Positions 1 to 64,000 of a stretch of 64,000 bases of DNA are shown here, piece by piece. The notes under the pieces are model-generated. The model searched no databases. It saw nothing but the letters and a program-made list of their open reading frames with translations, and was not told the DNA's origin. Positions within the stretch are counted from its first letter, which is position 1; the number at the start of each line of letters is the position of its first letter. Source of the stretch: Microbacterium sp. CGR2 (GTDB lineage: Bacteria > Actinomycetota > Actinomycetes > Actinomycetales > Microbacteriaceae); NCBI RefSeq assembly GCF_003626735.1, contig NZ_RBHX01000001.1, forward strand, positions 124,001 through 188,000, in the 5' to 3' direction. A program made the position numbers and the translations under genes.

Positions 1-1
1 C

Positions 2-1657
2 GGCCCCGCCGTGTCCGCGGTCCTCATCGGTCTCAACGCGGCTGTGTTCGCCGGCGGGTGGGACTGGCAGGTGATCCTTCTCTGGTGTGCGCGGAACACC
101 GGGAGCATCGTCGTCATCGTTCCCCTCGGCCTCATCGTCGGAGGACTCATCCGCCGGGCGCGAGTGCGAACAGTCGATTCAGCCGCAACCGGACGGCTCC
201 ACGCGCTGCGATCGCACCCCGCCGAGTGGGCCTTCCTGCTCGTACTTTCGCCCATCGTGCACGTCGTCTGGTTCATCAGCACCGAGGACACGGCGATCGT
301 CTTCCCCCTGCTGGCTCTGGCCTGCTGGGCTGGAGCGAGACTGCCCTCACCCCTCGTGCCCGTGCAAGGCGCACTCGTCGCCATCGGTTGCACGGCCATC
401 GCTGCCGCGGGCGCAGGACCATGGTTGAGTCTCGGGGCGCCGATCACTCAGATCGCCGTCGCACAGCTGTACGTCACACTTTTCTGTGCCATCGGGTTGG
501 CGCTCGCACTCGACCGTGACGATCGGGACGAGCTCTCCGCCGCACTGTCCGACGCGAAGAACGACGCCCAGGCTCAGGCCGATCTCTACGAGACCATCTT
601 CGAGACGATGTCCGAGGGCGTTCGCGTGGTCGATCGCGAAGGACACCTCGTTGTCCGAAACAGCGCCGCCGCCCGCCTTCTCCGCGTTGATACCGGAGCT
701 GGCGCGCCGCGACAGAGCATGGAGGGGGTGGAGCCGGACCTCGCCTCGATCCGAAACCTGGACGGGTCTGCGCTGGCACCGACCGACATGCCGTTTCGCA
801 GGTCTCTCGCCGGGAACGACGTCCGTGACCTCGAACTGCTGATACGCCCCGACGGCGCGGAGCCCAGCAGTGACCGGATCATCTCGTTCACCACTGCGCG
901 GTTGCCGGTGACAGCCGGCGCCGGGGTCGTCACGGTACTCCGCGACGTGACACTCGAGCGCGAGGAGCTTCGGCGCGCCGCTCAGATCCAATCCAGTCTC
1001 CTGCCCCTCGATCTACCTCACCTCCCGGGATACGAGCTGGCGGCGCGATTCGTGCCTGCGGGCTCCGTCGGGGGCGACTTCTACGACTGGTACGAACTGG
1101 ACGACGGGCTGGTGCTGACTCTTGCGGACGTGATGGGCAAGGGACCGGGTGCGGCGATCCTGGCAGCCACGACGCGCTCCCTGCTCCGGGCGCATGGCGG
1201 GGACCAGGATGTCGTGCGAGCCGTGTCGGCGACCGAGAAGAGCATGGTGAGGGACCTTTCCAACATCAATGCCTTCGTCACGGTCTTTCACGCGCATCTG
1301 CATGCCCCCACGGGAGCGCTCCGCTATGTGGACGCCGGGCACGGACTCGCGGCGATCATTCCCGCCGGCGGCACCGGGCGACGACTCGAGAGTGTGGACC
1401 TGCCGCTGGGCGTGGGCGACGAAGAAGAGCGCGGCGTCAGGAAGGAGTATCTCGCTCCTGGCGATCTGCTTCTCGTGATGAGTGATGGTGTTCTCGATGC
1501 CGTGGACGGCACGCCCGAGGGCCTCGACAAGGTCTGGCAGGAGGCTTCACGCGCAGGATCTGCCGCGGACGCCGTTGGCGCCGTCGCCGCGCTCACCGCA
1601 TCTGCGGCAATCGAAGACGACCTGACGATCCTCGCGCTCCGCCGTCAGCCCGCGTGA
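2..1657 (+). CDS. MASE1-PAS-SpoIIE (PP2C) phosphatase, 5' truncated
   Basis: The reading frame is open to the window edge, so the true start lies upstream; GTG at 11 is only the first possible start. About five membrane segments fill the first 165 residues (end of a MASE1-like sensor). A PAS-like domain follows at roughly 190-315 and a SpoIIE-type PP2C phosphatase domain at roughly 320-545. Metal-binding acidic motifs are visible as GGDFYD, LADVMGKG, SDGVLD and the closing DDLTILAL. Proteins of this build usually dephosphorylate anti-sigma-factor antagonists in partner-switching stress control. No sigma factor or antagonist gene is adjacent on the visible side, so the partner is unknown. Confidence 0.85.
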   Translation, partial: GPAVSAVLIGLNAAVFAGGWDWQVILLWCARNTGSIVVIVPLGLIVGGLIRRARVRTVDSAATGRLHALRSHPAEWAFLLVLSPIVHVVWFISTEDTAIVFPLLALACWAGARLPSPLVPVQGALVAIGCTAIAAAGAGPWLSLGAPITQIAVAQLYVTLFCAIGLALALDRDDRDELSAALSDAKNDAQAQADLYETIFETMSEGVRVVDREGHLVVRNSAAARLLRVDTGAGAPRQSMEGVEPDLASIRNLDGSALAPTDMPFRRSLAGNDVRDLELLIRPDGAEPSSDRIISFTTARLPVTAGAGVVTVLRDVTLEREELRRAAQIQSSLLPLDLPHLPGYELAARFVPAGSVGGDFYDWYELDDGLVLTLADVMGKGPGAAILAATTRSLLRAHGGDQDVVRAVSATEKSMVRDLSNINAFVTVFHAHLHAPTGALRYVDAGHGLAAIIPAGGTGRRLESVDLPLGVGDEEERGVRKEYLAPGDLLLVMSDGVLDAVDGTPEGLDKVWQEASRAGSAADAVGAVAALTASAAIEDDLTILALRRQPA

Positions 1658-1800
1658 CCCCGCGCGACCCGCAACATCCGACTCGCGGGCGTATCACCCC
1701 TCTCTCGCATCGGCCACCCCCTTTTGCACTGAGCCTGCTCGAAGGAGAGTCGATGTGTCCCCGCGACCCGAGGGACGACTCCCCCACGAAAGGATGAACG

Positions 1801-2346
1801 ATGACTCTCACCGGCAACCGAGTGGCATTCCTGGCGACGGACGGATTCGAGGACAGCGAGCTGACCAGCCCGTGGGACGCGGTGACCGCGGAAGGCGCGA
1901 GCGCGACCCTGATCGCCCCTGACAGCGGCCGGATCACCGGCAAGAACGGTCACGAGCAGTCCGTCGACCTCGCCGCGGCCGATGCGAAGGCCGACCAGTT
2001 CGACGCGCTCGTGCTTCCGGGAGGCGTCGTGAACGCCGACCATCTGCGTCTCGACCAGGCTGCTATCGCGCTGACGCGGACCTTCTTCGAACAGCACAAG
2101 CCCGTGGGCGTGATCTGCCATGGCGCCTGGATCCTCATCGAAGCCGGCGTGGTCGACGGACGGACCCTCACGAGCTACCCGAGCCTCACGACCGACCTCC
2201 GCAACGCCGGAGCGACATGGGTCGACGAAGAGGTCGTCGTCGATGCAGGACTGGTCTCGAGCCGCACGCCCGACGACCTGCCCGCGTTCAACGCCAAGCT
2301 GGTCGAGGAGATCGGCGAGGGCAAGCACTCGGGTCAGACCGCCTGA
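1801..2346 (+). CDS. PfpI/DJ-1 family protein (class I glutamine amidotransferase-like)
   Basis: The 181-residue length fits the PfpI/YhbO group. The nucleophile elbow reads GVICHGAWIL, placing the Cys-His pair near residue 104. An acidic residue sits in the FEDSEL segment close to the N-terminus, as in the family. Members act as glyoxalase III-type or protein deglycase/chaperone enzymes under oxidative or carbonyl stress; the exact substrate cannot be read from sequence. An AAAGGATG ribosome site stands 5 nt before the ATG. The gene stands alone between the phosphatase and a convergent gene. Confidence 0.9.
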   Translation: MTLTGNRVAFLATDGFEDSELTSPWDAVTAEGASATLIAPDSGRITGKNGHEQSVDLAAADAKADQFDALVLPGGVVNADHLRLDQAAIALTRTFFEQHKPVGVICHGAWILIEAGVVDGRTLTSYPSLTTDLRNAGATWVDEEVVVDAGLVSSRTPDDLPAFNAKLVEEIGEGKHSGQTA

Positions 2347-2367
2347 CCCTCCCGATCGGCGCGTGCC

Positions 2368-2886
2368 TCAGGCACCCCGCGCACGATGCCGTCGTACAGC
2401 CGCACGGTTCGCACAGCGTACGGAGCAGAAGCGCTGGCGGCCGTTGCGGGTCACATCCGCGACGACATTCGTGCACGGGGCCGCCTCACATCGCGCCAGT
2501 CGGTGCATGCCCCGCGTCACGAGGTGCAGCGACGTGCCGAGGCTGATGATCGCGCGCAGGACGAACGGCAGCGAGCGCACGTCATCGCGGTAGTGGAGAT
2601 GCCACCCCTCGCCGTCGTGATTCGTCAAGCGGGGGTACGCGGCCACGGCGGCGAGCTGGGCGTTGAGCATCTCCGCACGCCGATCGGGGTCGTCCGCATC
2701 GACGATCGTCAACCAGTCGTCGATCACTGCCCGGACTTCGGCGTGGTCGCCGGGTGCCGGCGGGAAGGTCTGCGTCATGCCGAGTTCGAGTGTGCGCTCC
2801 TCGATGCCGGCGCGGTCGTCCGGCCAGTCATTGGCGAGGGATGCCGCGAGCAGTACCGCATACTCGCCGTAAGGGTTGAGATGCAT
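2368..2886 (-). CDS. CGNR zinc finger domain protein (ABATE-type, putative regulator)
   Basis: This 172-residue protein has an N-terminal ABATE-like region and ends in a CGNR zinc finger. The C-terminal signature is RFCSVRCANRAAVRRHR, with a preceding Cys in CEAAPCTN completing the four-Cys site. CGNR proteins are thought to be DNA-binding stress or transcription regulators, but this is weakly established. It is divergent from the small gene at 2912 with 25 bp between the two start codons, so both promoters share or overlap each other's start regions. Confidence 0.85.
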   Translation of the reverse strand: MHLNPYGEYAVLLAASLANDWPDDRAGIEERTLELGMTQTFPPAPGDHAEVRAVIDDWLTIVDADDPDRRAEMLNAQLAAVAAYPRLTNHDGEGWHLHYRDDVRSLPFVLRAIISLGTSLHLVTRGMHRLARCEAAPCTNVVADVTRNGRQRFCSVRCANRAAVRRHRARGA

Positions 2887-2911
2887 AAGACCATTACATC
2901 ACGCTGGATGC

Positions 2912-3127
2912 ATGACCTCGACGAACACGCTTCCGGTTCCCCGCCTCGCTCCCCCGCGGACGACCCACGAGCATGCCTGGCTCGTGGAGTCGCGGCATCC
3001 GACCAGCGAAGGGACCGTGCTGTACGTGCGATGCGACGATTGCGGCACACGCCGGGTCGATCTGCAGTCGCACGCGCAGACCCCTCCCGCCGCACTGAGC
3101 CCTGAGTTCCCCCGGAGGAGCAGCTGA
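2912..3127 (+). CDS. small hypothetical protein, 71 aa, single CxxC
   Basis: No function is recognised. The ATG at 2912 gives MTSTNTLPVP; an in-frame ATG at 2876 would overlap the divergent CGNR gene and is less likely. The middle reads ARTTHEHAW-like polar sequence, then a short zinc-ribbon-like piece RCDDCGTRR. The pattern (one beta-rich His/Cys module of about 40 residues with a disordered Pro/Ser tail) is common among small actinobacterial proteins next to regulators. Codon use is like its neighbours. It converges on the M23 gene 5 bp downstream. Confidence 0.6.
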   Translation: MTSTNTLPVPRLAPPRTTHEHAWLVESRHPTSEGTVLYVRCDDCGTRRVDLQSHAQTPPAALSPEFPRRSS

Positions 3128-3132
3128 GCCGC

Positions 3133-3762
3133 TCAGGCTGCGACGACCTCGCCGTTGCGGGGCAGCACGCGGTTCCCGGACGGATCGACGAAAACGAGCG
3201 GGACGCCGTGCGCGTTCCGCTCGAGCGAATCGGACACCTGGACGTGCACGTGCGGCTCGGTGCTGTTGCCCGAATTTCCGCACTCGCCGATGGCCGTCCC
3301 GGCGGTCACCCGCTCACCCGGCCTGACTCGGATGCTACCCGCGCGCAGATGAGCGAGCAGCACGAGACCCTCGTCGATGCGGATGGCGATGTGGTTGCCG
3401 GCGATCGCCGCAGCGCCCTCACGGACTCGCGAAGACTGGGTCAGCGCATACCCGAGCAGTCCCAGCGGGGAGCGTCGAGCGGCGTGGTCACGCTCACCGT
3501 CGTGGACCACCTCGACCACCCCGCCGACCGGAGCGAGGACCGGGCGACCGAACCCGACGAAGGACTCGGGCGGTTCCGTCGCGAACACACTGGCGAGGGT
3601 GCGGGGTGCGCTGCGACCATCGGCGCCCACCGGGACGAAGTCGATCGCGTACGACGTGCCGAAGAGCTCGGTGCCATGACTGGGCACGCGTGAGGCCGGA
3701 CTGTTCTGCACCAGCCAACGCCCGGTGAAGGGCAGCGCGAGCTCGACGGCATCCGCGGTCAT
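3133..3762 (-). CDS. M23 family metallopeptidase-like protein
   Basis: This 209-residue protein carries the LytM/M23 fold. The second zinc motif is seen as PHVHVQ, preceded by GNHIAIRI and the turn segment VRPGERVTAGTAIGECGNSGNS. The first zinc motif is a variant, SHG then YAIDF, rather than the usual HxGxD spacing. No signal peptide or membrane segment is visible, which is odd for a peptidoglycan hydrolase, so a cytoplasmic or non-classical role is possible. The ATG overlaps the TGA of the DUF1697 gene by 4 bp, so it is the last gene of the pncA operon. Confidence 0.85.
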   Translation of the reverse strand: MTADAVELALPFTGRWLVQNSPASRVPSHGTELFGTSYAIDFVPVGADGRSAPRTLASVFATEPPESFVGFGRPVLAPVGGVVEVVHDGERDHAARRSPLGLLGYALTQSSRVREGAAAIAGNHIAIRIDEGLVLLAHLRAGSIRVRPGERVTAGTAIGECGNSGNSTEPHVHVQVSDSLERNAHGVPLVFVDPSGNRVLPRNGEVVAA

Positions 3763-4292
3763 CTCGTCAACTCGATCAGAGCGCGGACCGTGCGAAGGTT
3801 TCGCGTGGTTCCCGCGACGCCGAGTGCACGATCGAGCACGGTCTTGGTGAGCTTGGTCACCTGCACCCCGCCGTCGCCGTAGTCGATCCACAGGTCGTCG
3901 CCGATGAACGCCAGGCGTTCGCCGGTTCGCAGCCGCGGTTGGAGGGCCTCGATCGCCCCTCGCGGCGCAGAACCTTCGAGGAACATCGCATGCACGAACT
4001 TCTCGACGCCGTCGGTGAACGGCTGCCGGCCGGCGGATGCTGTCAGCTGCGCGTGATCCCGGTGGATGACCGGAGTGTCCACGTCGAACGCGGCGGCGAT
4101 CGCCGTGCGGACGGACCGGCAGGCCACGGCAGGCTCTGTGGGTGTCTCGCAGATGATGTTTCCGCTCGCGATGTACGTCGTCACATCGGTCAGGTCGGTC
4201 TCCGCCGCCAGCACTTCCCGAAGCCGCCCCATCGGCACGCTGTTCCGCCCGCTGACGTTGACGGCGCGCAGCAGCAGGACGCTCCGTGTCAC
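3759..4292 (-). CDS. DUF1697 domain-containing protein
   Basis: The product has 177 residues from a GTG start that overlaps the pncA stop as GTGA. The start is supported by the family's N-terminus (xxRSVLLLRAVNVSGRN...VPMxxLR). The sequence continues with the conserved YIASGNIIC and later segments. The biochemical role of DUF1697 is not known. Translation is coupled on both sides (4-bp overlaps upstream and downstream), so its level follows PncA. A longer in-frame reading to 4445 would run through the pncA coding region and is rejected. Confidence 0.85.
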   Translation of the reverse strand: MTRSVLLLRAVNVSGRNSVPMGRLREVLAAETDLTDVTTYIASGNIICETPTEPAVACRSVRTAIAAAFDVDTPVIHRDHAQLTASAGRQPFTDGVEKFVHAMFLEGSAPRGAIEALQPRLRTGERLAFIGDDLWIDYGDGGVQVTKLTKTVLDRALGVAGTTRNLRTVRALIELTR

Positions 4293-4870
4293 ACGTCTGC
4301 GCTTTCGAGCAGTTCCGCGCCGGCATGCGCGAGTTCTGCCAGGGCGGCGGCACTCGGCTCCGGGGCCACTCCGGCGACGAGATCGGTGAGGATGCGCACC
4401 TGCACTCCGTGCGCGATGGCATCGAGAGCCGATGCTCGCACGCAATGATCCGTCGCGATCCCCACGACGTCCGCGCGGAGCACACCGGCCTCGGTCAGCA
4501 CGGCGCCGACCGTCGCATCGGCATCCGTCGTGCCTTCGAACATCGAGTAAGCCGGCTTCCCCTGACCCTTGCGCACATGATGAGTCACGGCATCGGTGGT
4601 GAGGAGCGGATCGTACTCGGCACCCTCGGTCCCCGCGACGCAGTGCACCGGCCAGGTGTCGGTGAAGTCCGGGACTGCTGCGAAATGGCCGCCGTTGTCG
4701 CCCTCGGGGTCGTGCCAGTCGCGCGAGGCGATGATGACGTCGTATTCCGCCGCCCGCTCGGACAGGAAGGCCGTGATCGCCGCAGCGACGGCGTCGCCTC
4801 CCTCGACGGCGAGTGCACCGCCCTCGGTGAAATCGTTCTGGACGTCGACGATGAGGAGTGCCCTGCTCAT
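4289..4870 (-). CDS. pncA: nicotinamidase
   Basis: It hydrolyses nicotinamide to nicotinate for NAD salvage in the cytoplasm (isochorismatase-like hydrolase family). The 193-residue protein shows Asp9 in VDVQNDF, a Lys in the HHVRKGQGK loop (101 or 105) and Cys143 in ATDHCVRAS, which form the catalytic triad. Metal-site residues Asp51, His53 and His62 lie in the segment SRDWHDPEGDNGGHF. The length is usual for PncA. It is the first gene of a three-gene overlapping operon. There is no Shine-Dalgarno; TACCCT lies 6 nt before the ATG. Confidence 0.96.
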   Translation of the reverse strand: MSRALLIVDVQNDFTEGGALAVEGGDAVAAAITAFLSERAAEYDVIIASRDWHDPEGDNGGHFAAVPDFTDTWPVHCVAGTEGAEYDPLLTTDAVTHHVRKGQGKPAYSMFEGTTDADATVGAVLTEAGVLRADVVGIATDHCVRASALDAIAHGVQVRILTDLVAGVAPEPSAAALAELAHAGAELLESADV

Positions 4871-4876
4871 GCTTCG

Positions 4877-4882
4877 AGGGTA
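4877..4882 (-). promoter_or_regulatory. candidate -10 (TACCCT) for leaderless pncA
   Basis: TACCCT lies exactly 6 nt upstream of the pncA ATG. A start site 6-7 nt below a -10 hexamer would coincide with the start codon, giving leaderless mRNA. No clear -35 element. Confidence 0.5.
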
Positions 4883-4899
4883 CGCCGTGACGGACGGGA

Positions 4900-4934
4900 A
4901 AGGCCCCGTGATGTTCTTCGCATCACGGGGCCTT
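4900..4934 (-). terminator. hairpin terminator after tRNA-Thr
   Basis: Perfect 14-bp arms (AAGGCCCCGTGATG and its complement) around a 7-nt loop begin 4 nt after the tRNA 3' end. Only a short T run follows on the minus strand (CCTTTCCC). Confidence 0.75.
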
Positions 4935-4937
4935 CGG

Positions 4938-5010
4938 AGCCGCCTGTCAGAATCGAACTGACGACCTTCTCATTACGAGTGAGATGCTCTGCCGACTGAG
5001 CTAAGGCGGC
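4938..5010 (-). tRNA. tRNA-Thr (CGT anticodon)
   Basis: A 73-nt cloverleaf. The acceptor stem is GCCGCCT/AGGCGGC, the D arm contains AGCTCAGTCGGCAGAGC, and the anticodon stem TCTCA/TGAGA encloses the loop CTCGTAA with anticodon CGT. The T arm contains GTTCGATTC. The discriminator base is T. The 3' CCA is not encoded, unlike the other two tRNAs in this window. Confidence 0.95.
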
Positions 5011-5125
5011 GTGCGACGCGTGAGCGGCGCGATCACCGATATTACCTTGTCTCGAGGCTCGTCGCGAATCGAGGCGACGACTGCGGCGACGACCGCCGGC
5101 CGACCGTTCCCGGTGCGGCGCGATG

Positions 5126-6682
5126 TCACTCGCAGCGCAGGCCGTCTTCGGGGACGACATCCTCGAGCAGGAAGGCTTCGACGGCCTCATCGACACAGGC
5201 GTTGCCCTTGTTGTAACCGGTGTGCCCCTCTCCGACGCGGGTGATGAGCACGCCCTCCTCCAGCTGGCCCGCAAGCGATTCCGACCACTCGTAGGGGGTG
5301 GCGGGGTCGTTGGTCGTTCCCACGACGACGATGGGTCCTGCGCCTTCCGCAGCGATCTCGCCGCGGGTGCCGGTCGGCGGGTACGGCCAGACCTCACAGG
5401 GGTCGGGGCCGCTCCAGTAAGGGGCGATCGTCGGGGCACCCTCGGCGATCTTCGCCTCGGTCGCGGCTTCGGCGTCCGGATCTTCTTCCACCGGGTAGTC
5501 CATGCAGTTGTATGCCCGGAACGCCTCGGAGGAGTTGTCGATGTAGGTGTCGCCTTCGCGACCGTTGTAGAAGTCGGCAAGCACGAAGGCCGTCGTCGGG
5601 TCACCCTGCAGTGCCTCGTCAAGCGCCTGGGTGAGGTAGCTCCAGCTGTCTTCCGAATACAGGGCGGCGATGATGCCGGTCATCAGCGAGTCGGCGCCCA
5701 GCATGCGCCCATCACCGTTCGCGAGCGGCGTGCGGTCGACGCTCGCGAGCAGCGCACCCAGATCGGCCATCGCGTCGTCGACGGTGCCGTTGAAGGGGCA
5801 GCTGCCCGAGTCGAGGCAGTACTGCATGTAGGCGCGCAGCGCCGATTCGAAACCGAGAGCCTGAGTCGCGCCCACCTCGAGTCCCGGGACGGCCGGGTCG
5901 ATCGCGCCGTCGAGCACGAGCCGACCCGCCTTCTCGGGGTAGAGCTTCGCGTACGTGGCTCCGAGGAACGTGCCGTACGAGTAGCCGAGGTAGTTGAGTT
6001 CCTTATCGCCGAGAACCGCTCGGATCAAGTCCATGTCACGGGCGGAGTTGATCGTGGTGATGTGCGGCAGGATGCCGCCGCTGTTCGCGTCGCAGGCCTC
6101 GGAGAACGCCTTGTGCGACTCGAGAACCTCCGCCTCCCACGCGGCTGTCCCTCTCTTCGCGGTCGGAATGCCGTACAGGTAGTCGTCCATCTGCGCGGCG
6201 TCGTAACAGGTCACCGCTGTCGATGCGCCGACACCGCGAGGATCGAAACCGATCACGTCGTAGTTCTCGATGAGGTCTGCACCGATCGCGAAGTCGAGAC
6301 TGTTCTGGATGAGGTCCACGCCACTGGAGCCAGGGCCACCGGGGTTGGTGAGCAGCGATCCGATCGGCGTTCCCTCGGCCTGGTGTCGGACGACGGACAG
6401 GGCGATGTCGCCCGCGCTCGGGTCTTCCCAGTCGAGCGGGGCCGTCACCTCGGTGCAGTCAAAACCGGTGCCGCACTCGGCCCACTCCAGTGTCTGGGAG
6501 TAGTACGGGAGCAGATCGGCGTCGACACCCTCGGTGTCGGGCTCGTTCGTCACCGAGGGACGCGGAGCCGCCTGTTCGGGTATCGCCGCGTAGAGGCAGC
6601 CTGACAGTGCGACGGAAGCCGCGGCGATCCCCGCGATGACAGCGGCAGCACGACGGAGGCGGGAAGTCGATCGATCGTTCAC
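5126..6682 (-). CDS. secreted lipoprotein alpha/beta-hydrolase (TAP-like, tripeptidyl aminopeptidase family)
   Basis: This 518-residue protein starts with a lipoprotein signal: Arg-rich n-region, hydrophobic stretch and lipobox ALSGC (Cys about residue 29). The mature part is an alpha/beta-hydrolase. The oxyanion region is LLTNPGGPGSSG, the nucleophile elbow GYSYGTF, a later Asp lies in TNDPATPYEW and the His in GEGHTGY. The C-terminal part matches the TAP_C domain. Homologues include Streptomyces tripeptidyl aminopeptidases and mycobacterial CaeA/Hip1-type enzymes that clip peptides at the cell surface. The ATG overlaps the holB stop by 4 bp. Confidence 0.92.
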   Translation of the reverse strand: MNDRSTSRLRRAAAVIAGIAAASVALSGCLYAAIPEQAAPRPSVTNEPDTEGVDADLLPYYSQTLEWAECGTGFDCTEVTAPLDWEDPSAGDIALSVVRHQAEGTPIGSLLTNPGGPGSSGVDLIQNSLDFAIGADLIENYDVIGFDPRGVGASTAVTCYDAAQMDDYLYGIPTAKRGTAAWEAEVLESHKAFSEACDANSGGILPHITTINSARDMDLIRAVLGDKELNYLGYSYGTFLGATYAKLYPEKAGRLVLDGAIDPAVPGLEVGATQALGFESALRAYMQYCLDSGSCPFNGTVDDAMADLGALLASVDRTPLANGDGRMLGADSLMTGIIAALYSEDSWSYLTQALDEALQGDPTTAFVLADFYNGREGDTYIDNSSEAFRAYNCMDYPVEEDPDAEAATEAKIAEGAPTIAPYWSGPDPCEVWPYPPTGTRGEIAAEGAGPIVVVGTTNDPATPYEWSESLAGQLEEGVLITRVGEGHTGYNKGNACVDEAVEAFLLEDVVPEDGLRCE

Positions 6683-7836
6683 GGTTTCCTCCCGCTCGTG
6701 ATCGTCACGAGCAAGCTCTCCAGGGCGAGCAGCGGGGCGACATTGCGCTCCAACGACTGCCGCGTCTCAGCAAGGTGGTCAAGTACGACAAGCGTACGGG
6801 TCTCGGACCAGGCGGACGCGAGCGCGCTCAACTCTGTGCGCAACTCGCTGTTGATCAGGTCGTCGCCTCGTCCGAACTGCAGCATCACAACATCGCGGAA
6901 CAGCGACTGAAGATCGGTCAGCACCCGGTCGATGCCATCGCGCAGGCTGCGCGTGCCGCGTTTCTTCTGATCGTCTTCCAGCGCGGAGAGCTGCGTGCGC
7001 AGGGCGGGCGGCACCGGCTGCCCCTCTGCGATCCCGATGGTGCGGAGCATGGAGGCACGCTCTGTGGCGTCGCGTTCGGCGGTGAGCGCCTTCGCGTCTT
7101 CGGTGGCGGCCTGGATGATCCGCCCCGCGACCTCGACGGCATCGCCGACGCCGCGCACCCCCAACACCGAGCGCAGGGTCTCATCGCGTCGGCGGCGTGC
7201 CGAATCATCGGTGGCCAGGCGCTGGGCCATGCCGATGTGGCGCTGGGCGTGGCGAGCGGCCTGCTCTGCGACGACCTCATCGACGCCGGTGCGCAGACTG
7301 ATCAACCGGGCCACATCGGCCACATCGGGTTCGCGGAGGCGCAGCGACCGCACCCGGGAGCGGATCGTGGGCAGAAGGTCGGCTTCGCTGGGCGCGCACA
7401 GGATCCAGACCGTCAGCTCCGGCGGCTCTTCGAGCGCCTTGAGCAGCACGTTCGACGTGCGCTCGACCATGCGATCGGCATCTTCGACGACGATGACGCG
7501 ATATCGACCGGCAGAGGGCGCGAAGTACGATCGCTCCACCAGCGCACGGGCTTCAGCGATCGTGATGATGACCTTGTCGGTGCGCAGCGCGGTGACGTCG
7601 GGATGTGTGCCCGCCAGCACCTGGCGCATCGTGGACTCGTCGTCGGACTGCTCGGCGATCAGCGCGGCGGCGAAGGCATACGCGAGCGTCGAACGGCCCG
7701 ACCCCGGCGGGCCGGTGATCAACCAGGCGTGGGAGAGCGCTGACGGGTCAGAGGCGGCAGCACGAAGAGTCTCGACAGCTGCATCCTGCCCCCACACATC
7801 GGCCCACGGGAACGGGGCGGCGACGATCTGGGGCAT
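6679..7836 (-). CDS. holB: DNA polymerase III subunit delta'
   Basis: It is a clamp-loader subunit working with DnaX and HolA. The 385-residue protein begins with the delta' fold segment WADVWGQDAAVETLR. Its P-loop reads GPPGSGRST, so the usual Walker A Lys is Arg; delta' is not an active ATPase in well-studied species, which agrees. An SRC-like arginine finger segment is present as TIRSRVRSL. It lies 41 bp downstream of tmk and overlaps the hydrolase downstream. The order topA-tmk-holB is common in Actinobacteria. A TAGGCT box 6 nt before ATG suggests an extra leaderless start. Confidence 0.94.
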   Translation of the reverse strand: MPQIVAAPFPWADVWGQDAAVETLRAAASDPSALSHAWLITGPPGSGRSTLAYAFAAALIAEQSDDESTMRQVLAGTHPDVTALRTDKVIITIAEARALVERSYFAPSAGRYRVIVVEDADRMVERTSNVLLKALEEPPELTVWILCAPSEADLLPTIRSRVRSLRLREPDVADVARLISLRTGVDEVVAEQAARHAQRHIGMAQRLATDDSARRRRDETLRSVLGVRGVGDAVEVAGRIIQAATEDAKALTAERDATERASMLRTIGIAEGQPVPPALRTQLSALEDDQKKRGTRSLRDGIDRVLTDLQSLFRDVVMLQFGRGDDLINSELRTELSALASAWSETRTLVVLDHLAETRQSLERNVAPLLALESLLVTITSGRKP

Positions 7837-7842
7837 GCCCTC

Positions 7843-7848
7843 AGCCTA
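7843..7848 (-). promoter_or_regulatory. candidate -10 (TAGGCT) for leaderless holB
   Basis: TAGGCT ends 6 nt before the holB ATG, inside the 41-bp tmk-holB gap, and there is no typical ribosome site other than the weak GAGGG. The same box and spacing precede metB and dnaX. Confidence 0.45.
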
Positions 7849-7877
7849 CGCGGGAGCGCCGACGTACGCCGTCCGGG

Positions 7878-8513
7878 TCAGCGGGCGGCGATCAGCTCGG
7901 CAACGCGGGCGCGGATCTCGTCAGCGATCTCGCCGACGGATGCCGAGGCGTCGACCACCAGGAAGCGCTCCGGTTCTGCCGCGGCGAGCGCCAGGTAGCC
8001 GTCACGAACGCGGCCGTGGAATTCGGCACGCTCCGCCTCCAGACGGTCGAAGGGCTTGTCGGCCGAGTCGAGCCTCACGCGAGCCGCATCCGGGTCGAGG
8101 TCGAGCAGGATCGTGAGGTCTGGAAGAGCCCCCTCCACCGCCCACAGCGACAGATCGCGGATCTCGCTCGCATCGAGGATGCGACCGGCTCCCTGATAGG
8201 CGATCGAGGAGTCGAGGTAGCGGTCCTGAAGCACGAGGTCGCCGCGGTCGAGGGCCGGCCGGACGACGGTGGCGACGTGGTGCGCGCGGTCGGCTGCGTA
8301 CAGCAGCGCCTCGGCGCGGGGCGCGATGTCGCCGCGATGGTGCAGCACGATGTCACGGATCAACTGTCCGACCTCCGACCCGCCGGGCTCGCGGGTGCGG
8401 ACCACCGTGTGGCCGGCATCCGTGAGCCAGGTGGCGAGCAGGTCGGACTGCGTGGTCTTCCCCGAGCCGTCGCCGCCTTCGAGCGTGATCCACACCCCCG
8501 CACGTGAGGTCAC
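7878..8513 (-). CDS. tmk: thymidylate kinase (dTMP kinase)
   Basis: It phosphorylates dTMP to dTDP. The 211-residue protein has the P-loop GGDGSGKTTQ, the DRYLDSS motif around the substrate Arg, and a lid segment after DLDPDAARVRL. The size is standard for bacterial Tmk. The GTG start overlaps the topA stop by 4 bp (GTGA), so it is translated together with topA. An adjacent pairing of tmk with holB ties dNTP supply to replication genes. Confidence 0.96.
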   Translation of the reverse strand: MTSRAGVWITLEGGDGSGKTTQSDLLATWLTDAGHTVVRTREPGGSEVGQLIRDIVLHHRGDIAPRAEALLYAADRAHHVATVVRPALDRGDLVLQDRYLDSSIAYQGAGRILDASEIRDLSLWAVEGALPDLTILLDLDPDAARVRLDSADKPFDRLEAERAEFHGRVRDGYLALAAAEPERFLVVDASASVGEIADEIRARVAELIAAR

Positions 8514-11437
8514 GAGTTCGCCTTGGTCGCCGCCTTCGCAGCCGCATTCGCCGCCCGCGTCGCCGCCGCCTTCTTCGCTGCGGCCGACCGCGCTGCCGAC
8601 GTCGCGGTGTCGGACTTCGCCGCCTTCGTCGCCGTCGTCTTCGTCACCGACGCCTTGGCCGGCGCCTTTTTGGTCGCCGTCTTCTTCGCGGCCGTCTTCT
8701 TCGCGGCCGTCTTGGCAGGGGCCTTCTTTGCAGGGGCCTTCTTTGCAGCGCTCGATCGCGCTCCGCGCTTCGGGGCGGGCCCCTTGGCGCGCTTGTCGGC
8801 GAGCATCTCCACGGCGACTTCGAACGTGATGTCTTCCACCGTCTGACCGCGCGGGATCGTCACGTTCGTCTCACCGTCGGTCACGTAGGCGCCGAAGCGT
8901 CCGTCGCGAATACGGATCGGCTTGCCGCTGACCGGGTCGGCGTCGAACTCCGCGAGCGCACTGGATGCACGGCGGGCACCGTACTTCGGCTGCGCGTAGA
9001 TCTCGAGAGCCTGCTCGAGGGTGACGTCGAAGATCTGCGATTCGCTCTCCAGCGATCGGGAGTCGGTCCCCTTCTTCAGATAGGGTCCGAACCTTCCGTT
9101 CTGCGCGGTGATCTCCTCGCCGGATTCCGGGTCGGCGCCGACGACGCGCGGCAGGCTCAGCAGCTGCAACGCGGTGTCGAGCTCGATCGTGTCGACAGAC
9201 ATGGATCGGAACAGGGAGGCGGTGCGGGGCTTGGGCGCCGCGGCTTTCTTCGTTCCGCGCTTCGGCTTGGGCGCTTCGACCACTTCTCCGGTCGTCTCGT
9301 CGACCGCGGCGTCGTCCGACACCGGGTCGTTCTCCTGGACGTAGGGGCCGAACCTGCCGTCCTTGACGACGACGATCTTGCCGTTCTCCGGGTTCTCGCC
9401 GAGCACCCGGTCGCCGGCCACGGGGGCATCGATGAGCTCCTGCGCTTTCGCCGGGGTGAGCTCGTCGGGTGCGAGGTCTTCGGGGACGTTGACGATACGC
9501 GGCTTGGCGTCGGGGTTCTCCGGATCGGCGACCTCGAGGTAGGGACCGTACTTGCCGAAGCGGAGCGTGGCCGTGTCGGTGATGGGGGTCGAGTTCAGAG
9601 CCCGAGCATCGATCTCCCCGAGGTTGTCGACCACCTGACGCAGTCCCTCGCGGGAGTCCGAACCGAAGTAGAACGATTTGAGCCACTCGACGCGGTTCTG
9701 CTCGCCACGGGCGATGGTGTCGAGGTCGTCTTCGAGTGCGGCCGTGAAGTCATAGTCGACGAGGGCACCGAAGTGCTCTTCGAGGAGCCGCACGACACTG
9801 AAGGCGAGCCAGGTGGGAACGAGAGCCTGACCACGCTTGACGGCGTAGCCGCGGTCGAGGATCGTCTCCGGGATCGATGCGAAGGTGGACGGTCGCCCGA
9901 TCCCCTTCTCCTCCAGCACCTTGACGAGCGATGCTTCGGTGTAGCGGGGCTTGGGGGTCGTGCGGTGCCCCTTGGCCTCGGCATCCGACACGGCGAGCTG
10001 GTCGCCCACCGTCACGGCCGGAAGCGACTGGTTCTCCGCGGCATCCGCGTCGCCGCGCTTCTCGTCACGGCCTTCTTCATACGCTTCGAGGAAACCCTTG
10101 AAGGTGTAGACGGTGCCGGATGCCGTGAACTCGGCGAGCTGAGCAGCGCCCGTTCCCTGGAGTTCCGCGGAGGTGTCGACGGCGATGGTGACCGTCGTGG
10201 TCTCGTACTTCGCGTCGGCCATCTGGCTGGCGACGGTGCGCTTCCAGATGAGGTCGTAGAGACGCTGCTCGTCGCGGTCGAGCTCTTTCGACAGCGACGC
10301 CGGCGTGCGGAAGTTCTCGCCGGAGGGGCGGATCGCCTCGTGGGCCTCCTGAGCGTTCTTGCTCTTGGACTTGTACACGCGCGGCTTCAGTGGCACTGCG
10401 GCGTCGCCGTAGAGGGCGACAGCCTGACTCCGGGCTGCCTGCACCGCTTGGGTGCTCAGCGCCGTGGAGTCCGTTCGCATATAGGTGATGTACCCCTTCT
10501 CATAGAGGCGCTGCGCGACCCCCATCGCCTGCTTCGCCCCCATCGAGAGCTTGCGCCCCGCTTCCTGCTGCATCGTGGAGGTGGTGAAGGGCGCGTACGG
10601 GCTGCGGGTGCCGGGCTTGGCCTCGACCTTGGTGACCGTCCCCGCTCCGACGGCATCGATGGCCTGAGCCAGGGCTGCGGCCTCGGCCTCGGCGAGAATG
10701 ACGACGGCCTTCTTGAGCTTTCCGGCGTCGTCGAAGTCGGTGCCGCGGGCGAGCTGACCGCCGTCGACGCGGACCAGACGGATCTTGAAGGACGTCTGCG
10801 CCGCGGCCGCCGCTGCATCGACATCCCAGTACTCGGCCGAGACGAAGGCCATGCGCTCACGCTCGCGGTCGACGATCAGGCGGGTGGCGGCGGACTGCAC
10901 GCGCCCTGCCGAGATGCCCGTCTTGACCTTGTACCAGAGCACCGGGGAGACATCCCAGCCATAGAGGCGGTCGAGAATACGACGGGTCTCCTGCGCGTCG
11001 ACCAGATCGTGGTCGAGTTCGCGAGTATTGCCGATCGCGGCCTGGATCGCATCCTTGGTGATCTCGTGGAAGACCATCCGCTTGACGGGAACCTTGGGCT
11101 TGAGGGTCTCCAGCAGGTGCCAGGCGATCGCCTCTCCTTCGCGGTCCTCATCAGTGGCGAGCAGAAGCTCGTCTGCGGTCTTCAACGCGCGCTTGAGTTC
11201 GGCGACCGTCTTGGTCTTCCGATCGGAGACGACGTAGTACGGGTCGAACCCGTTTTCGATGTCGATCGAGTACTTCCCGTAGGCGTCCTTGTCGGCGGCG
11301 GGAATGTCCTTCTTGTCAGCGAGGTCGCGAATGTGGCCGACGGAGCTGAGCACCTCGTAGCCGTCGCCGAGGTATCCCTGAATAGACCGCATCTTCGTCG
11401 GGGACTCGACGATGACGAGCTTCTTGCCTTCAGCCAA
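8510..11437 (-). CDS. topA: type I DNA topoisomerase
   Basis: It relaxes negative supercoils. From N-terminus: Toprim domain (KLVIVESPTK, then ATDEDREGEAIAW), the topoisomerase IA core with the active Tyr in GYITYMRTDSTAL, four C-terminal topoisomerase repeats, and a Lys/Ala-rich tail of about 80 residues built from KKAPAK/KKTAAK units. This tail type is known in actinobacterial TopA and aids processivity. The TTG at 11437 is chosen: it gives LAEGKKLVIVESP and follows AAAGGA by 8 nt; the upstream ATG at 11470 has no ribosome site. It heads topA-tmk-holB. Confidence 0.95.
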   Translation of the reverse strand: MAEGKKLVIVESPTKMRSIQGYLGDGYEVLSSVGHIRDLADKKDIPAADKDAYGKYSIDIENGFDPYYVVSDRKTKTVAELKRALKTADELLLATDEDREGEAIAWHLLETLKPKVPVKRMVFHEITKDAIQAAIGNTRELDHDLVDAQETRRILDRLYGWDVSPVLWYKVKTGISAGRVQSAATRLIVDRERERMAFVSAEYWDVDAAAAAAQTSFKIRLVRVDGGQLARGTDFDDAGKLKKAVVILAEAEAAALAQAIDAVGAGTVTKVEAKPGTRSPYAPFTTSTMQQEAGRKLSMGAKQAMGVAQRLYEKGYITYMRTDSTALSTQAVQAARSQAVALYGDAAVPLKPRVYKSKSKNAQEAHEAIRPSGENFRTPASLSKELDRDEQRLYDLIWKRTVASQMADAKYETTTVTIAVDTSAELQGTGAAQLAEFTASGTVYTFKGFLEAYEEGRDEKRGDADAAENQSLPAVTVGDQLAVSDAEAKGHRTTPKPRYTEASLVKVLEEKGIGRPSTFASIPETILDRGYAVKRGQALVPTWLAFSVVRLLEEHFGALVDYDFTAALEDDLDTIARGEQNRVEWLKSFYFGSDSREGLRQVVDNLGEIDARALNSTPITDTATLRFGKYGPYLEVADPENPDAKPRIVNVPEDLAPDELTPAKAQELIDAPVAGDRVLGENPENGKIVVVKDGRFGPYVQENDPVSDDAAVDETTGEVVEAPKPKRGTKKAAAPKPRTASLFRSMSVDTIELDTALQLLSLPRVVGADPESGEEITAQNGRFGPYLKKGTDSRSLESESQIFDVTLEQALEIYAQPKYGARRASSALAEFDADPVSGKPIRIRDGRFGAYVTDGETNVTIPRGQTVEDITFEVAVEMLADKRAKGPAPKRGARSSAAKKAPAKKAPAKTAAKKTAAKKTATKKAPAKASVTKTTATKAAKSDTATSAARSAAAKKAAATRAANAAAKAATKANS

Positions 11438-11514
11438 GGGTGCGTCCTTTCTTCGAAGCACACCATACACACCACTGTGTGGGGTCGTTCACAGTGAGCG
11501 AGGTAGCGCAGCCG

Positions 11515-11844
11515 TCATTGACCCTCGGGTGGCCCGGCACGGGCGTGGGAGACGGCAGCGAGTCCAGCGTACGCCGCCTGCACCTCCACGGTCGCCACGA
11601 AGCCCTGGATCGTGCACCCGGTGAGGGCTGCCCCGCCGGCGCTCGCGACCCGCGCGGCGAGCGCGCACGGCTCTTCCGGAGACGGCACGGCACCGCTCGC
11701 CGCGTCGGCGGCAGCGAGCGCCGCGGCATCCGCGGCGCCGGCGACACGCTGTGAGGTGACGGCCGCCCCACCGACCGCGGCGAGCCCGATCGATAGAACG
11801 GCGGCGACGCTGAGGATTCCCGCCGCGAGCGCTGAGCCGGCCAT
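11515..11844 (-). CDS. TadE/G-like pilus-associated protein (Rv3654c type)
   Basis: This 109-residue protein consists of an N-terminal hydrophobic helix (GSALAAGILSVAAVLSIGLA) followed by VTSQRVAGAADAAALAAAD, the usual TadG-like start of helicase/secretion-neighbourhood TadE-like proteins. A Cys pair (EEPCALA and LTGCTI) may form a disulfide outside the membrane. It is the last gene of the pilus locus and starts one base inside the stop of the TadE gene (TGATG). It is probably a minor pilin or pilus-anchoring subunit. Confidence 0.8.
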   Translation of the reverse strand: MAGSALAAGILSVAAVLSIGLAAVGGAAVTSQRVAGAADAAALAAADAASGAVPSPEEPCALAARVASAGGAALTGCTIQGFVATVEVQAAYAGLAAVSHARAGPPEGQ

Positions 11845-12311
11845 CAGCGTCCTCCGTCGAGTGCACAGCTCGACGCGTGAAGGGGAACAGTGATGACGGC
11901 ACCGATGGACACATCGACGGACGCCGTCACGCAGACGAGGTCGCCGGCGCGGGATGACGCGGCGGCGGCTCCGGGAACCGCCCGACTGACCACACCGGCG
12001 GCCGCGCCGGACGACTCGCCGCGTCCGAGGAGGCGAGCGGCGTCGGCCGAGGCGTCTTGGAGTGCCACCTGGCGAGACGCCGCCCCGAGGGCACTCACCC
12101 CGAGCACGATGACGAGCACGACCGCCGGGAGCGCGAGGGCGAGTTCGGCGGCGACCGATCCTCGATCGCCGCCGAAGCGCACCCGTGTGATCGACCCGGG
12201 AATCCGGCGAGACGCTCCGGCCGCGGGAGTGCGGCGAGGCGGGCTGCCTGAACTCGCGCCATCCCGGCGTACCGCGCATACCGCGAGAGGGGCCCGAGTC
12301 GCGAGCATCAC
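11844..12311 (-). CDS. TadE family minor pilin-like protein
   Basis: Residues 47-75 carry the TadE signature DRGSVAAELALALPAVVLV, with the conserved Glu five residues into the helix as in pseudopilins. The tail is periplasmic-type and has two Cys (DLVCVTA, ASSCALD). The first about 45 residues are Arg/Pro-rich and have no known counterpart; a later start is possible, but the ATG at 12311 overlaps the preceding TGA by 4 bp, which favours it. Length 155. Confidence 0.78.
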   Translation of the reverse strand: MMLATRAPLAVCAVRRDGASSGSPPRRTPAAGASRRIPGSITRVRFGGDRGSVAAELALALPAVVLVIVLGVSALGAASRQVALQDASADAARLLGRGESSGAAAGVVSRAVPGAAAASSRAGDLVCVTASVDVSIGAVITVPLHASSCALDGGR

Positions 12312-12505
12312 GCCACCGTCAGCGCCCGGCGGACCAGGTCGGTCAGGATGCCGCGCACTTCGTCGGACCGCATGATGACGACGAGGAGGCCGGCGAAGGC
12401 CACGGCGGCCATCGTCGTGATCGCGTACTCAGCGGTCGCTGCTCCGGTGTCGTCTCCGAAGAGTGTCGCCGCGCGATGAGAGGTCAGCGTGGGAATGGTG
12501 TTCAT
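12308..12505 (-). CDS. DUF4244 Flp-type pilin
   Basis: This 65-residue protein has the pattern GAATAEYAITTMAAVAFAGLLV, a Flp pilin-like prepilin segment with Glu-Tyr after the predicted cleavage site and one hydrophobic helix. It is probably the major pilus subunit of this Tad locus. The start at 12505 is preferred because GAAGGA lies 6 nt upstream; an ATG at 12538 would put the ribosome site inside the gene. No prepilin peptidase gene is seen nearby. Confidence 0.85.
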   Translation of the reverse strand: MNTIPTLTSHRAATLFGDDTGAATAEYAITTMAAVAFAGLLVVIMRSDEVRGILTDLVRRALTVA

Positions 12506-12563
12506 GGTGTTCCTTCTTTCTCTGAGGATGCGTCGCATCCGGTGGAGGGTGATGCGGGAGTGG

Positions 12564-13469
12564 TCATAGAGGAAGGGGCGTCGAACGGAGAACGCTCAGC
12601 AGGAGCGGAGCGACCCCGAGGAGGAGGAAAGCCGGAAGTGTGCAGACGCCGAGGGGGACGAGCAACCGGGTCGAGAGCTTGGCTGCGCGAATGCGCCCCT
12701 GGATGCGTGACGCGTGACGATCCTGCGCCGCCGAGGCGCGAAGCAGTTCGCCGGCGGGCACACCGGCCGCCCGCGAGAGGTCGAGGACGGTGCGGATGCG
12801 CTCCTCTTGATCTGCCCCGGATGCCGAACTGTCCGCCACCAGCCGCAGCGCCCGGTCGATGGACGCTCCGCCTGAGAGCGCGACCGCGACCAGCTCCGCC
12901 CGCATCCCGGGGGTGCCCGGTGCCGGGGCCGCCCGGCGAAGAAGTCGTCGCGTCCAGAACCGAGCCGCCAGCACGAGCAGCAGTCCGGCGATCACGCATG
13001 CGGCACCGAGCGGATTTCCGACGATCACTCCGATCGTGTCGAAACCGAGCGCGAACCCGAGGAGGAGACCGGCGAACGGCATCCACAGCAGCAGCCGGGC
13101 GGTGCCCGCGGGTTCCGCGAGGGCGATGCGCACGTCATCCGCCGCCGATGCCGCGTCGCGCAGCGTCTCCGCGATCATGCGCAGCACCTCGGCGAGCGGC
13201 GCACCGACCGTCGTCGCCACCTCCCAGGCGGCGGCCAGATCCGCCCATGCCCCTCCCTCGGCCTCGATGGCGCTGACCAGCGGAGTGCCGGACTCGACAC
13301 GACTGACGATCGCTGACGCGTGTGTGTCACCGGTGCCCGCGAGGTGGTGCCACGCCACGAGCGGCACGGCACCCGCCTGCAACAGCACCGCCAGGGTCTG
13401 CACCGAGGTGGCGGCATCCGCTCCCCCGTGCTGCCCCGCGTCGACCCCTCGACGCAACGACGTCACCAC
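12564..13469 (-). CDS. type II secretion F-domain protein (TadB/TadC-like)
   Basis: This is the inner-membrane platform of the pilus machine. The 301-residue protein looks like two T2SF-like halves. The first holds the EAEGGAWADLAAAWEVATTVGAPL segment type and about residues 60-150. The second, from about 190, holds LSGGASIDRALRLVAD and ends in LVPLGVCTLPAFLLLGVAPLL. Membrane segments lie near 130, 155 and at the C-terminus. M. tuberculosis has two separate proteins here (Rv3658c, Rv3657c), so fusion or compaction is likely. It overlaps tadA by 7 bp. Confidence 0.85.
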   Translation of the reverse strand: MVTSLRRGVDAGQHGGADAATSVQTLAVLLQAGAVPLVAWHHLAGTGDTHASAIVSRVESGTPLVSAIEAEGGAWADLAAAWEVATTVGAPLAEVLRMIAETLRDAASAADDVRIALAEPAGTARLLLWMPFAGLLLGFALGFDTIGVIVGNPLGAACVIAGLLLVLAARFWTRRLLRRAAPAPGTPGMRAELVAVALSGGASIDRALRLVADSSASGADQEERIRTVLDLSRAAGVPAGELLRASAAQDRHASRIQGRIRAAKLSTRLLVPLGVCTLPAFLLLGVAPLLLSVLRSTPLPL

Positions 13470-14473
13470 GGGTTGACCTCTTCGATGTCGAGGCGGTCAC
13501 GCGTGACGGTGAAGCGTCCGACCTGGGCGATGCGGCGGGTCCCGTCGGGCGCCCGCTCGAGATGAAGCACGATCGTGAAGGCACTGACCGCCTGCCGGGC
13601 GAGGGCGACGGCATCCATGTCGGCGAGTGCTCCGAGTGCCTCGAGGCGAGCGGGCACGTCGCGAAGGCCGCTGGCATGCAGAGTGCCCGCGCCGCCGTCG
13701 TGCCCCGTGTTGAGCGCAGTGAGCAGTTCGCGGATCTCTTCTCCTCGACACTCCCCCACCACGAGGCGGTCAGGGCGCATTCGCAGCGACTCGCGCACCA
13801 GCCGCGCGAGGCTGATGCCGCCCGCGCCCTCGAGATTCGCCTGTCGCGCTTCGAGAGCGACGTGATGCGGGTGACGAGGACGAAGCTCAGCCACATCTTC
13901 GATCGTGACGATGCGCTCGGCGGCCGGCACCTCAGAGAGGAGAGCCGACAGCAGGGTGGTCTTACCGGTTCCGGTGCCTCCGGTGATCAGGATGTTCGCA
14001 CGGTCGGCGACCAACCCCATCAGCCAGCTCTGCTGTCTCGCATCGAAGGATCCGAGTGCCGCCAGAGCCTCGAGATCGGCCGCGCGCACCCGAGGGATGC
14101 GGATCGACAGTGCGGTGCCTGTCGTCGCCACCGGCGCCAGGACGGCATGCACCCGGATGCCGGAGTCGAGCCTGACATCGACGCACGGTGCCTGGTCGTC
14201 GAGATGGCGCCCACCGAGTCCGACCAGTGCCACGGCAAGGTCGCGGACCTCGCGCTCCGAGGCGCGCCACGCAGAGATCGCCTCCGCTCCACTCCCGCGG
14301 TCGACGAACAGGCCGCACGCACCGTTGACGAACACGTCGGTGACGGCTTCATCTGCACAGTGCTCCGCCAGGGCACCGAAGGCCGGGTCCATGCGCAGGG
14401 GCTCGCCGGTGGCGGACATCGGCGGTGCCGTGGAGCTGCTGTTCCGCGGTTGGATGACGAACGAATCGGGCAT
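13463..14473 (-). CDS. tadA: TadA family pilus assembly ATPase
   Basis: This secretion ATPase powers pilus assembly. The 336-residue protein shows Walker A GGTGTGKTT, the Asp box EDVAELR, Walker B LVVGECRGEE with the conserved Glu, and the His box TGHDGGAGTLHA. The N-terminal part is shorter than in long TadA/CpaF proteins, as in the Rv3659c group. It is the first gene of the locus 14473-11515, whose genes overlap or nearly touch. The ATG at 14473 is the first start in frame. Upstream lies a 386-bp gene-free region. Confidence 0.93.
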   Translation of the reverse strand: MPDSFVIQPRNSSSTAPPMSATGEPLRMDPAFGALAEHCADEAVTDVFVNGACGLFVDRGSGAEAISAWRASEREVRDLAVALVGLGGRHLDDQAPCVDVRLDSGIRVHAVLAPVATTGTALSIRIPRVRAADLEALAALGSFDARQQSWLMGLVADRANILITGGTGTGKTTLLSALLSEVPAAERIVTIEDVAELRPRHPHHVALEARQANLEGAGGISLARLVRESLRMRPDRLVVGECRGEEIRELLTALNTGHDGGAGTLHASGLRDVPARLEALGALADMDAVALARQAVSAFTIVLHLERAPDGTRRIAQVGRFTVTRDRLDIEEVNPW

Positions 14474-14859
14474 ACAGGGACGCTAGACGCCGCCGTCCTC
14501 GTCACAGCGGCGGACACCGGTCGACGGCCGAGCGCTGTGCACAAGCCCACGCATTCATCGGTGGTGGAGTACGCATACCCGGCTGCGAGAGGGAGCGCTC
14601 TCACACGAGAGGGCGACACCTCATGGGGGGAATGAAGTGCCGCCCGGAGCGCGCGCGTTCGGGGGAAACGGGCGCACCAAAGCCAGAATCAGAATTCGGC
14701 TGTCGTCGAGTGTACGCAAGGCAGGCGTCCTGACAAAACCCGCCGCAGTACCGACTTTCGGCGGTAGGCGGCGCCGGTGCCCGGGGATAGATTCGCCCTC
14801 ACATGGTCGCGCCCCGACGCGGCCGCTCGACCCGTGACGCCGCAAAGGAGCGCCTGCCG
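14474..14859. other. gene-free region between divergent tadA and acs
   Basis: This 386-bp region must hold the promoters of both tadA (minus) and acs (plus). An open frame at 14621-14911 minus looks like a shadow: Arg-rich and overlapping acs. A GATAGATT element sits at about 14785 and an inverted CCGACTTTCGGCGG-like stretch near 14750. The acs ribosome site AAAGGAG is at about 14844. I could not assign a regulator site with confidence. Confidence 0.5.
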
Positions 14860-16827
<1,968 letters not shown>

Positions 16828-16835
16828 CACCCGTG

Positions 16836-16879
16836 AGACGAAACGCCCCACGTTCCGAGGAACGTGGGGCGTTTCGTCT
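16836..16879. terminator. bidirectional terminator between acs and RidA gene
   Basis: A perfect 21-bp inverted repeat with a 2-nt loop lies between two convergent genes, 8 bp after the acs stop. The outer bases AGACGAAACG recur in the repeat at 24316-24367. Confidence 0.85.
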
Positions 16880-16889
16880 GGCGGAGCTG

Positions 16890-17348
16890 TCAAGCGAGGA
16901 TGAACGTGACCTCGACCTCGACGGGGCTGTCGAGCGGGAGCACCGGCACACCGACGGCCGCACGCGCATGGCGGCCGGCTTCACCGAAGATCTCGCCGAG
17001 CACGTCGCTGGCTCCGTTGATGACTCCGGGTTGTCCGGAGAACTCGGGAACGGAGGCGACGAAGCCGCCGAGCCGCAGCACACCGGCGATCCGGTCGACG
17101 CCGCCCGCGGCATCCGCGGCCGCGGCGAGAGCATTGAGCGCGCACGTGCGCGCGTACGTCTTCGCGTCTTCCGCTGTGACGTCCGCACCGACCTTGCCGG
17201 TGGCAGGCAGCGCACCGGCGACGAAGGGCAACTGCCCGGAGGTGTAGACCAACCCGTCGTGCACCACGGCGGGAACATACGCGGCCACCGGGGCGGCGAC
17301 CGCGGGGAGCACGATGCCGAGTTCGGCGAGGCGCGCGGCGACGGTCAC
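16890..17348 (-). CDS. RidA family protein
   Basis: A Rid/YjgF-fold protein of 152 residues; RidA members hydrolyse reactive enamine/imine intermediates of PLP enzymes. Seen: HDGLVYTSGQLPF, then the C-terminal segment VPVLPLDSPVEVEVTF. The canonical catalytic Arg near position 105 of RidA (in NRATxR-type motifs) is not obvious; the equivalent part reads GRHARAAVGVP, so it may belong to a non-archetypal Rid group. The GTG start overlaps the upstream small gene by 4 bp. In M. tuberculosis the matching gene is Rv3678c. Confidence 0.88.
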   Translation of the reverse strand: MTVAARLAELGIVLPAVAAPVAAYVPAVVHDGLVYTSGQLPFVAGALPATGKVGADVTAEDAKTYARTCALNALAAAADAAGGVDRIAGVLRLGGFVASVPEFSGQPGVINGASDVLGEIFGEAGRHARAAVGVPVLPLDSPVEVEVTFILA

Positions 17349-17569
17349 GCGGCCCCTCCCTCGAACTGGCGCGCTGCTTCGGCGGCGGCTGCGAGGCCCG
17401 AGTTCGCGGAGGAATCCGTCGTCACCGGACGCTTCAGGTAAGCGACAAGGCCACCCTCGGGTCCCTGCACGACCTGGACCAGCTCCCAGCCCTGCTTGCC
17501 CCAGTTGTTGAGAATGGCTGCGGTGTTGTGGATCAGCAGCGGGGTGGTGAGGTACTCCCACGTGGTCAT
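17345..17569 (-). CDS. small DUF4177-like protein
   Basis: This 74-residue protein begins TTWEYLTTPLL and continues with LNNWGKQGWELVQVV, the Trp-Glu-Tyr and GWELV pattern of DUF4177 proteins. The tail is Ala-rich. No function is established. AGGAG stands 4 nt before the ATG. It is co-translated with the RidA gene and divergent from ponA2, 110 bp away; this pairing is conserved in other Actinobacteria. Confidence 0.8.
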   Translation of the reverse strand: MTTWEYLTTPLLIHNTAAILNNWGKQGWELVQVVQGPEGGLVAYLKRPVTTDSSANSGLAAAAEAARQFEGGAA

Positions 17570-17666
17570 GGCACTCCTGTCGATTCGGGCGCGACACCGG
17601 GCTGCGGGGCTCGAACGCCCTTCAGATGGTGCCGGCTCGTCAAAGGTGGTATTCAGGGAACTCCCC

Positions 17667-17672
17667 TACGAT
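17667..17672 (+). promoter_or_regulatory. candidate -10 (TACGAT) for leaderless ponA2
   Basis: TACGAT is followed by 7 nt and then the ponA2 ATG. No Shine-Dalgarno sequence is present in that gap. A -10 with this spacing would start transcription at the A of ATG. Confidence 0.55.
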
Positions 17673-17679
17673 CAAGCGT

Positions 17680-20280
17680 ATGCCTCAAAAGAATCGCACG
17701 GTGAACGGCGTGCTCGGCGGGCTCCTCGGCCTCGTCGGCCTGAGCGTCGTCGCCGGACTCCTGGTGACCGCCAGCGTCACCCCGGTACTCGCCATGACGG
17801 GCCTCGCCGGCACCAAGGCCCTCACGCTGTTCGAAGAGCTGCCCGAGGTGCTGAAAGTGGACAAGCCGATGGAGCAGTCCACGCTCTACGCCAAGAACAC
17901 CGACGGCAGCGACAAGGTGCTGGCCTCGTTCTATGAGCAGAACCGGGTACCGGTCACCTACGACAAGGTGTCCCCGCTTCTCTACGATGCAGTGCTGTCC
18001 AGTGAGGACAAGAGCTTCTACAGCCACGGCGGCGTGAATGTCGGGGCCACCGTCAAGGCTCTCGTCGACAACGTGCAGGGGACGTCCAGCCGCGGAGCGT
18101 CGACCATCAGTCAGCAGTTCGTCAAGAACGTGCGCATCCAGGAGTGCGAGCAAGAGGTCGACACCGCGTCGGAGACGTACTCCGAGGAACTCCGCCAGTG
18201 CTGGGAAGCAGCCACCGAGGCGACCGGTGTCGACGGCATCGAGCGCAAGCTGCAGGAGATGCGCTACGCGATCCAGATCGAGAAGGACTACTCCAAGAAC
18301 GACATCCTGCTCGGGTACCTGAACATCGCCAACTTCGGCGGCACGGTCTACGGCATCGAGGCCGCCTCGCGCTACTACTTCTCGACCTCGGCCGCCAAGC
18401 TGACGCTGGCTCAGGCCGCGACCCTCGCCGGCATCGTGCAGAACCCGAACACCTACCGGATCGACAAGAAGGACGGCTCGTGGACGGACGCTGACGGTGT
18501 CGCCCACAACAGCGAGGCCGACGGGTACGCCAGCACCAAGGACCGCCGCCACTATGTGCTCGGTCGTATGCTCGCCGACGGCAAGATCACACAGGCGCAG
18601 TACGACGAGGCGGACGCCTCCGACATCGTCCCCGCAATCACCGTGCCCACTCAGGGTTGCGCGGCTGCGGGCCCCAACGCCTACTTCTGCCAGTACGTGA
18701 AGTCGATCATCGAGAACGACGAGGCCTTCGGTGAGACGGATCAGGATCGCCGAGACCTGCTCCGCCGTGGCGGACTCAAGATCTACACGACGCTGGACTT
18801 CAACATCCAGAACACCGCTTCGCGGACGATGCAGGAGGTCGTTCCTGCGAACTTCGACAACAAGTACTTCGGCGCCGCCGGCACCTCCATCGAAGTCGGC
18901 ACCGGACGCATCCTCTCGCTGACGCAGAACACGCATTTCCGTGAGACACCCGGAGACGACCAGGCCTACACGTCGCTCGTGTTCGCGGGAGACCAGAAGA
19001 ACGGCAAATCCGGTGGAGTCCAGGTCGGATCGACCTACAAGCTCTTCACACTCATCGACTGGCTCGAGAAGGGTCATTCCGTCCGTGAGGTGCTCAACGG
19101 CGGCGTGCAGGAGAACATGACGTTCCAGGACTCCTGCAACGGGTCGTCGCCGACGGCGAACACGCGCGAGATCGGTAACTTCGGCGGAAGCCGGGGGTAC
19201 ACGGGCTCCGTCATGACGTTCACCGCGCAGTCGCTCAACAGCGGATACTTCGCGATGGCGTCGAAGCTCGACCTCTGCGACATCAACAAGGTCGCCGATC
19301 GCATGGGCGTGACCCTGGCGAACGGCAAGAAGGTCTACACAGACGCGCAGACCGTCTATGAAAAGGGCGAAGACAGAAGAGGGAACGTCCCCTTCGACGT
19401 TCTCGGCTCGAAGAACATCTCCCCGCTGGCGATGGCCAACGCCTACGCGACAGTGGCAAGCGGCGGCACCTACTGCACCCCGCGCGCGATCGACCGTGTC
19501 ATCGACGCCGAGGGCAACGAGCATCCGCTTCCGAAGTCGTCGTGCACGGAGGGTGTGATCTCCAAGGAGGTCGCGGCCACCGCGGCGTTCGCCCTTCAGT
19601 CCGTCATGTCGGGCGGCGGGACCGGATCCATCGCCAATCCCGGAGACGGCACCCCGTTGATCGGCAAGACCGGTACGCACAACGAGTGGTCGACCATGAT
19701 GATCGAATCGAGCACGAAGGTCGCCACCGCGGTGTGGGCCGGACGCTGGAAGGGCGAGGAGAACGTCTTCAACGTCTGGGCCGGCAACCACAAGCTCAAC
19801 GAGATGCGCTACCCGCTGGCGCGCGAGACGCAGCGTGCGGCGAATGCCGCATACGGCGGAGACGCCTTCCCGCAGCCGGACAACAACCTGAGCCGCCAGG
19901 TGATGGTGAACGTGCCGGACGTGGTCGGCATGACGATCGACGAGGCGACGAACACCCTCCGCGGCGCCGGATTCGATGTGGGCGTCGGCGCTCCTGTCGA
20001 CAGCGCCAAGGCGACGAACATCGTCGTCACGCAAGACCCCTCGGGTCAGGCCTCCGGTGGGGCGACGGTCACGATCGCTGTCAGCAACGGGCAGGGCGCA
20101 ACTGTCCCGGACGTGAAGGGACAGTCTCCGACGGCGGCGGCGGCGGCGCTCACGGGCGCGGGCTTCACTGCCGTCGACTTCGCCAGCAACTGCAACGCGG
20201 CGAAGGCGAAGGCGACCGCCACGAGCCCGGCCGCTGGCGAACCCGCGAACAAGTCGAAGAAGATCACGGTGGCCTGTTGA
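17680..20280 (+). CDS. ponA2: class A penicillin-binding protein with PASTA domains
   Basis: It polymerises and cross-links peptidoglycan at the membrane. The 866-residue protein has an N-terminal membrane anchor (LLGLVGLSVVAGLLVTA), a GT51 glycosyltransferase with EDKSFYSHGG and TISQQFVKN, and a transpeptidase with STYK, SLN and KTGT motifs. Two C-terminal PASTA repeats start at NVPDVVGMTIDEA and TVPDVKGQSPTAA; PASTA domains bind wall fragments. The start is MPQKNRT because the upstream in-frame ATG at 17626 runs through the promoter. It is followed by a metallophosphatase starting within its stop codon. Confidence 0.96.
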   Translation: MPQKNRTVNGVLGGLLGLVGLSVVAGLLVTASVTPVLAMTGLAGTKALTLFEELPEVLKVDKPMEQSTLYAKNTDGSDKVLASFYEQNRVPVTYDKVSPLLYDAVLSSEDKSFYSHGGVNVGATVKALVDNVQGTSSRGASTISQQFVKNVRIQECEQEVDTASETYSEELRQCWEAATEATGVDGIERKLQEMRYAIQIEKDYSKNDILLGYLNIANFGGTVYGIEAASRYYFSTSAAKLTLAQAATLAGIVQNPNTYRIDKKDGSWTDADGVAHNSEADGYASTKDRRHYVLGRMLADGKITQAQYDEADASDIVPAITVPTQGCAAAGPNAYFCQYVKSIIENDEAFGETDQDRRDLLRRGGLKIYTTLDFNIQNTASRTMQEVVPANFDNKYFGAAGTSIEVGTGRILSLTQNTHFRETPGDDQAYTSLVFAGDQKNGKSGGVQVGSTYKLFTLIDWLEKGHSVREVLNGGVQENMTFQDSCNGSSPTANTREIGNFGGSRGYTGSVMTFTAQSLNSGYFAMASKLDLCDINKVADRMGVTLANGKKVYTDAQTVYEKGEDRRGNVPFDVLGSKNISPLAMANAYATVASGGTYCTPRAIDRVIDAEGNEHPLPKSSCTEGVISKEVAATAAFALQSVMSGGGTGSIANPGDGTPLIGKTGTHNEWSTMMIESSTKVATAVWAGRWKGEENVFNVWAGNHKLNEMRYPLARETQRAANAAYGGDAFPQPDNNLSRQVMVNVPDVVGMTIDEATNTLRGAGFDVGVGAPVDSAKATNIVVTQDPSGQASGGATVTIAVSNGQGATVPDVKGQSPTAAAAALTGAGFTAVDFASNCNAAKAKATATSPAAGEPANKSKKITVAC

Positions 20281-21212
20281 CCGCCAGTCGGTCCGCACAC
20301 CCGGCCCTCATCGCGCTCGGCGCGGTGGGGGCCGCTGGTGTTGCGGCGGCGGTCTGGGGCATCGGCATCGAGCGCTACCTCTTCACGGTGCGTGAGGCGA
20401 CAGCATCCGCTCTGCCGCCGGGATTCCGGCCCATCCGTGTCCTGCACGTCTCGGACGCGCACATGGCACCCTGGCAGCACCGGAAGCAGGACTGGCTCGC
20501 ATCGCTCGCAGACCTGGAACCTGATCTCATCGTCAACACCGGGGACAATCTCGGGCACCGTGAAGGACTCGACGGCATCCGCCGCGCGTTCGACGCTTTC
20601 GCCGGGATTCCCGGGGTCTTCGTCCACGGCTCGAACGACGTCGTCGCTCCGACTCCCCGCAACCCGCTGCGGTATTTCCTCGGGCCGTCGAAGACGAAGC
20701 GCGAGCCGGAGATGCTCGACACCGACGCGATGAACCGGTACTTCACCGACGACCTCGGCTGGACTGATCTCAACAACTCGGCCGCCCGTCTAACCGTCGA
20801 CGGTACCGCCATCGACGTGTTCGGTGTGAGCGACGCCCACCGCGACTGGGATCGCCTCGACGTTCTCCCTGCCGCCATCGACGCGCTCGGCACGAGAGAT
20901 GCCACCACTCCCCTGCTCGGCGTCACCCACGCCCCGTACCAGCGTGTGCTGAACCGCTTCACCGACCTGGGGGCCGACGCGATCTTCGGCGGACACACCC
21001 ACGGAGGCCAGGTCTGCCTGCCCGGATACGGCACACTCGTGGCGAACTGCGACATCCCACTGAAGCAGGCCAAGGGGCTGAGCACGTGGTCGCACGAAGG
21101 CCGTACCGTGCCGTTGAACGTCAGCGCCGGCTGCGGTCACTCGATCTATGCGCCGGTCCGCTTCGCCTGCCGCCCCGAGGCGACGCTGTTGACCTTGACC
21201 GCGCGCGGTTGA
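20277..21212 (+). CDS. metallophosphoesterase (membrane-anchored, Rv3683-like)
   Basis: This 311-residue protein starts at TTG overlapping the ponA2 stop (TTGA). An N-terminal hydrophobic helix ([20 protein letters not shown]) precedes a calcineurin-like phosphoesterase domain. Metal ligands are seen in [13 protein letters not shown], a variant GSND in place of GNHD, and GGHTHGGQ. Related proteins (YkuE type) act on lipid or UDP-sugar phosphates. Coupling with ponA2 is conserved from mycobacteria to Microbacteriaceae and suggests a cell-envelope role, but the substrate is unknown. Confidence 0.9.
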
Positions 21213-21269
21213 GGTCCGGCCCGATTCGGCACGCCGGGGTTTTCCCTGTAGACTCGGAGGGTTGCAAAA

Positions 21270-21347
<78 letters not shown>

Positions 21348-21356
21348 TGACACGCG

Positions 21357-21380
21357 AAGGCCGCCCCTCGGGGCGGCCTT
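21357..21380 (+). terminator. hairpin terminator after tRNA-Pro
   Basis: Perfect 11-bp arms (AAGGCCGCCCC and its complement) with a 2-nt loop, followed by TTCTCTGT. It starts 10 nt after the tRNA. Confidence 0.85.
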
Positions 21381-21443
21381 CTCTGTCTGTGCTGTTGGCA
21401 CGATGCCTCGGCGTCCGCCCCATCTCCTAGGCTGGAAGACACC

Positions 21444-22199
21444 ATGACTTCACCCGCCCTCGTCGCCTTCGACCTCGACGACACGCTCGCCCCCTCCAAA
21501 GGCGTGATCGACGACCGCATCGCCGATCTGTTGCGTGCTCTGCTGCGGACGGTGGACGTCGCCATCATCTCCGGCGGCAACGAGGCGCAGTTCCGTTCAC
21601 AGGTGATCTCCCGGCTCGCCGATGCGGATGCCGCCTACCTCGCACGCCTGCACCTTCTGCCGACCTGCGGCACACGGTACCTCCGGCACGACGGCGCCGA
21701 CTTCCTGCCCGTCTACGCGCACGACCTGAGCGACGCAGAGAAGACCTCCGCGATGACGGCTCTGCGCGAAGAAGCCGAGCGGCTCGGCCACTGGGAAGCA
21801 GAGCCCTGGGGAGACATCCTCGAAGACCGCGGCTCGCAGATCACCTTCTCGGCTCTCGGCCAGCGCGCGCCCCGCGACGCGAAGCACACGTGGGACCCGA
21901 CCGGCGCCAAGCGCGAAGCGCTACGCGAAGCGGTCGGCGCCCGCCTCCCCGGACTCGAGGTGCGCTCCGGCGGCTCTACCTCCATCGACATCACGAAGGC
22001 CGGCATCGACAAGGCCTTCGGCATGCGACAGCTCGCCGAGCACACCGGCATCCCCCTCACCGCAATGCTCTTCTACGGCGATCGTCTCGATGAGGGCGGC
22101 AACGACTATCCGGTCCTCGCACTGGGAGTGCCGTCGGTGGCCGTCGAGGGCTGGGAAGACACCGCCGACAAGCTCGATGCCCTGCTGAAGACGCTCTGA
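21444..22199 (+). CDS. HAD-IIB family hydrolase
   Basis: This 251-residue HAD phosphatase has motif I FDLDDTLAPS, motif II IISGGNE, and motifs III/IV in KAFGMRQL and FYGDRLDEGGNDYPV. The Cof/phosphomannomutase-like cap lies between about 85 and 180. HAD-IIB members dephosphorylate sugar phosphates or other small molecules; the closest named relatives are phosphomannomutase-like proteins. A TAGGCT box 10 nt before the ATG suggests a leader of about four nt. Confidence 0.88.
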   Translation: MTSPALVAFDLDDTLAPSKGVIDDRIADLLRALLRTVDVAIISGGNEAQFRSQVISRLADADAAYLARLHLLPTCGTRYLRHDGADFLPVYAHDLSDAEKTSAMTALREEAERLGHWEAEPWGDILEDRGSQITFSALGQRAPRDAKHTWDPTGAKREALREAVGARLPGLEVRSGGSTSIDITKAGIDKAFGMRQLAEHTGIPLTAMLFYGDRLDEGGNDYPVLALGVPSVAVEGWEDTADKLDALLKTL

Positions 22200-22204
22200 C
22201 GCCG

Positions 22205-22241
22205 CGCAGGACCAGAACCGGGCTTCGGCCCTGGTCCTGCG
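22205..22241. terminator. bidirectional terminator between HAD gene and lldD
   Basis: Arms CGCAGGACCAG and CTGGTCCTGCG (11 bp, perfect) enclose a 15-nt loop that can itself fold (GGGCTTCGGCC). It lies in the 47-bp gap between two convergent genes. Confidence 0.8.
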
Positions 22242-22246
22242 GATCG

Positions 22247-23506
22247 TCAGCGTACGACGGCTTCTGCGGCCGCTCGCGACACCGGCACCAAGCGGGTGAG
22301 CTGCGTCACATGCCCCGGCTCGAGTTCCGCCAGCGAAGAGACTCCGAGCAGGCGCATGGTGCGCTCGATCTCCGACCGCAGAATCGCGATGGTGCGATCG
22401 ACCCCCTGTCGACCGCCGGCCATCAGGCCGTAGAGGTACGCGCGGCCGATGAGGGTGAAGTCCGCACCGAGGGCGACGGATGCGACGATGTCGGCCCCGT
22501 TCATGATGCCCGTGTCGATCATCACGGTGAAGTCGTCGCCGACGGCCTTGCGAACCTCGGGCAGCAGGTGGAACGGAATCGGTGCGCGATCAAGCTGGCG
22601 GCCGCCGTGGTTGGACAGCACGATGCCGTCGACGCCCTCGTCGCGCAGCCGGACCGAATCCTCGACGTTCTGCACACCCTTGATCACGATCTTGCCGGGC
22701 CACAGGTCACGGATCACAGCCAGGTCGTCGTAACTGATGGTCGGATCCATCGCGGCATCCAACAGCTCCCCGACCGTTCCACCGGTGGTGCTCAGCGACG
22801 CGAACTCGAGCTTCGGAGTGGTGAGGAAGTCGTACCACCACCACGGCCGCGGGATCGCGTTGATGATCGTGCCGAGCGTGAGCTGCGGCGGGATGCTGAA
22901 GCCGTTGCGCTTGTCGCGGAGCCGAGCCCCGGCCACGGGAGTGTCGACGGTGAACTGCAGAGTGTCGAAACCTGCAGCCGCCGCGCGCCGGGTGAGCTCG
23001 TACGAGATCTCACGATCGCGCATGACATACAGCTGGAACCAGTTGCGTCCGAGCGGATTCGCCGCCTTCACGCCCTCGATCGACGTGGTGCCGAGAGTGG
23101 AGAGCGTGAACGGGATGCCGGCGGCGGCAGCGGCCGCGGCTCCGGCCTCTTCGCCCTCGGTCTGCATCAGGCGCGTGAAGCCGGTCGGCGCGATACCGAA
23201 AGGCAGAGCGGACGGGCCACCGAGGATCTCGACACGGGTGTCGACGGTGGGGGCAGGGCGCAGGATGCCGGGGTGGAACTCCACGTCCTGGAATGCCTGA
23301 CGCGCACGTGTGAGCGAGAGCTCGCCTTCAGCGGCGCCGTCCGTGTAATCGAAGGCCGCCTTCGGGGTGCGACGCTTGGCGATCGAGCGCAGGTCATCGA
23401 TTGTGAGCGCAGCGTCGAGGCGGCGCTTCCTCCCGTCGAGTTCGGGCTTCTTGAACTTCATCAGCTCGAGCAGTTCTACGGGGTTGGGAACCTGGCGCTG
23501 GACCAT
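22247..23506 (-). CDS. lldD: FMN-dependent L-lactate dehydrogenase / alpha-hydroxy-acid oxidase
   Basis: It oxidises L-lactate to pyruvate, passing electrons to quinone at the membrane face (LldD group). The 419-residue protein shows FMN_dh features: [13 protein letters not shown], the flavin-binding QLYVMRDRE, and the active-site His in [13 protein letters not shown]. The C-terminus matches the family ([11 protein letters not shown]). The start MVQRQVPN is chosen because an AGG ribosome site lies just upstream; the longer frame to 23677 crosses lldR. It sits 32 bp after lldR in one operon. MftD, a related peptide-modifying enzyme, was considered but no mftA gene is near. Confidence 0.92.
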
Positions 23507-23538
23507 CGTGTGCCTCTCGGTGGGTGGTGTCGGGAAAA

Positions 23539-24243
23539 TCAGGGGTGCAGGATCTGCGTGTAGTAGCCGGTGATGTGACCCTGCATGAGGGCGCGGGCGG
23601 CATCCGCATCTCCGGCGTCGATCGCTTCGACGATCGCGCGGTGCTGGGCTCGGAGCGTGCTCGCCATCTCGTCCCACTCCCCGATCGCGGCGACACCCGA
23701 CTGGACGTAGGACTCGATCGATGACCGCAGGCCCGCCATCATCGCGGCGATCACCGTGTTGCCGCTGGCCTCCGCCAGCGCGAGGTGCAGCTGCGCATCC
23801 AGAGCCAGGAACTCCTGCGCGGTCAGGCCGTCGAGGTCCATGGCGTCGAGCATGCGGTGCGCCTCCGTCGTGTCACGGTCGCCCGCCTCGGCGAGGGCGG
23901 TCACGACCGCGGCTTCGAGCACCAGACGCGTCTGAACGACATCGTCCAACGGGAAGCCCTGCGCGGCCACCTGAAGGCGCAGGAGCACGGAGAGGCCACC
24001 GGTGGGGGTGGCGATCACGATGGCCCCGGATTGCGGCCCTGAGCCGGTCGCGGTGCGGATCAAACCCATGACCTCGAGGACCCGAAGGGCCTCGCGGACG
24101 CTGGAGCGACCGACACCGAGGTCGGCGGCGAGCTCGCGCTCCGAAGGGAGCCGGTCACCGGGTCCGAGCCGTGCGTGGAGGAGGTCGCGTTCGATGTGCT
24201 CGAGCACGAGGCGCCAGGCGCGCGATGGCTGCGTCTCGGGCAT
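23539..24243 (-). CDS. lldR: FadR-family GntR regulator of lactate operon
   Basis: This 234-residue regulator has an N-terminal winged helix with the GntR signature [27 protein letters not shown] (residues about 31-57) and a C-terminal FCD ligand domain, including His-containing [19 protein letters not shown] members bind carboxylates such as lactate through a metal site. A strong ribosome site GAGGGAG precedes the ATG. It lies directly upstream of lldD, and a perfect FadR-type operator sits in its own promoter, so autoregulation and lactate response are inferred. Confidence 0.92.
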
Positions 24244-24259
24244 CGATGCTCCCTCTCGG

Positions 24260-24300
24260 TGTGGTCTGACCACAGTAGCGTGAGTAATCAGACCACGCAA
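24260..24300 (-). promoter_or_regulatory. lldR-lldD promoter with LldR-type operators
   Basis: On the minus strand a -35 TTGCGT (24295-24300), a 17-bp spacer and a -10 TACTGT (24272-24277) form a good promoter. A 15-bp palindrome TGTGGTCTGACCACA (24260-24274) overlaps the end of the -10 and the start site. It contains TGGTCTGACCA, the TGGTnnnACCA operator of FadR-type regulators. A second half-site (GTGGTCTGAT, minus strand) fills the spacer. Confidence 0.75.
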
Positions 24301-24315
24301 TCCGCGGCAGTGAAG

Positions 24316-24367
24316 CGTTTCGTCTCGCTGGCGCTCGCTCAACGAGCGGAGCGGGCGCAACGAAACG
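24316..24367. repeat. imperfect palindromic repeat, possible terminator of tdk
   Basis: Outer arms CGTTTCGT and ACGAAACG and inner arms CGCTCG and CGAGCG form a nested stem. Elements with CGTTTCGTCTCGC...GAGCG are frequent in Microbacterium genomes. It follows the tdk stop at a distance of 32 bp and may end that transcript. Confidence 0.5.
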
Positions 24368-24398
24368 AACGATGGGGCACGCGCTCGACGAGGGAGCG

Positions 24399-25052
24399 TC
24401 AGCCCAGGCGTCCGCCGGACTCCTGGAGGTAGCAGGTGCCGCACAACGACTCGTAGGTCGTCAACTCCGGGGCCGCCGATCCGTCGGCACCCTCGTCGAT
24501 GGCGACCTGGTCGCCGTCGAAGACGAACCGTCCGCCGACCACTCGGCCGTTGAACACAGCCTTGCGTCCGCAGCGGCAGATCGTCTTGAGCTCTTCCAAC
24601 GAGTGGGCGATCGCCAGCAGCCGTGCGGAGCCCGGGAAGGCATGGGTCAGGAAGTCGTTGCGGATGCCGTAGGCCATCACCGGGACGCCGTCCTCGACCG
24701 CGATGCGGAAGAGGTCGTCGATCTGCGCCGGAGTGAGGAACTGGGCCTCGTCGATGAGCAGGCACGCCACGTCGATCGGACCGCTGGGGATCAGCTCCTC
24801 CTCGGCCGAGCGGCGCGCACGATCACGATGCTCGGCGAACAGCGCCCTGGCATCAGCCCCCGGTGCGATCAGGAAGTCGACTTCGCGCGTGACGCCGAGG
24901 CGGCTCGCGATCTCCGAGGCGCCCTTGGTGTCGATGGCGGGCTTCGCGAGCAGCACGTGCTGACCGCGCTCCTCGTAGTTGTACGCGGCCTGAAGCAGCG
25001 AGGTCGACTTGCCGGAGTTCATCGCGCCGTAGCGGAAGTACAGCTTCGCCAC
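24399..25052 (-). CDS. tdk: thymidine kinase
   Basis: It phosphorylates thymidine in dTMP salvage. The 217-residue type II enzyme has P-loop GAMNSGKST (9-17), the Walker B-like LIDEAQFL and a zinc ribbon formed by CRCGRKA and CGTCY. The length is usual. GTG start; the mqo stop lies 9 bp upstream, so tdk is likely cotranscribed with mqo. With tmk in the same window, both dTMP entry and the following kinase step are present. Confidence 0.95.
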   Translation of the reverse strand: MAKLYFRYGAMNSGKSTSLLQAAYNYEERGQHVLLAKPAIDTKGASEIASRLGVTREVDFLIAPGADARALFAEHRDRARRSAEEELIPSGPIDVACLLIDEAQFLTPAQIDDLFRIAVEDGVPVMAYGIRNDFLTHAFPGSARLLAIAHSLEELKTICRCGRKAVFNGRVVGGRFVFDGDQVAIDEGADGSAAPELTTYESLCGTCYLQESGGRLG

Positions 25053-25061
25053 GGTGCCGGG

Positions 25062-26534
25062 TCAGACGTTGATGCCGAGGGCGGCAGCCGTGGCAGCCGT
25101 CGACTCCGCCGCCAGCGCGGGATCCGTGTTCAGCTTCTCGCCGAACGTGGGGATCAGTGCGCGCAGCTCCGGCTCCCAGCCGGGGTACTCATCCGGGAAG
25201 CAGGTCTCGAGCAGCTGGAGCATGATGGGCACGGCCGTCGAAGCGCCCGGCGAGGCACCGAGCAGACCAGCGATCGATCCGTCAGCAGCCGAGACGACCT
25301 CGGTACCGAACTGCAGGACGCCGCCCTTCTTGGGGTCCTTCTTCATCACCTGTGCGCGCTGTCCGGCGTCGATGAGAGTCCAGTCCTCATCCTTCGCGGT
25401 CGGCATGAAGGTGCGGAGACTGTCGACCTTCTTGCGGTGATTCTTCAGCAACTCACCGACGAGATACGTGATCAGGTCGGGATTGGCCAGCGCGACCCGC
25501 AGCATCGGCCACAGGTTGTGGGTGCGCACCTGCGTCACGAGGTCGAGCATCGACCCGTTCTTGAGGAACTTCGGGCTGAAGGTCGCGAACGGACCGAACA
25601 TCAGCGAGGCCTCCCCGCCGACGACACGCGTGTCGAGGTGCGGGACCGACATCGGCGGAGCGCCCACGGACGCCTGCGAGTAGACCTTCGCCTTGTGCTG
25701 CGCGACGACGTCGGGGTTGGTGGTCTTCAGGAACTGGCCACCGATCGGGAAGACGCCGTAACCCTTGATCTCGGGGATGCCGGAACTCTGGAGAAGCTTC
25801 AGCGCCCAGCCGCCCGCGCCGACGAACACGAAACGCGCCTTGATCTCGCTCGGCGTCAGCCCCAACGTGGTGCGGTACTTGACCAGCCACCCGCCATCCT
25901 TCTCCTTCTTCAGACTGCGGACTTCCTGGTTCTTGCGCAGACTGACGCCGGAGGAGGTGAGGTGGTTGAAAAGCTGGTGGGTGAGCGCACCGAAATCGAC
26001 GTCGGTGCCCGCGGGGACCCGCGTCGCCGCGAACGGCTCACCCTTGCGTCGCTGCTGCATGAGCAGCGGCGCCCATTGGTTGATGACGCGCGAGTCCTCG
26101 CTGTACTCGATGCCGGCGAACAGCGGCTGGTCCTTGAGCGCCTCATAGCGGGCCTTCAGGTACGCGACATCCTTCTCGCCCCGCACGAACGTCATGTGCG
26201 GCGTCGCGTTGATGAACGTCGACGGCGCGTCGAGCACCCCTCGATCCACGAGGGACGACCAGAACTGGCGGCTCTGCTGGAACTGCTCGTTGATCGACAC
26301 CGCCTTGGCGGGATCGAGCGGAGCATCGCCCTGCTGCGGCATGTAGTTGAGCTCGCAGAGCGCGGCGTGGCCCGTGCCGGCGTTGTTCCACGGGTTGGAA
26401 CTCTCCTGCGCCACGTCAGACAGTCGCTCGAAGGCGACGATCTTCCACTCCGGCTGCAATTCATGCAGCAGAGTACCCAGGGTGGCGCTCATGATGCCAC
26501 CGCCGATCAGGACGACATCGACGTTTTCAGTCAC
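25062..26534 (-). CDS. mqo: malate:quinone oxidoreductase
   Basis: This peripheral membrane FAD enzyme oxidises malate to oxaloacetate and reduces quinone. The 490-residue protein starts with the FAD-binding VVLIGGGIMSATLG and contains the family block NPWNNAGTGHAALCELNY. The C-terminal PGASTAVPIML segment is typical. The start is GTG at 26534. There is no ribosome site, and TAGACT lies 6 nt upstream, so a leaderless transcript is likely. It leads tdk. Confidence 0.95.
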   Translation of the reverse strand: MTENVDVVLIGGGIMSATLGTLLHELQPEWKIVAFERLSDVAQESSNPWNNAGTGHAALCELNYMPQQGDAPLDPAKAVSINEQFQQSRQFWSSLVDRGVLDAPSTFINATPHMTFVRGEKDVAYLKARYEALKDQPLFAGIEYSEDSRVINQWAPLLMQQRRKGEPFAATRVPAGTDVDFGALTHQLFNHLTSSGVSLRKNQEVRSLKKEKDGGWLVKYRTTLGLTPSEIKARFVFVGAGGWALKLLQSSGIPEIKGYGVFPIGGQFLKTTNPDVVAQHKAKVYSQASVGAPPMSVPHLDTRVVGGEASLMFGPFATFSPKFLKNGSMLDLVTQVRTHNLWPMLRVALANPDLITYLVGELLKNHRKKVDSLRTFMPTAKDEDWTLIDAGQRAQVMKKDPKKGGVLQFGTEVVSAADGSIAGLLGASPGASTAVPIMLQLLETCFPDEYPGWEPELRALIPTFGEKLNTDPALAAESTAATAAALGINV

Positions 26535-26540
26535 CGAATC

Positions 26541-26546
26541 AGTCTA
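26541..26546 (-). promoter_or_regulatory. candidate -10 (TAGACT) for leaderless mqo
   Basis: TAGACT is followed by 6 nt and the mqo GTG. No Shine-Dalgarno sequence fits in this gap. Confidence 0.5.
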
Positions 26547-26600
26547 GTTCGCCTGCGCCGACCCGAGAGCCAGCCGCAGGGGATCGAAGTTCGCGCGGAC

Positions 26601-27770
<1,170 letters not shown>

Positions 27771-27795
27771 CTATCGCGCTGGCGGAGGGGCGTGG

Positions 27796-28308
27796 TCAGC
27801 GACCGCTGCCGGCGTGCACCGTGGCTTCGGCCTCACCGTCGAGGCCATACGCGGTGTGCACGGTGCGCGCAGCCTCGGCGAGGTCATCGCCGCGCAGCAC
27901 CACGGAGATGCGGATCTCGGAGGTCGAGATCATCTCGATGTTGATGCCACCGGCTGACAGCGCCTCGAAGAGCGTCGCCGAGACGCCGGAATGGGTGCGC
28001 ATACCCGCGCCCACGACCGACAGCTTGCCGATCTGGTCGTCGTGGATGAGGTTCTGGAACCCCACCTGACCCTGCTCTGCCGCGAGGGCTTTGAGTGCCG
28101 CCGTCGCATCCGCTTTGGGGACCGTGAACGAGATGTCGGTGCGCCCCGTCGCCGACACGTTCTGCACGATCATGTCGACGTTGGCGCCGGATTTGGCGAC
28201 GATCTTGAAGATGTCGGCTGCTTTGCCCGGGACGTCGGGGACGCCGGCCACTGTGATCTTGGCGTGGCTGAAGTCGGTCGCGACTCCGGCGACGATCGGT
28301 TCTTCCAT
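27796..28308 (-). other. lysC: internal start for LysC beta subunit (regulatory ACT part)
   Basis: An in-frame ATG at 28308 gives [17 protein letters not shown] and a 170-residue product covering both ACT domains. GAGGGAG stands 5 nt upstream. In Corynebacterium glutamicum and Bacillus, LysC is an alpha2beta2 enzyme whose beta chain starts at an equivalent internal site. Same frame, no separate gene. Confidence 0.8.
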
Positions 28309-29076
28309 GACTGCTCCCTCTGCTTCGCGCGGGTTTTTCATGCCCTCGCCCAGGACGTACGTGCCCTCGGACGACGAGAACGTCGACCGAGCGTGGATCA
28401 GGACACCGTGACGGCGGGCGTACTCGACGGCGCGGATGTAGAGCACCTTCGCGCCGTTGGCTGCGAGCTCCAGCATCTCTTCGCTGGAGACATGGTCGAG
28501 CTTCTGCGCCCGGGGGATCACCCGGGGGTCCGCCGTGAAGATGCCGTCGACGTCGCTGTAGATCTCGCACACGTCGGCGTCGAGCGCCGCCGCGAGCGCC
28601 ACGGCCGTGGTGTCGGAGCCGCCACGACCCAGCGTCGTGATGTCACGAGTGTCGCGGTTGAAACCCTGGAACCCGGCGACGATGACGATCGCGCCCTCGT
28701 CGAGGGCCTCGCGCAGACGCACCGGGGTGACGTCGACGATACGAGCGGCACCGTGCTGCGAGTCGGTGATCATGCCGGCCTGACTGCCGGTGAACGACCG
28801 TGCTTCGAAGCCCATCGAGTGGATGGCCATCGCCAGCAGCGCCATCGAGATGCGCTCTCCACTGGAAAGCAGCATGTCGAGCTCTCGCGGAGCCGGAATC
28901 GGGGCGACCTCGTTCGCGAGATCGAGCAGCTCGTCGGTCGTGTCGCCCATGGCGCTCACCGCGACGACGACGTCGTGCCCGGCTCGGCGCGTGTCGACGA
29001 TGCGCTTCGCGACGCGTTTGATGCTCTCTGCGTCGGCGACGGATGAGCCGCCGTACTTCTGCACGATGAGGGCCAC
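27796..29076 (-). CDS. lysC: aspartate kinase (alpha subunit frame)
   Basis: It phosphorylates aspartate, the first step of the aspartate family. The 426-residue protein begins with [11 protein letters not shown], holds the kinase domain to about 250 (with [21 protein letters not shown]), then two ACT domains that bind Lys/Thr. The GTG at 29076 is chosen over one two codons earlier because GGGGAG fits 5 nt upstream. A strong internal start inside gives the beta subunit. A GGGCGGATCCGCCC palindrome (29096-29109) lies in the leader. Confidence 0.95.
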
Positions 29077-29184
29077 GATCACTCCCCGGGTTGTCGGGCG
29101 GATCCGCCCACGCTCATTCTACGATCGGCGCGTATACGCCGCCGCGCATGTGACACACGCCGGGCGGTGCCAGCTGGTGCGGTT

Positions 29185-30132
29185 TCAGGGTGCGGGCGGC
29201 AGGGCGACGGGCGGAACAGCCTCCGAGCGTGCGGCAGTGGAGGCGGCGGGTCGGAGCCGCCCGCCGGTCGCTGCGAACCAGCATCCGGCGATGATGAGCG
29301 GGAATCCGATGAGGAGACCCGGTGTCAGCGGCTCGGAGAGCACGATCGCGCCCAGGATGATCGCCACCACCGGATTCACGTAGGTGAAGAGCGGTGCACG
29401 CACCGGGCCGACCTCGCGGATGAGCGCGAAGAAGGCGAGGAAGGCGACAGCCGTGCAGATCACCGCCAGGGCGAGAAGCGCGCCGATCGACGGCAGGGTC
29501 GGTACCTCGTGCTGCGTGAGCAGGGCGATTGGCAGATACAGCACGCCGATCATGAGCAGCGAGAGGGTGATCGTGCCCATGGACGGGACGTCGGCGAGCT
29601 TCCGCGCCACGATGAAAGGGGCGATCGCGTATAAGACGGCGACGAGCAGCACTTCGCCTGCCGCCAGCAGGCTGATCTCGCCGCCGAGGAGTCCGGGGCC
29701 GGCGACGACGATCGCGACACCGACGAACCCGACGAGCAGTCCGATGCCGCGCGCGGGTCTGAGTACACCGCGATCGCCGCCGCCGAGTGCGATCAGCGCC
29801 GCGAACAGGGGGACGGTCGCCACCAGCAGACCGGTCATTCCCGACGGAAGCGTCATCTCGGCGTGCCCGAGCAGCACGAACGGGCCCGCCATCTCGACGA
29901 GACCGAAGGCCAGCACCCAGGGCCAGTGCTTCAAGGCCGTGCGCATCGCCCCGCCGCGGAAGGCGAAAGGCAGGAGGATGAGAGCCGCGATGAGCGTGCG
30001 GCCGGCGACGATCGCGGGCGGTGAGATCGACTCCACCGCGATGCTGATGAACAGGTACGGCACGCCCCAGAGGAGCGCCATGGCTCCGAACAGCAGCCAT
30101 CCTCGGCGGGAGAACCCGGCCTGCGGTGTCAC
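29185..30132 (-). CDS. EamA/DMT family transporter
   Basis: This 315-residue membrane protein has about ten hydrophobic helices in two EamA repeats (roughly 10-145 and 160-290), the drug/metabolite exporter layout. Substrate is not evident. The ATG overlaps the recR stop by 4 bp, so it is translated with recR although it has no link to repair. A short low-complexity tail rich in Pro/Ala ends the protein. Confidence 0.87.
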
Positions 30133-30722
30133 AGGGTGCGCCGCCCTTCGAAAGCGCGGCCGAGCGTCACCTCATCGGCGTACTCGAGATCGCCACCCAC
30201 CGGAAGCCCGGATGCCAGACGCGACACGGTGATCTGCATCGTGGTCAGGAGCCTGCTGAGGTAGCTGGCGGTGGCCTCGCCCTCGAGGTTGGGGTTCGTC
30301 GCGAGGATCACCTCCTGCACCGTCCCGTCGGCGAGGCGCGTCATCAGTTGCGCGATGCGCAGGTCGTCGGGCCCGACACCCGCGATCGGACTGATCACGC
30401 CTCCCAGCACGTGGTACAGCCCGCGGAACTCGCGCGTGCGCTCGATGGCGGCGACGTCTTTGGCGTCTTCGACGACGCAGATGAGCGTCTGACTGCGTCG
30501 CGGATCGCGGCAGATCGCGCAGCGTTCCTGCTCGGCGACGTTGCCGCAGATCTCGCAGAAACGCACCCGGAGACGGATCTCGGAGAGAAGCTCGGCCAGG
30601 CGCGCCACATCGAACGTCGGCGTCTGCAGGATATGGAACGTGATGCGCTGGGCGGATTTCGGTCCGATGCCGGGGAGCCGACCGAACTCGTCGATCAGCT
30701 CTTGAACGATGCCGTCATACAT
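30129..30722 (-). CDS. recR: recombination mediator RecR
   Basis: It works with RecF/RecO in loading RecA. The 197-residue protein has the helix-hairpin-helix region [12 protein letters not shown], a four-Cys zinc finger (CEICGN and CAICRD), and a Toprim domain from CVVEDAKDV. Length is typical. The ATG shares one base with the dnaX stop (TGATG), the classical dnaX-recR order without ybaB between. Confidence 0.96.
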
Positions 30723-33100
30723 CAGGAGAACCTCGTCGGGGGCTCGTAGGGCTCTTCACGCACGAATCGGGCGCCGAGCACCTGGCGGATCACGGCCTCA
30801 CCGTAGCGCTGCACTCCCCCGACAGAGGGAACGCGCTCGGTGACGGCAGGAGGGGCGGACGGTCGACGCGGGGTCTCGGCCACCGAAGGCGAGGGTTGCG
30901 TCGACGGCGAGGGCTGCATCGCGCGCGGAGCCGATACTTCCGGTCGGGGCGCGGCGATGCCTGCGTTCGGCGCCGGAGGTTCGTACGACGGGTCATAGGG
31001 CGGCTCGTCATCGAAGGCGGGCGCCTCATCGTCTCCGGGCAAGGGAGGCACGTCGCGGTCGACGGTGCCGTCGGACGGGGGAGTCGGAGCGGATGCTGCG
31101 GCCTCGACCTCTTCGGGTTCGTCGTCGACCGGAAGCGGGGCCGTCGGTGCCGGCACCTCGCTGGGCGCTTGATCGGCGCGAGGAATCGGCGCGACCGCCC
31201 ACTCCGTGACGGATGCGGACGATGATGCTCGGGACTCGGAACGGGAGAACCCCGCTGACGCAGGCTCCGATGCGGTCGCGGCGTCGCTGGGTGCCTGCGG
31301 AGCGGATGCCGCCGGCTGGCGGGGTGCGCCGCCGGTCGCCGGCATGGGCGCGGGGAGGTACTTCACCCGGACGCCGAGTTCCTGCTCGATGGCCGTACGC
31401 AGGTGGTCGGACGGACCGGAGCCCGGCGTGACGCCCTTGAACTTGGCGACGTCGTGCTGGCTGGTGAAGCCGAGCGTGAGGACCTCGGTATCGGCCACGT
31501 AGGCGAGCGGCTGCACGGCGGTCGCCAGCAGCCACGACGTGCGGCTGATCCCTTCGAGTCGCGTGAGCACTGCCGGCCATGCCGCGCTGATGCGGTCGAG
31601 GGTCACCGGTCCTGTCGGCGCGCTCGACTTCTCCGTGGACGCGGGCTCAGCGGCCGACGTCGAGGGTGCGAGCGACGGCGACGCTGCGGGCGCCGACGCT
31701 GCGGGATCGGACGCTGCGGGCGCCGACGCTGCGGGAGTCGACGCTACGGGCGCCGAGGTGGATGCCTCGGGGGCGGAGGTTGCGGGAGCCGACGCTGCTG
31801 CAGGAGGAGTTGCTGCCGGAGGAGCGCTGTCCGCTGCGGGCGGTGCGGTGGCCGCGGCAGGGGCCCGCTCTGCCGACGGTGCCGCGGTGCGGTCCGGCGC
31901 GTCGGCGCGCGCCGGCGACGCGGCGTCGCCCGGCACAGCGGCCGTCGCGTTCGCCGTTGCCCCGGCATCCGACGCCCCGCCAGACGCGCCGGCGAGAACG
32001 CGCGCCACCATCAGCTCGAGGTGAAGACGCGGTGAGGTGGCACCCGACATGTCGTCGAGAGCCGCACTGACCACATCGGCGGTGCGAGAGAGCCGAGCGG
32101 AGCCGAAGGCCGACGCCTGGGCGCGCATGCGCTCCAGGTCGTCTTCGGCCACCCCGCGCAGCACGGCAGACGCACCGGCGCCGACGGCGGCGATGACGAT
32201 GAGGTCACGCAGCCTCTCGAGCAGGTCGTCGACGAAGCGGCGGGGGTCTTGACCCGTCTGCACGACGCGATCGATCGCCGGGAAGGCTTCTGCGGCGTCG
32301 CCGGCGGCCAGCGCGTCGACGATCTCGTCGAGCAGTGCGGCATGGGTGTACCCGAGCAGCGAGACCGCCCTGGCGTAACCCACCGTGACCGTCTCGGAAC
32401 CGGCGGGCGCGTCGGACCCGGCGATCAGCTGATCGAGCAGCGACAGGGTGTCGCGAGGAGACCCGCCGCCGGCGCGGACCACGAGAGGGAGCACGCCCTG
32501 CTCGACGATGACGCCCTCTTCGCCGCAGAGTTTGGCGACGTACTCGAGCATCGCGGCGGGCGGCACGAGGCGGAAGGGATAGTGGTGCGTGCGCGAGCGG
32601 ATCGTGCCCAGCACCTTCTCGGGCTCGGTGGTCGCGAAGATGAACTTCACGTGCTCGGGCGGCTCTTCGACGAGCTTGAGCAGCGCGTTGAACCCCTGAG
32701 GGGTCACCATGTGCGCCTCGTCGAGGATGAAGATCTTGTACCGGTCACGGCTGGGCGCGAACGTGGCGCGCTCGCGCAGATCGCGCGCATCGTCGACGCC
32801 GTTGTGGCTGGCGGCGTCGATCTCGACGACGTCGAGCGATCCGCCGCCGGCACGCGACAACTCGACGCAGCTCGGGCAGGTTCCGCAGGGAACGTCGGTC
32901 GGCCCTTCGGCGCAGTTCAGGCACCGCGCCAGGATGCGCGCGGACGTCGTCTTGCCGCACCCGCGAGGGCCGGAGAACAGGTATGCATGCCCGACTCGAT
33001 CGCCGCGCAGCGCGGTCATCAGCGGGTCGGTCACCTGTGACTGCCCGATCATCTCGCCGAACGTCTCGGGCCGGTAGCGGCGGTAGAGGGCTGTGGTCAC
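30722..33100 (-). CDS. dnaX: DNA polymerase III subunit gamma/tau
   Basis: This clamp-loader ATPase has 792 residues. The P-loop is GPRGCGKTT, with a zinc site [19 protein letters not shown], Walker B LDEAH and sensor TTEPEK. After domain III (about residue 370) comes a long Ala/Pro/Ser-rich linker, then a tau-like domain (about 500-610) and an acidic Pro-rich tail. I see no A-rich slippery site, so a short gamma form is not evident. A GTG start has TAGGCT 6 nt upstream and no ribosome site. Confidence 0.95.
31681..31755 (-). repeat. five tandem 15-bp repeats in dnaX linker
   Basis: Units of the type ACGCTGCGGGCGCCG (plus strand) recur five times in register, encoding a repeated five-residue Ala/Pro/Ser block. 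This part of the tau linker is likely disordered and prone to length change. Confidence 0.8.
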
Positions 33101-33106
33101 CTCAAC

Positions 33107-33112
33107 AGCCTA
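33107..33112 (-). promoter_or_regulatory. candidate -10 (TAGGCT) for leaderless dnaX
   Basis: TAGGCT is followed by 6 nt (GTTGAG) and the dnaX GTG. No separate ribosome site; no clear -35. Confidence 0.45.
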
Positions 33113-33145
33113 CGGCGTGCCGCCGACACTTCGGCGGCCGCCCGG

Positions 33146-35656
33146 TCAGTCGATCGACTCGATGATCGGGATCGCCGTCGTGATCACCGGAACGGATGCC
33201 GACATCCGCGTGCCGTCCTCGCGCCGCGCGTCGGCGAACTGCCGCAGCGTCGGGCGGCCGGGGATGATCGGGCCCTGGTCGGCGAGGGGTACGGCGACCA
33301 CTTCGTCGACCGTCGCGACGTAGTCGGTCCCGCGCACCGAGAACGCCACCGGAGCGCCGCTGCGCACGTGCATCCGCAGTTCGTCCCTGGTCACCGTGAC
33401 CTGCACCGACGATCCCTGCCACTGCAGCGGGAACGACAGCGAGGGCCATTCGGCCGGGAGGCGCGGGTCGAAGCTGAGCTCTCCCGCGTAGTCGCGCATG
33501 CCGCCGAAACCGCAGACGAGTGCGGTCCACACGCCGCCGGCCGAAGCCACGTGCACGCCGTCAGCCGCGTTGTGGTGCAGGTCGTGCAGGTCGACGAACA
33601 GCGACTGCTCGAAGTAACGCTGCGCGAGGTCCTGGTATCCCACCTCGGCCGCCAGGATGGACTGCACCACGGCGGAGAGGGTCGAGTCGCCCGTGGTCAG
33701 CGGGTCGTAGTAGTCGAAGTCGGCCCGCTTCTCCTCGGGCGTGAAGTGGTTGCCCTGCAAGAAGAGCGCGAGGACGACATCCGCCTGCTTGAGCACCTGG
33801 AACCGGTAGATCACCAGCGGGTGGAAGTGCAGCAGAAGGGGTCGCTGCTCGGCCGGGGTGTGTGCGAGGTCCCACACCTCTCGCTCGAGGAACAGCGAAT
33901 CCTGGGGGTGGATGCCGAGGGTGTCGCTGTAGGGGATGACCATGGCCTCGGCGGCGCGCTCCCACGCCTCCGCCTCCCCCGTGCCGAGACCCGTGCGCTC
34001 GACGAGCCGCGCGTAGTCCTCGGGGAAGCTCTCCTGGATCTCCCGCACGATCCTCGCGGCGTACCGGAGGTTGTAGCGCGCCATGACGTTCGTGTAGAGG
34101 TTGTCGTTCACCACCGTCGTGTACTCGTCCGGCCCCGTGACCCCGTGGATGTGGAAGGTCTCCGCACTGCCGCCGGCGCCGGAGTCTCCGGGGAGCGGCG
34201 AGCCGCGCCAGAAGCCGAGAGTCGCCCACAGCCGCGCGGTCTCGATGGCGATGTCAGCGCCTTCGCGCCGCAGGAACTCCTCGTCGCCGGTGGCGCGGAC
34301 GTACTTGCCGAGGGCGAAGCTGACGTCGGCGTTGATGTGATACTGCGCGGTGCCGGCGGCGTAGTAGGCCGAAGCCTCCTCGCCGTTGATCGTGCGCCAC
34401 GGGAAGAGAGCTCCCGCCTCGTTCAGCTGGGCCGCCCGACGTCGGGCGGCCGGCAGCATGAGCACGCGGGCACGCAGGGCGTTGAGCGCCCATTGCGGCG
34501 ACGTGTAGGTGAGGAACGGGAGCACGTAGATCTCCGTGTCCCAGAAGTAGTGGCCACTGTAGCCCGAGCCGGAGACGCCCTTGGCGGGAACGCCGGTGCC
34601 GTCCGCACGAGCGGACGCCTGAGCGAGCTGCAGGAGGCACCACCGAGTGGCCTGCTGCAGGTCGTCGCGTCCGCCGATCTGCACATCGCTGCGCTCCCAG
34701 AACGCGGCGAGCCAGTCCTCCTGACGCCGGAACTGCGTCTCGATGCCTTCGACGATCACCCGATCGAGCGAACGACGGCAGCGGTCCACGAGTTCGCGCG
34801 GCGGGACGCCCCGCGACGTGTGGTAGCTGACGAGCTTGGTGATGCGGATCGGCACACCCGCCTTCGCCTGCACGCGGAACACGTTCTTGGCGATGTCGGG
34901 GTCGACGAACCTGCGGGCGTTGTACTCGTTCTCGGTCTCGATGAGGTGATCGGCCACCACCGCGACCGTCATCCCGGAATCGGCGACCTGATACGAAAGA
35001 GCAGATCGCTGCCCGTCCTGCCAGAACTCGTCGGGCTCGAGCACTCGGTCGGCGATCTTCTCCGCCTTGCGGGGATCGAAACCGGCCTGCTTCCGCGCGG
35101 GGACCGGAGTGCCCGCGTAGACGTTCCCGCCGTCCTGCCGGTTGAGCATCTGGCAGCTGATCGTCACCGGTGCGTCGGAGTTCTCGACGGTGACCTCGAG
35201 CCGGAGGATGGCGAGGTGGCGCTCCTCGAAGCTGACGATGCGCTCGTCACGGATGCGCACGCGCTTGCCGGACGGAGTCTCCCAGACGACGATGCGTTCC
35301 AGGACGCCGGTGCGCATGTCGAGCGTACGCCGGTACTCGCGCACATCCGCCTCGTCGAACGACATCGGTTCGTCGTCGACGTAGACCCGCATCACCTTCG
35401 CGTCGGGCGCGTTGACGATCGTCTGGCCGACCTCCGCGAAGCCGTAGGCCTGCTCGGCGTGCCGGATGGGCCAGGTCTCGTGCAGCCCGTTGATGAAGGT
35501 GCCGTGCTCGTGCGCCCCGCGCCCCTCGATGTGGTTGCCGCGCAGACCGAGGTATCCGTTTCCGACCGAGAACAGCGTCTCTCCGACGCCGTCCTCGGAG
35601 TAGGCCGTCTCGATCAGTCGCCAGGGGTCGACGGGGAAGCGGTCGCTGTCGATCAT
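33146..35656 (-). CDS. glycoside hydrolase family 65 (disaccharide phosphorylase)
   Basis: It probably splits maltose, trehalose or kojibiose with phosphate to give beta-glucose 1-phosphate; specificity is not readable. The 836-residue protein has an N-terminal super-sandwich domain (SVGNGYLGLRGNH), an alpha/alpha-barrel with the general acid Glu in GVTGPDEYTTV, and a C-terminal sheet domain. The start MIDSDRF overlaps the stop of the phosphoglucomutase gene by 4 bp. That partner converts its product to glucose 6-phosphate, which supports a phosphorylase rather than a hydrolase. Confidence 0.92.
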   Translation of the reverse strand: MIDSDRFPVDPWRLIETAYSEDGVGETLFSVGNGYLGLRGNHIEGRGAHEHGTFINGLHETWPIRHAEQAYGFAEVGQTIVNAPDAKVMRVYVDDEPMSFDEADVREYRRTLDMRTGVLERIVVWETPSGKRVRIRDERIVSFEERHLAILRLEVTVENSDAPVTISCQMLNRQDGGNVYAGTPVPARKQAGFDPRKAEKIADRVLEPDEFWQDGQRSALSYQVADSGMTVAVVADHLIETENEYNARRFVDPDIAKNVFRVQAKAGVPIRITKLVSYHTSRGVPPRELVDRCRRSLDRVIVEGIETQFRRQEDWLAAFWERSDVQIGGRDDLQQATRWCLLQLAQASARADGTGVPAKGVSGSGYSGHYFWDTEIYVLPFLTYTSPQWALNALRARVLMLPAARRRAAQLNEAGALFPWRTINGEEASAYYAAGTAQYHINADVSFALGKYVRATGDEEFLRREGADIAIETARLWATLGFWRGSPLPGDSGAGGSAETFHIHGVTGPDEYTTVVNDNLYTNVMARYNLRYAARIVREIQESFPEDYARLVERTGLGTGEAEAWERAAEAMVIPYSDTLGIHPQDSLFLEREVWDLAHTPAEQRPLLLHFHPLVIYRFQVLKQADVVLALFLQGNHFTPEEKRADFDYYDPLTTGDSTLSAVVQSILAAEVGYQDLAQRYFEQSLFVDLHDLHHNAADGVHVASAGGVWTALVCGFGGMRDYAGELSFDPRLPAEWPSLSFPLQWQGSSVQVTVTRDELRMHVRSGAPVAFSVRGTDYVATVDEVVAVPLADQGPIIPGRPTLRQFADARREDGTRMSASVPVITTAIPIIESID

Positions 35657-36411
35657 GCGGTCTCCGAGGTGTCGATACGGGATTCGGGGAGGAACACGGC
35701 GAGGTCTTCGACGACGCAGGTGGCACCGGAGGCGCGGAGGGCGTCTGCTCCGGTGCCGCGGTCGACGCCGACGACGTCGGCGATACCGGCTGCAGCAGCC
35801 GAGGCCGCGCCGGAGGTGGCGTCTTCGAACGCGACCGTCCGGGACGGGTCGACACCGAGCGCGACGGCGCCGGCGGCGAACATGTCGGCGGCGGGCTTGG
35901 AGGAGAGCTCGTCGCGCTCGGCGACCACACCGTCGACGACGACGCGGAAGAAGTCGCGGATGCCGGCGGCGCCGAGGACCTCTTCGGCGTTCTTCGAGCT
36001 CGACACCACGCCCAGCGGGATTCCCTCGGCGCGCAGGCGTTCGATCAGTGCGAGCGAGCCCGGATACGGGGCGATCCCTTCTGCGCGCAACGAGGTGGCG
36101 AAAGCGGCGTTCTTCCGGTTGCCGATTCCGCAGATCGTCTCGGCCTCCGGGTCGTCGTCGACCTCGCCCCACGGCACTTCGACGTTCCGGCTGTGCAGCA
36201 GACTGGCGACGCCGTCGTAGCGCTTCTTGCCGTCGACGTAGTCGTAGTAGTCGGCATCCGTGTACGCCGGGCTGATTCCCCACCGCTCGAAGACGTCATC
36301 GAAGACGACCTTCCACGCACGCATGTGCACCTCCGCCGTCGGCGTGAGGACGCCGTCGAGATCGAAGAGCACGCCGGCCGCGTGGAACAGGTCGGGCAGG
36401 GCTTCTGGCAC
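35653..36411 (-). CDS. pgmB: beta-phosphoglucomutase family HAD hydrolase
   Basis: It is likely to convert beta-glucose 1-phosphate to glucose 6-phosphate. The 252-residue HAD protein has FDLDGVLTPTAEVH (nucleophile and acid/base Asp), the cap with KKRYDGV, then SSSKNAEEVL and the metal site AFEDATSGAASAAAAG. The GTG at 36411 is chosen: GGAGG lies 5 nt before it and it gives VPEALPDLF; ATG at 36468 would place that site inside the gene. It is the first gene of pgmB-GH65. Confidence 0.9.
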   Translation of the reverse strand: MPEALPDLFHAAGVLFDLDGVLTPTAEVHMRAWKVVFDDVFERWGISPAYTDADYYDYVDGKKRYDGVASLLHSRNVEVPWGEVDDDPEAETICGIGNRKNAAFATSLRAEGIAPYPGSLALIERLRAEGIPLGVVSSSKNAEEVLGAAGIRDFFRVVVDGVVAERDELSSKPAADMFAAGAVALGVDPSRTVAFEDATSGAASAAAAGIADVVGVDRGTGADALRASGATCVVEDLAVFLPESRIDTSETA

Positions 36412-36515
36412 AGGAGCCTCCAGGAGAAGGGTGTCGGGTATTCGGCACCTCTCCGTGCCACTGTGCAAGCGTAATGCGGTGCGGGCATCGCGGGTAACCC
36501 CGGCGCGGCATCCGA

Positions 36516-37736
36516 TCAGAGCAGTTCGGCGGTCTGTCGAGCGATCTGCAGCTCTTCATTCGTCGGGACGACGAGAACGGTGACGGATGACGCGTCGGTG
36601 GAGATCCGACGGATGCCGCGCCCGCGCGCCTCGTTCCGCGCGGCATCGATCTCGACACCGGCGAACCCCAGGGTCGACATGGCGGCGGCGCGCACCGCGG
36701 CCGCGTTCTCGCCGACGCCCGCGGTGAAGGAGATCACGTCGACGCCGCCGAGCTGCGCGATGTAGGAGCCGGCATAGGCGCGCAGTCGATGGACGTAGAC
36801 GTCGAAGGCGAGGGTGGCAGCGTCCTCCCCCGCGTCACGGCCGGCGAGGATGTCGCGCATGTCGCTGTGTCCGGCGAGACCCGCCAGGCCGCTCCGGCTG
36901 TTCAGCAGCGCGTCGAGATCGTCGATCGAGTATCCGGCCCGACGCGACAGGTGCAGGAGGGCCGCCGCGTCGATGTCGCCGGAACGGGTGCCCATCACGA
37001 GACCTTCGAGCGGTGTGAGGCCCATCGAGGTCTCCACCGAACGACCTCCGTCGACCGCGGTCACGGACGCGCCGTTGCCGAGATGGAAGACGAGCTGTTT
37101 CAGGTCGGCCAGGTCGCGGTCGAGGTAGGCCGCGGCGGCCTCGCTCACATACTGGTGACTCGTCCCATGGAAGCCGTAGCGCCGCACACGGTGCTCGGCG
37201 GCGAGGGCGGCATCGATGGCGTAGGTGTAGGCCGCCGGCGGCAGAGTCTGATGGAACGCGGTGTCGAAGACCGCGACGTGCGGCACGTCGGTGAAGACCG
37301 CCTTCGCTGCGCGGATCCCGGCGAGATTCGCCGGGTTGTGCAGAGGCGCGAGCACCGCGAGCTCATCGATCTGTCGCTCGACGTCAGCGTCGACCAGCGT
37401 GGGGGCGAAGAAGCGAGCACCGCCGTGCACCACGCGGTGCCCGACGGCGGCCGGACGGCGGTCTTCCAATGACGGACCGTTGGCCGCGAACTGCTCCAGC
37501 ATCACGGCGAACGCGGCGGCGTGATCGGCGATCGACTGCTCGTCGCGATAGGTCGCGTCGAGCATGGTCGGCATGGCCTCGGCATCCTTCTCGGGCCGCA
37601 CCGTGTGAGCGACCGGGCTGAGGTCCTGCCCGATCCGCTCGATGAGCCCGTTCGCCAGCTCGTTCTCGTTCTCGACGTCGATCAGGCTGTACTTCAGGGA
37701 CGAGGAGCCGCTGTTGATCACCAGGACCACGCTCAT
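36516..37736 (-). CDS. ackA: acetate kinase
   Basis: It interconverts acetyl phosphate and acetate with ATP. The 406-residue protein shows VLVINSGSSSLKYSL, the active HGTSHQYV and GDIDAALLH-type segments, and GVGENAAAVR near the C-terminus, all standard. The ATG overlaps the pta stop by 4 bp. It is followed 104 bp downstream by pgmB, so transcription may continue into the GH65 unit. Confidence 0.96.
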   Translation of the reverse strand: MSVVLVINSGSSSLKYSLIDVENENELANGLIERIGQDLSPVAHTVRPEKDAEAMPTMLDATYRDEQSIADHAAAFAVMLEQFAANGPSLEDRRPAAVGHRVVHGGARFFAPTLVDADVERQIDELAVLAPLHNPANLAGIRAAKAVFTDVPHVAVFDTAFHQTLPPAAYTYAIDAALAAEHRVRRYGFHGTSHQYVSEAAAAYLDRDLADLKQLVFHLGNGASVTAVDGGRSVETSMGLTPLEGLVMGTRSGDIDAAALLHLSRRAGYSIDDLDALLNSRSGLAGLAGHSDMRDILAGRDAGEDAATLAFDVYVHRLRAYAGSYIAQLGGVDVISFTAGVGENAAAVRAAAMSTLGFAGVEIDAARNEARGRGIRRISTDASSVTVLVVPTNEELQIARQTAELL

Positions 37737-39862
37737 GCGTCGCCGCCTTCCTCCGCCGCCTGCGCCTGGATGGCCGTGATCGCCACCGTGTTCACGATGT
37801 CGTCCACGAGCGCTCCCCGCGAGAGGTCGTTGATCGGCTTGTTGAGGCCCTGCAGCACCGGACCGATGGCGACCGCCCCCGCCGAACGCTGCACGGCTTT
37901 GTATGTGTTGTTGCCGGTGTTGAGGTCGGGGAAGACGAACACCGTCGCCCGGCCCGCCACCGCGGAGTCGGGCAGCTTGGTCTTCGCGACGGCGGCATCG
38001 GCGGCCGCGTCGTACTGGATCGGCCCTTCGACCGGCAGTTCCGGCGCACGCTCGCGCACCAGAGCGGTGGCCGCGCGCACCTTCTCGACATCAGCGCCGG
38101 AACCGGATTCGCCTGTGGAGTAAGACAGCATCGCGACGCGGGGGTCGATGCCGAACTGACTGGCCGTCGCCGCGGAGGAGATCGCGATGTCGGCGAGCTG
38201 CTCGGCGGTGGGATCGGGGATGACGGCGCAGTCGCCGTAGACGAGCACGCGGTCGGCGAGCGCCATCAGGAAGACACTCGAGACGACATTCACGCCTTCC
38301 TTCGTCTTGATGATCTCGAAGGACGGACGGATCGTGTGCGCCGTCGTGTGCGCCGCGCCCGACACCATGCCGTCGGCCAACCCCAGGTGCACCATCATCG
38401 TGCCGAAGTACGACACGTCGGTCACCGTGTCGGCCGCACGCTCGAGCGTGATGCCCTTGTGGGCGCGGAGACGCGCGTACTCCGCGGCGAAACGCTCGAC
38501 GAGTTCGGGGTCGGTGGGGCTGATCACCTGTGCGGCCGAGATGTCGACGCCGAGGTCGGTCGCCCTGGCGCGCACCGCCGACTCGTCACCCAGGATGGTC
38601 AGGTCGGCGACCTCTCTGGCCAGCAGAGCGGCCGCGGCCCGGATGATGCGATCGTCGTCGCCTTCGGGCAGGACGATGTGTCGACGATCGGCACGGGCGC
38701 GCTCGATGAGCCCGTACTCGAACATCAGCGGCGTGACGACGCGCGATTCGGCGAGGCCCAGTTGCGTGGTCAGCTCGACCACATCGACGTGCGCCTGGAA
38801 CAGGCCCAGAGCGCGGTCGTACCGGCCCCTGGCGTCGACAGAGATCCGACCGCGTGTGCCCATCACCCGCACAGCGGTGTCGTACGTGCCGAGGTCGGTG
38901 GTGATGATCGGCACCGAGGAGGAGATGCCGTCGAGGAGCTGCGCGATCGGTTCGGGCAGCGGGAACGGGCCGTTCAGGATGATCCCCGCGATGCGCGGGA
39001 ACGTGCCGGACGAATCGGCCAGCAGGGCCGCGAGCAGCACTTCGGTCCGGTCGGCGGGGATGACCACCACGGCTTCTTCGGTGAGCCGCGGCAGCACGTT
39101 GACCATCGACATGCCGGCGACGACGATGGTCATCGCCTCCCGTTCGAGCCGGTCGTCGTCGCCCTTGAGCAGGGTGCCGTCGACGGCGACGAGGATGCTG
39201 CGGATCGACGGAGCGACCAGTGCGCGGTCTTCCGGGATCGCCCACACCGGAGCGGTCTTGGCGGGGACGACCTCGCGGACGGCGGCGATGATGTCGTCGA
39301 GCGTCTCCGGGTCGGCCCGGTTCACGACGACCGCGAACAGCTCGGCGCGTTCCGTCGTGAGCTCGGAGAGGGCCAAGGCTGCGATCTGTCCGACCGCGGC
39401 GGCCGTGCGTGCCGTCGTGGTGCCGAGCTGCTCAGCCTGTCGCTGCTGGTCGCGTCCGCTGAGCACGAGCAGGACAGGGGCTGCGAGGTTCGCCGCGATG
39501 CGGGCGTTGAATCCGAGTTCGGCAGGACTTCCGACGTCCGTGTAGTCGCTGCCGATGATCACGACGGAGTCGCACTGCGCCTCGACGGCCTTGAAGCGGG
39601 AGACGATGGTCGACAGCGCAGCATCCGGGTCTCTGCGTACGTCGTCGTAGCTGACGCCGATGCAGTCGTCGTAGTCGAGGTGCACGCCGTCATGGGCGAG
39701 CATCACTTCGAGGATCTCGTCGCGTTCCGTCACCGACCGGGCTATCGGGCGGAACACGCCCACCCGTGGCGACACGCGCATCAGAGCGTCGAGCGCCCCG
39801 AGGGCGATCGTCGACTTGCCGGTATGGCCTTCGGCCGAGGTTACATAGATGCTCCGCGCCAC
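37733..39862 (-). CDS. pta: phosphate acetyltransferase, long form
   Basis: It converts acetyl-CoA and phosphate to acetyl phosphate. The 709-residue protein has an N-terminal BioD-like P-loop domain (SAEGHTGKST), a DRTGG-type middle domain and a C-terminal PTA/PTB catalytic domain (from about 385), as in the long enterobacterial Pta. The GTG start is 9 bp after the lysozyme-like gene, and TAAGCT, which includes that gene's stop codon, lies 6 nt before it, so pta may have its own leaderless start. Confidence 0.95.
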   Translation of the reverse strand: MARSIYVTSAEGHTGKSTIALGALDALMRVSPRVGVFRPIARSVTERDEILEVMLAHDGVHLDYDDCIGVSYDDVRRDPDAALSTIVSRFKAVEAQCDSVVIIGSDYTDVGSPAELGFNARIAANLAAPVLLVLSGRDQQRQAEQLGTTTARTAAAVGQIAALALSELTTERAELFAVVVNRADPETLDDIIAAVREVVPAKTAPVWAIPEDRALVAPSIRSILVAVDGTLLKGDDDRLEREAMTIVVAGMSMVNVLPRLTEEAVVVIPADRTEVLLAALLADSSGTFPRIAGIILNGPFPLPEPIAQLLDGISSSVPIITTDLGTYDTAVRVMGTRGRISVDARGRYDRALGLFQAHVDVVELTTQLGLAESRVVTPLMFEYGLIERARADRRHIVLPEGDDDRIIRAAAALLAREVADLTILGDESAVRARATDLGVDISAAQVISPTDPELVERFAAEYARLRAHKGITLERAADTVTDVSYFGTMMVHLGLADGMVSGAAHTTAHTIRPSFEIIKTKEGVNVVSSVFLMALADRVLVYGDCAVIPDPTAEQLADIAISSAATASQFGIDPRVAMLSYSTGESGSGADVEKVRAATALVRERAPELPVEGPIQYDAAADAAVAKTKLPDSAVAGRATVFVFPDLNTGNNTYKAVQRSAGAVAIGPVLQGLNKPINDLSRGALVDDIVNTVAITAIQAQAAEEGGDA

Positions 39863-39868
39863 GGGTTC

Positions 39869-39874
39869 AGCTTA
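39869..39874 (-). promoter_or_regulatory. candidate -10 (TAAGCT) for leaderless pta
   Basis: The hexamer overlaps the TAA stop of the upstream gene and is 6 nt before the pta GTG. Confidence 0.35.
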
Positions 39875-40579
39875 GGCGGGCGCGGCTGTGCACGGGCCCG
39901 ACAGGGCGTCGACCACGGCGGTGGCATCCGTCTGGAATCGGGAGTAGTAGTCCCGATCGGTGTTCACCTGCACCCGGTGAATGGCGTGCGACGGTTCCAT
40001 CTGCTGCCAGCCCGGTACGCCGACCAGACGGTCGAAGAACATCGTGGCCGCCGTCGCCGGGTCCATCCGCTCCTCGATGCTCCCCCACCACTCCTGCTGC
40101 TGGAACAGCCCGATGCTGGTGGTGCGCGACCCGTCGGGGTTCGTGAACCCGCGGGTCTCCCAGTCGCCGTAGTCGATGTTGTGCAGGCTGCTCTCGCCCA
40201 TCGCGGTCATCACGCCCAGGATCTGCCCGTCGCGGCCGAGCCCGAGAGCGGATGCCGTGCGCACGATGGTCGCCGCGTTCTCGAGCTGCTCGCCGCTCCA
40301 TCCTTCGACCCCCGCCTGCGGGAACGTCGTCGGATCGTCGAGACAGACCGCGGCGGGCTCGCGGGCGAGGCCCAACGGGATGAGCACAGCGAAGACGACG
40401 ACGGCGGCCACCGCGGCCGCGGAGATGAGCACGCGCCGCAGGAGGCGCTGTCGACGCAGTCGGAGTGTCGCGCGCTTCCTGGCCCCCGGCTTACGACGCT
40501 TCGTTCGGGAGGCCGGGCGGCGGCGCGACTGCGGGTGGCGCTTCGCCGGGCGCTTTGCGGAGAGGCGCTGCGCGTTCAT
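39872..40579 (-). CDS. lysozyme-like membrane-anchored protein
   Basis: This 235-residue protein starts with about 50 strongly basic residues, then one membrane helix (LISAAAVAAVVVFAVLIPLGLA) and an outer domain. The outer domain has a Glu in VMTAMGESSL and SIGLFQQQEWWGS, the pattern of lysozyme/transglycosylase-like folds (catalytic Glu followed by GLFQ). Relatives are sometimes labelled heavy-metal transporter, which the sequence does not support. A wall-cleaving role is inferred. The ATG overlaps the rhomboid stop by 4 bp. Confidence 0.82.
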   Translation of the reverse strand: MNAQRLSAKRPAKRHPQSRRRPASRTKRRKPGARKRATLRLRRQRLLRRVLISAAAVAAVVVFAVLIPLGLAREPAAVCLDDPTTFPQAGVEGWSGEQLENAATIVRTASALGLGRDGQILGVMTAMGESSLHNIDYGDWETRGFTNPDGSRTTSIGLFQQQEWWGSIEERMDPATAATMFFDRLVGVPGWQQMEPSHAIHRVQVNTDRDYYSRFQTDATAVVDALSGPCTAAPA

Positions 40580-41178
40580 CCGCGCCGTCGCGCGTGGATG
40601 GGTCGCGCTCGCCCGCCGACGAGCGCGGCCGCCGCGCCGCCGATCGCGCCGAAGAGGTGGGCCTGCCACGACGTGCCGTCAGCGACTCCGACGACGCCGG
40701 CGAGCATCGATCCGCCATACAGCGCGATGACGATCAGTGCGATGACCGCATAGAGGATGCGGTGGGATATCCGCCCCGGCGCGAAGACGCGCAGCACGAC
40801 GTAGCCGAAGTAGCCGAACACGAGTCCCGAGGCACCGACGGTGAGCGTTCCGGGCGCATTGAAGAACCACGTGCCCAGCCCGCTCGCGACGGTGACGATC
40901 ACGGTGACCGCCCAGAACCGACGCGTTCCCTCCACCGCGACCAGGCAGCCGAGCACCAGGAAAGGGACGGAGTTCGCGATGAGGTGTGCCCAGCTCGCGT
41001 GCAGGAGCGGGGCGAGGATGATGCCGCCGAGACCGGAGAGATCCCAGGACCGCAGCCCGAAACCGGTGAAGGAGCCGGGCAGGATCGCATCCGCGAACTG
41101 GATGACCCACATCGCGGCAAGGAGCAGCACCGGGGAGGCGAAACGACGCAGGGAGTTCGACGAGGTCCGGGGCTGCAT
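40576..41178 (-). CDS. rhomboid family intramembrane serine protease
   Basis: Six membrane helices; Ser in GASGLVFGY and His in SWQAHLFGAIGG form the catalytic dyad, with the family HLIAN motif in HASWAHLIANSVPF. The protein is 200 residues from ATG 41178. GTG at 41187 is an alternative. The longer frame to 41268 enters the SRP RNA and is rejected. Rhomboids cut membrane proteins within helices; no substrate is evident. Confidence 0.88.
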   Translation of the reverse strand: MQPRTSSNSLRRFASPVLLLAAMWVIQFADAILPGSFTGFGLRSWDLSGLGGIILAPLLHASWAHLIANSVPFLVLGCLVAVEGTRRFWAVTVIVTVASGLGTWFFNAPGTLTVGASGLVFGYFGYVVLRVFAPGRISHRILYAVIALIVIALYGGSMLAGVVGVADGTSWQAHLFGAIGGAAAALVGGRARPIHARRRG

Positions 41179-41246
41179 GGCGGTCACCCCACGATTGTGG
41201 CAGGCGTAGCCCGGAGACGACTGGGTGAATGCGCGGCGCACGGGCA

Positions 41247-41342
41247 CAAAAAATGACCCTCCGCGCACCCAGCAGAGCCCGGTTACCCTTGCTGCGTTTC
41301 CGCCCTGGGGGAATTGGCCTGGATGCCGCCACGCGGAGAGCC
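41247..41342 (-). ncRNA. ffs: signal recognition particle RNA (small 4.5S type)
   Basis: The minus strand carries the SRP domain IV core: CCCCAGGGCGGAAACGCAGC and AAGGGTAACCGGG, with the closing stem GCTCTCCGCG pairing with CGCGGAGGGT. A run of six T follows the stem as terminator. Ends are set to the pairing limits and are approximate by a few bases. It partners with Ffh for membrane targeting. Confidence 0.92.
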
Positions 41343-41464
41343 GTCGTCAAGTCTAGCGGAAGGTGTCACGGGTCGACGACCGGTGGGAGCGAATGATCCA
41401 CGCTGCCCTGTCAAAGCGTACGATCGAGACACGCGCACCGTGGCGCCGACGCGAGAGGGTACGC

Positions 41465-42454
41465 ATGCCAGAGAACTCCCCCCAGATACCGGTGATGATC
41501 GACGCCGACCAGTTCGCCGCGCAGACATCGGCGATCCTCGCCTCGATCGCTCAGGTGATCGACGGGAAGCCGGATGCGGTGCGGAGCGCCGTCGTCTGCC
41601 TGCTGGCCGAGGGGCATCTGCTGATCGAAGACGTCCCCGGCGTGGGCAAGACCATGCTGGCTCGTGCGCTCGCCGCGACCGTCGACGCGACGGTGCGCCG
41701 CATCCAGTTCACGCCCGACCTTCTTCCCGGTGATGTGACCGGCGTCTCGGTCTACAACCCGGTGGATCGCGAGTTCGAGTTCAAGCGCGGAGCGATCTTC
41801 GCACACATCGTGATCGCCGACGAGATCAACCGCTCCTCCCCCAAGACGCAGTCGGCGCTGCTCGAGGCGATGGAAGAGGGTCAGGTCACCGTCGACGGTT
41901 CGACCCACCCGCTCCCCGAGCCGTTCCTCGTCGTCGCGACGCAGAACCCGCTGGAGATGGAGGGCACCTACGCTCTCCCGGAGGCCCAGCGCGACCGCTT
42001 CATGATGCGCATCTCCATGGGCTATCCGGATGCCGCGGCCGAGGCGCTCATGCTCCGTCAGCGCGACGTGGTCAATCCTCTCGCCGCGGTGTCTCCCGTC
42101 GCCGACGCGGCATCCATCTCGCAGCTCATCGCGTGGGCGCGCGCCGTGCACGTGGCTCCCGCCCTGGAAGAGTACGCGGTCGCGCTCGCTCAGGCCACGC
42201 GCTCCGACCCGAACCTGCACCTCGGAGCGAGCCCGCGTGCGACCCTGCAGCTCATCCGCGCGGCGAAGGTGTGGGCGGCGCTCGACGGCCGCGACTTCGT
42301 CATCCCCGACGACATCACCGCGCTGCTCATCCCGGTGCTCGCTCATCGGCTGCTCCCGGCGCGAGGGGCGCAGCGCGCGGGTGCTCAGCCCATCGAAGCC
42401 GCGTTGACCCAGATCGCCGAACGGGTGCGGGTTCCCATCGCAACCCGCGCCTGA
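41465..42454 (+). CDS. MoxR family AAA+ ATPase
   Basis: This 329-residue ATPase has Walker A DVPGVGKTML, Walker B IADEINR and sensor 1 ATQNPLEMEGTY. The start at 41465 follows GAGAGGG by 5 nt; the frame upstream is not coding. MoxR ATPases act as chaperones for metal or complex assembly. The neighbours (DUF58, transglutaminase) form a widespread actinobacterial trio of unknown exact task, possibly linked to cell-surface protein maturation. Confidence 0.94.
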   Translation: MPENSPQIPVMIDADQFAAQTSAILASIAQVIDGKPDAVRSAVVCLLAEGHLLIEDVPGVGKTMLARALAATVDATVRRIQFTPDLLPGDVTGVSVYNPVDREFEFKRGAIFAHIVIADEINRSSPKTQSALLEAMEEGQVTVDGSTHPLPEPFLVVATQNPLEMEGTYALPEAQRDRFMMRISMGYPDAAAEALMLRQRDVVNPLAAVSPVADAASISQLIAWARAVHVAPALEEYAVALAQATRSDPNLHLGASPRATLQLIRAAKVWAALDGRDFVIPDDITALLIPVLAHRLLPARGAQRAGAQPIEAALTQIAERVRVPIATRA

Positions 42455-42465
42455 CCGGACCGACC

Positions 42466-43656
42466 ATGCGACGACGACGAATCCTCACCCCGCGTGGCGC
42501 GGGCACGCTCGTCGCGGCAGTCGGGTGTCTCATCGCCGCCAATCTCGTGGGCACCCGCATCCTGGTCTACATCGGCCTGTTCCTGGCGCTCCTCACGCTG
42601 TGCTCGGTCATCGCCGTGCGGATGCCTCGACGGTCGGGGACCGTCAGCCGTCAGATCTCGACGGATCTGCTGACCGTGTCCGAGACCTCGCGGGTGACGG
42701 TGCGGTTCGCGCTCCGTGCGCTGCGCGTGCCGCACGGACTCTGGCACGACGTGCTGCCGGACGCGGTGGAGGGTGACTCCGGCGGCGAGTACCCTCCCGA
42801 GTCCGGTCAGCTCAGCTATCAGATCACCGGCGTGCGCCGCGGGGTCTGGTCGCTCGGCCCGTTGATGCTGCGCACGGTCGACCCCTTCGGCCTCGCGCAG
42901 CGGGAGCAATCGTTCGGTGAGACCCGGAGCATCACCGTCGTCCCCGAGATCTTCGCCCTCGCCCCGCTCGCGGTGCGCGTCGGAGCGGCGGGCGGCACCG
43001 CTCACACCTCCTCCAGCAGGCTCGGACAGGGCAGTGACAACCTCTCCCCCCGCGGATACATCCCCGGCGACTCGATGCGGCGGATCCATTGGCGAGCCAC
43101 CGCGCACCGCGGGCAACTCATGGTGCGCCAGGAGGAGCAGGAGTCCAGCCCCGACGCGCTCGTCGTCCTCGATCACAGCAGCCACCGCTGGACCGCACGA
43201 GGCAACGAGGCCGACCCGACGTTCGAGGCGGCCGTCTCGCTCTGCGCCTCAGCCGCGGTGCACCTGGCGTCGGAAGGTTACAGCGTCGACGTGATCGACA
43301 GCGCCGGGAACGCACTGGGTGCGCTGCGCGGGCACGAGGATGACCGCGACGGCCTGCTCGTCGCGCTGGCTCTGGTGGTTCCGCGTGGCGAGAGCAGGGA
43401 ACTCGGGGCCCTCATCGGGGGGACACCCCCGGGCCCCCTGGTGTACATCACCGGTGCGCTGGACGAAGAGGATGCCGCGCTGCTGCGACCTTCCGGCGCC
43501 GCAGCGGCGATGCTCTTCAGCAGCGATCTCCTGCCGGGCGCCACCGCGGCTGCGACGCAGCACGGATGGACGGTCGCTCGACTCGGATCCGACGTCGCCG
43601 AGGCATGGGACGAGGCGGTCTCTGCCCGGATCGGAGTCGGCCATGTTCCGGGCTGA
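42466..43656 (+). CDS. DUF58 domain-containing protein
   Basis: This 396-residue protein has two N-terminal membrane helices (TLVAAVGCLIAANL and ILVYIGLFLALLTL), then the beta-rich middle, and the DUF58 block YIPGDSMRRIHWRATA with the von Willebrand-like fold after. It lies 11 bp after the MoxR gene and overlaps the transglutaminase gene by 14 bp. It likely docks to MoxR; no enzymatic role is known. Confidence 0.92.
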   Translation: MRRRRILTPRGAGTLVAAVGCLIAANLVGTRILVYIGLFLALLTLCSVIAVRMPRRSGTVSRQISTDLLTVSETSRVTVRFALRALRVPHGLWHDVLPDAVEGDSGGEYPPESGQLSYQITGVRRGVWSLGPLMLRTVDPFGLAQREQSFGETRSITVVPEIFALAPLAVRVGAAGGTAHTSSSRLGQGSDNLSPRGYIPGDSMRRIHWRATAHRGQLMVRQEEQESSPDALVVLDHSSHRWTARGNEADPTFEAAVSLCASAAVHLASEGYSVDVIDSAGNALGALRGHEDDRDGLLVALALVVPRGESRELGALIGGTPPGPLVYITGALDEEDAALLRPSGAAAAMLFSSDLLPGATAAATQHGWTVARLGSDVAEAWDEAVSARIGVGHVPG

Positions 43657-45907
43657 GGGTTCCACTGCGGCCGCGCGATCCGGAGCGAGGGCGGTGCCGC
43701 GCTGGCATCGTGATCGTGAGGAAGCCGCCGGAGTCGTACTTCCCGGGGCGCTGACTGCGGCGACCTCGTTCGTGGCCATGTGGCCGTTCACCGCGGTCAT
43801 CCAGCCGGGCGCCTGGTCGTTCACCGTCCTCGCTGTGATCGTCGTCCTGTCAGCCGTCGGGATGCTGATGCGCTGGCTCCTCCGGCGGCGCTCCCTCGGG
43901 CTCAGTGGTCTGGGGGCGCTTGTCGTTCAGAGCGTGGTCGCCGTCGCGCTTCTCACCCGGACGGTGGCCGGCGACACGGCGATCTTCGGGATCATCCCGA
44001 CGCCCACCACCGTCTCCGTGTTCGCCACCCGGGGGGTCGCGGCGTGGAACGAGGTGACGTTCGGGTCTGCACCGCTGGAAGCGTCCCCGGCGCTCACGGC
44101 GGCGATGGGCGTCGGCTTCGCCATCATCACGATCACCCTCGACCATCTGATCGCCGGTCGTGCCGCGATCCTCGCCGTCCTGGTGATGGGGGTGGCCGGC
44201 GCCGTGCCGATGATCGCCACCCTCGGCGAACCACACCTCGTCTGGTTCGCGGTGTTCGGCGTGGTCGCGCTTCTCCTGTTCCGGTTCACCGCGCGACGCC
44301 ATCCGCTCTCTCCTCGGCGATCCTCGGTGGCACTGAGCGTCGCCGTCGGCGCGGCGGCACTGGCGGGGACGATCGCCATCGCACCCGCGCTTCCCGTCAC
44401 GGCGAACCTCGCCGGCACCGGGGTCGGGGTCACCGTCGACGCCTCCCTCCGACTCGGCGACGATCTACGGCAGCCCAATCCCGTCGAGGTGCTGACTGTG
44501 GCAGCCGAGGGAGAGACCGCCCCGTACCTGCGCCTGACGACCCTGTCGCGCTTCGACGGCCGTGTCTGGCAGCCCGATCGCGGCACCATGCAGTCTCAGG
44601 ACGAAGGCTTCGGTGAACCGGACTGGGGCGATGACATCGTCACGGAGGATCAGAACACCTCGATCCGCGTGCTTCGGATGTCGAGCTCCTGGCTCCCCGT
44701 CCCCTACCCGGCCGTGAGCGTCCAGGGGCTCACGGGATCGTGGCGCGTGGCGACCGAGAACCGCACGCTCGTCTCGCGGAGCGCGGAGGCCACCGGCAAC
44801 GACTACACCGTCGAATCCACGCGGGTCCTTCCCACTCTCGAGCAGATCCGCGGCCGCGATGCGGCAGGGCCCGTCGAGGATGAGGAGACGGACGTGGAGT
44901 TGCCGGAGATCATCCCGCGTCTCGCCGAAGAGGTCACCGCCGCGGCGTCGAGCGACTACGACCGGCTGGTGGCATTGCAGAACTGGTTCCGGTCCCAGTT
45001 CGTCTACTCGCTGGAGACACCGGTCGACGAGGGCTTCGACGGAACGGGGGCCGACGCGGTCGCCGAATTCCTCGACGTGCAGTCGGGATACTGCGTGCAC
45101 TTCGCCGGGGCCTTCGCCCTGATGGCGGAGAGCCTCGACATGCGCGTGCGCATCGTCGTCGGGTACCTTCCCGGATCGCTCACCGACGAGAAGCGCGGTG
45201 AGGAGTCGGTCTTCTCGGTGACGAGCGACCAGCTGCATTCGTGGCCGGAGGTGTTCTTCCCCGGGGTGGGGTGGGTGCCGTTCGAGCCCACCGCATCGCT
45301 GGGCGTACCGACCGAGTTCCAGACGGGCGCCACCGCGGGCGGAGAGACCGGCGGCCCGGCATCGCCGGCTCCCACTTCCGCGCCCCAGACCGAAGAGACA
45401 TCGGGACCCGAGATCGAACGCGGGGATACCGAAGACGCGGAGGGAACCGCGGGTGAGCTGCGACAGCTCGACCCGACTCCGGTGGTGCTCACGTTCACCG
45501 GCATCCTGGTGGTCCTGCTCCTGCCCGCCATCCTTCGCCGCATCGAGCGCGGGCTGCGGATGAGCCGTGCGCGCCGCGGCGACGCGGGAGCGGCGTGGGC
45601 CGAACTCCGCGACACCCTGAGAGACCTTCACCTGCCGGTCTCGGATGCCGACTCTCCACGGATGCGCGGTGCGTCGCTCGTGCGCGAGAGCGCGGTCGAT
45701 CCGGCGGCGATGCGCGTACTGACGGATGCCGTCGAGCGGGCGAACTTCGCGCGCTCCGCGGAGGACGGAGCCGATCTGGCCGCACCGCTCGCCGTCGTGC
45801 TCGCGGGTCTCGTCAGGAGTGTCGACCGTCCCACGCGGATCCACGCGCTGCTGCTGCCGCGCTCGTTGTTCGTGATGCGCGGAGCGGATGCCGTCCTGCC
45901 GGCCTGA
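43643..45907 (+). CDS. transglutaminase-like protein with membrane domain
   Basis: This 754-residue protein has about seven membrane helices in the first 250 residues, then an outer region with a transglutaminase-like domain. The catalytic Cys is in QSGYCVHFAGAF and the His in HSWPEVFF, followed by WVPFEPTAS. A Pro/Thr/Glu-rich stretch and a further membrane helix (about 610) precede a cytoplasmic C-terminal part. Such proteins may be peptidases or cross-linkers at the surface. The end is 3 bp from the convergent trhO stop, with no room for a terminator. Confidence 0.93.
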   Translation: MFRAEGSTAAARSGARAVPRWHRDREEAAGVVLPGALTAATSFVAMWPFTAVIQPGAWSFTVLAVIVVLSAVGMLMRWLLRRRSLGLSGLGALVVQSVVAVALLTRTVAGDTAIFGIIPTPTTVSVFATRGVAAWNEVTFGSAPLEASPALTAAMGVGFAIITITLDHLIAGRAAILAVLVMGVAGAVPMIATLGEPHLVWFAVFGVVALLLFRFTARRHPLSPRRSSVALSVAVGAAALAGTIAIAPALPVTANLAGTGVGVTVDASLRLGDDLRQPNPVEVLTVAAEGETAPYLRLTTLSRFDGRVWQPDRGTMQSQDEGFGEPDWGDDIVTEDQNTSIRVLRMSSSWLPVPYPAVSVQGLTGSWRVATENRTLVSRSAEATGNDYTVESTRVLPTLEQIRGRDAAGPVEDEETDVELPEIIPRLAEEVTAAASSDYDRLVALQNWFRSQFVYSLETPVDEGFDGTGADAVAEFLDVQSGYCVHFAGAFALMAESLDMRVRIVVGYLPGSLTDEKRGEESVFSVTSDQLHSWPEVFFPGVGWVPFEPTASLGVPTEFQTGATAGGETGGPASPAPTSAPQTEETSGPEIERGDTEDAEGTAGELRQLDPTPVVLTFTGILVVLLLPAILRRIERGLRMSRARRGDAGAAWAELRDTLRDLHLPVSDADSPRMRGASLVRESAVDPAAMRVLTDAVERANFARSAEDGADLAAPLAVVLAGLVRSVDRPTRIHALLLPRSLFVMRGADAVLPA

Positions 45908-45910
45908 CGG

Positions 45911-46801
45911 TCAGGCCGCGTGTTCGGCGCAGGGAACGGCGTCGCAATCGCCGCAGACGACGAACTGTGCACGGCAGGACAGGTCGGTGCAGTTGGCCGT
46001 GCGGTTGGTCGGCGTGCCGCATCCGACGCAGTGCCCGACAACCTGGGCCTGATCGGAGAACTCGATGGAACCGCGCTTGTCGAAGACGTAGAGCGAGCCT
46101 TCCCACAGGCCCTCGTCGCCGTACTTCTCCCCGTACCGGACGATTCCACCCTCGAGTTGATACACCTCACCGAAGCCGCGGGCCGTCATCAGGCTCGACA
46201 GCACCTCACAGCGGATGCCACCCGTGCAGTAGGTGACCACCGGCTTGCCTTTGAGGTCGTCGTAGGCGCCCGAGTCGAGGAGCGCCACGAAATCTCGCGT
46301 CGTCTCGGTGTCGGGGACGACCGCGCCGCGGAAGCGTCCGATCTGCGCTTCGAGCGCGTTGCGACCGTCGAAGAACACGACGTCGTCGCCCCGTTCGTCG
46401 ACGAGCTCGTGCAGGGCCTCGGGGGTCAATCGGATGCCACCGCCGACGACGCCGTGCTCATCGACACGCAGCTCCCCCGGGGCACCGAACGACACGATCT
46501 CGTCGCGCACCTTGACGCTGAGCTTGGGGAAGTCCAGGCTGCGGCCCTCCCCGTCGACACCGGTTCCGTCGCTCCACTTGATGTCGGCATCTTTGAATGG
46601 CGCATACGAGCGGAACGAACGCGCCCACTTCTTGAGCGCACGGATGTCGCCGCCGAGCGTTCCGTTGACGCCGTCCTTCGAGATGATCAGCCGGCCACGC
46701 AGGCCGAGCGCCTCGCCGAGGTCGCGCTGCCACAGCCGGACGGCCTCCGGGTCCGCGAGGGGCGTGAAGGCGTAGAAAAGGACGATCTTGGGTGTTGCCA
46801 C
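45911..46801 (-). CDS. trhO: tRNA uridine(34) hydroxylase, rhodanese type
   Basis: It catalyses oxygen-dependent 5-hydroxylation of tRNA wobble uridine. The 296-residue protein has an N-terminal acylphosphatase-like domain, a rhodanese domain with active Cys in YCTGGIRCE, and a C-terminal Cys-rich part ([20 protein letters not shown]). The GTG start is preceded by TAGTAT at 6 nt and by no ribosome site. It lies 37 bp after the last gene of the daptide operon but has its own start signal. Confidence 0.93.
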
Positions 46802-46807
46802 CTAGGG

Positions 46808-46813
46808 ATACTA
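46808..46813 (-). promoter_or_regulatory. candidate -10 (TAGTAT) for leaderless trhO
   Basis: TAGTAT followed by CCCTAG and the trhO GTG. Close to consensus TATAAT and without a Shine-Dalgarno sequence. Confidence 0.5.
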
Positions 46814-46838
46814 CGTCGAGTTCGCGGATGCGTGGCCG

Positions 46839-47573
46839 CTACCTCACGTCGCGGTTCATGAATGTGATCCCTCCCGCCAGAAGCGCGGCGAGCACCCAGC
46901 CGGCCGACACCAGGGCAGCCAGAGAGCTGCCGAGGCGGTCGTCGGGCAGGACTCCCACGGCGGTCACATCGAACCGGAAGGCTTCGAGCAGCGCAAGGAC
47001 GGGGAGGTAGACGGCGCCGGCGCTCCAGAACGTCACGACGAGCATCGCCACGCCCATCGACATGGAAGCGACGAACAGGGCGACGAGATGAGCCTGCACG
47101 ATCATCCCCAGTCCCATTCCCCAGAGGCCCGCAACGGCACCGACCGCGAGTGCGCCTGCGATGGACGACCAATCCACCGGGACAGTCCCCATGACGAGGG
47201 CGAGGGCTGTGTGACCACCAGCGAGACCGACGAGCGAGACGACCGCTCCGCCGAGCGCCGAGACGGGCAACCTGACGAGAAAGGTCGTCCATCGAGGCTG
47301 CAGCATCAGGCGCTGAGCGACGACACCATCACGCCGGTCGATGGTGTATCGGAACGAACCGTAGACGGCGGCGAGAACAGCGCCGTAGGTCGTGAGCACC
47401 GTGCCGAACGGCGCGGCGAGCGCCTCTCTGACCTCGAGCGGGGAATCCGCGAATTCCGGCGTGATGGTCATCGCCAACGACAGCGACAGCAGCAACGCCG
47501 CCGCACACACCCCGAGCAGGACGACGTCACCCGCCAAGCTGCGCGCCTGAGCTCGAAGAGCCCTGCCGATCAC
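46839..47573 (-). CDS. ABC transporter permease, daptide operon
   Basis: This 244-residue protein has six hydrophobic segments. The opening IGRALRAQARSL is a short cytoplasmic part followed by a membrane helix. GTG start overlaps the preceding permease stop (GTGA). The layout matches ABC-2-type permeases with short N-terminal tails. As last gene of the daptide-type operon it probably forms a heterodimeric export or self-protection channel with the preceding permease. Peptide export has not been shown. Confidence 0.82.
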   Translation of the reverse strand: MIGRALRAQARSLAGDVVLLGVCAAALLLSLSLAMTITPEFADSPLEVREALAAPFGTVLTTYGAVLAAVYGSFRYTIDRRDGVVAQRLMLQPRWTTFLVRLPVSALGGAVVSLVGLAGGHTALALVMGTVPVDWSSIAGALAVGAVAGLWGMGLGMIVQAHLVALFVASMSMGVAMLVVTFWSAGAVYLPVLALLEAFRFDVTAVGVLPDDRLGSSLAALVSAGWVLAALLAGGITFMNRDVR

Positions 47574-48298
47574 GCCCCCCTCCTGCGTCCCCGAACCCAC
47601 GCGACCGCGACCAGGCCGACGGCCCACGCGAGCCCGACTGCGAGGGCGGGCCCGAACTGGAGCAGCCGACCCTGGTACCCGGGAACGCTCAAGGCAGCGA
47701 GGGCCAGACCGGGCGAGAATTTCGCCACCTCCGGAACTGTGCGCAACAACGCGAGCTCCACCGCCATCGGGAAAGCGAGAACGATGACCGCGGTCAGATA
47801 GTAGTTCCGAGCGATCCAGCCGATGGCGCCTCCGATGAGTGCGCCGAGGATCGCACCGGCCAGCGCCCCCGCATACGTTCGCCAGGCTTCCGGGGTGAGA
47901 GCGAGCGACATACCGTTCCGGCTCAGGATGAAGCAGACGCCCGCTGTCCACAGCGCCGAGACACAGACCGAAAGCGCGATCGCCACCAGCGCTCCCGCGA
48001 CAAGTTTTCCGCAGAACGTACGACGGAAACCGACCCCGGTGAGCGTTCTCTCCATCGAGGCGTAGTAGTACTCGCGGGTCACAGCGTATGCACCGACGAA
48101 CGCCGCCGAGATGGCGGACCAGGCGAGCGGCTCCAGCAGGCGGCTGGTGGCCGCGCCGGGCTCGAGGCCCGCGAGGTCGAAGCGCGAGCCGTCAGAGAAG
48201 AGCACGAACGCGGGCATGAGGAAGGCGACGAAGTAGATCGCCACGATGGACAGTCCGCTCACCGAACGCAGCACTTCGCTGCGAATCCCTCCCCTCAT
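47570..48298 (-). CDS. ABC-2 type permease, daptide operon
   Basis: This 242-residue protein has six predicted helices (for example VAIYFVAFLMPAFVLF and LAGAILGALIGGAIGW). It begins with MRGGIRSEVLRSVSGL, a cytoplasmic amphipathic start typical of ABC-2 permeases. The ATG overlaps the ATPase stop by 4 bp and the next permease overlaps its own end, so the three transport genes are made in fixed ratio. Self-immunity to the mature peptide is an inference from context. Confidence 0.84.
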   Translation of the reverse strand: MRGGIRSEVLRSVSGLSIVAIYFVAFLMPAFVLFSDGSRFDLAGLEPGAATSRLLEPLAWSAISAAFVGAYAVTREYYYASMERTLTGVGFRRTFCGKLVAGALVAIALSVCVSALWTAGVCFILSRNGMSLALTPEAWRTYAGALAGAILGALIGGAIGWIARNYYLTAVIVLAFPMAVELALLRTVPEVAKFSPGLALAALSVPGYQGRLLQFGPALAVGLAWAVGLVAVAWVRGRRRGA

Positions 48299-49017
48299 GC
48301 CAGCGCTCCTTCCACGAGATCGAAGTACTTGCTCTCCAGCGAATCGGCTCCGCTCGTCACGAGGTCGCCGAGACGCCCGGCGAAGAGCGCCCGCCGCTTG
48401 ATGATCACGACCTCATCCACGACCTGCTCCAGCTCAGCCAGTTGATGGCTGGCGACCAGCACGGTTCCGCCGGCTTCGCGATAGCCGCGGAGGAATCTAC
48501 GAAGCCAGCGGATGCCGTCCGGGTCCAGCCCGTTCGCAGGCTCGTCGAGGATGAGGGTTCGAGGCGATCCGATGAGGGCTGCCGCCAACCCGAGCCGCTG
48601 GGCCATCCCCGTCGAGAAGGTCTTCACGCGGCGGTGGGCATCGGAGGCGAGGCCCACTTCCTCGAGCACCTCGGCGACGCGGCTGCGCGGTGCGCCGGTC
48701 GCGAGTCGGGAGATCTCCAGGTGCCGCCGCGCAGTGATGCCCACTTCGAAGCCGAACCCGTCCATGTGGACACCGACGTGCGATGCGGGATTGTCGAGTG
48801 CGGAGAACGGCACGCCGTCGACGAGGCTGTCACCGCTCGTCGGCGTGAGCAAGCCGACGAGGGCTCGCAACGTGGTCGATTTCCCTGCGCCGTTCGGGCC
48901 CAGAAGCCCGACGATAGACCCCCGCGGCACGACGAACGACAGCTCCTCGACCGCGACCCGCCCGCCGTACTTCTTCGTGAGTCCTCGGACTTCAATCGCA
49001 TGATCATTCATCGTCAT
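48295..49017 (-). CDS. ABC transporter ATP-binding protein, daptide operon
   Basis: This 240-residue ATPase has Walker A GPNGAGKSTT (about 40-49), signature FSTGMAQRLGLA (in place of LSGGQ), Walker B RTLILDEPANGLDP and the H-loop VASHQLAEL. The class is that of antibiotic-peptide export/immunity ATPases (BcrA/CcmA-like). The ATG lies 14 bp inside the end of the protease gene; an alternative ATG at 49011 would remove two residues. It drives the two permeases after it. Confidence 0.9.
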   Translation of the reverse strand: MTMNDHAIEVRGLTKKYGGRVAVEELSFVVPRGSIVGLLGPNGAGKSTTLRALVGLLTPTSGDSLVDGVPFSALDNPASHVGVHMDGFGFEVGITARRHLEISRLATGAPRSRVAEVLEEVGLASDAHRRVKTFSTGMAQRLGLAAALIGSPRTLILDEPANGLDPDGIRWLRRFLRGYREAGGTVLVASHQLAELEQVVDEVVIIKRRALFAGRLGDLVTSGADSLESKYFDLVEGALA

Positions 49018-50704
49018 CCCTTTCCTGCTTCTCCTTCTCGTTCTGCAGCCCTGACAGCGGCACCGTCACGCCGGTCGCCCAGAGGCTCTGCCACAGACTT
49101 CCCACGCCGAGCTCGACTCGCGCCTGCCCCGCGGAAGGCAAGATCCCGACCCCTGCGGATACGTCCACGCCGGCAACGACCGCCGCGGGAACCGACACAC
49201 CTTCCGCCGCCACGGGAAACAGAGCATCGAGTGGAACCTTCGTCGGTTGCGGTCGCTGCGGGGTGACTGTGCCGTCACCCACCTGCTCATTCGCGAGAAG
49301 GCCGGTGTTCATCAGTACGACGCGGGCTCCCTCCGGCACGTCCGACTGGGCCTTCCCACCTGTGCGCACGAGGACCACACGGTCACCGTCAGTGATGAAA
49401 CCGAGCGTGGTCACCAGGGGCACCGGAATCGAGGCTCCTGCGATCACGCCGCCGGCGACCAGGGCGGAGATGACGGCGAAGAATCGGGGGCGGGAAACAC
49501 TCGACCGGAGGACTCGATGCAGCGCCCTGACGAGGATCACGATGCCGACGAGGACGACCACGGCTTCCAGTGCCACCACGAGCAGACCGAGAGCCGGCCC
49601 GCCTCCGGCGAGCGCCCTGCCGATGCGGGCGACGGCGAACAGCACCAGCGCGATCGGGGCGAGGAGGCTTGCAAGACCGAACGGGACGCTCCACCACCTG
49701 TCCACGTTCTTGCTCAGCTGCGGCCCGCCGAACAGGAAGCGGGTCAGGGAGTTCGCGCCGTCACGAATCGCTCGCCCCCGGAGATTCGGCTCGTCCAGTG
49801 CGCTCATCAGCGCGATGTAGCCGTCGAACCGCACGAACGGGACCAGATTGACCACGACGATGGCGATGCAGGACAGCGCGAGAAGCAGGAGGGTGTGGTC
49901 GACGGCCGGTTGAGGAAGCATCAGCGCGGCGAGGAGCGCGATCGCAGCGACGACGGCGTGCACTGCAGGTCCTGCCAGTGCGACGGCGACGCGTTGCCAG
50001 CGGCCCGGGAGGCGCCAGCCATCCGTCACATCGACGAAGAATGCCGGAGTGAGGTAGAAGAGCATGAAGCCGGCCCGGCGGGGTCTTCCGCCGAACCTCG
50101 TGAGAGTGAGTCCGTGCGCAGTCTCGTGAAGCAGGGTCATCAATGACAGTGCAGTGACGAGGATGACGAGGTCCGGTAGCGGCAGCGGCCGACTGAGGAC
50201 GTTCAGCAGGTCTCTCACCTGCAGGATCGCGGCCACGAGCCCGAGGCACATCAGGACGGCAACTGCTGCCTGCAGCGGTCGACGTGACAGTGGGAAGACC
50301 AGGCGATCCAGACGGCGGAAGATGGCGGGCGCGCGGAGCGTGGCGATCTGCACGGTGAAAGGTGGCCGATAGGTCACTCGTCCGGGTGGGAGGTTCGTGT
50401 CACCTTCGAGAAGTCCACTGGCACGGAACCGCTGGACCAGGTGAAGGAAACTCTCCATCGATTCGGAGGCGGCGAAGCGCCTGTGCAGATCGCGCAGCCC
50501 GGTCTCGCCATCCATCGCTGTCAGCAGATCGACGACCGTCCGCGAGACCCTTGATGTGGGCACGTCATGGTGCACCGCAATCCACATACCCTCGTCTGCG
50601 GCTTCCTCGAACGCGACGCCGACAGCGAGAAGCGGGCGGGCGTCCGCAGTGAGTGGAGCGGAAGAGAGGGGCTTTCGTCGGCGAGCGGAACTAGGAGGAA
50701 GCAT
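49004..50704 (-). CDS. mpaP: M50 intramembrane metalloprotease, daptide type
   Basis: Likely the leader-removing protease. The 566-residue protein has an N-terminal soluble part (1-115), residues about 50-103 of which look like a PqqD-like domain: SRVSRTVVDLLTAMDGE, then LHRRFAAS and FLHLVQRFRASGLL. About ten membrane helices follow, with the zinc motif LLHETAHGL (193-197) and the second motif NLVPFVRFDGY (286-296). A soluble C-terminal part closes it. It overlaps the methyltransferase gene by 14 bp. MpaP of the described Microbacterium daptide cluster is an M50-like protease; identity by context and family. Confidence 0.85.
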   Translation of the reverse strand: MLPPSSARRRKPLSSAPLTADARPLLAVGVAFEEAADEGMWIAVHHDVPTSRVSRTVVDLLTAMDGETGLRDLHRRFAASESMESFLHLVQRFRASGLLEGDTNLPPGRVTYRPPFTVQIATLRAPAIFRRLDRLVFPLSRRPLQAAVAVLMCLGLVAAILQVRDLLNVLSRPLPLPDLVILVTALSLMTLLHETAHGLTLTRFGGRPRRAGFMLFYLTPAFFVDVTDGWRLPGRWQRVAVALAGPAVHAVVAAIALLAALMLPQPAVDHTLLLLALSCIAIVVVNLVPFVRFDGYIALMSALDEPNLRGRAIRDGANSLTRFLFGGPQLSKNVDRWWSVPFGLASLLAPIALVLFAVARIGRALAGGGPALGLLVVALEAVVVLVGIVILVRALHRVLRSSVSRPRFFAVISALVAGGVIAGASIPVPLVTTLGFITDGDRVVLVRTGGKAQSDVPEGARVVLMNTGLLANEQVGDGTVTPQRPQPTKVPLDALFPVAAEGVSVPAAVVAGVDVSAGVGILPSAGQARVELGVGSLWQSLWATGVTVPLSGLQNEKEKQERDDDE

Positions 50705-51518
50705 CGTCGCGCACCCCTCCCCGGCGTGCCGCGCACACCGTCTTGAGGAGAACGATGTCCACCCCGCGATGTGCTCGAATGGGAGAGATCTCGGGTGCGG
50801 CGAAGCCGGCGTCGACCAGCTCGTCCGAGAGCACCTCGGGGCTGAGCACTCGCAGGCGACTCGTGAACACCGTCACTTCGCGGCCGTCCGCGATGTCGGA
50901 GGCACGAACCCAGTTGACGAGACGCGCGGCGCCATCCTCCTCCATCTGCTGCGAGAACACGTAGGTCTCGTCCCCACCCGGCCCGGGGACGCTGATCTCT
51001 TCGTCTCTGGGCACTGCAAGGCTCGCCGCCGAGGCGCCTGTCGCGACGGTGAAAGCGAAGACCCCGTCAACGGCAAGGTGGCGTTGCACACTCGCGTAGA
51101 GGCGCGACCTTCCCGGACGGTCGAGCAACGTGATGGATGTCGCACCGATGACGACAAGCCCGTATCGACGCTCCAACGAGAAGTCCCGCATGTCCGCGAC
51201 GGCACACTCCAGCCCCGCCTCATCCGGCAAGGCCCGACGGAGGTGAGCGAGCATGTCGTCGGAGAGATCGATCGCGGTCACCCGCCTGCCGGTTCTCACC
51301 AGGGGGACCGTCAGCCGGCCACCTCCTGCGGCGACGTCGAGAATCGGCCCCGCGGTATTTCTCGCGAGCGCCAGCACCTCTCTGATCTCCGCACGGTCGC
51401 AACCCACCAGCCGCTCGTAGAAGTCTGTGCCCGCTCCTGCGTACAGGTCTTGCTCCCGGGCAGCCGCCCCCGCCGTGTCGAGCCGCGCCGATATGGCGTC
51501 GGTGATCGAACCTGACAT
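50691..51518 (-). CDS. mpaM: class I SAM-dependent methyltransferase, daptide type
   Basis: This 275-residue methyltransferase has motif I ILDVAAGGGRLTVPL (about 59-73), the acidic end of the next strand in AIDLSDDML and motif IV VIGATSITLLD. In daptide biosynthesis the matching enzyme dimethylates the new terminal amine; this role is inferred from neighbours. It starts 64 bp after the third precursor gene, with a hairpin between, and AGAGGTG about 8 nt before the ATG. Confidence 0.85.
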   Translation of the reverse strand: MSGSITDAISARLDTAGAAAREQDLYAGAGTDFYERLVGCDRAEIREVLALARNTAGPILDVAAGGGRLTVPLVRTGRRVTAIDLSDDMLAHLRRALPDEAGLECAVADMRDFSLERRYGLVVIGATSITLLDRPGRSRLYASVQRHLAVDGVFAFTVATGASAASLAVPRDEEISVPGPGGDETYVFSQQMEEDGAARLVNWVRASDIADGREVTVFTSRLRVLSPEVLSDELVDAGFAAPEISPIRAHRGVDIVLLKTVCAARRGGVRDDASS

Positions 51519-51546
51519 TCACTCATCACCTCTCATCGGGACCAAT

Positions 51547-51577
51547 GGGGTGCGGGCGACCAGACCGCCCGCACCCC
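51547..51577 (-). terminator. GC-rich hairpin after the precursor genes (attenuator or mRNA end)
   Basis: Perfect 11-bp arms (GGGGTGCGGGC and its complement) with a 9-nt loop lie 6 nt after the stop of the third precursor gene and 29 nt before mpaM. There is no T run. It may stop part of the transcripts, or block 3' decay, so that precursors exceed enzymes. Confidence 0.6.
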
Positions 51578-51582
51578 CTCGG

Positions 51583-51702
51583 TCAGGTCGCGATCGCTGC
51601 CGCACCACCGACGATGGTGATGATGTAGCTCACGTGCTCCCACCATTCAAGCGGCGCGTCGATTTGTTCGAGTTCCACGAACTCGAGCGATTTCTTCTGC
51701 AA
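51583..51702 (-). CDS. mpaA3: daptide-type precursor peptide 3 (39 aa)
   Basis: The TTG start (51702) is the only one in frame; AGGAGG lies 6 nt upstream. The leader holds LEFVELE (residues 6-12) and then QIDAP (13-17). The rest is a hydrophobic core, starting LEWWEHVSYI and ending GGAAAIAT, with a C-terminal Thr. Leader motif and final Thr are shared by all three precursors here. The likely product loses its leader and carries a modified C-terminus. No Cys, so no lanthionine or disulfide chemistry. Confidence 0.87.
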   Translation of the reverse strand: MQKKSLEFVELEQIDAPLEWWEHVSYIITIVGGAAAIAT

Positions 51703-51729
51703 TTCCCACCTCCTTGCTGGCGGCCATTC

Positions 51730-51855
51730 CTACGTCAAGGCCAGGATTCCGATGATCACGCCCACGGCAAATCCTCGAACGAAATCATCGGTGTCATTCA
51801 GTGCTTCCATCGCCTCGAGTTCAGTGAACTCGAGCCTCGGCGACACAGCTTGCAT
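51730..51855 (-). CDS. mpaA2: daptide-type precursor peptide 2 (41 aa)
   Basis: ATG start with the strongest ribosome site of the three (AGGAGG, 6 nt upstream). The leader contains LEFTELE at 8-14 and MEA at 16-18. The core starts at about 19 (LNDTDDFVRG) and turns to a hydrophobic helix ending IIGILALT. The C-terminal Thr is the expected modification site. It follows precursor 1 by 42 nt and precedes precursor 3 by 27 nt. Confidence 0.9.
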   Translation of the reverse strand: MQAVSPRLEFTELEAMEALNDTDDFVRGFAVGVIIGILALT

Positions 51856-51897
51856 CGCCTACCTCCTCTCTCCGTCTCGATCTCGGTCCCGGCGGGA

Positions 51898-52029
51898 TCA
51901 CGTCGCAGCGGCCGCGCCGATGCCTATCAGCACCAGCGCGCCAATCGCGCCTTTGTAGAAGCTCTCCCAACTGGGCGCTTCCATCTCGTCCAGTTCTTGG
52001 AACTGGATCTTCTCTACCCTTGTGTTCAT
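51898..52029 (-). CDS. mpaA1: daptide-type precursor peptide 1 (43 aa)
   Basis: ATG start at 52029, 5 nt after the dehydrogenase stop; the ribosome site AAGGGGG is inside that gene's end. The leader holds IQFQELD at 8-14 and MEAP at 16-19. The core begins at Ser20 (SWESFYKG), has GxxxG-like spacing in GAIGALVLIGIG and ends AAAAT. Terminal Thr. Length and layout match daptide precursors, in which only the C-terminal residue is rebuilt. Expected to be helical and membrane-active. Confidence 0.92.
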   Translation of the reverse strand: MNTRVEKIQFQELDEMEAPSWESFYKGAIGALVLIGIGAAAAT

Positions 52030-52034
52030 TCGAT

Positions 52035-53219
52035 TCACCCCCTTCGAACGGAATAGGAAGGTCGGCCGCCTTCGCCGACTTTCTGTCGGCTCCAGTGGGA
52101 ATCACGGAGCACATCGCAGAAGTCTTCCGCCACGAGTTCGGCGAGCATCGGTTGGCGATTTCCCCATGCCTTCTCGGTGGCCACCGCGATACGGCAGATA
52201 TGGTCGGCGTTCGGCGCTCTCGGAATGGGAATTCTCCAGCGTCGGATGAGGGCGGATATGCCCTCGGCTGGGTCCAGGGGAAGGTCCGCTCGTTGCGAGA
52301 CGCCTGCCCAGAAGTTCTCGAGGCTCTGCCGATCACCCCACCGTCTGTCTCCGGAGCAGATCCGGCGCCAGACCGCAGCGATCACGGCTGCCGTCGCGAC
52401 CATCTTGCGAATCCCGAGCAGGAACGAGACTTCGTTCGCCACGTACCAATGACGGGCACTGTACGGGTCTCGGCCCCGCAGAGCAGCGGTGCGCTGGGTG
52501 GCCGCACTCAGACGCGCGAGGCGCAGTCGTCCCGAAGCAGAAGCCGAGTCACGAGTCGCCGACTCGAGGAGAGCGCGCCCGAGAGCGACGGCATCGCTGT
52601 TCCCTCTCGGGCTTCTCTGTGAACTCGTGGATGCGCCCGCCAGACGGAGAAACGCCTCCAGCGCTCCCTCTTCGACCATGTCGGGCGTGAGAGTGCTCAG
52701 GTTGAGCGAATCGATGATGGCATGGCGCGGTCGCAGGGAACGTCCGACGATGAGCCGATGGCCTTCTTCGTTGGTGACGACGCCGACGCTGTTGGTTTCC
52801 GACGAGGTGCCCAATGTCGTCGGAACTGCGACGATATCGATGGGCGGCGGAGCATCGGGCAAGAAGGTCAGCGCCGACCGTGCGGCATGCCCCACGACGT
52901 AGTCGAGCACCCGCCCTCCGGCGAGCGCAAGAGAGGCGATCTTGCCGACGTCGAGAACACTGCCTCCGCCGACAGCCACGATGACGTCAGGCCGCCAGCG
53001 AGCGATCTTCCGTGCGATCGCGACCGCGATCGTGATGTCTGCTGACGACGCGTCGACCTCTATCCTCCTGGCCGGGCAACTCGCCAGGAACGGGACGGTG
53101 AGCGCCGCATCCGTGATCACGAGGGTCTCACGCCCTGCAGTGAGGCGCTCAGCCACTTGAGAGGCCACCCCGTGCCCGTGCCAGAGTGTGGGAACCCTTC
53201 CTGCAAATCCCGAGGTCAC
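52035..53219 (-). CDS. mpaB: alcohol-dehydrogenase-family enzyme, daptide type
   Basis: The 394-residue protein is an iron-type alcohol dehydrogenase relative with the NAD(P)-binding loop AVGGGSVLDVGK (82-93) and VPTTLGTSSETN. In known daptide clusters this enzyme oxidises the side chain of the C-terminal Thr, followed by decarboxylation. The usual metal ligands look changed: where the family has DALTHAIEAY this protein has VEEGALEAF, and the later His pair is replaced by WYVANEV and RKMVATA. Metal-free catalysis or another ligand set is possible. The start overlaps mpaD's stop by 4 bp. Confidence 0.86.
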   Translation of the reverse strand: MTSGFAGRVPTLWHGHGVASQVAERLTAGRETLVITDAALTVPFLASCPARRIEVDASSADITIAVAIARKIARWRPDVIVAVGGGSVLDVGKIASLALAGGRVLDYVVGHAARSALTFLPDAPPPIDIVAVPTTLGTSSETNSVGVVTNEEGHRLIVGRSLRPRHAIIDSLNLSTLTPDMVEEGALEAFLRLAGASTSSQRSPRGNSDAVALGRALLESATRDSASASGRLRLARLSAATQRTAALRGRDPYSARHWYVANEVSFLLGIRKMVATAAVIAAVWRRICSGDRRWGDRQSLENFWAGVSQRADLPLDPAEGISALIRRWRIPIPRAPNADHICRIAVATEKAWGNRQPMLAELVAEDFCDVLRDSHWSRQKVGEGGRPSYSVRRG

Positions 53220-54499
53220 GCGAACTCCCCCTGGACCTGCGCCAGCCCGGCCCGCACAGCCGAATCCACTTCGAGTAGATCGCTGGCGGTGAATCCATAC
53301 GCCGGAATCAGCCCGATGGAGCTCGGCCCGGGCTGCACGAGGACGCCGTTCTCGGCGATGGCGGCGACCACTCGGAGCACCTCGAGCCCGGAGAGCGGCG
53401 TTTCATTCTGGTGTCGAAGCCCCAGTCCGAGAAAGCAGCCACGTCCTGTCATCTCCGTCACGACACCGTCCGTCTTCCACGATCTCGCCAGGCGCAGCAG
53501 CTCCGCCGCAAGGGCTCGCGTGGTCGATTCCACGTCGATACGGCGAAGTTCGTCGATCACCGCGACAATGGCGGCCGCACAGGCCGGCGTTCCCGCTTGT
53601 GTCTCACCGTGGACGAAGGTCCAGCCACCGCGGACGAATTCGGAAGCGACACGGACCCCCACGAGGAGCGCCGCTGCCCCCATCGCGCCGTTGGTCAACG
53701 CTTTCGACAGGATGAGCACATCGGGTCCGGCAGCCCATTCGTCGGTGGCGAGCATCGACCCCGTGCGGCCGAACCCTGTGGCCACCTCATCCGCGACGAT
53801 GAGGAACCCGTACTCGTCGCGCAGGGCGAGAAGGCGATCTATGAACACGTCCGACAGTGCGTGTGCACCGCTGCCCAGGATGGGCTCGACGACGATAGCG
53901 GCCACTCTGGAGCCTTCACGCTTCAACAGCGTTTCCAGCTCTTCTCCGTCGTCATCGTGCGCGACGTGCCTCACCGACCGGCGGTCGACCGAATAGACGG
54001 ATTGCAGCAGTGCGTCTCCGCTCAGCGCGTGGCTGCCGTACATGGTGCCGTGGTAGCTGCCTGACAGACCGACGATGAGCGAACGGGACCTGGCGCCTTT
54101 CTGGAACCAATACTGTCGTGCGAGTTTCATCGCGGCGTCGTTGGCCGCGCCGCCCGACGTGGAGAAGACGACCCGGCTGTATCTGGTCGGGTCCGCGAGT
54201 TCGATGAGAGCATCCGCCGCAACTTCCGCGTACCGGTGCGGCGCTCTGAACAACGACAGGTAGGAGGCGTCGTGAGTCGCTTTGCTCACGGCTTCGGCCA
54301 CCGCGAGGTTCCCAAAGCCGAGTGGAACATTCCACAGTCCGCTCGTCGCGCACAGACGTGTGGTTCCGTCAGCGAATTCGATGCGATGCCCGGCGGCGGA
54401 GACGGCGACACGATCACGCGTGAAGCTCGCGTCTGCAGGGAGCATCGAGGTCCAGAGCGCATGAGGGACTCTCGACGTCCGCTCTCCTTCGACCATCAT
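53216..54499 (-). CDS. mpaD: class III PLP aminotransferase, daptide type
   Basis: The 427-residue protein shows PLP-binding FSTSGGAAND, Asp237 in VADEVATGFGR and Lys266 in LILSKALTNGAMG, the class III (AGAT/ornithine) layout. It probably transaminates the ketone made from the C-terminal Thr to give a 1,2-propanediamine end. Two adjacent ATGs (54499, 54496) overlap the mpaC stop by 4 or 1 bp, and there is no own ribosome site, so translation is coupled. The longer frame to 54790 runs inside mpaC. Confidence 0.9.
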   Translation of the reverse strand: MMVEGERTSRVPHALWTSMLPADASFTRDRVAVSAAGHRIEFADGTTRLCATSGLWNVPLGFGNLAVAEAVSKATHDASYLSLFRAPHRYAEVAADALIELADPTRYSRVVFSTSGGAANDAAMKLARQYWFQKGARSRSLIVGLSGSYHGTMYGSHALSGDALLQSVYSVDRRSVRHVAHDDDGEELETLLKREGSRVAAIVVEPILGSGAHALSDVFIDRLLALRDEYGFLIVADEVATGFGRTGSMLATDEWAAGPDVLILSKALTNGAMGAAALLVGVRVASEFVRGGWTFVHGETQAGTPACAAAIVAVIDELRRIDVESTTRALAAELLRLARSWKTDGVVTEMTGRGCFLGLGLRHQNETPLSGLEVLRVVAAIAENGVLVQPGPSSIGLIPAYGFTASDLLEVDSAVRAGLAQVQGEFA

Positions 54500-55593
54500 G
54501 AGGCGTCGACTCGCCTTCCGAAGTGGGCGTCGAGCGCGGCGACAGCTTCGAGGCACAGCACGTTCGCCACAGGAGTACGCACACGAAGCTGCCGAGCCAC
54601 TCGCTCGACCGCGATCTCCAGCGTGCTCGAGGTCTGAGTGGCGGCCACCACCGTGGCCGTCGACGGCGACAGCAGCTGGCGGCGCAGAGTTCGGGTGTCT
54701 GCGAACACGAAGCCCTCTGCCGTTTCCAGCAGGAATGGATCCGCGGTCAGCGGCTCGGCATCGGCGAGACCGTCGTCGAGAAGGGACCACCCGAATCCCG
54801 AGATCTTTGCGGCCCCGTTTGCAAGCCGGAGCATTTTCATGAGGTCCGTCGCGTTGAGGTACCGTTCGATCCGTTCGCGATTGCGCCCGTCATCCGTGAG
54901 CACCTCTCGCGGCGCACGATCTCCCCACGCCACGGCACGAGGGAGCGGGAGGGCGAGCAAGGCCAGCAGCTCGTCGACGCCGCCGAGGACCTCGCCCTGT
55001 ACACCGACGCTGACCCTGCCTTCCGCGCTCACTCTGATGGCGGTCGGCTTCTCGAGCTCACCCGGTCTCGCCAGGGCGGCGCGATCCGCGAGGAGAACGC
55101 GCGGGTCGATCAATGCCGACGGAAATACTCCGGTTCGACGAGCCAGTTCGGCGTCGTCGAGAAAAGCCCGCCAGCTGGATGCGTCGAGGATGCACACTGC
55201 GGTGGGACCGACGATATGGACGAATGCCGCAGCGACATACTCCTGGAGTTCCACACCGCGTTCACCGATGAACAGCTCGTCGCCGACCTCATTCAGGGCG
55301 CCCCGGTACCGCACGACGCGGGCACGCCCCGCGAACGGTCCACTCTCCGCAGGCAGAAGAATCACGTCCTCCGCGCCTGCCACCTCCTCGACACCTTCTG
55401 CCGTGGCCCCGTTGTCGACCAGGAACACCCGCGGATACGACTCTCGGGCTCCGGTCAGCCATTCGCGCAGAGCCCGCGGTCCCACGAGTTCCGGCGCGGT
55501 CCCCTCTGCGTCTTCTCGCATCATGCGCCGCCTCGCGTGCGTCGCGCCCAGCTCGCGCTCCCCTGCATGCTTCCTCCCGCTGTCATAGCTCAT
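54496..55593 (-). CDS. mpaC: daptide biosynthesis recognition protein (MpaC-like)
   Basis: Recognised by position and pattern rather than by catalytic motifs. The 365-residue protein is acidic and Leu-rich, without Cys clusters or membrane helices, and contains segments such as WRAFLDDAELARRTGVFPSALIDPR. Known MpaC-type proteins are called RiPP recognition proteins of daptide clusters. The ATG at 55593 has GAGG 4 nt upstream and a promoter 25 nt before it. An ATG at 55524 would remove 23 basic residues and cannot be ruled out. It leads the operon. Confidence 0.78.
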   Translation of the reverse strand: MSYDSGRKHAGERELGATHARRRMMREDAEGTAPELVGPRALREWLTGARESYPRVFLVDNGATAEGVEEVAGAEDVILLPAESGPFAGRARVVRYRGALNEVGDELFIGERGVELQEYVAAAFVHIVGPTAVCILDASSWRAFLDDAELARRTGVFPSALIDPRVLLADRAALARPGELEKPTAIRVSAEGRVSVGVQGEVLGGVDELLALLALPLPRAVAWGDRAPREVLTDDGRNRERIERYLNATDLMKMLRLANGAAKISGFGWSLLDDGLADAEPLTADPFLLETAEGFVFADTRTLRRQLLSPSTATVVAATQTSSTLEIAVERVARQLRVRTPVANVLCLEAVAALDAHFGRRVDAS

Positions 55594-55602
55594 CTGGCCT
55601 CG

Positions 55603-55646
55603 ATACGTCCTCGTATGAGGCTATAGAGAAGCCCTACAAGGTGCAA
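55603..55646 (-). promoter_or_regulatory. promoter and palindrome of the daptide operon
   Basis: On the minus strand -35 TTGCAC (55641-55646), a 17-bp spacer and -10 TAGCCT (55618-55623) put the start site near 55611. A palindrome ATACGAGGACGTAT (55603-55616; 5-bp arms, 4-bp centre) covers that site, a place where a repressor could bind. The region is AT-richer than its surroundings. No regulator gene lies in the operon. Confidence 0.65.
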
Positions 55647-55755
55647 TATTCTGCGCGCAGGTCTCGCTGTCGAGCGCGCGTCGCGTCGGCACCCGCACCG
55701 GATGACCTGTCACTGCCCACCCGAGCCATCGGATAGGATGGACAGGTTGTTACCT

Positions 55756-55843
55756 GGTGACGTGTCCGAGCGGCCGAAGGAGCACGCTTGGAAAGCGTGT
55801 GTTGTGCAAGCAACCGCGGGTTCGAATCCCGCCGTCACCGCCA
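55756..55843 (+). tRNA. tRNA-Ser (GGA anticodon)
   Basis: An 88-nt class II tRNA. Acceptor GGTGACG/CGTCACC, anticodon stem CACGC/GCGTG around TTGGAAA (anticodon GGA), long variable arm (TTGTGCAAGCAA), T arm GGTTCGAATCC, discriminator G and encoded CCA. It is the boundary next to the daptide operon, divergent from it. Confidence 0.97.
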
Positions 55844-55846
55844 GAG

Positions 55847-55877
55847 AAAAAGGGCCCCGCATCAGCGGGGGCCTTTT
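55847..55877 (+). terminator. hairpin terminator after tRNA-Ser
   Basis: Stem of about 12 bp with one G-G mismatch (AAAGGGCCCCGC/GCGGGGGCCTTT) and loop ATCA, followed by TTTT. Confidence 0.85.
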
Positions 55878-55894
55878 CTGCATCGACCGGAGCG

Positions 55895-56506
55895 TCAGTC
55901 TCCGGCAGGCTGGAAGCGCACGCCGTAGCTCTGCGCGCCCGGAGCGGCGGGGAGCCGCGTCATTCCGAGACGCTCGTAGAACGCGGCAGCGCCGACGTTG
56001 TTCGGGTCGATACCCAGATGCAGCCCGGACACGCCTCGCCTCGTCAACTCGGCGAACAGCGTCTCCATCAGTCGGCGTCCGAGGCCTTGACCCTGCGTCT
56101 CCGGCAGGAGATCGATGTGCAGGTGAGCGGGGTACTCGGCCGCGTTCGGCTCGATGCCCGGCATCCGGGTGTAGCCGTAGTCGACCATGCGATCTTCCCG
56201 CGTGACGATCTCGGCCGGTCGGGGGTGGGCCGCGCTGCGCGTAGGCCACCATTCGTCGCGGAACCACGTGTAGAACGCATCCGTGTCGTCGGTCGCCACG
56301 ATGTAGCCGATGGCGCGGCCGTCATCGGTTTCCACCACCCAGGCGAGGTCCGGATGCCGCTCGACGTAGGGGACGGCGAAGAGGTCGCCCCAGAGGCTGT
56401 CGTCGCTCAGGATGCCCGTCGCGTCGCCGCCCGCATCCGCGGTCTGCACACAGATCTCGGACACGGCGGCGCGATCTGCGGGGCGGTAGGGGCGGATGCT
56501 CGACAT
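55895..56506 (-). CDS. GNAT family N-acetyltransferase
   Basis: This 203-residue acetyltransferase has the acetyl-CoA-binding QGQGLGRRLMETL (about 139-151) and the C-terminal NNVGAAAFYERLGM. A central segment around WWPTR and the His-rich HLHIDLLPE fit a small-molecule or protein N-acetyltransferase; substrate unknown. GAGGAG lies 7 nt before the ATG. It is 17 bp downstream of the PAP2 gene, so the two may be cotranscribed. It converges on tRNA-Ser. Confidence 0.9.
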   Translation of the reverse strand: MSSIRPYRPADRAAVSEICVQTADAGGDATGILSDDSLWGDLFAVPYVERHPDLAWVVETDDGRAIGYIVATDDTDAFYTWFRDEWWPTRSAAHPRPAEIVTREDRMVDYGYTRMPGIEPNAAEYPAHLHIDLLPETQGQGLGRRLMETLFAELTRRGVSGLHLGIDPNNVGAAAFYERLGMTRLPAAPGAQSYGVRFQPAGD

Positions 56507-56523
56507 TGCGGACTCCTCGGGAT

Positions 56524-57165
56524 CTATCGGGGCGCCGTCAGCTTATCGGCCGACATATCCTGCTGCGGCCCCCGCGCCCACGGCAGGAGCCAGGCGCCGA
56601 GCACCAGAACAACACCCGCGCCCACGAGCGCTCCACCCAGGGTGTCGGTCGCCCAGTGCACCGACAGGAACGTGCGCGAAAGGGCCATCCCGAGAATCCA
56701 GAGAGCGCCGAGGAGCGCCGTCCACACTCGGGGAAACAGGATCCAGAACACGAATGCGACCGTTGCGGCGTTGGCTGCATGACCAGAGGGGAACGAGCCG
56801 TAGTCGCTCAGCACCAGCATGTCGTCCGGTCGAGCGCGGCCGAAGAGCTGCTTCAGCAGCTGCACCACACCCGCGCTGACGGCGAAACAGATCGCGGCGA
56901 AGATGGCACTGCGCCATTGCCGTGTGAGCACAAGGGTGAGGATCGCCAGCAACGGCACCCCGAGGATGGCCACCCAGCCGCCGCCGATCCAGTCCATCGC
57001 GAGCGCGAAGGAGAGCATCCAATCGCCGCGGATGCCGGCGATCATCTGGTTCCACCACTGATCGAACCCGGGGGGCTCGGAGTAGCCGAACACGATCGCG
57101 GCGCCCAGCGCCGTCGCGAGGACGAGGCAGCCGACACCCCACCACAGCAGCATTCGCCTGTTCAT
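56524..57165 (-). CDS. PAP2 family membrane phosphatase
   Basis: This 213-residue membrane protein carries the three PAP2 motifs: KQLFGRARP, FPSGHAAN and SRTFLSVHWATD with the phosphorylated His. Five or six helices. Members dephosphorylate undecaprenyl pyrophosphate or lipid phosphates at the outer face; lipid-carrier recycling is a reasonable guess. It is 31 bp downstream of the MFS gene start region on the same strand side. Confidence 0.9.
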   Translation of the reverse strand: MNRRMLLWWGVGCLVLATALGAAIVFGYSEPPGFDQWWNQMIAGIRGDWMLSFALAMDWIGGGWVAILGVPLLAILTLVLTRQWRSAIFAAICFAVSAGVVQLLKQLFGRARPDDMLVLSDYGSFPSGHAANAATVAFVFWILFPRVWTALLGALWILGMALSRTFLSVHWATDTLGGALVGAGVVLVLGAWLLPWARGPQQDMSADKLTAPR

Positions 57166-57196
57166 CGTCTTATTCTGGCTGATGAATCCTGAACAC

Positions 57197-58582
57197 TCAG
57201 GGATTGAGCATCGCCACAGTCCGCGGACGGACGATCAGCCACAGCGCGAGGATGCCGATCACGGCGCATCCCACCATGACCGAGGCCATGGTCGTCGCAG
57301 TGATGCCGGCATCATTGGACACCCATCCGACAACCGGCGACACCAGACCCGCGACACCGAAGTTCACCGCGCCGAGGATGGACGCCGCCGTCCCCGCTGC
57401 CTTCCCGTGACGGTCCAGCGCCAGCACCTGCACGTTCGGGAAGGTGAAGCCGCACGCGGTCATGAAGACGAACAGCGGCACGACCGTGCCCCACAGCCCG
57501 AGGCCGAGCTGGTCGGTGAGGATGATCGTGACGCCCGCGAGCAGCATCACGCCGGTCGAGTATGCGAGCACCCACTGCGGCCCGAACCGGGCGGCCAACC
57601 GAGACGCGGCCTGCACTCCCGCGACGACGCCGAGCGAGTTGACCGCGAACAGCAGGCCATACTGCTGGGCATCGAGGCCATGCGTCCCCTGGAACAGGAA
57701 CGGAGATGCGGAGAGGTACGAGAACAGACCGGAGAAGGTCATGCCGCCGATGACCAGCACACCCAGGAACACCCGGTCGGAGAGCACTGAACGGTACCGC
57801 TGCAGCATGGTCGCGCCGCCGCGGTCCTGTCGTCGCGCGACGGGGAGCGTCTCCGGAACGAAGAGGACGGCCGACACCAGCATCACGATGCCGTAGGCGG
57901 CGAGGAAGCCGAAGATGCCCCGCCACGGCATCAGCGTCAGCAACCAGGAGCCGATCAGGGGGGCGATGACCGGCGCGACGCCCGAGACCAGAGCCAGCCG
58001 CGACAGCATGACCACCAGCCGGCGACCGCCGAACAGGTCGCGGACGATCGCCATCGCCACCACGCCACCCGCCGCCGCACCGATGCCCATCAGCACGCGC
58101 GCAGCGCTGAGCAGGGCCAGATCCGGCGCGAACGCCGCGCCGAGGCTGGCGAGGACGTGCAATGCCGTCACCGCGATCAACGGAACCCGTCGCCCGACCT
58201 TGTCACTGAGCGGTCCGACCACGAGCTGCCCGACCGCGAAGCCGATCATGGTCCCGGTGAGCGTCAGCTGGATCGCGGCCGCAGTGGTCTGGAAATCCTC
58301 CTCCAACACCGGGAATGCCGGGAGATACAGGTCGATCGTGAACGGCCCGAGCGCCGTGAGCGCCCCGAGCAGCACGATGTAGAGCGTCCGGCGCCCGTGC
58401 GAGAGCGCGTCGCCGGGGTGAAGCATGATGGGCGCCGTCGAGGGGTTCGCGCCGAGTGTCCGGATGGCGCCCGTCGCCGTGGACGTGCGGATGCTGCCGG
58501 TGACGGTGCGGATGCCGCCGGTGGTCGTGCGGCCCGGCTGCGGGGTCGAAGGAGTGGGGCCAGTGTGGGGAGCGTCAGGCAC
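57197..58582 (-). CDS. Bcr/CflA family MFS multidrug exporter
   Basis: The 461-residue protein has twelve helices from about residue 68, with the family motif A GPLSDKVGRR and segment FTIDLYLPAFP of the Bcr group. It begins with an unusual hydrophilic tail of about 60 residues including a repeated GxIRT unit (GGIRT, GSIRT, GAIRT). GTG at 58582 has AAGGA 6 nt upstream, so the tail is likely translated; an ATG at about residue 53 has no ribosome site. Substrate unknown. Confidence 0.88.
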   Translation of the reverse strand: MPDAPHTGPTPSTPQPGRTTTGGIRTVTGSIRTSTATGAIRTLGANPSTAPIMLHPGDALSHGRRTLYIVLLGALTALGPFTIDLYLPAFPVLEEDFQTTAAAIQLTLTGTMIGFAVGQLVVGPLSDKVGRRVPLIAVTALHVLASLGAAFAPDLALLSAARVLMGIGAAAGGVVAMAIVRDLFGGRRLVVMLSRLALVSGVAPVIAPLIGSWLLTLMPWRGIFGFLAAYGIVMLVSAVLFVPETLPVARRQDRGGATMLQRYRSVLSDRVFLGVLVIGGMTFSGLFSYLSASPFLFQGTHGLDAQQYGLLFAVNSLGVVAGVQAASRLAARFGPQWVLAYSTGVMLLAGVTIILTDQLGLGLWGTVVPLFVFMTACGFTFPNVQVLALDRHGKAAGTAASILGAVNFGVAGLVSPVVGWVSNDAGITATTMASVMVGCAVIGILALWLIVRPRTVAMLNP

Positions 58583-58672
58583 GACGGTCCTTCCGAATTC
58601 AGGAGGCGTGCGTGGTCGAAACGATTCGGCCAGGGGAAGCGTCCATGCTATCGGAGTCCGCAGGTGCGGGAA

Positions 58673-59836
58673 TCAGTGAGCGAGCCGAGCGACCCGTGCG
58701 AGCCCTTCGTCGAGATCGGCGATCAGGTCGTCGACGTCTTCGATGCCGACCGAGAGCCGCACCACGTTCTCCGGAACGGCGAGCGCGGTGCCGCGCACCG
58801 ACGCGTGGGTCATCTCCGGCGGATACCCGATGAGGGATTCCACGCCGCCCAGCGACTCGGCGAGCTGGAAGAGCGAGGTGCTCTCCGCGAATGCCCTCGC
58901 CGCGTCGGCTCCGGCGGCCAGCCCGAGTGACAGCATCCCGCCGAAGCCGCTCATCTGCCTCGCGGCGATGTCGTGTCCAGGGTGCGAGGCGAGACCGGGG
59001 TAGAAGACCCGCTCGATCTCATCGCGTCCCGCCGCCCATTCGGCGATGGCCTGCGCGTTGGCCGAGTGCTGACGCATCCGCACGGCCAGAGTCTTGATGC
59101 CGCGTGTCGTCAGCCAGGCGTCGAGCGGCGCCGAGACCGCACCGACAGCGAACTGCTGGAACTTCACCTGATCGAAGAAGCGCTCGTCGCCGAACACCAC
59201 CGCTCCTCCGAGCACGTCGGAGTGCCCGCCGAGGTACTTGGTCGTCGAGTGCACGACGAGGTCAGCCCCCAGTGCGAGAGGCTGCTGGAGAGCGGGCGAC
59301 GCGAAGGTGTTGTCCACCACGACGATGGCCCCCGCCGCGTGCGCGACCTCGGCGATCTGCGCGATGTCGACGACCTTCAGCAGGGGGTTGCTCGGAGTCT
59401 CCAACCAGATGATCTTCGTCTCCGGGCGGATGGCCGCGCGGATGACGTCGACGTCGGCGAGCTCGACGGTCGTGGTCTCGATGCCCCACGGCGTGAGGAC
59501 CTTGGTGAGCAGACGGTACGTGCCGCCGTACACGTCGTTGCCCAGCAGCACGTGATCGCCGGGCTTCAGGATGCCGCGCAGCAGCGCATCTTCGGCGGCG
59601 AGTCCGGATGCGAAGGAGAGCGCACGGGACCCGCCCTCGAGCGCCGCGAGCTGCGTCTCGAGGGACGAACGCGTGGGGTTGCCGGCGCGGTTGTACTCGT
59701 ACCCCTCGCGGAAGCCGCCGATGCCGTCCTGCACATGGGTCGAGGACTGGTAGATCGGCGGGATGATCGCGCCGGTCGTCGGGTCGGGCGCCTGGCCCGC
59801 GTGGATGGCTCGGGTGGCGAAGGCATGCTCGGACAT
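58673..59836 (-). CDS. metB: cystathionine gamma-synthase (or gamma-lyase)
   Basis: This 387-residue Cys/Met metabolism PLP enzyme has Lys200 in HSTTKYLGGHSD and YNRAGNPTRSSLE near the N-terminus. It is either a gamma-synthase or a gamma-lyase; the sequence alone does not decide. Beside cbs (60 bp upstream) a reverse transsulfuration role is likely, as in M. tuberculosis Rv1077-Rv1079. TAGGCT is 6 nt before the ATG; no ribosome site is separate. Confidence 0.93.
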   Translation of the reverse strand: MSEHAFATRAIHAGQAPDPTTGAIIPPIYQSSTHVQDGIGGFREGYEYNRAGNPTRSSLETQLAALEGGSRALSFASGLAAEDALLRGILKPGDHVLLGNDVYGGTYRLLTKVLTPWGIETTTVELADVDVIRAAIRPETKIIWLETPSNPLLKVVDIAQIAEVAHAAGAIVVVDNTFASPALQQPLALGADLVVHSTTKYLGGHSDVLGGAVVFGDERFFDQVKFQQFAVGAVSAPLDAWLTTRGIKTLAVRMRQHSANAQAIAEWAAGRDEIERVFYPGLASHPGHDIAARQMSGFGGMLSLGLAAGADAARAFAESTSLFQLAESLGGVESLIGYPPEMTHASVRGTALAVPENVVRLSVGIEDVDDLIADLDEGLARVARLAH

Positions 59837-59842
59837 GACCTC

Positions 59843-59848
59843 AGCCTA
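59843..59848 (-). promoter_or_regulatory. candidate -10 (TAGGCT) for leaderless metB
   Basis: Same hexamer and 6-nt spacing as at holB and dnaX; N6 is GAGGTC. Confidence 0.45.
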
Positions 59849-59896
59849 CGACCGGGGCGCGCGCGGCATCCGTTCCTGTTACGTCCCGCGTCGTCG

Positions 59897-61285
59897 TCAC
59901 CGCGACAGGTACGCCAGCAGGTCCTGCCGCGTGAGCACCGTGTGCGGCTTGCCATCTTCTGTCACGAGCAGCGCGTCGGCATCGGCCAGCGCCGCGCGCG
60001 CCTGTGCGACCGACGCGTGGATGCCGATCAGCGGGAGCCGCTCGCCGACATGGTCGCCCACGGCGTCCGTCGGGTTCGCGTCTCCGCGGAACAGGAGGTC
60101 GAGCAGCCCCTTCTCGTCGACGGTGCCGACGACCTCGCCCATCATCACGGGCGGCTCGGCGCTGAGGACGACCAACTGGGACACGTCGAACTCGGTCATC
60201 ATCGCGATGGTCTCGAGCACGGTGTCGCTGGGGTGCGCGTGCACGAGGTCCGGAATCGCGGAGTGCGGTCCTCCGGCCCGACGATGCGCTCGAGCCGTGA
60301 GCACATCGGCGACGGTCTCGCCCTCCTCCACGTCGCTGAAACCGTAGGAGCGCATCCATCCGTCGTTGAAGATCTTGCCCAGGTAGCCACGGCCGCCGTC
60401 GGGGAGCAGGACCACCATCACCGCGTCCGCGGGCAGGTCTCGTGCGGTGCGGAGCGCGCCGACGACCGCCATGCCGCTGGAGCCACCGACGAGGATGCCT
60501 TCCTCCCTGGCCAGGCGCCGTGTCATCGCGAAGGCTTCGGCGTCGCTCACCGCCACCACCTCGTGCGGAACCGTGGGGTCGTACGCCCCCGGCCAGATGT
60601 CTTCGCCCACCCCCTCCACCAGGTAAGGGCGACCGGTTCCGCCGCTGTACACGCTCCCCTCGGGATCGACGCCGATGATGCGGACCCGATCGTCCGAGAC
60701 GTCGCGGAGATAGCGCCCGGCGCCGGTGATCGTGCCTCCGGTCCCCACTCCCGCGACGAAGTGGGTCACGCCGCCGTCGGTGTCGCGCCAGATCTCCGGA
60801 CCCGTGGTCTCGTAGTGGCTGCGCGGCCCGTTGGGGTTCTCGTACTGATTCGGCTTGAACGCACCGGGAATCTCGCGCGCCAGGCGGTCGCTCACGCTGT
60901 AGTACGACTCCGGGCTGTCCGGCGCGACCGACGTCGGCGTCACCACGACCTCAGCGCCGTACGCCCGCAGCACGTCGATCTTGTCGGCGCCGACCTTGTC
61001 CGGCACCACGAACACGCACGCATAGCCCCGCTGTTGCGCGACCAGCGCCAGACCGACACCGGTGTTCCCGCTGGTGGGTTCGACGATCGTGCCGCCGGGC
61101 CGCAGATCGCCGGCCTTCTCTGCGGCATCGATGATCCGCCGAGCGATCCGGTCCTTCGCGGAGCCCCCGGGGTTGAGGTACTCGAGCTTCACGAGCACCG
61201 TGCACGCGACACCCTCTGTGACGTGCTGGAGCTTCACCAGGGGCGTGTCGCCGACGAGGTCGACGATGGACTCTGCGTACTTCAT
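59897..61285 (-). CDS. cbs: cystathionine beta-synthase
   Basis: It condenses homocysteine with serine. The 462-residue protein holds a fold type II PLP domain with Lys44 in NPGGSAKDR and TSGNTG (71-75), and a C-terminal pair of CBS domains (about 335-460) that may bind adenosyl ligands. There is no heme-binding N-terminal extension. It precedes metB on the same strand. TACCCT lies 6 nt before the ATG. Confidence 0.94.
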   Translation of the reverse strand: MKYAESIVDLVGDTPLVKLQHVTEGVACTVLVKLEYLNPGGSAKDRIARRIIDAAEKAGDLRPGGTIVEPTSGNTGVGLALVAQQRGYACVFVVPDKVGADKIDVLRAYGAEVVVTPTSVAPDSPESYYSVSDRLAREIPGAFKPNQYENPNGPRSHYETTGPEIWRDTDGGVTHFVAGVGTGGTITGAGRYLRDVSDDRVRIIGVDPEGSVYSGGTGRPYLVEGVGEDIWPGAYDPTVPHEVVAVSDAEAFAMTRRLAREEGILVGGSSGMAVVGALRTARDLPADAVMVVLLPDGGRGYLGKIFNDGWMRSYGFSDVEEGETVADVLTARAHRRAGGPHSAIPDLVHAHPSDTVLETIAMMTEFDVSQLVVLSAEPPVMMGEVVGTVDEKGLLDLLFRGDANPTDAVGDHVGERLPLIGIHASVAQARAALADADALLVTEDGKPHTVLTRQDLLAYLSR

Positions 61286-61291
61286 GACTTC

Positions 61292-61297
61292 AGGGTA
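61292..61297 (-). promoter_or_regulatory. candidate -10 (TACCCT) for leaderless cbs
   Basis: TACCCT, then GAAGTC (6 nt), then the cbs ATG. Identical hexamer and spacing at pncA. Confidence 0.45.
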
Positions 61298-61363
61298 CGG
61301 CGGCGGATGCCGCGGGTGGGGACATGTTGCACCCGCCCGCGGCTTCCCCCATGCACCGGAGGG

Positions 61364-62341
61364 TCAGCCCTTGGTCGAGCCGGCCAGCAGTCCGCGAACG
61401 AAGTAGCGCTGCAGGGCGAAGAACACGATCAGCGGAACGATGATCGAGACGAACGCTCCGGCGGTCAGCAGGTACCAGCCCTCACCGCGACCGGTGATCT
61501 CGGCCAGGACCTTCGTGATCGGCGAAGCGGCGCCGTCTGCGAACACCAGAGCGACGAGCAGATCGTTCCAGACCCACAGGAACTGGAAGATCGCCACGGA
61601 TGCGATCGCCGGCATCGTCAGCGGCAGCACGACCCGGAAGAAGATCTGGCCACGGGAGGCACCGTCCACTCGCGCCGCCTCGATGATCTCGCCCGGAATC
61701 TCCGACATGAAGTTGTGCAGCAGATAGATCGCCAGCGGAAGCGCGAACATCGTGTGCGCGATCCACACCTGGGCGTATCCACCCGACGCATTCAGGCCGG
61801 TGGTCGTCTGCAATCCGAACAGGTTGATGCCGGTCGAGAACGACGTCAGCAGCGGCACCAATGCCATCTGGATCGGCACGATCTGCAGGGCGAAGACGAA
61901 GATGAACAGGGCGTTGCGGCCCTTGAAGTCGATCCACGCGAACGCATACGCCGCCATCGCCGCGATCATCAGCGGGATGAGGGTAGCCGGGATCGTGATG
62001 ACGATCGAGTTGAAGAACGACTCCAGGATCGTCAGCTGCGTGGTTCCGGACTGCAGCACCGCCACATAGTTGTCCAGGGTGAACTCCGGGTTGGTGAAGG
62101 CTTCCCACCACCCGGAGCTGTCGATGTCGTCACGCGGCCGGAACGAGGAGATGAACAGACCCAGGGTCGGGATCGTCCACAGCACCGCGATCAGGATCGA
62201 CGCTGCCGTGGCCCACGGGCGACTGAGACGCTTGCGCACGCGACCCGCAGAGGCGTCGAGGCGTCCCCCCGTGGTGATGGCCCTTGTGCTCGCGGCATCC
62301 GCCGTGGGCTCGGCCGTGCCGGAATTCGTCGAGGTGGTCAT
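61364..62341 (-). CDS. carbohydrate ABC importer permease (MalG-like)
   Basis: This 325-residue permease has six helices and the EAA loop EAARVDGASRGQIFFRVVLPL starting at about 217, the ATPase-contact motif of sugar importers. The first 45 residues are polar and Ala/Thr-rich. The ATG overlaps the stop of the first permease by 4 bp. No ATPase gene is in the window; such systems often use a shared MsiK-type ATPase encoded elsewhere. Confidence 0.92.
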   Translation of the reverse strand: MTTSTNSGTAEPTADAASTRAITTGGRLDASAGRVRKRLSRPWATAASILIAVLWTIPTLGLFISSFRPRDDIDSSGWWEAFTNPEFTLDNYVAVLQSGTTQLTILESFFNSIVITIPATLIPLMIAAMAAYAFAWIDFKGRNALFIFVFALQIVPIQMALVPLLTSFSTGINLFGLQTTTGLNASGGYAQVWIAHTMFALPLAIYLLHNFMSEIPGEIIEAARVDGASRGQIFFRVVLPLTMPAIASVAIFQFLWVWNDLLVALVFADGAASPITKVLAEITGRGEGWYLLTAGAFVSIIVPLIVFFALQRYFVRGLLAGSTKG

Positions 62342-63477
62342 CGGATCTCCCGCTGCTTCTTGAGCTGGCGTGCGTTGTAGATGACGATCGGCAGCACCAG
62401 GATGAACAGGATGACGGAGAGCGCGGCACTGCGTCCCGCCTCGAACTTGGAGAACTGGGTGTACATCTCGTTGGCGAGCACCGAGGTTCCGTAGTTTCCA
62501 CCGGTCATCGTGCGAACGATGTCGAAGACCTTCAGCGAGGCGATCGAGATCGTCGTCAAAACGACGATGAGGGCCGGCCGGATCGACGGGATCGTCACAG
62601 ACCAGAACCGCTGCCACGCGTTGGCGCCGTCGAGTTCGGCCGCCTCCAGCAGTTCCGCCGGAACGCCCTTGATCGATGCCGAGAGCACGACCATCGCGAA
62701 ACCGGTCTGCACCCAGATCAGCACCACGATCAGCGCCAGGTTGTTCCACGGCTCGTTGAGGAGGAACTGCTGGGGTTCGCCGCCGAACCAGACCAGGATC
62801 TGGTTGAGCAGACCGATCTGCTCGAACTCGGGACCGCGGTACGTGTACACGAACCGCCAGATGATGCTGGCTCCCACGAACGAGATGGCCATCGGCATGA
62901 ACACGAGCACCTTGTAGATCTTCTCGCCGCGCGTGCGGTCGATGAAGACGGCGTAGGCGAGACCGATCAGCGTGGAGAGAGTCGGCACCAGCAGCACCCA
63001 CACGATGGTGTTCACCACCGAGGTGACACCGTCTTCCTGCGTGAAGATCCAGATGTAGTTGGCGAAGCCGACGAAGTTCTGTCCGGTGGAGTTCCAGAAC
63101 GAGGAGTACACCGTCTGCAGCGACGGAAGGATGAGTCCGACCAGCAGCAGCAGCAGCGCTGGCGCCATGAACGCGACGAGTTGGATCAGGTAGCCCGCGC
63201 CGTCGCGGGACCGGTAGTCCAGGAAGAAGAACAGCGCGCCGACCGCGACCGCCACTCCCATGGCCCAGTAGTAGGAGTTGAAGAACCACATCACCGCGAG
63301 CGGGATGAGAAGACACATCGCCAGCCGGATGCCGGTGTACAGCGCGCCCTTGCGCGGTGCGATGTCCACGAGAAGCAGGATGGCGACGACGACCACCGCG
63401 AAGGCGATGACCACCACCAGGGCCTGCAGGATCGGCGGGAGCGTGCCGATCCATTGGAAGAATACTGTCGCGTTCAC
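62338..63477 (-). CDS. carbohydrate ABC importer permease (MalF-like)
   Basis: This 379-residue permease has eight or more helices; the first three (to about residue 85) form an extra N-terminal part as in MalF. The EAA loop is EAAELDGANAWQRFWSVTIP. It lies 99 bp after the binding-protein gene, with a hairpin in between. It is translated together with the second permease. Confidence 0.92.
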   Translation of the reverse strand: MNATVFFQWIGTLPPILQALVVVIAFAVVVVAILLLVDIAPRKGALYTGIRLAMCLLIPLAVMWFFNSYYWAMGVAVAVGALFFFLDYRSRDGAGYLIQLVAFMAPALLLLLVGLILPSLQTVYSSFWNSTGQNFVGFANYIWIFTQEDGVTSVVNTIVWVLLVPTLSTLIGLAYAVFIDRTRGEKIYKVLVFMPMAISFVGASIIWRFVYTYRGPEFEQIGLLNQILVWFGGEPQQFLLNEPWNNLALIVVLIWVQTGFAMVVLSASIKGVPAELLEAAELDGANAWQRFWSVTIPSIRPALIVVLTTISIASLKVFDIVRTMTGGNYGTSVLANEMYTQFSKFEAGRSAALSVILFILVLPIVIYNARQLKKQREIR

Positions 63478-63543
63478 GGATGCCCCTTCGTCACGCGTGC
63501 GGGATCTGCGGTCCGCACGAACGCGTGGGGACCGTGAGCGAGA

Positions 63544-63567
63544 AGGGCCGCCCCGCAGGGCGGCCCT
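63544..63567 (-). terminator. hairpin between binding-protein and permease genes
   Basis: Perfect 10-bp arms (AGGGCCGCCC and its complement) and loop CGCA, 9 bp after the binding-protein stop. The T run on the minus strand is short (CCCTTCTCG). Likely a partial terminator, giving more binding protein than permease. Confidence 0.7.
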
Positions 63568-63576
63568 CCTGCTCGA

Positions 63577-64000
63577 TCAGCTGGCGGGCCAGCCGGTCTC
63601 GATCTGCGTGAGGACCTCATCGGTCGACGTGCCGTTGATCCAGGCGACGATGCCCTTCCAGAACGTGCCAGAGCCGACGGCGCCGGGCATCTGGTCGGAA
63701 CCGTCGAAGCGGAAGGTGACCTCTTCGTCCTGGAGCAGCTTGATGGACTCCTGGAGGATCGGGTTCTCGACGGCTTCGATGTCGATGCCCTTGTTCGCCG
63801 AGGTCACACCACCGAGCGCGAGTCGGCTGTCTGCCCACTCCGGGCTGGAGAGGTACTCCAGCACCTTCTGGGTCGACTCGTCTTCGCTGAACGCGCCGAC
63901 GATCTCGCCGCCACCGGTGATCATCGTCTCGTCTGCGCTCTCACCCGGGGTCATGAAGGCCCACACGTCGCCGTCTTCGGCGACGTTGGTGCCCTCGGGG
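63577..64000 (-). CDS. sugar ABC importer substrate-binding protein, C-terminal part
   Basis: The frame is open to the window edge, so only the last about 141 residues are seen. Segments GGGEIVGAFSED, YLSSPEWADSRLALGG, TFWKGIVAWINGT and the tail LTQIETGWP match family 1 extracellular sugar-binding lipoproteins (the closing YxxxLxxIExxWP type). The GTG at 63966 is an internal codon, not the start. First gene of the importer operon. Confidence 0.9.
   Translation of the reverse strand, partial: PEGTNVAEDGDVWAFMTPGESADETMITGGGEIVGAFSEDESTQKVLEYLSSPEWADSRLALGGVTSANKGIDIEAVENPILQESIKLLQDEEVTFRFDGSDQMPGAVGSGTFWKGIVAWINGTSTDEVLTQIETGWPAS

Follow-up and report, generated by a model that had tools for sequence, protein, structure and literature searches.

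A probable mpa-type daptide gene cluster in Microbacterium sp. CGR2 and its three predicted products

The window analyzed here, a 64,000-nucleotide stretch of the genome of Microbacterium sp. CGR2, very probably carries an intact RiPP cluster for daptides, of the mpa type known from Microbacterium, making three peptides that end in Dmp. Positions 46839-55593 of the window hold eleven packed, contiguous genes, all on the minus strand and each with an open frame (Table 1). The five biosynthetic proteins and the three precursors all score above the curated cut-offs of NCBIfam daptide models (8 of 8). A sequence-only reading of this region had proposed eleven packed minus-strand genes with a full daptide set, and would have given up that proposal had mpaB, mpaC and mpaD failed to match the daptide models; the set is present, and the three proteins all exceed their cut-offs. 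The DapC score is only modestly above its threshold (333.8 versus 300 bits), which we count against this interpretation. The features expected of the class, namely precursors with a conserved leader motif, an aliphatic core and a C-terminal Thr, DapB, DapC, DapD, DapM and DapP, are all found in the window, and we take a C-terminal (S)-Dmp in the mature product as class-defining for daptides. This type of cluster has already been characterized chemically.

Table 1. Features of the daptide cluster and its edges, in window positions
Feature	Coordinates	Strand	Evidence and remarks
DapB/MpaB homologue, daptide recognition protein (RRE fusion)	54496..55593	-	NF041823 daptide_RRE 251.2 bits, cut-off 150; start codon uncertain
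DapD/MpaD homologue, class III PLP aminotransferase (predicted ketone to amine)	53216..54499	-	NF041821 daptide_amino 562.4 bits, cut-off 450; PF00202
DapC/MpaC homologue, predicted NAD(P)-dependent oxidative decarboxylase, Fe-ADH fold	52035..53219	-	NF041822 daptide_DH 333.8 bits, cut-off 300; PF00465 78.3, cut-off 31.3
Precursor A1, 43 aa, predicted core SWESFYKGAIGALVLIGIGAAAAT	51898..52029	-	NF041805 MpaA1 family 92.9 bits, cut-off 40
Precursor A2, 41 aa, with Leu(-1) instead of Pro ahead of the predicted core NDTDDFVRGFAVGVIIGILALT	51730..51855	-	NF041806 MpaA2 family 95.1 bits, cut-off 40
Precursor A3, 39 aa, TTG start, predicted core LEWWEHVSYIITIVGGAAAIAT	51583..51702	-	NF041807 MpaA3 family 88.2 bits, cut-off 40
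DapM/MpaM homologue, predicted SAM-dependent N,N-dimethyltransferase	50691..51518	-	NF041820 daptide_MTase 261.5 bits, cut-off 175
DapP/MpaP homologue, intramembrane M50-type metalloprotease, HExxH (HETAHG), predicted leader peptidase	49004..50704	-	NF041824 daptide_HExxH 404.4 bits, cut-off 300; PF02163 32.4, cut-off 27.2
T1, ABC transporter ATPase	48295..49017	-	PF00005 (ABC_tran); best NCBIfam TIGR03740, below cut-off
T2, membrane permease subunit	47570..48298	-	hydrophobic ORF; homologue at equivalent place in 12/12 named loci
T3, second membrane permease subunit, GTG start	46839..47573	-	hydrophobic ORF; homologue at equivalent place in 12/12 named loci
tRNA-Ser(GGA), upstream slot edge	55756..55843	+	same neighbour and same relative strand in 50/69 loci
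trhO (tRNA uridine hydroxylase), downstream slot edge	45911..46801	-	NF001133 216.1 bits, cut-off 170

Start codons were refined for D, to an ATG overlapping the stop codon of B, and for T3, to a GTG overlapping the stop codon of T2. The start of A1 was placed at the ATG at 52029 because a stop codon separates it from an upstream GTG in the 11 loci compared, some of which represent one genome twice. For B, the first ATG is at 55593, and similarity to the named relatives begins at residues 18-40 in 11 of 12 cases and at residue 8 in the other.

All three precursors of the window end in Thr, as do all 175 matched precursors of 69 loci (58 A1, 55 A2 and 62 A3). An initial count had nine A1 rows with a C-terminal Asn, but these had been read from a frame position upstream of a stop codon; on recounting, all 58 end in Thr. 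If the core begins after the eighth residue of the motif and conversion of Thr to Dmp changes the mass by -16.94, the window cores have predicted [M+H]+ values, as Dmp forms, of 2349.3, 2289.3 and 2383.3. The same rule applied to four other loci (L046, L047, L048 and L052) gives 2363, 2232 and 2339, the masses of mpa products 1-3 reported in passages of PMC10036551. The window most likely yields three membrane-seeking helical peptides, each with a dimethylaminated C-terminus. For A2, both cleavage and modification are less certain, because Leu replaces Pro(-1) and a P(-1)A mutation reduced conversion of MpaA1 (passages of PMC10036551). Leu is, however, the commoner residue at this position among A2 relatives (29 Leu, 22 Pro and 2 Gln in 55 rows, with 2 rows misread by the pattern), and we count this as easing the doubt.

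The sequence-only reading left undecided whether this was the described cluster, a close relative or a variant. Judged by its predicted core masses, the window cluster is related to mpa but is not mpa itself, since none of the three equals a published mpa mass while four other loci reproduce the published ones. The comparison was made through these mpa-mass loci, DSM 15019 itself not being identified among the loci. The mpa cluster of Microbacterium paraoxydans DSM 15019, as described in passages of PMC10036551, shares with the window the BCDMP families, the MpaA1, MpaA2 and MpaA3 precursor families and the predicted chemistry, and the mpa-mass loci share its gene order and chromosomal slot. 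These likenesses in order and precursor families are what one would see if the window were the M. paraoxydans cluster with the same products, a reading to which we give practically no credence: core sequences differ as well as masses, and the identity of B, D, C, M and P to L048, one of the four mpa-mass loci, is 59, 75, 63, 65 and 58%, respectively. The window A2 has Leu(-1), whereas the mpa-mass loci have Pro(-1).

By homology to the mpa work, we infer each chemical step of the pathway, the cleavage sites and the action of the products on membranes. The RRE of B would bind the ExxM(I)E/D-type leader motif of the three precursors, and B with the dehydrogenase C would use NAD(P)+ to convert the C-terminal Thr by oxidative decarboxylation into an aminoacetone ketone. 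The aminotransferase D would then turn the ketone into an amine and M would dimethylate it, giving Dmp; the complete conversion of Thr to Dmp is likewise predicted for the organism of the window. The membrane protease P would remove the leader after the conserved Pro of A1 and A3 or the Leu of A2, and T1T2T3 may either export the products or protect the producer. The resulting hydrophobic, helical peptides should be positive at both ends.

The dehydrogenase C probably works without a bound metal. Where DapC has Glu188 and Arg192, the solved Fe-ADH relative 9knp has Asp and His. All 80 aligned DapC rows, a count that includes genomes represented twice, retain the Glu and the Arg. According to passages of PMC12670281, TfDapC is active without metal; a claim of new chemistry through the lost metal site was dropped, having already been published there for TfDapC. 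Solved structures searched by sequence with B gave no match better than E 0.089.

The tfDap cluster of Thermobifida fusca and the saDap cluster of Streptomyces azureus resemble the window in the core B, C, D, M and P steps, and their C proteins, like that of the window, adopt the PF00465 fold but have changed residues at the metal site (passages of PMC12670281). Unlike the window, both have a YcaO making imidazoline, and tfDap also has a lanthipeptide dehydratase homologue and a monooxygenase (same passages). There is no YcaO among the eleven window genes, and the YcaO of locus L096 has no tblastn match in the part of the window searched. The window cluster thus falls outside the imidazoline (Diz) daptides, which carry YcaO in the cluster.

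The sequence-only reading called the transporter an ABC exporter. The ABC ATPase holds up (PF00005) and a role in export is plausible, but self-protection is a live alternative because the best NCBIfam match of T1 is the lantibiotic protection ATPase TIGR03740. At 185.2 bits this match falls below the cut-off of 309.75, so that T1 lies outside the LanFEG family as modeled. T2 and T3 exceed the curated cut-off of none of the family models searched; their homologues occur in identical order in all 12 named Microbacterium loci. LanFEG transporters consist of one ATPase and two different permeases, a make-up that we count in favor of a LanFEG-like self-protection pump rather than a peptide exporter. 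For the T. fusca T1T2 pair, by contrast, the authors of PMC12670281 predict export in the passages concerned. Passages of PMC10036551 report that S. albus colonies still gave product, with a weaker signal, when they carried mpaABCDMP but not the flanking genes, which also favors self-protection. We regard a daptide cluster with such a pump as a serious possibility, though not the one we favor.

Comparison of the window proteins with five relatives gave pS of 0.40-0.61 for third-position-type change and pN of 0.05-0.27 for amino-acid change. Since pS is far above pN, the window proteins are under purifying selection. This argues against a decaying or silent cluster whose product is no longer made, as do the eleven open frames and the eight modeled proteins above their cut-offs. 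Decay is known in the genus (L082 retains B alone between tRNA-Ser and trhO), and a promoter search of the region found a single promoter-like site, equal to chance expectation, which we count against a functioning cluster. Altogether, loss of production seems very improbable, and we retain the reading of an intact daptide cluster.

Daptide clusters are common in Microbacterium. The named relatives that we found, 12 in number, all belong to this genus, and matches to the one DapB model used occur in 68 of its 366 genomes. The eleven-gene order is preserved in all 12 named loci; tblastn shows it in 55 of the 69 loci, the window included (with the matches to some genes broken in two in L052, L066 and L106). 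The cluster lies between tRNA-Ser(GGA) and trhO in 47 of the 69, the window among them. In other species this slot is occupied by a diverged daptide cluster or by other genes, or is nearly empty. The 5' end of the tRNA points to the cluster in the window, and its relative strand is identical in 50 of 50 loci with the tRNA. The usual integrase target would thus be on the far side, and integration at the tRNA 3' end is not supported. A plasmid origin was rejected, as megablast of the 8755-base cluster found no match among 72,556 plasmid records.

A second, diverged DapB occurs in 18 of the 69 loci, under constraint about equal to that on the first. In four loci it lacks the RRE end and is still present beside the first DapB. 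The window cluster has no second DapB, and no mention of one was found in the passages of PMC10036551 and PMC12670281.

We suggest, as a speculation that we consider rather unlikely to hold, that the interval between tRNA-Ser(GGA) and trhO in Microbacterium is an exchange slot where whole daptide systems of two diverged kinds take each other's place, and that the second DapB is a working partner kept from the other kind. If so, the pair of B and b2 would divide the labor between leader binding and DapC activation, and in the window one DapB would have come to do all of this work by itself. The window contributes three further predicted daptides, whose exact masses can be sought, and is a clean single-DapB example in a genus rich in daptides. 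It raises two testable questions, why many relatives have two DapB proteins and whether different daptide systems oust each other from a single chromosomal site; an answer to either would bear on the role of daptides for their producers.

Diverged daptide clusters with a b2-type DapB were identified at five loci of the same genus (L090, L092, L096, L097 and L111). Four adjoin the same tRNA-Ser as the window; L111 begins at a contig end and has trhO. L092 and L096 differ from the window in carrying a YcaO gene; none was found in L097 and L111, and the sequence of L090 stops short of that place. L096, the one cluster of this type examined, passes the daptide models for B, D, C, M and P, as the window does. 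Compared with the window, the b2-type clusters have other precursors, and their D and C proteins are about 50% and about 33-36% identical, respectively.

The DNA on the minus strand contains eleven contiguous genes, transcribed in the order B, D, C, A1, A2, A3, M, P, T1, T2, T3. B, D, C, M and P are homologues of DapB, DapD, DapC, DapM and DapP, A1 to A3 are precursors, and T1 to T3 are ABC transporter genes. Eight of the eleven exceed the curated cut-offs of NCBIfam daptide models, which bears out the sequence-only reading: this is a genuine, complete and ordinary cluster of a known kind. No family above cut-off was found for T2 or T3 in the family-model searches. D, T3 and A1 were given refined start codons, the last at an ATG because relatives have stop codons immediately before it. 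The left flank has a GC content of about 69-71%, the cluster one of 61-67% with its minimum at the precursors; positions 55500-57999, directly upstream, are likewise at 66-68%, so the drop extends beyond the cluster.

Features of the daptide cluster and its surroundings (bits given against the model cut-off)
Feature	Position	Strand	Assignment
SRP RNA	41249-41345	-	bacterial small SRP RNA
trhO	45911-46801		bounds cluster
Cluster	46839-55593	-	eleven genes
B		-	daptide model, 251.2 (150)
D		-	daptide model, 562.4 (450)
C		-	daptide model, 333.8 (300)
A1		-	daptide model, 92.9 (40)
A2		-	daptide model, 95.1 (40)
A3		-	daptide model, 88.2 (40)
M		-	daptide model, 261.5 (175)
P		-	daptide model, 404.4 (300)
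T1		-	ABC ATPase
T2, T3		-	hydrophobic proteins
tRNA-Ser(GGA)	55756-55843		bounds cluster
Upstream neighbours	55895-58582	-	GNAT acetyltransferase, PAP2 phosphatase, Bcr/CflA-family efflux transporter (above TIGR00710 cut-off)

A search of a named genome collection with B returned 12 relatives (43-68% identity), every one from Microbacterium and all retaining the eleven-gene order. The DapB model matched 68 of 366 genomes of the genus at E 0.001, 65 of them above the model cut-off, and none of 14 control genomes. We collected 68 loci from the 67 matching genomes other than that of the window; with the window, 69 loci were compared. By tblastn, 55 of these carry the eleven genes in window order, and the other 14 run into contig ends, have diverged or been reduced, or lack one weak precursor match. 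Three loci (L054, L107 and L110) show another daptide-like arrangement, in which the genes are ordered differently and the Ala/Gly-rich cores are longer, at 32-35 residues; one genome, G103, holds both L054 and a window-like cluster, L055.

The sequence-only reading had allowed for the described cluster, a relative or a variant. The published mpa cluster of M. paraoxydans DSM 15019 is reported to yield products of m/z 2363, 2232 and 2339, with the core beginning after a conserved Pro and the C-terminal Thr converted to a dimethylated amine, Dmp (PMC10036551). The mass rule taken from mpa (Thr to Dmp, -16.94) was checked on four loci (L046, L047, L048 and L052), where it reproduced all three nominal masses exactly. 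For the window it predicts 2349.33, 2289.30 and 2383.32; the cluster is therefore a relative of mpa and not mpa itself. Identities to L048 are 59% for B, 75% for D, 63% for C, 65% for M and 58% for P. All 175 precursors matched across the 69 loci end in Thr. The predicted core of window A2 is preceded by Leu; among 55 A2 rows this residue is Leu in 29, Pro in 22 and Gln in two, the other two being misread.

The pathway most likely follows that of mpa and of tfDap, the Thermobifida fusca cluster, to judge by homology. The RRE of B would bind the leader, B and C would oxidatively decarboxylate the C-terminal Thr, D would transaminate the ketone, M would dimethylate the amine, P would remove the leader, and T1T2T3 would serve export or protection. 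In window C, Glu188 and Arg192 lie opposite an Asp and a His of 9knp, a solved Fe-ADH relative, which we take to be metal ligands. The Glu and Arg are kept in all 80 aligned C rows (some genomes entered twice), consistent with the reported metal-free state of TfDapC (PMC12670281). As mpa daptides 1-3 are haemolytic, and not antimicrobial in the reported tests (PMC10036551), the window peptides are most likely membrane-active as well.

Fifty of the 69 loci have the tRNA-Ser, its relative strand being the same in all of them, and in 47 both it and trhO flank the cluster. The tRNA is absent from the fetched stretch in 19, including a diverged subgroup located elsewhere and one contig end. Eight genomes with trhO and no DapB match were also compared. 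In six, tRNA-Ser(GGA) is still close to trhO, at about 90 (L119), 175 (L118), 260 (L116), 1,100 (L114), 1,200 (L115) and 3,100 bases (L117), and on the opposite strand in L115, L116 and L119; it was not found near trhO in L120 and L121. The interval in L114-L119 is almost empty or occupied by other genes. The upstream neighbours are conserved beside it in six of the eight loci, the transporter in five. L082 has B alone between tRNA-Ser and trhO, and looks as if the remaining cluster genes had been deleted.

Eighteen of the 69 loci (L044, L049, L051, L053, L065-L067, L069-L073, L075, L076, L078, L079, L083 and L106) carry an additional, diverged DapB between tRNA-Ser and B; this protein, b2, shares about 31% identity with window B. 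Four copies (L075, L076, L079 and L083) are shortened, with open frames of 255-278 codons; their DapB profile match stops near position 235 of 331, and the RRE end is missing. In five further loci (L090, L092, L096, L097 and L111) the sole DapB is of the b2 type, within a diverged daptide cluster with other precursors in the same slot; tRNA-Ser is present in four, and trhO in L097 and L111. Five L096 enzymes exceed daptide cut-offs, C barely (303.1 against 300), and L092 and L096 additionally carry a YcaO gene. In a tree built from 84 rows of B and b2, a branch with support 100/99 separates the 18 tandem and five solo b2 from the rest; neither kind forms a single clade, and the inner branching is unsettled, with a long-branch warning from the program. 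Among seven pairs, dN/dS is 0.22-0.29 for b2 in six, with B at 0.24-0.36 and D at 0.11-0.25; the remaining pair is near-identical and uninformative (b2 1.83, B 0.81). The sole pair of shortened copies gives 0.23. These low values, similar to those of B, show that b2 is maintained by selection, under a constraint close to that on the first DapB, the shortened pair included. The basic daptide pathway does not need b2, since the loci with mpa masses are without it and mpaABCDMP is reported to be enough for product (PMC10036551).
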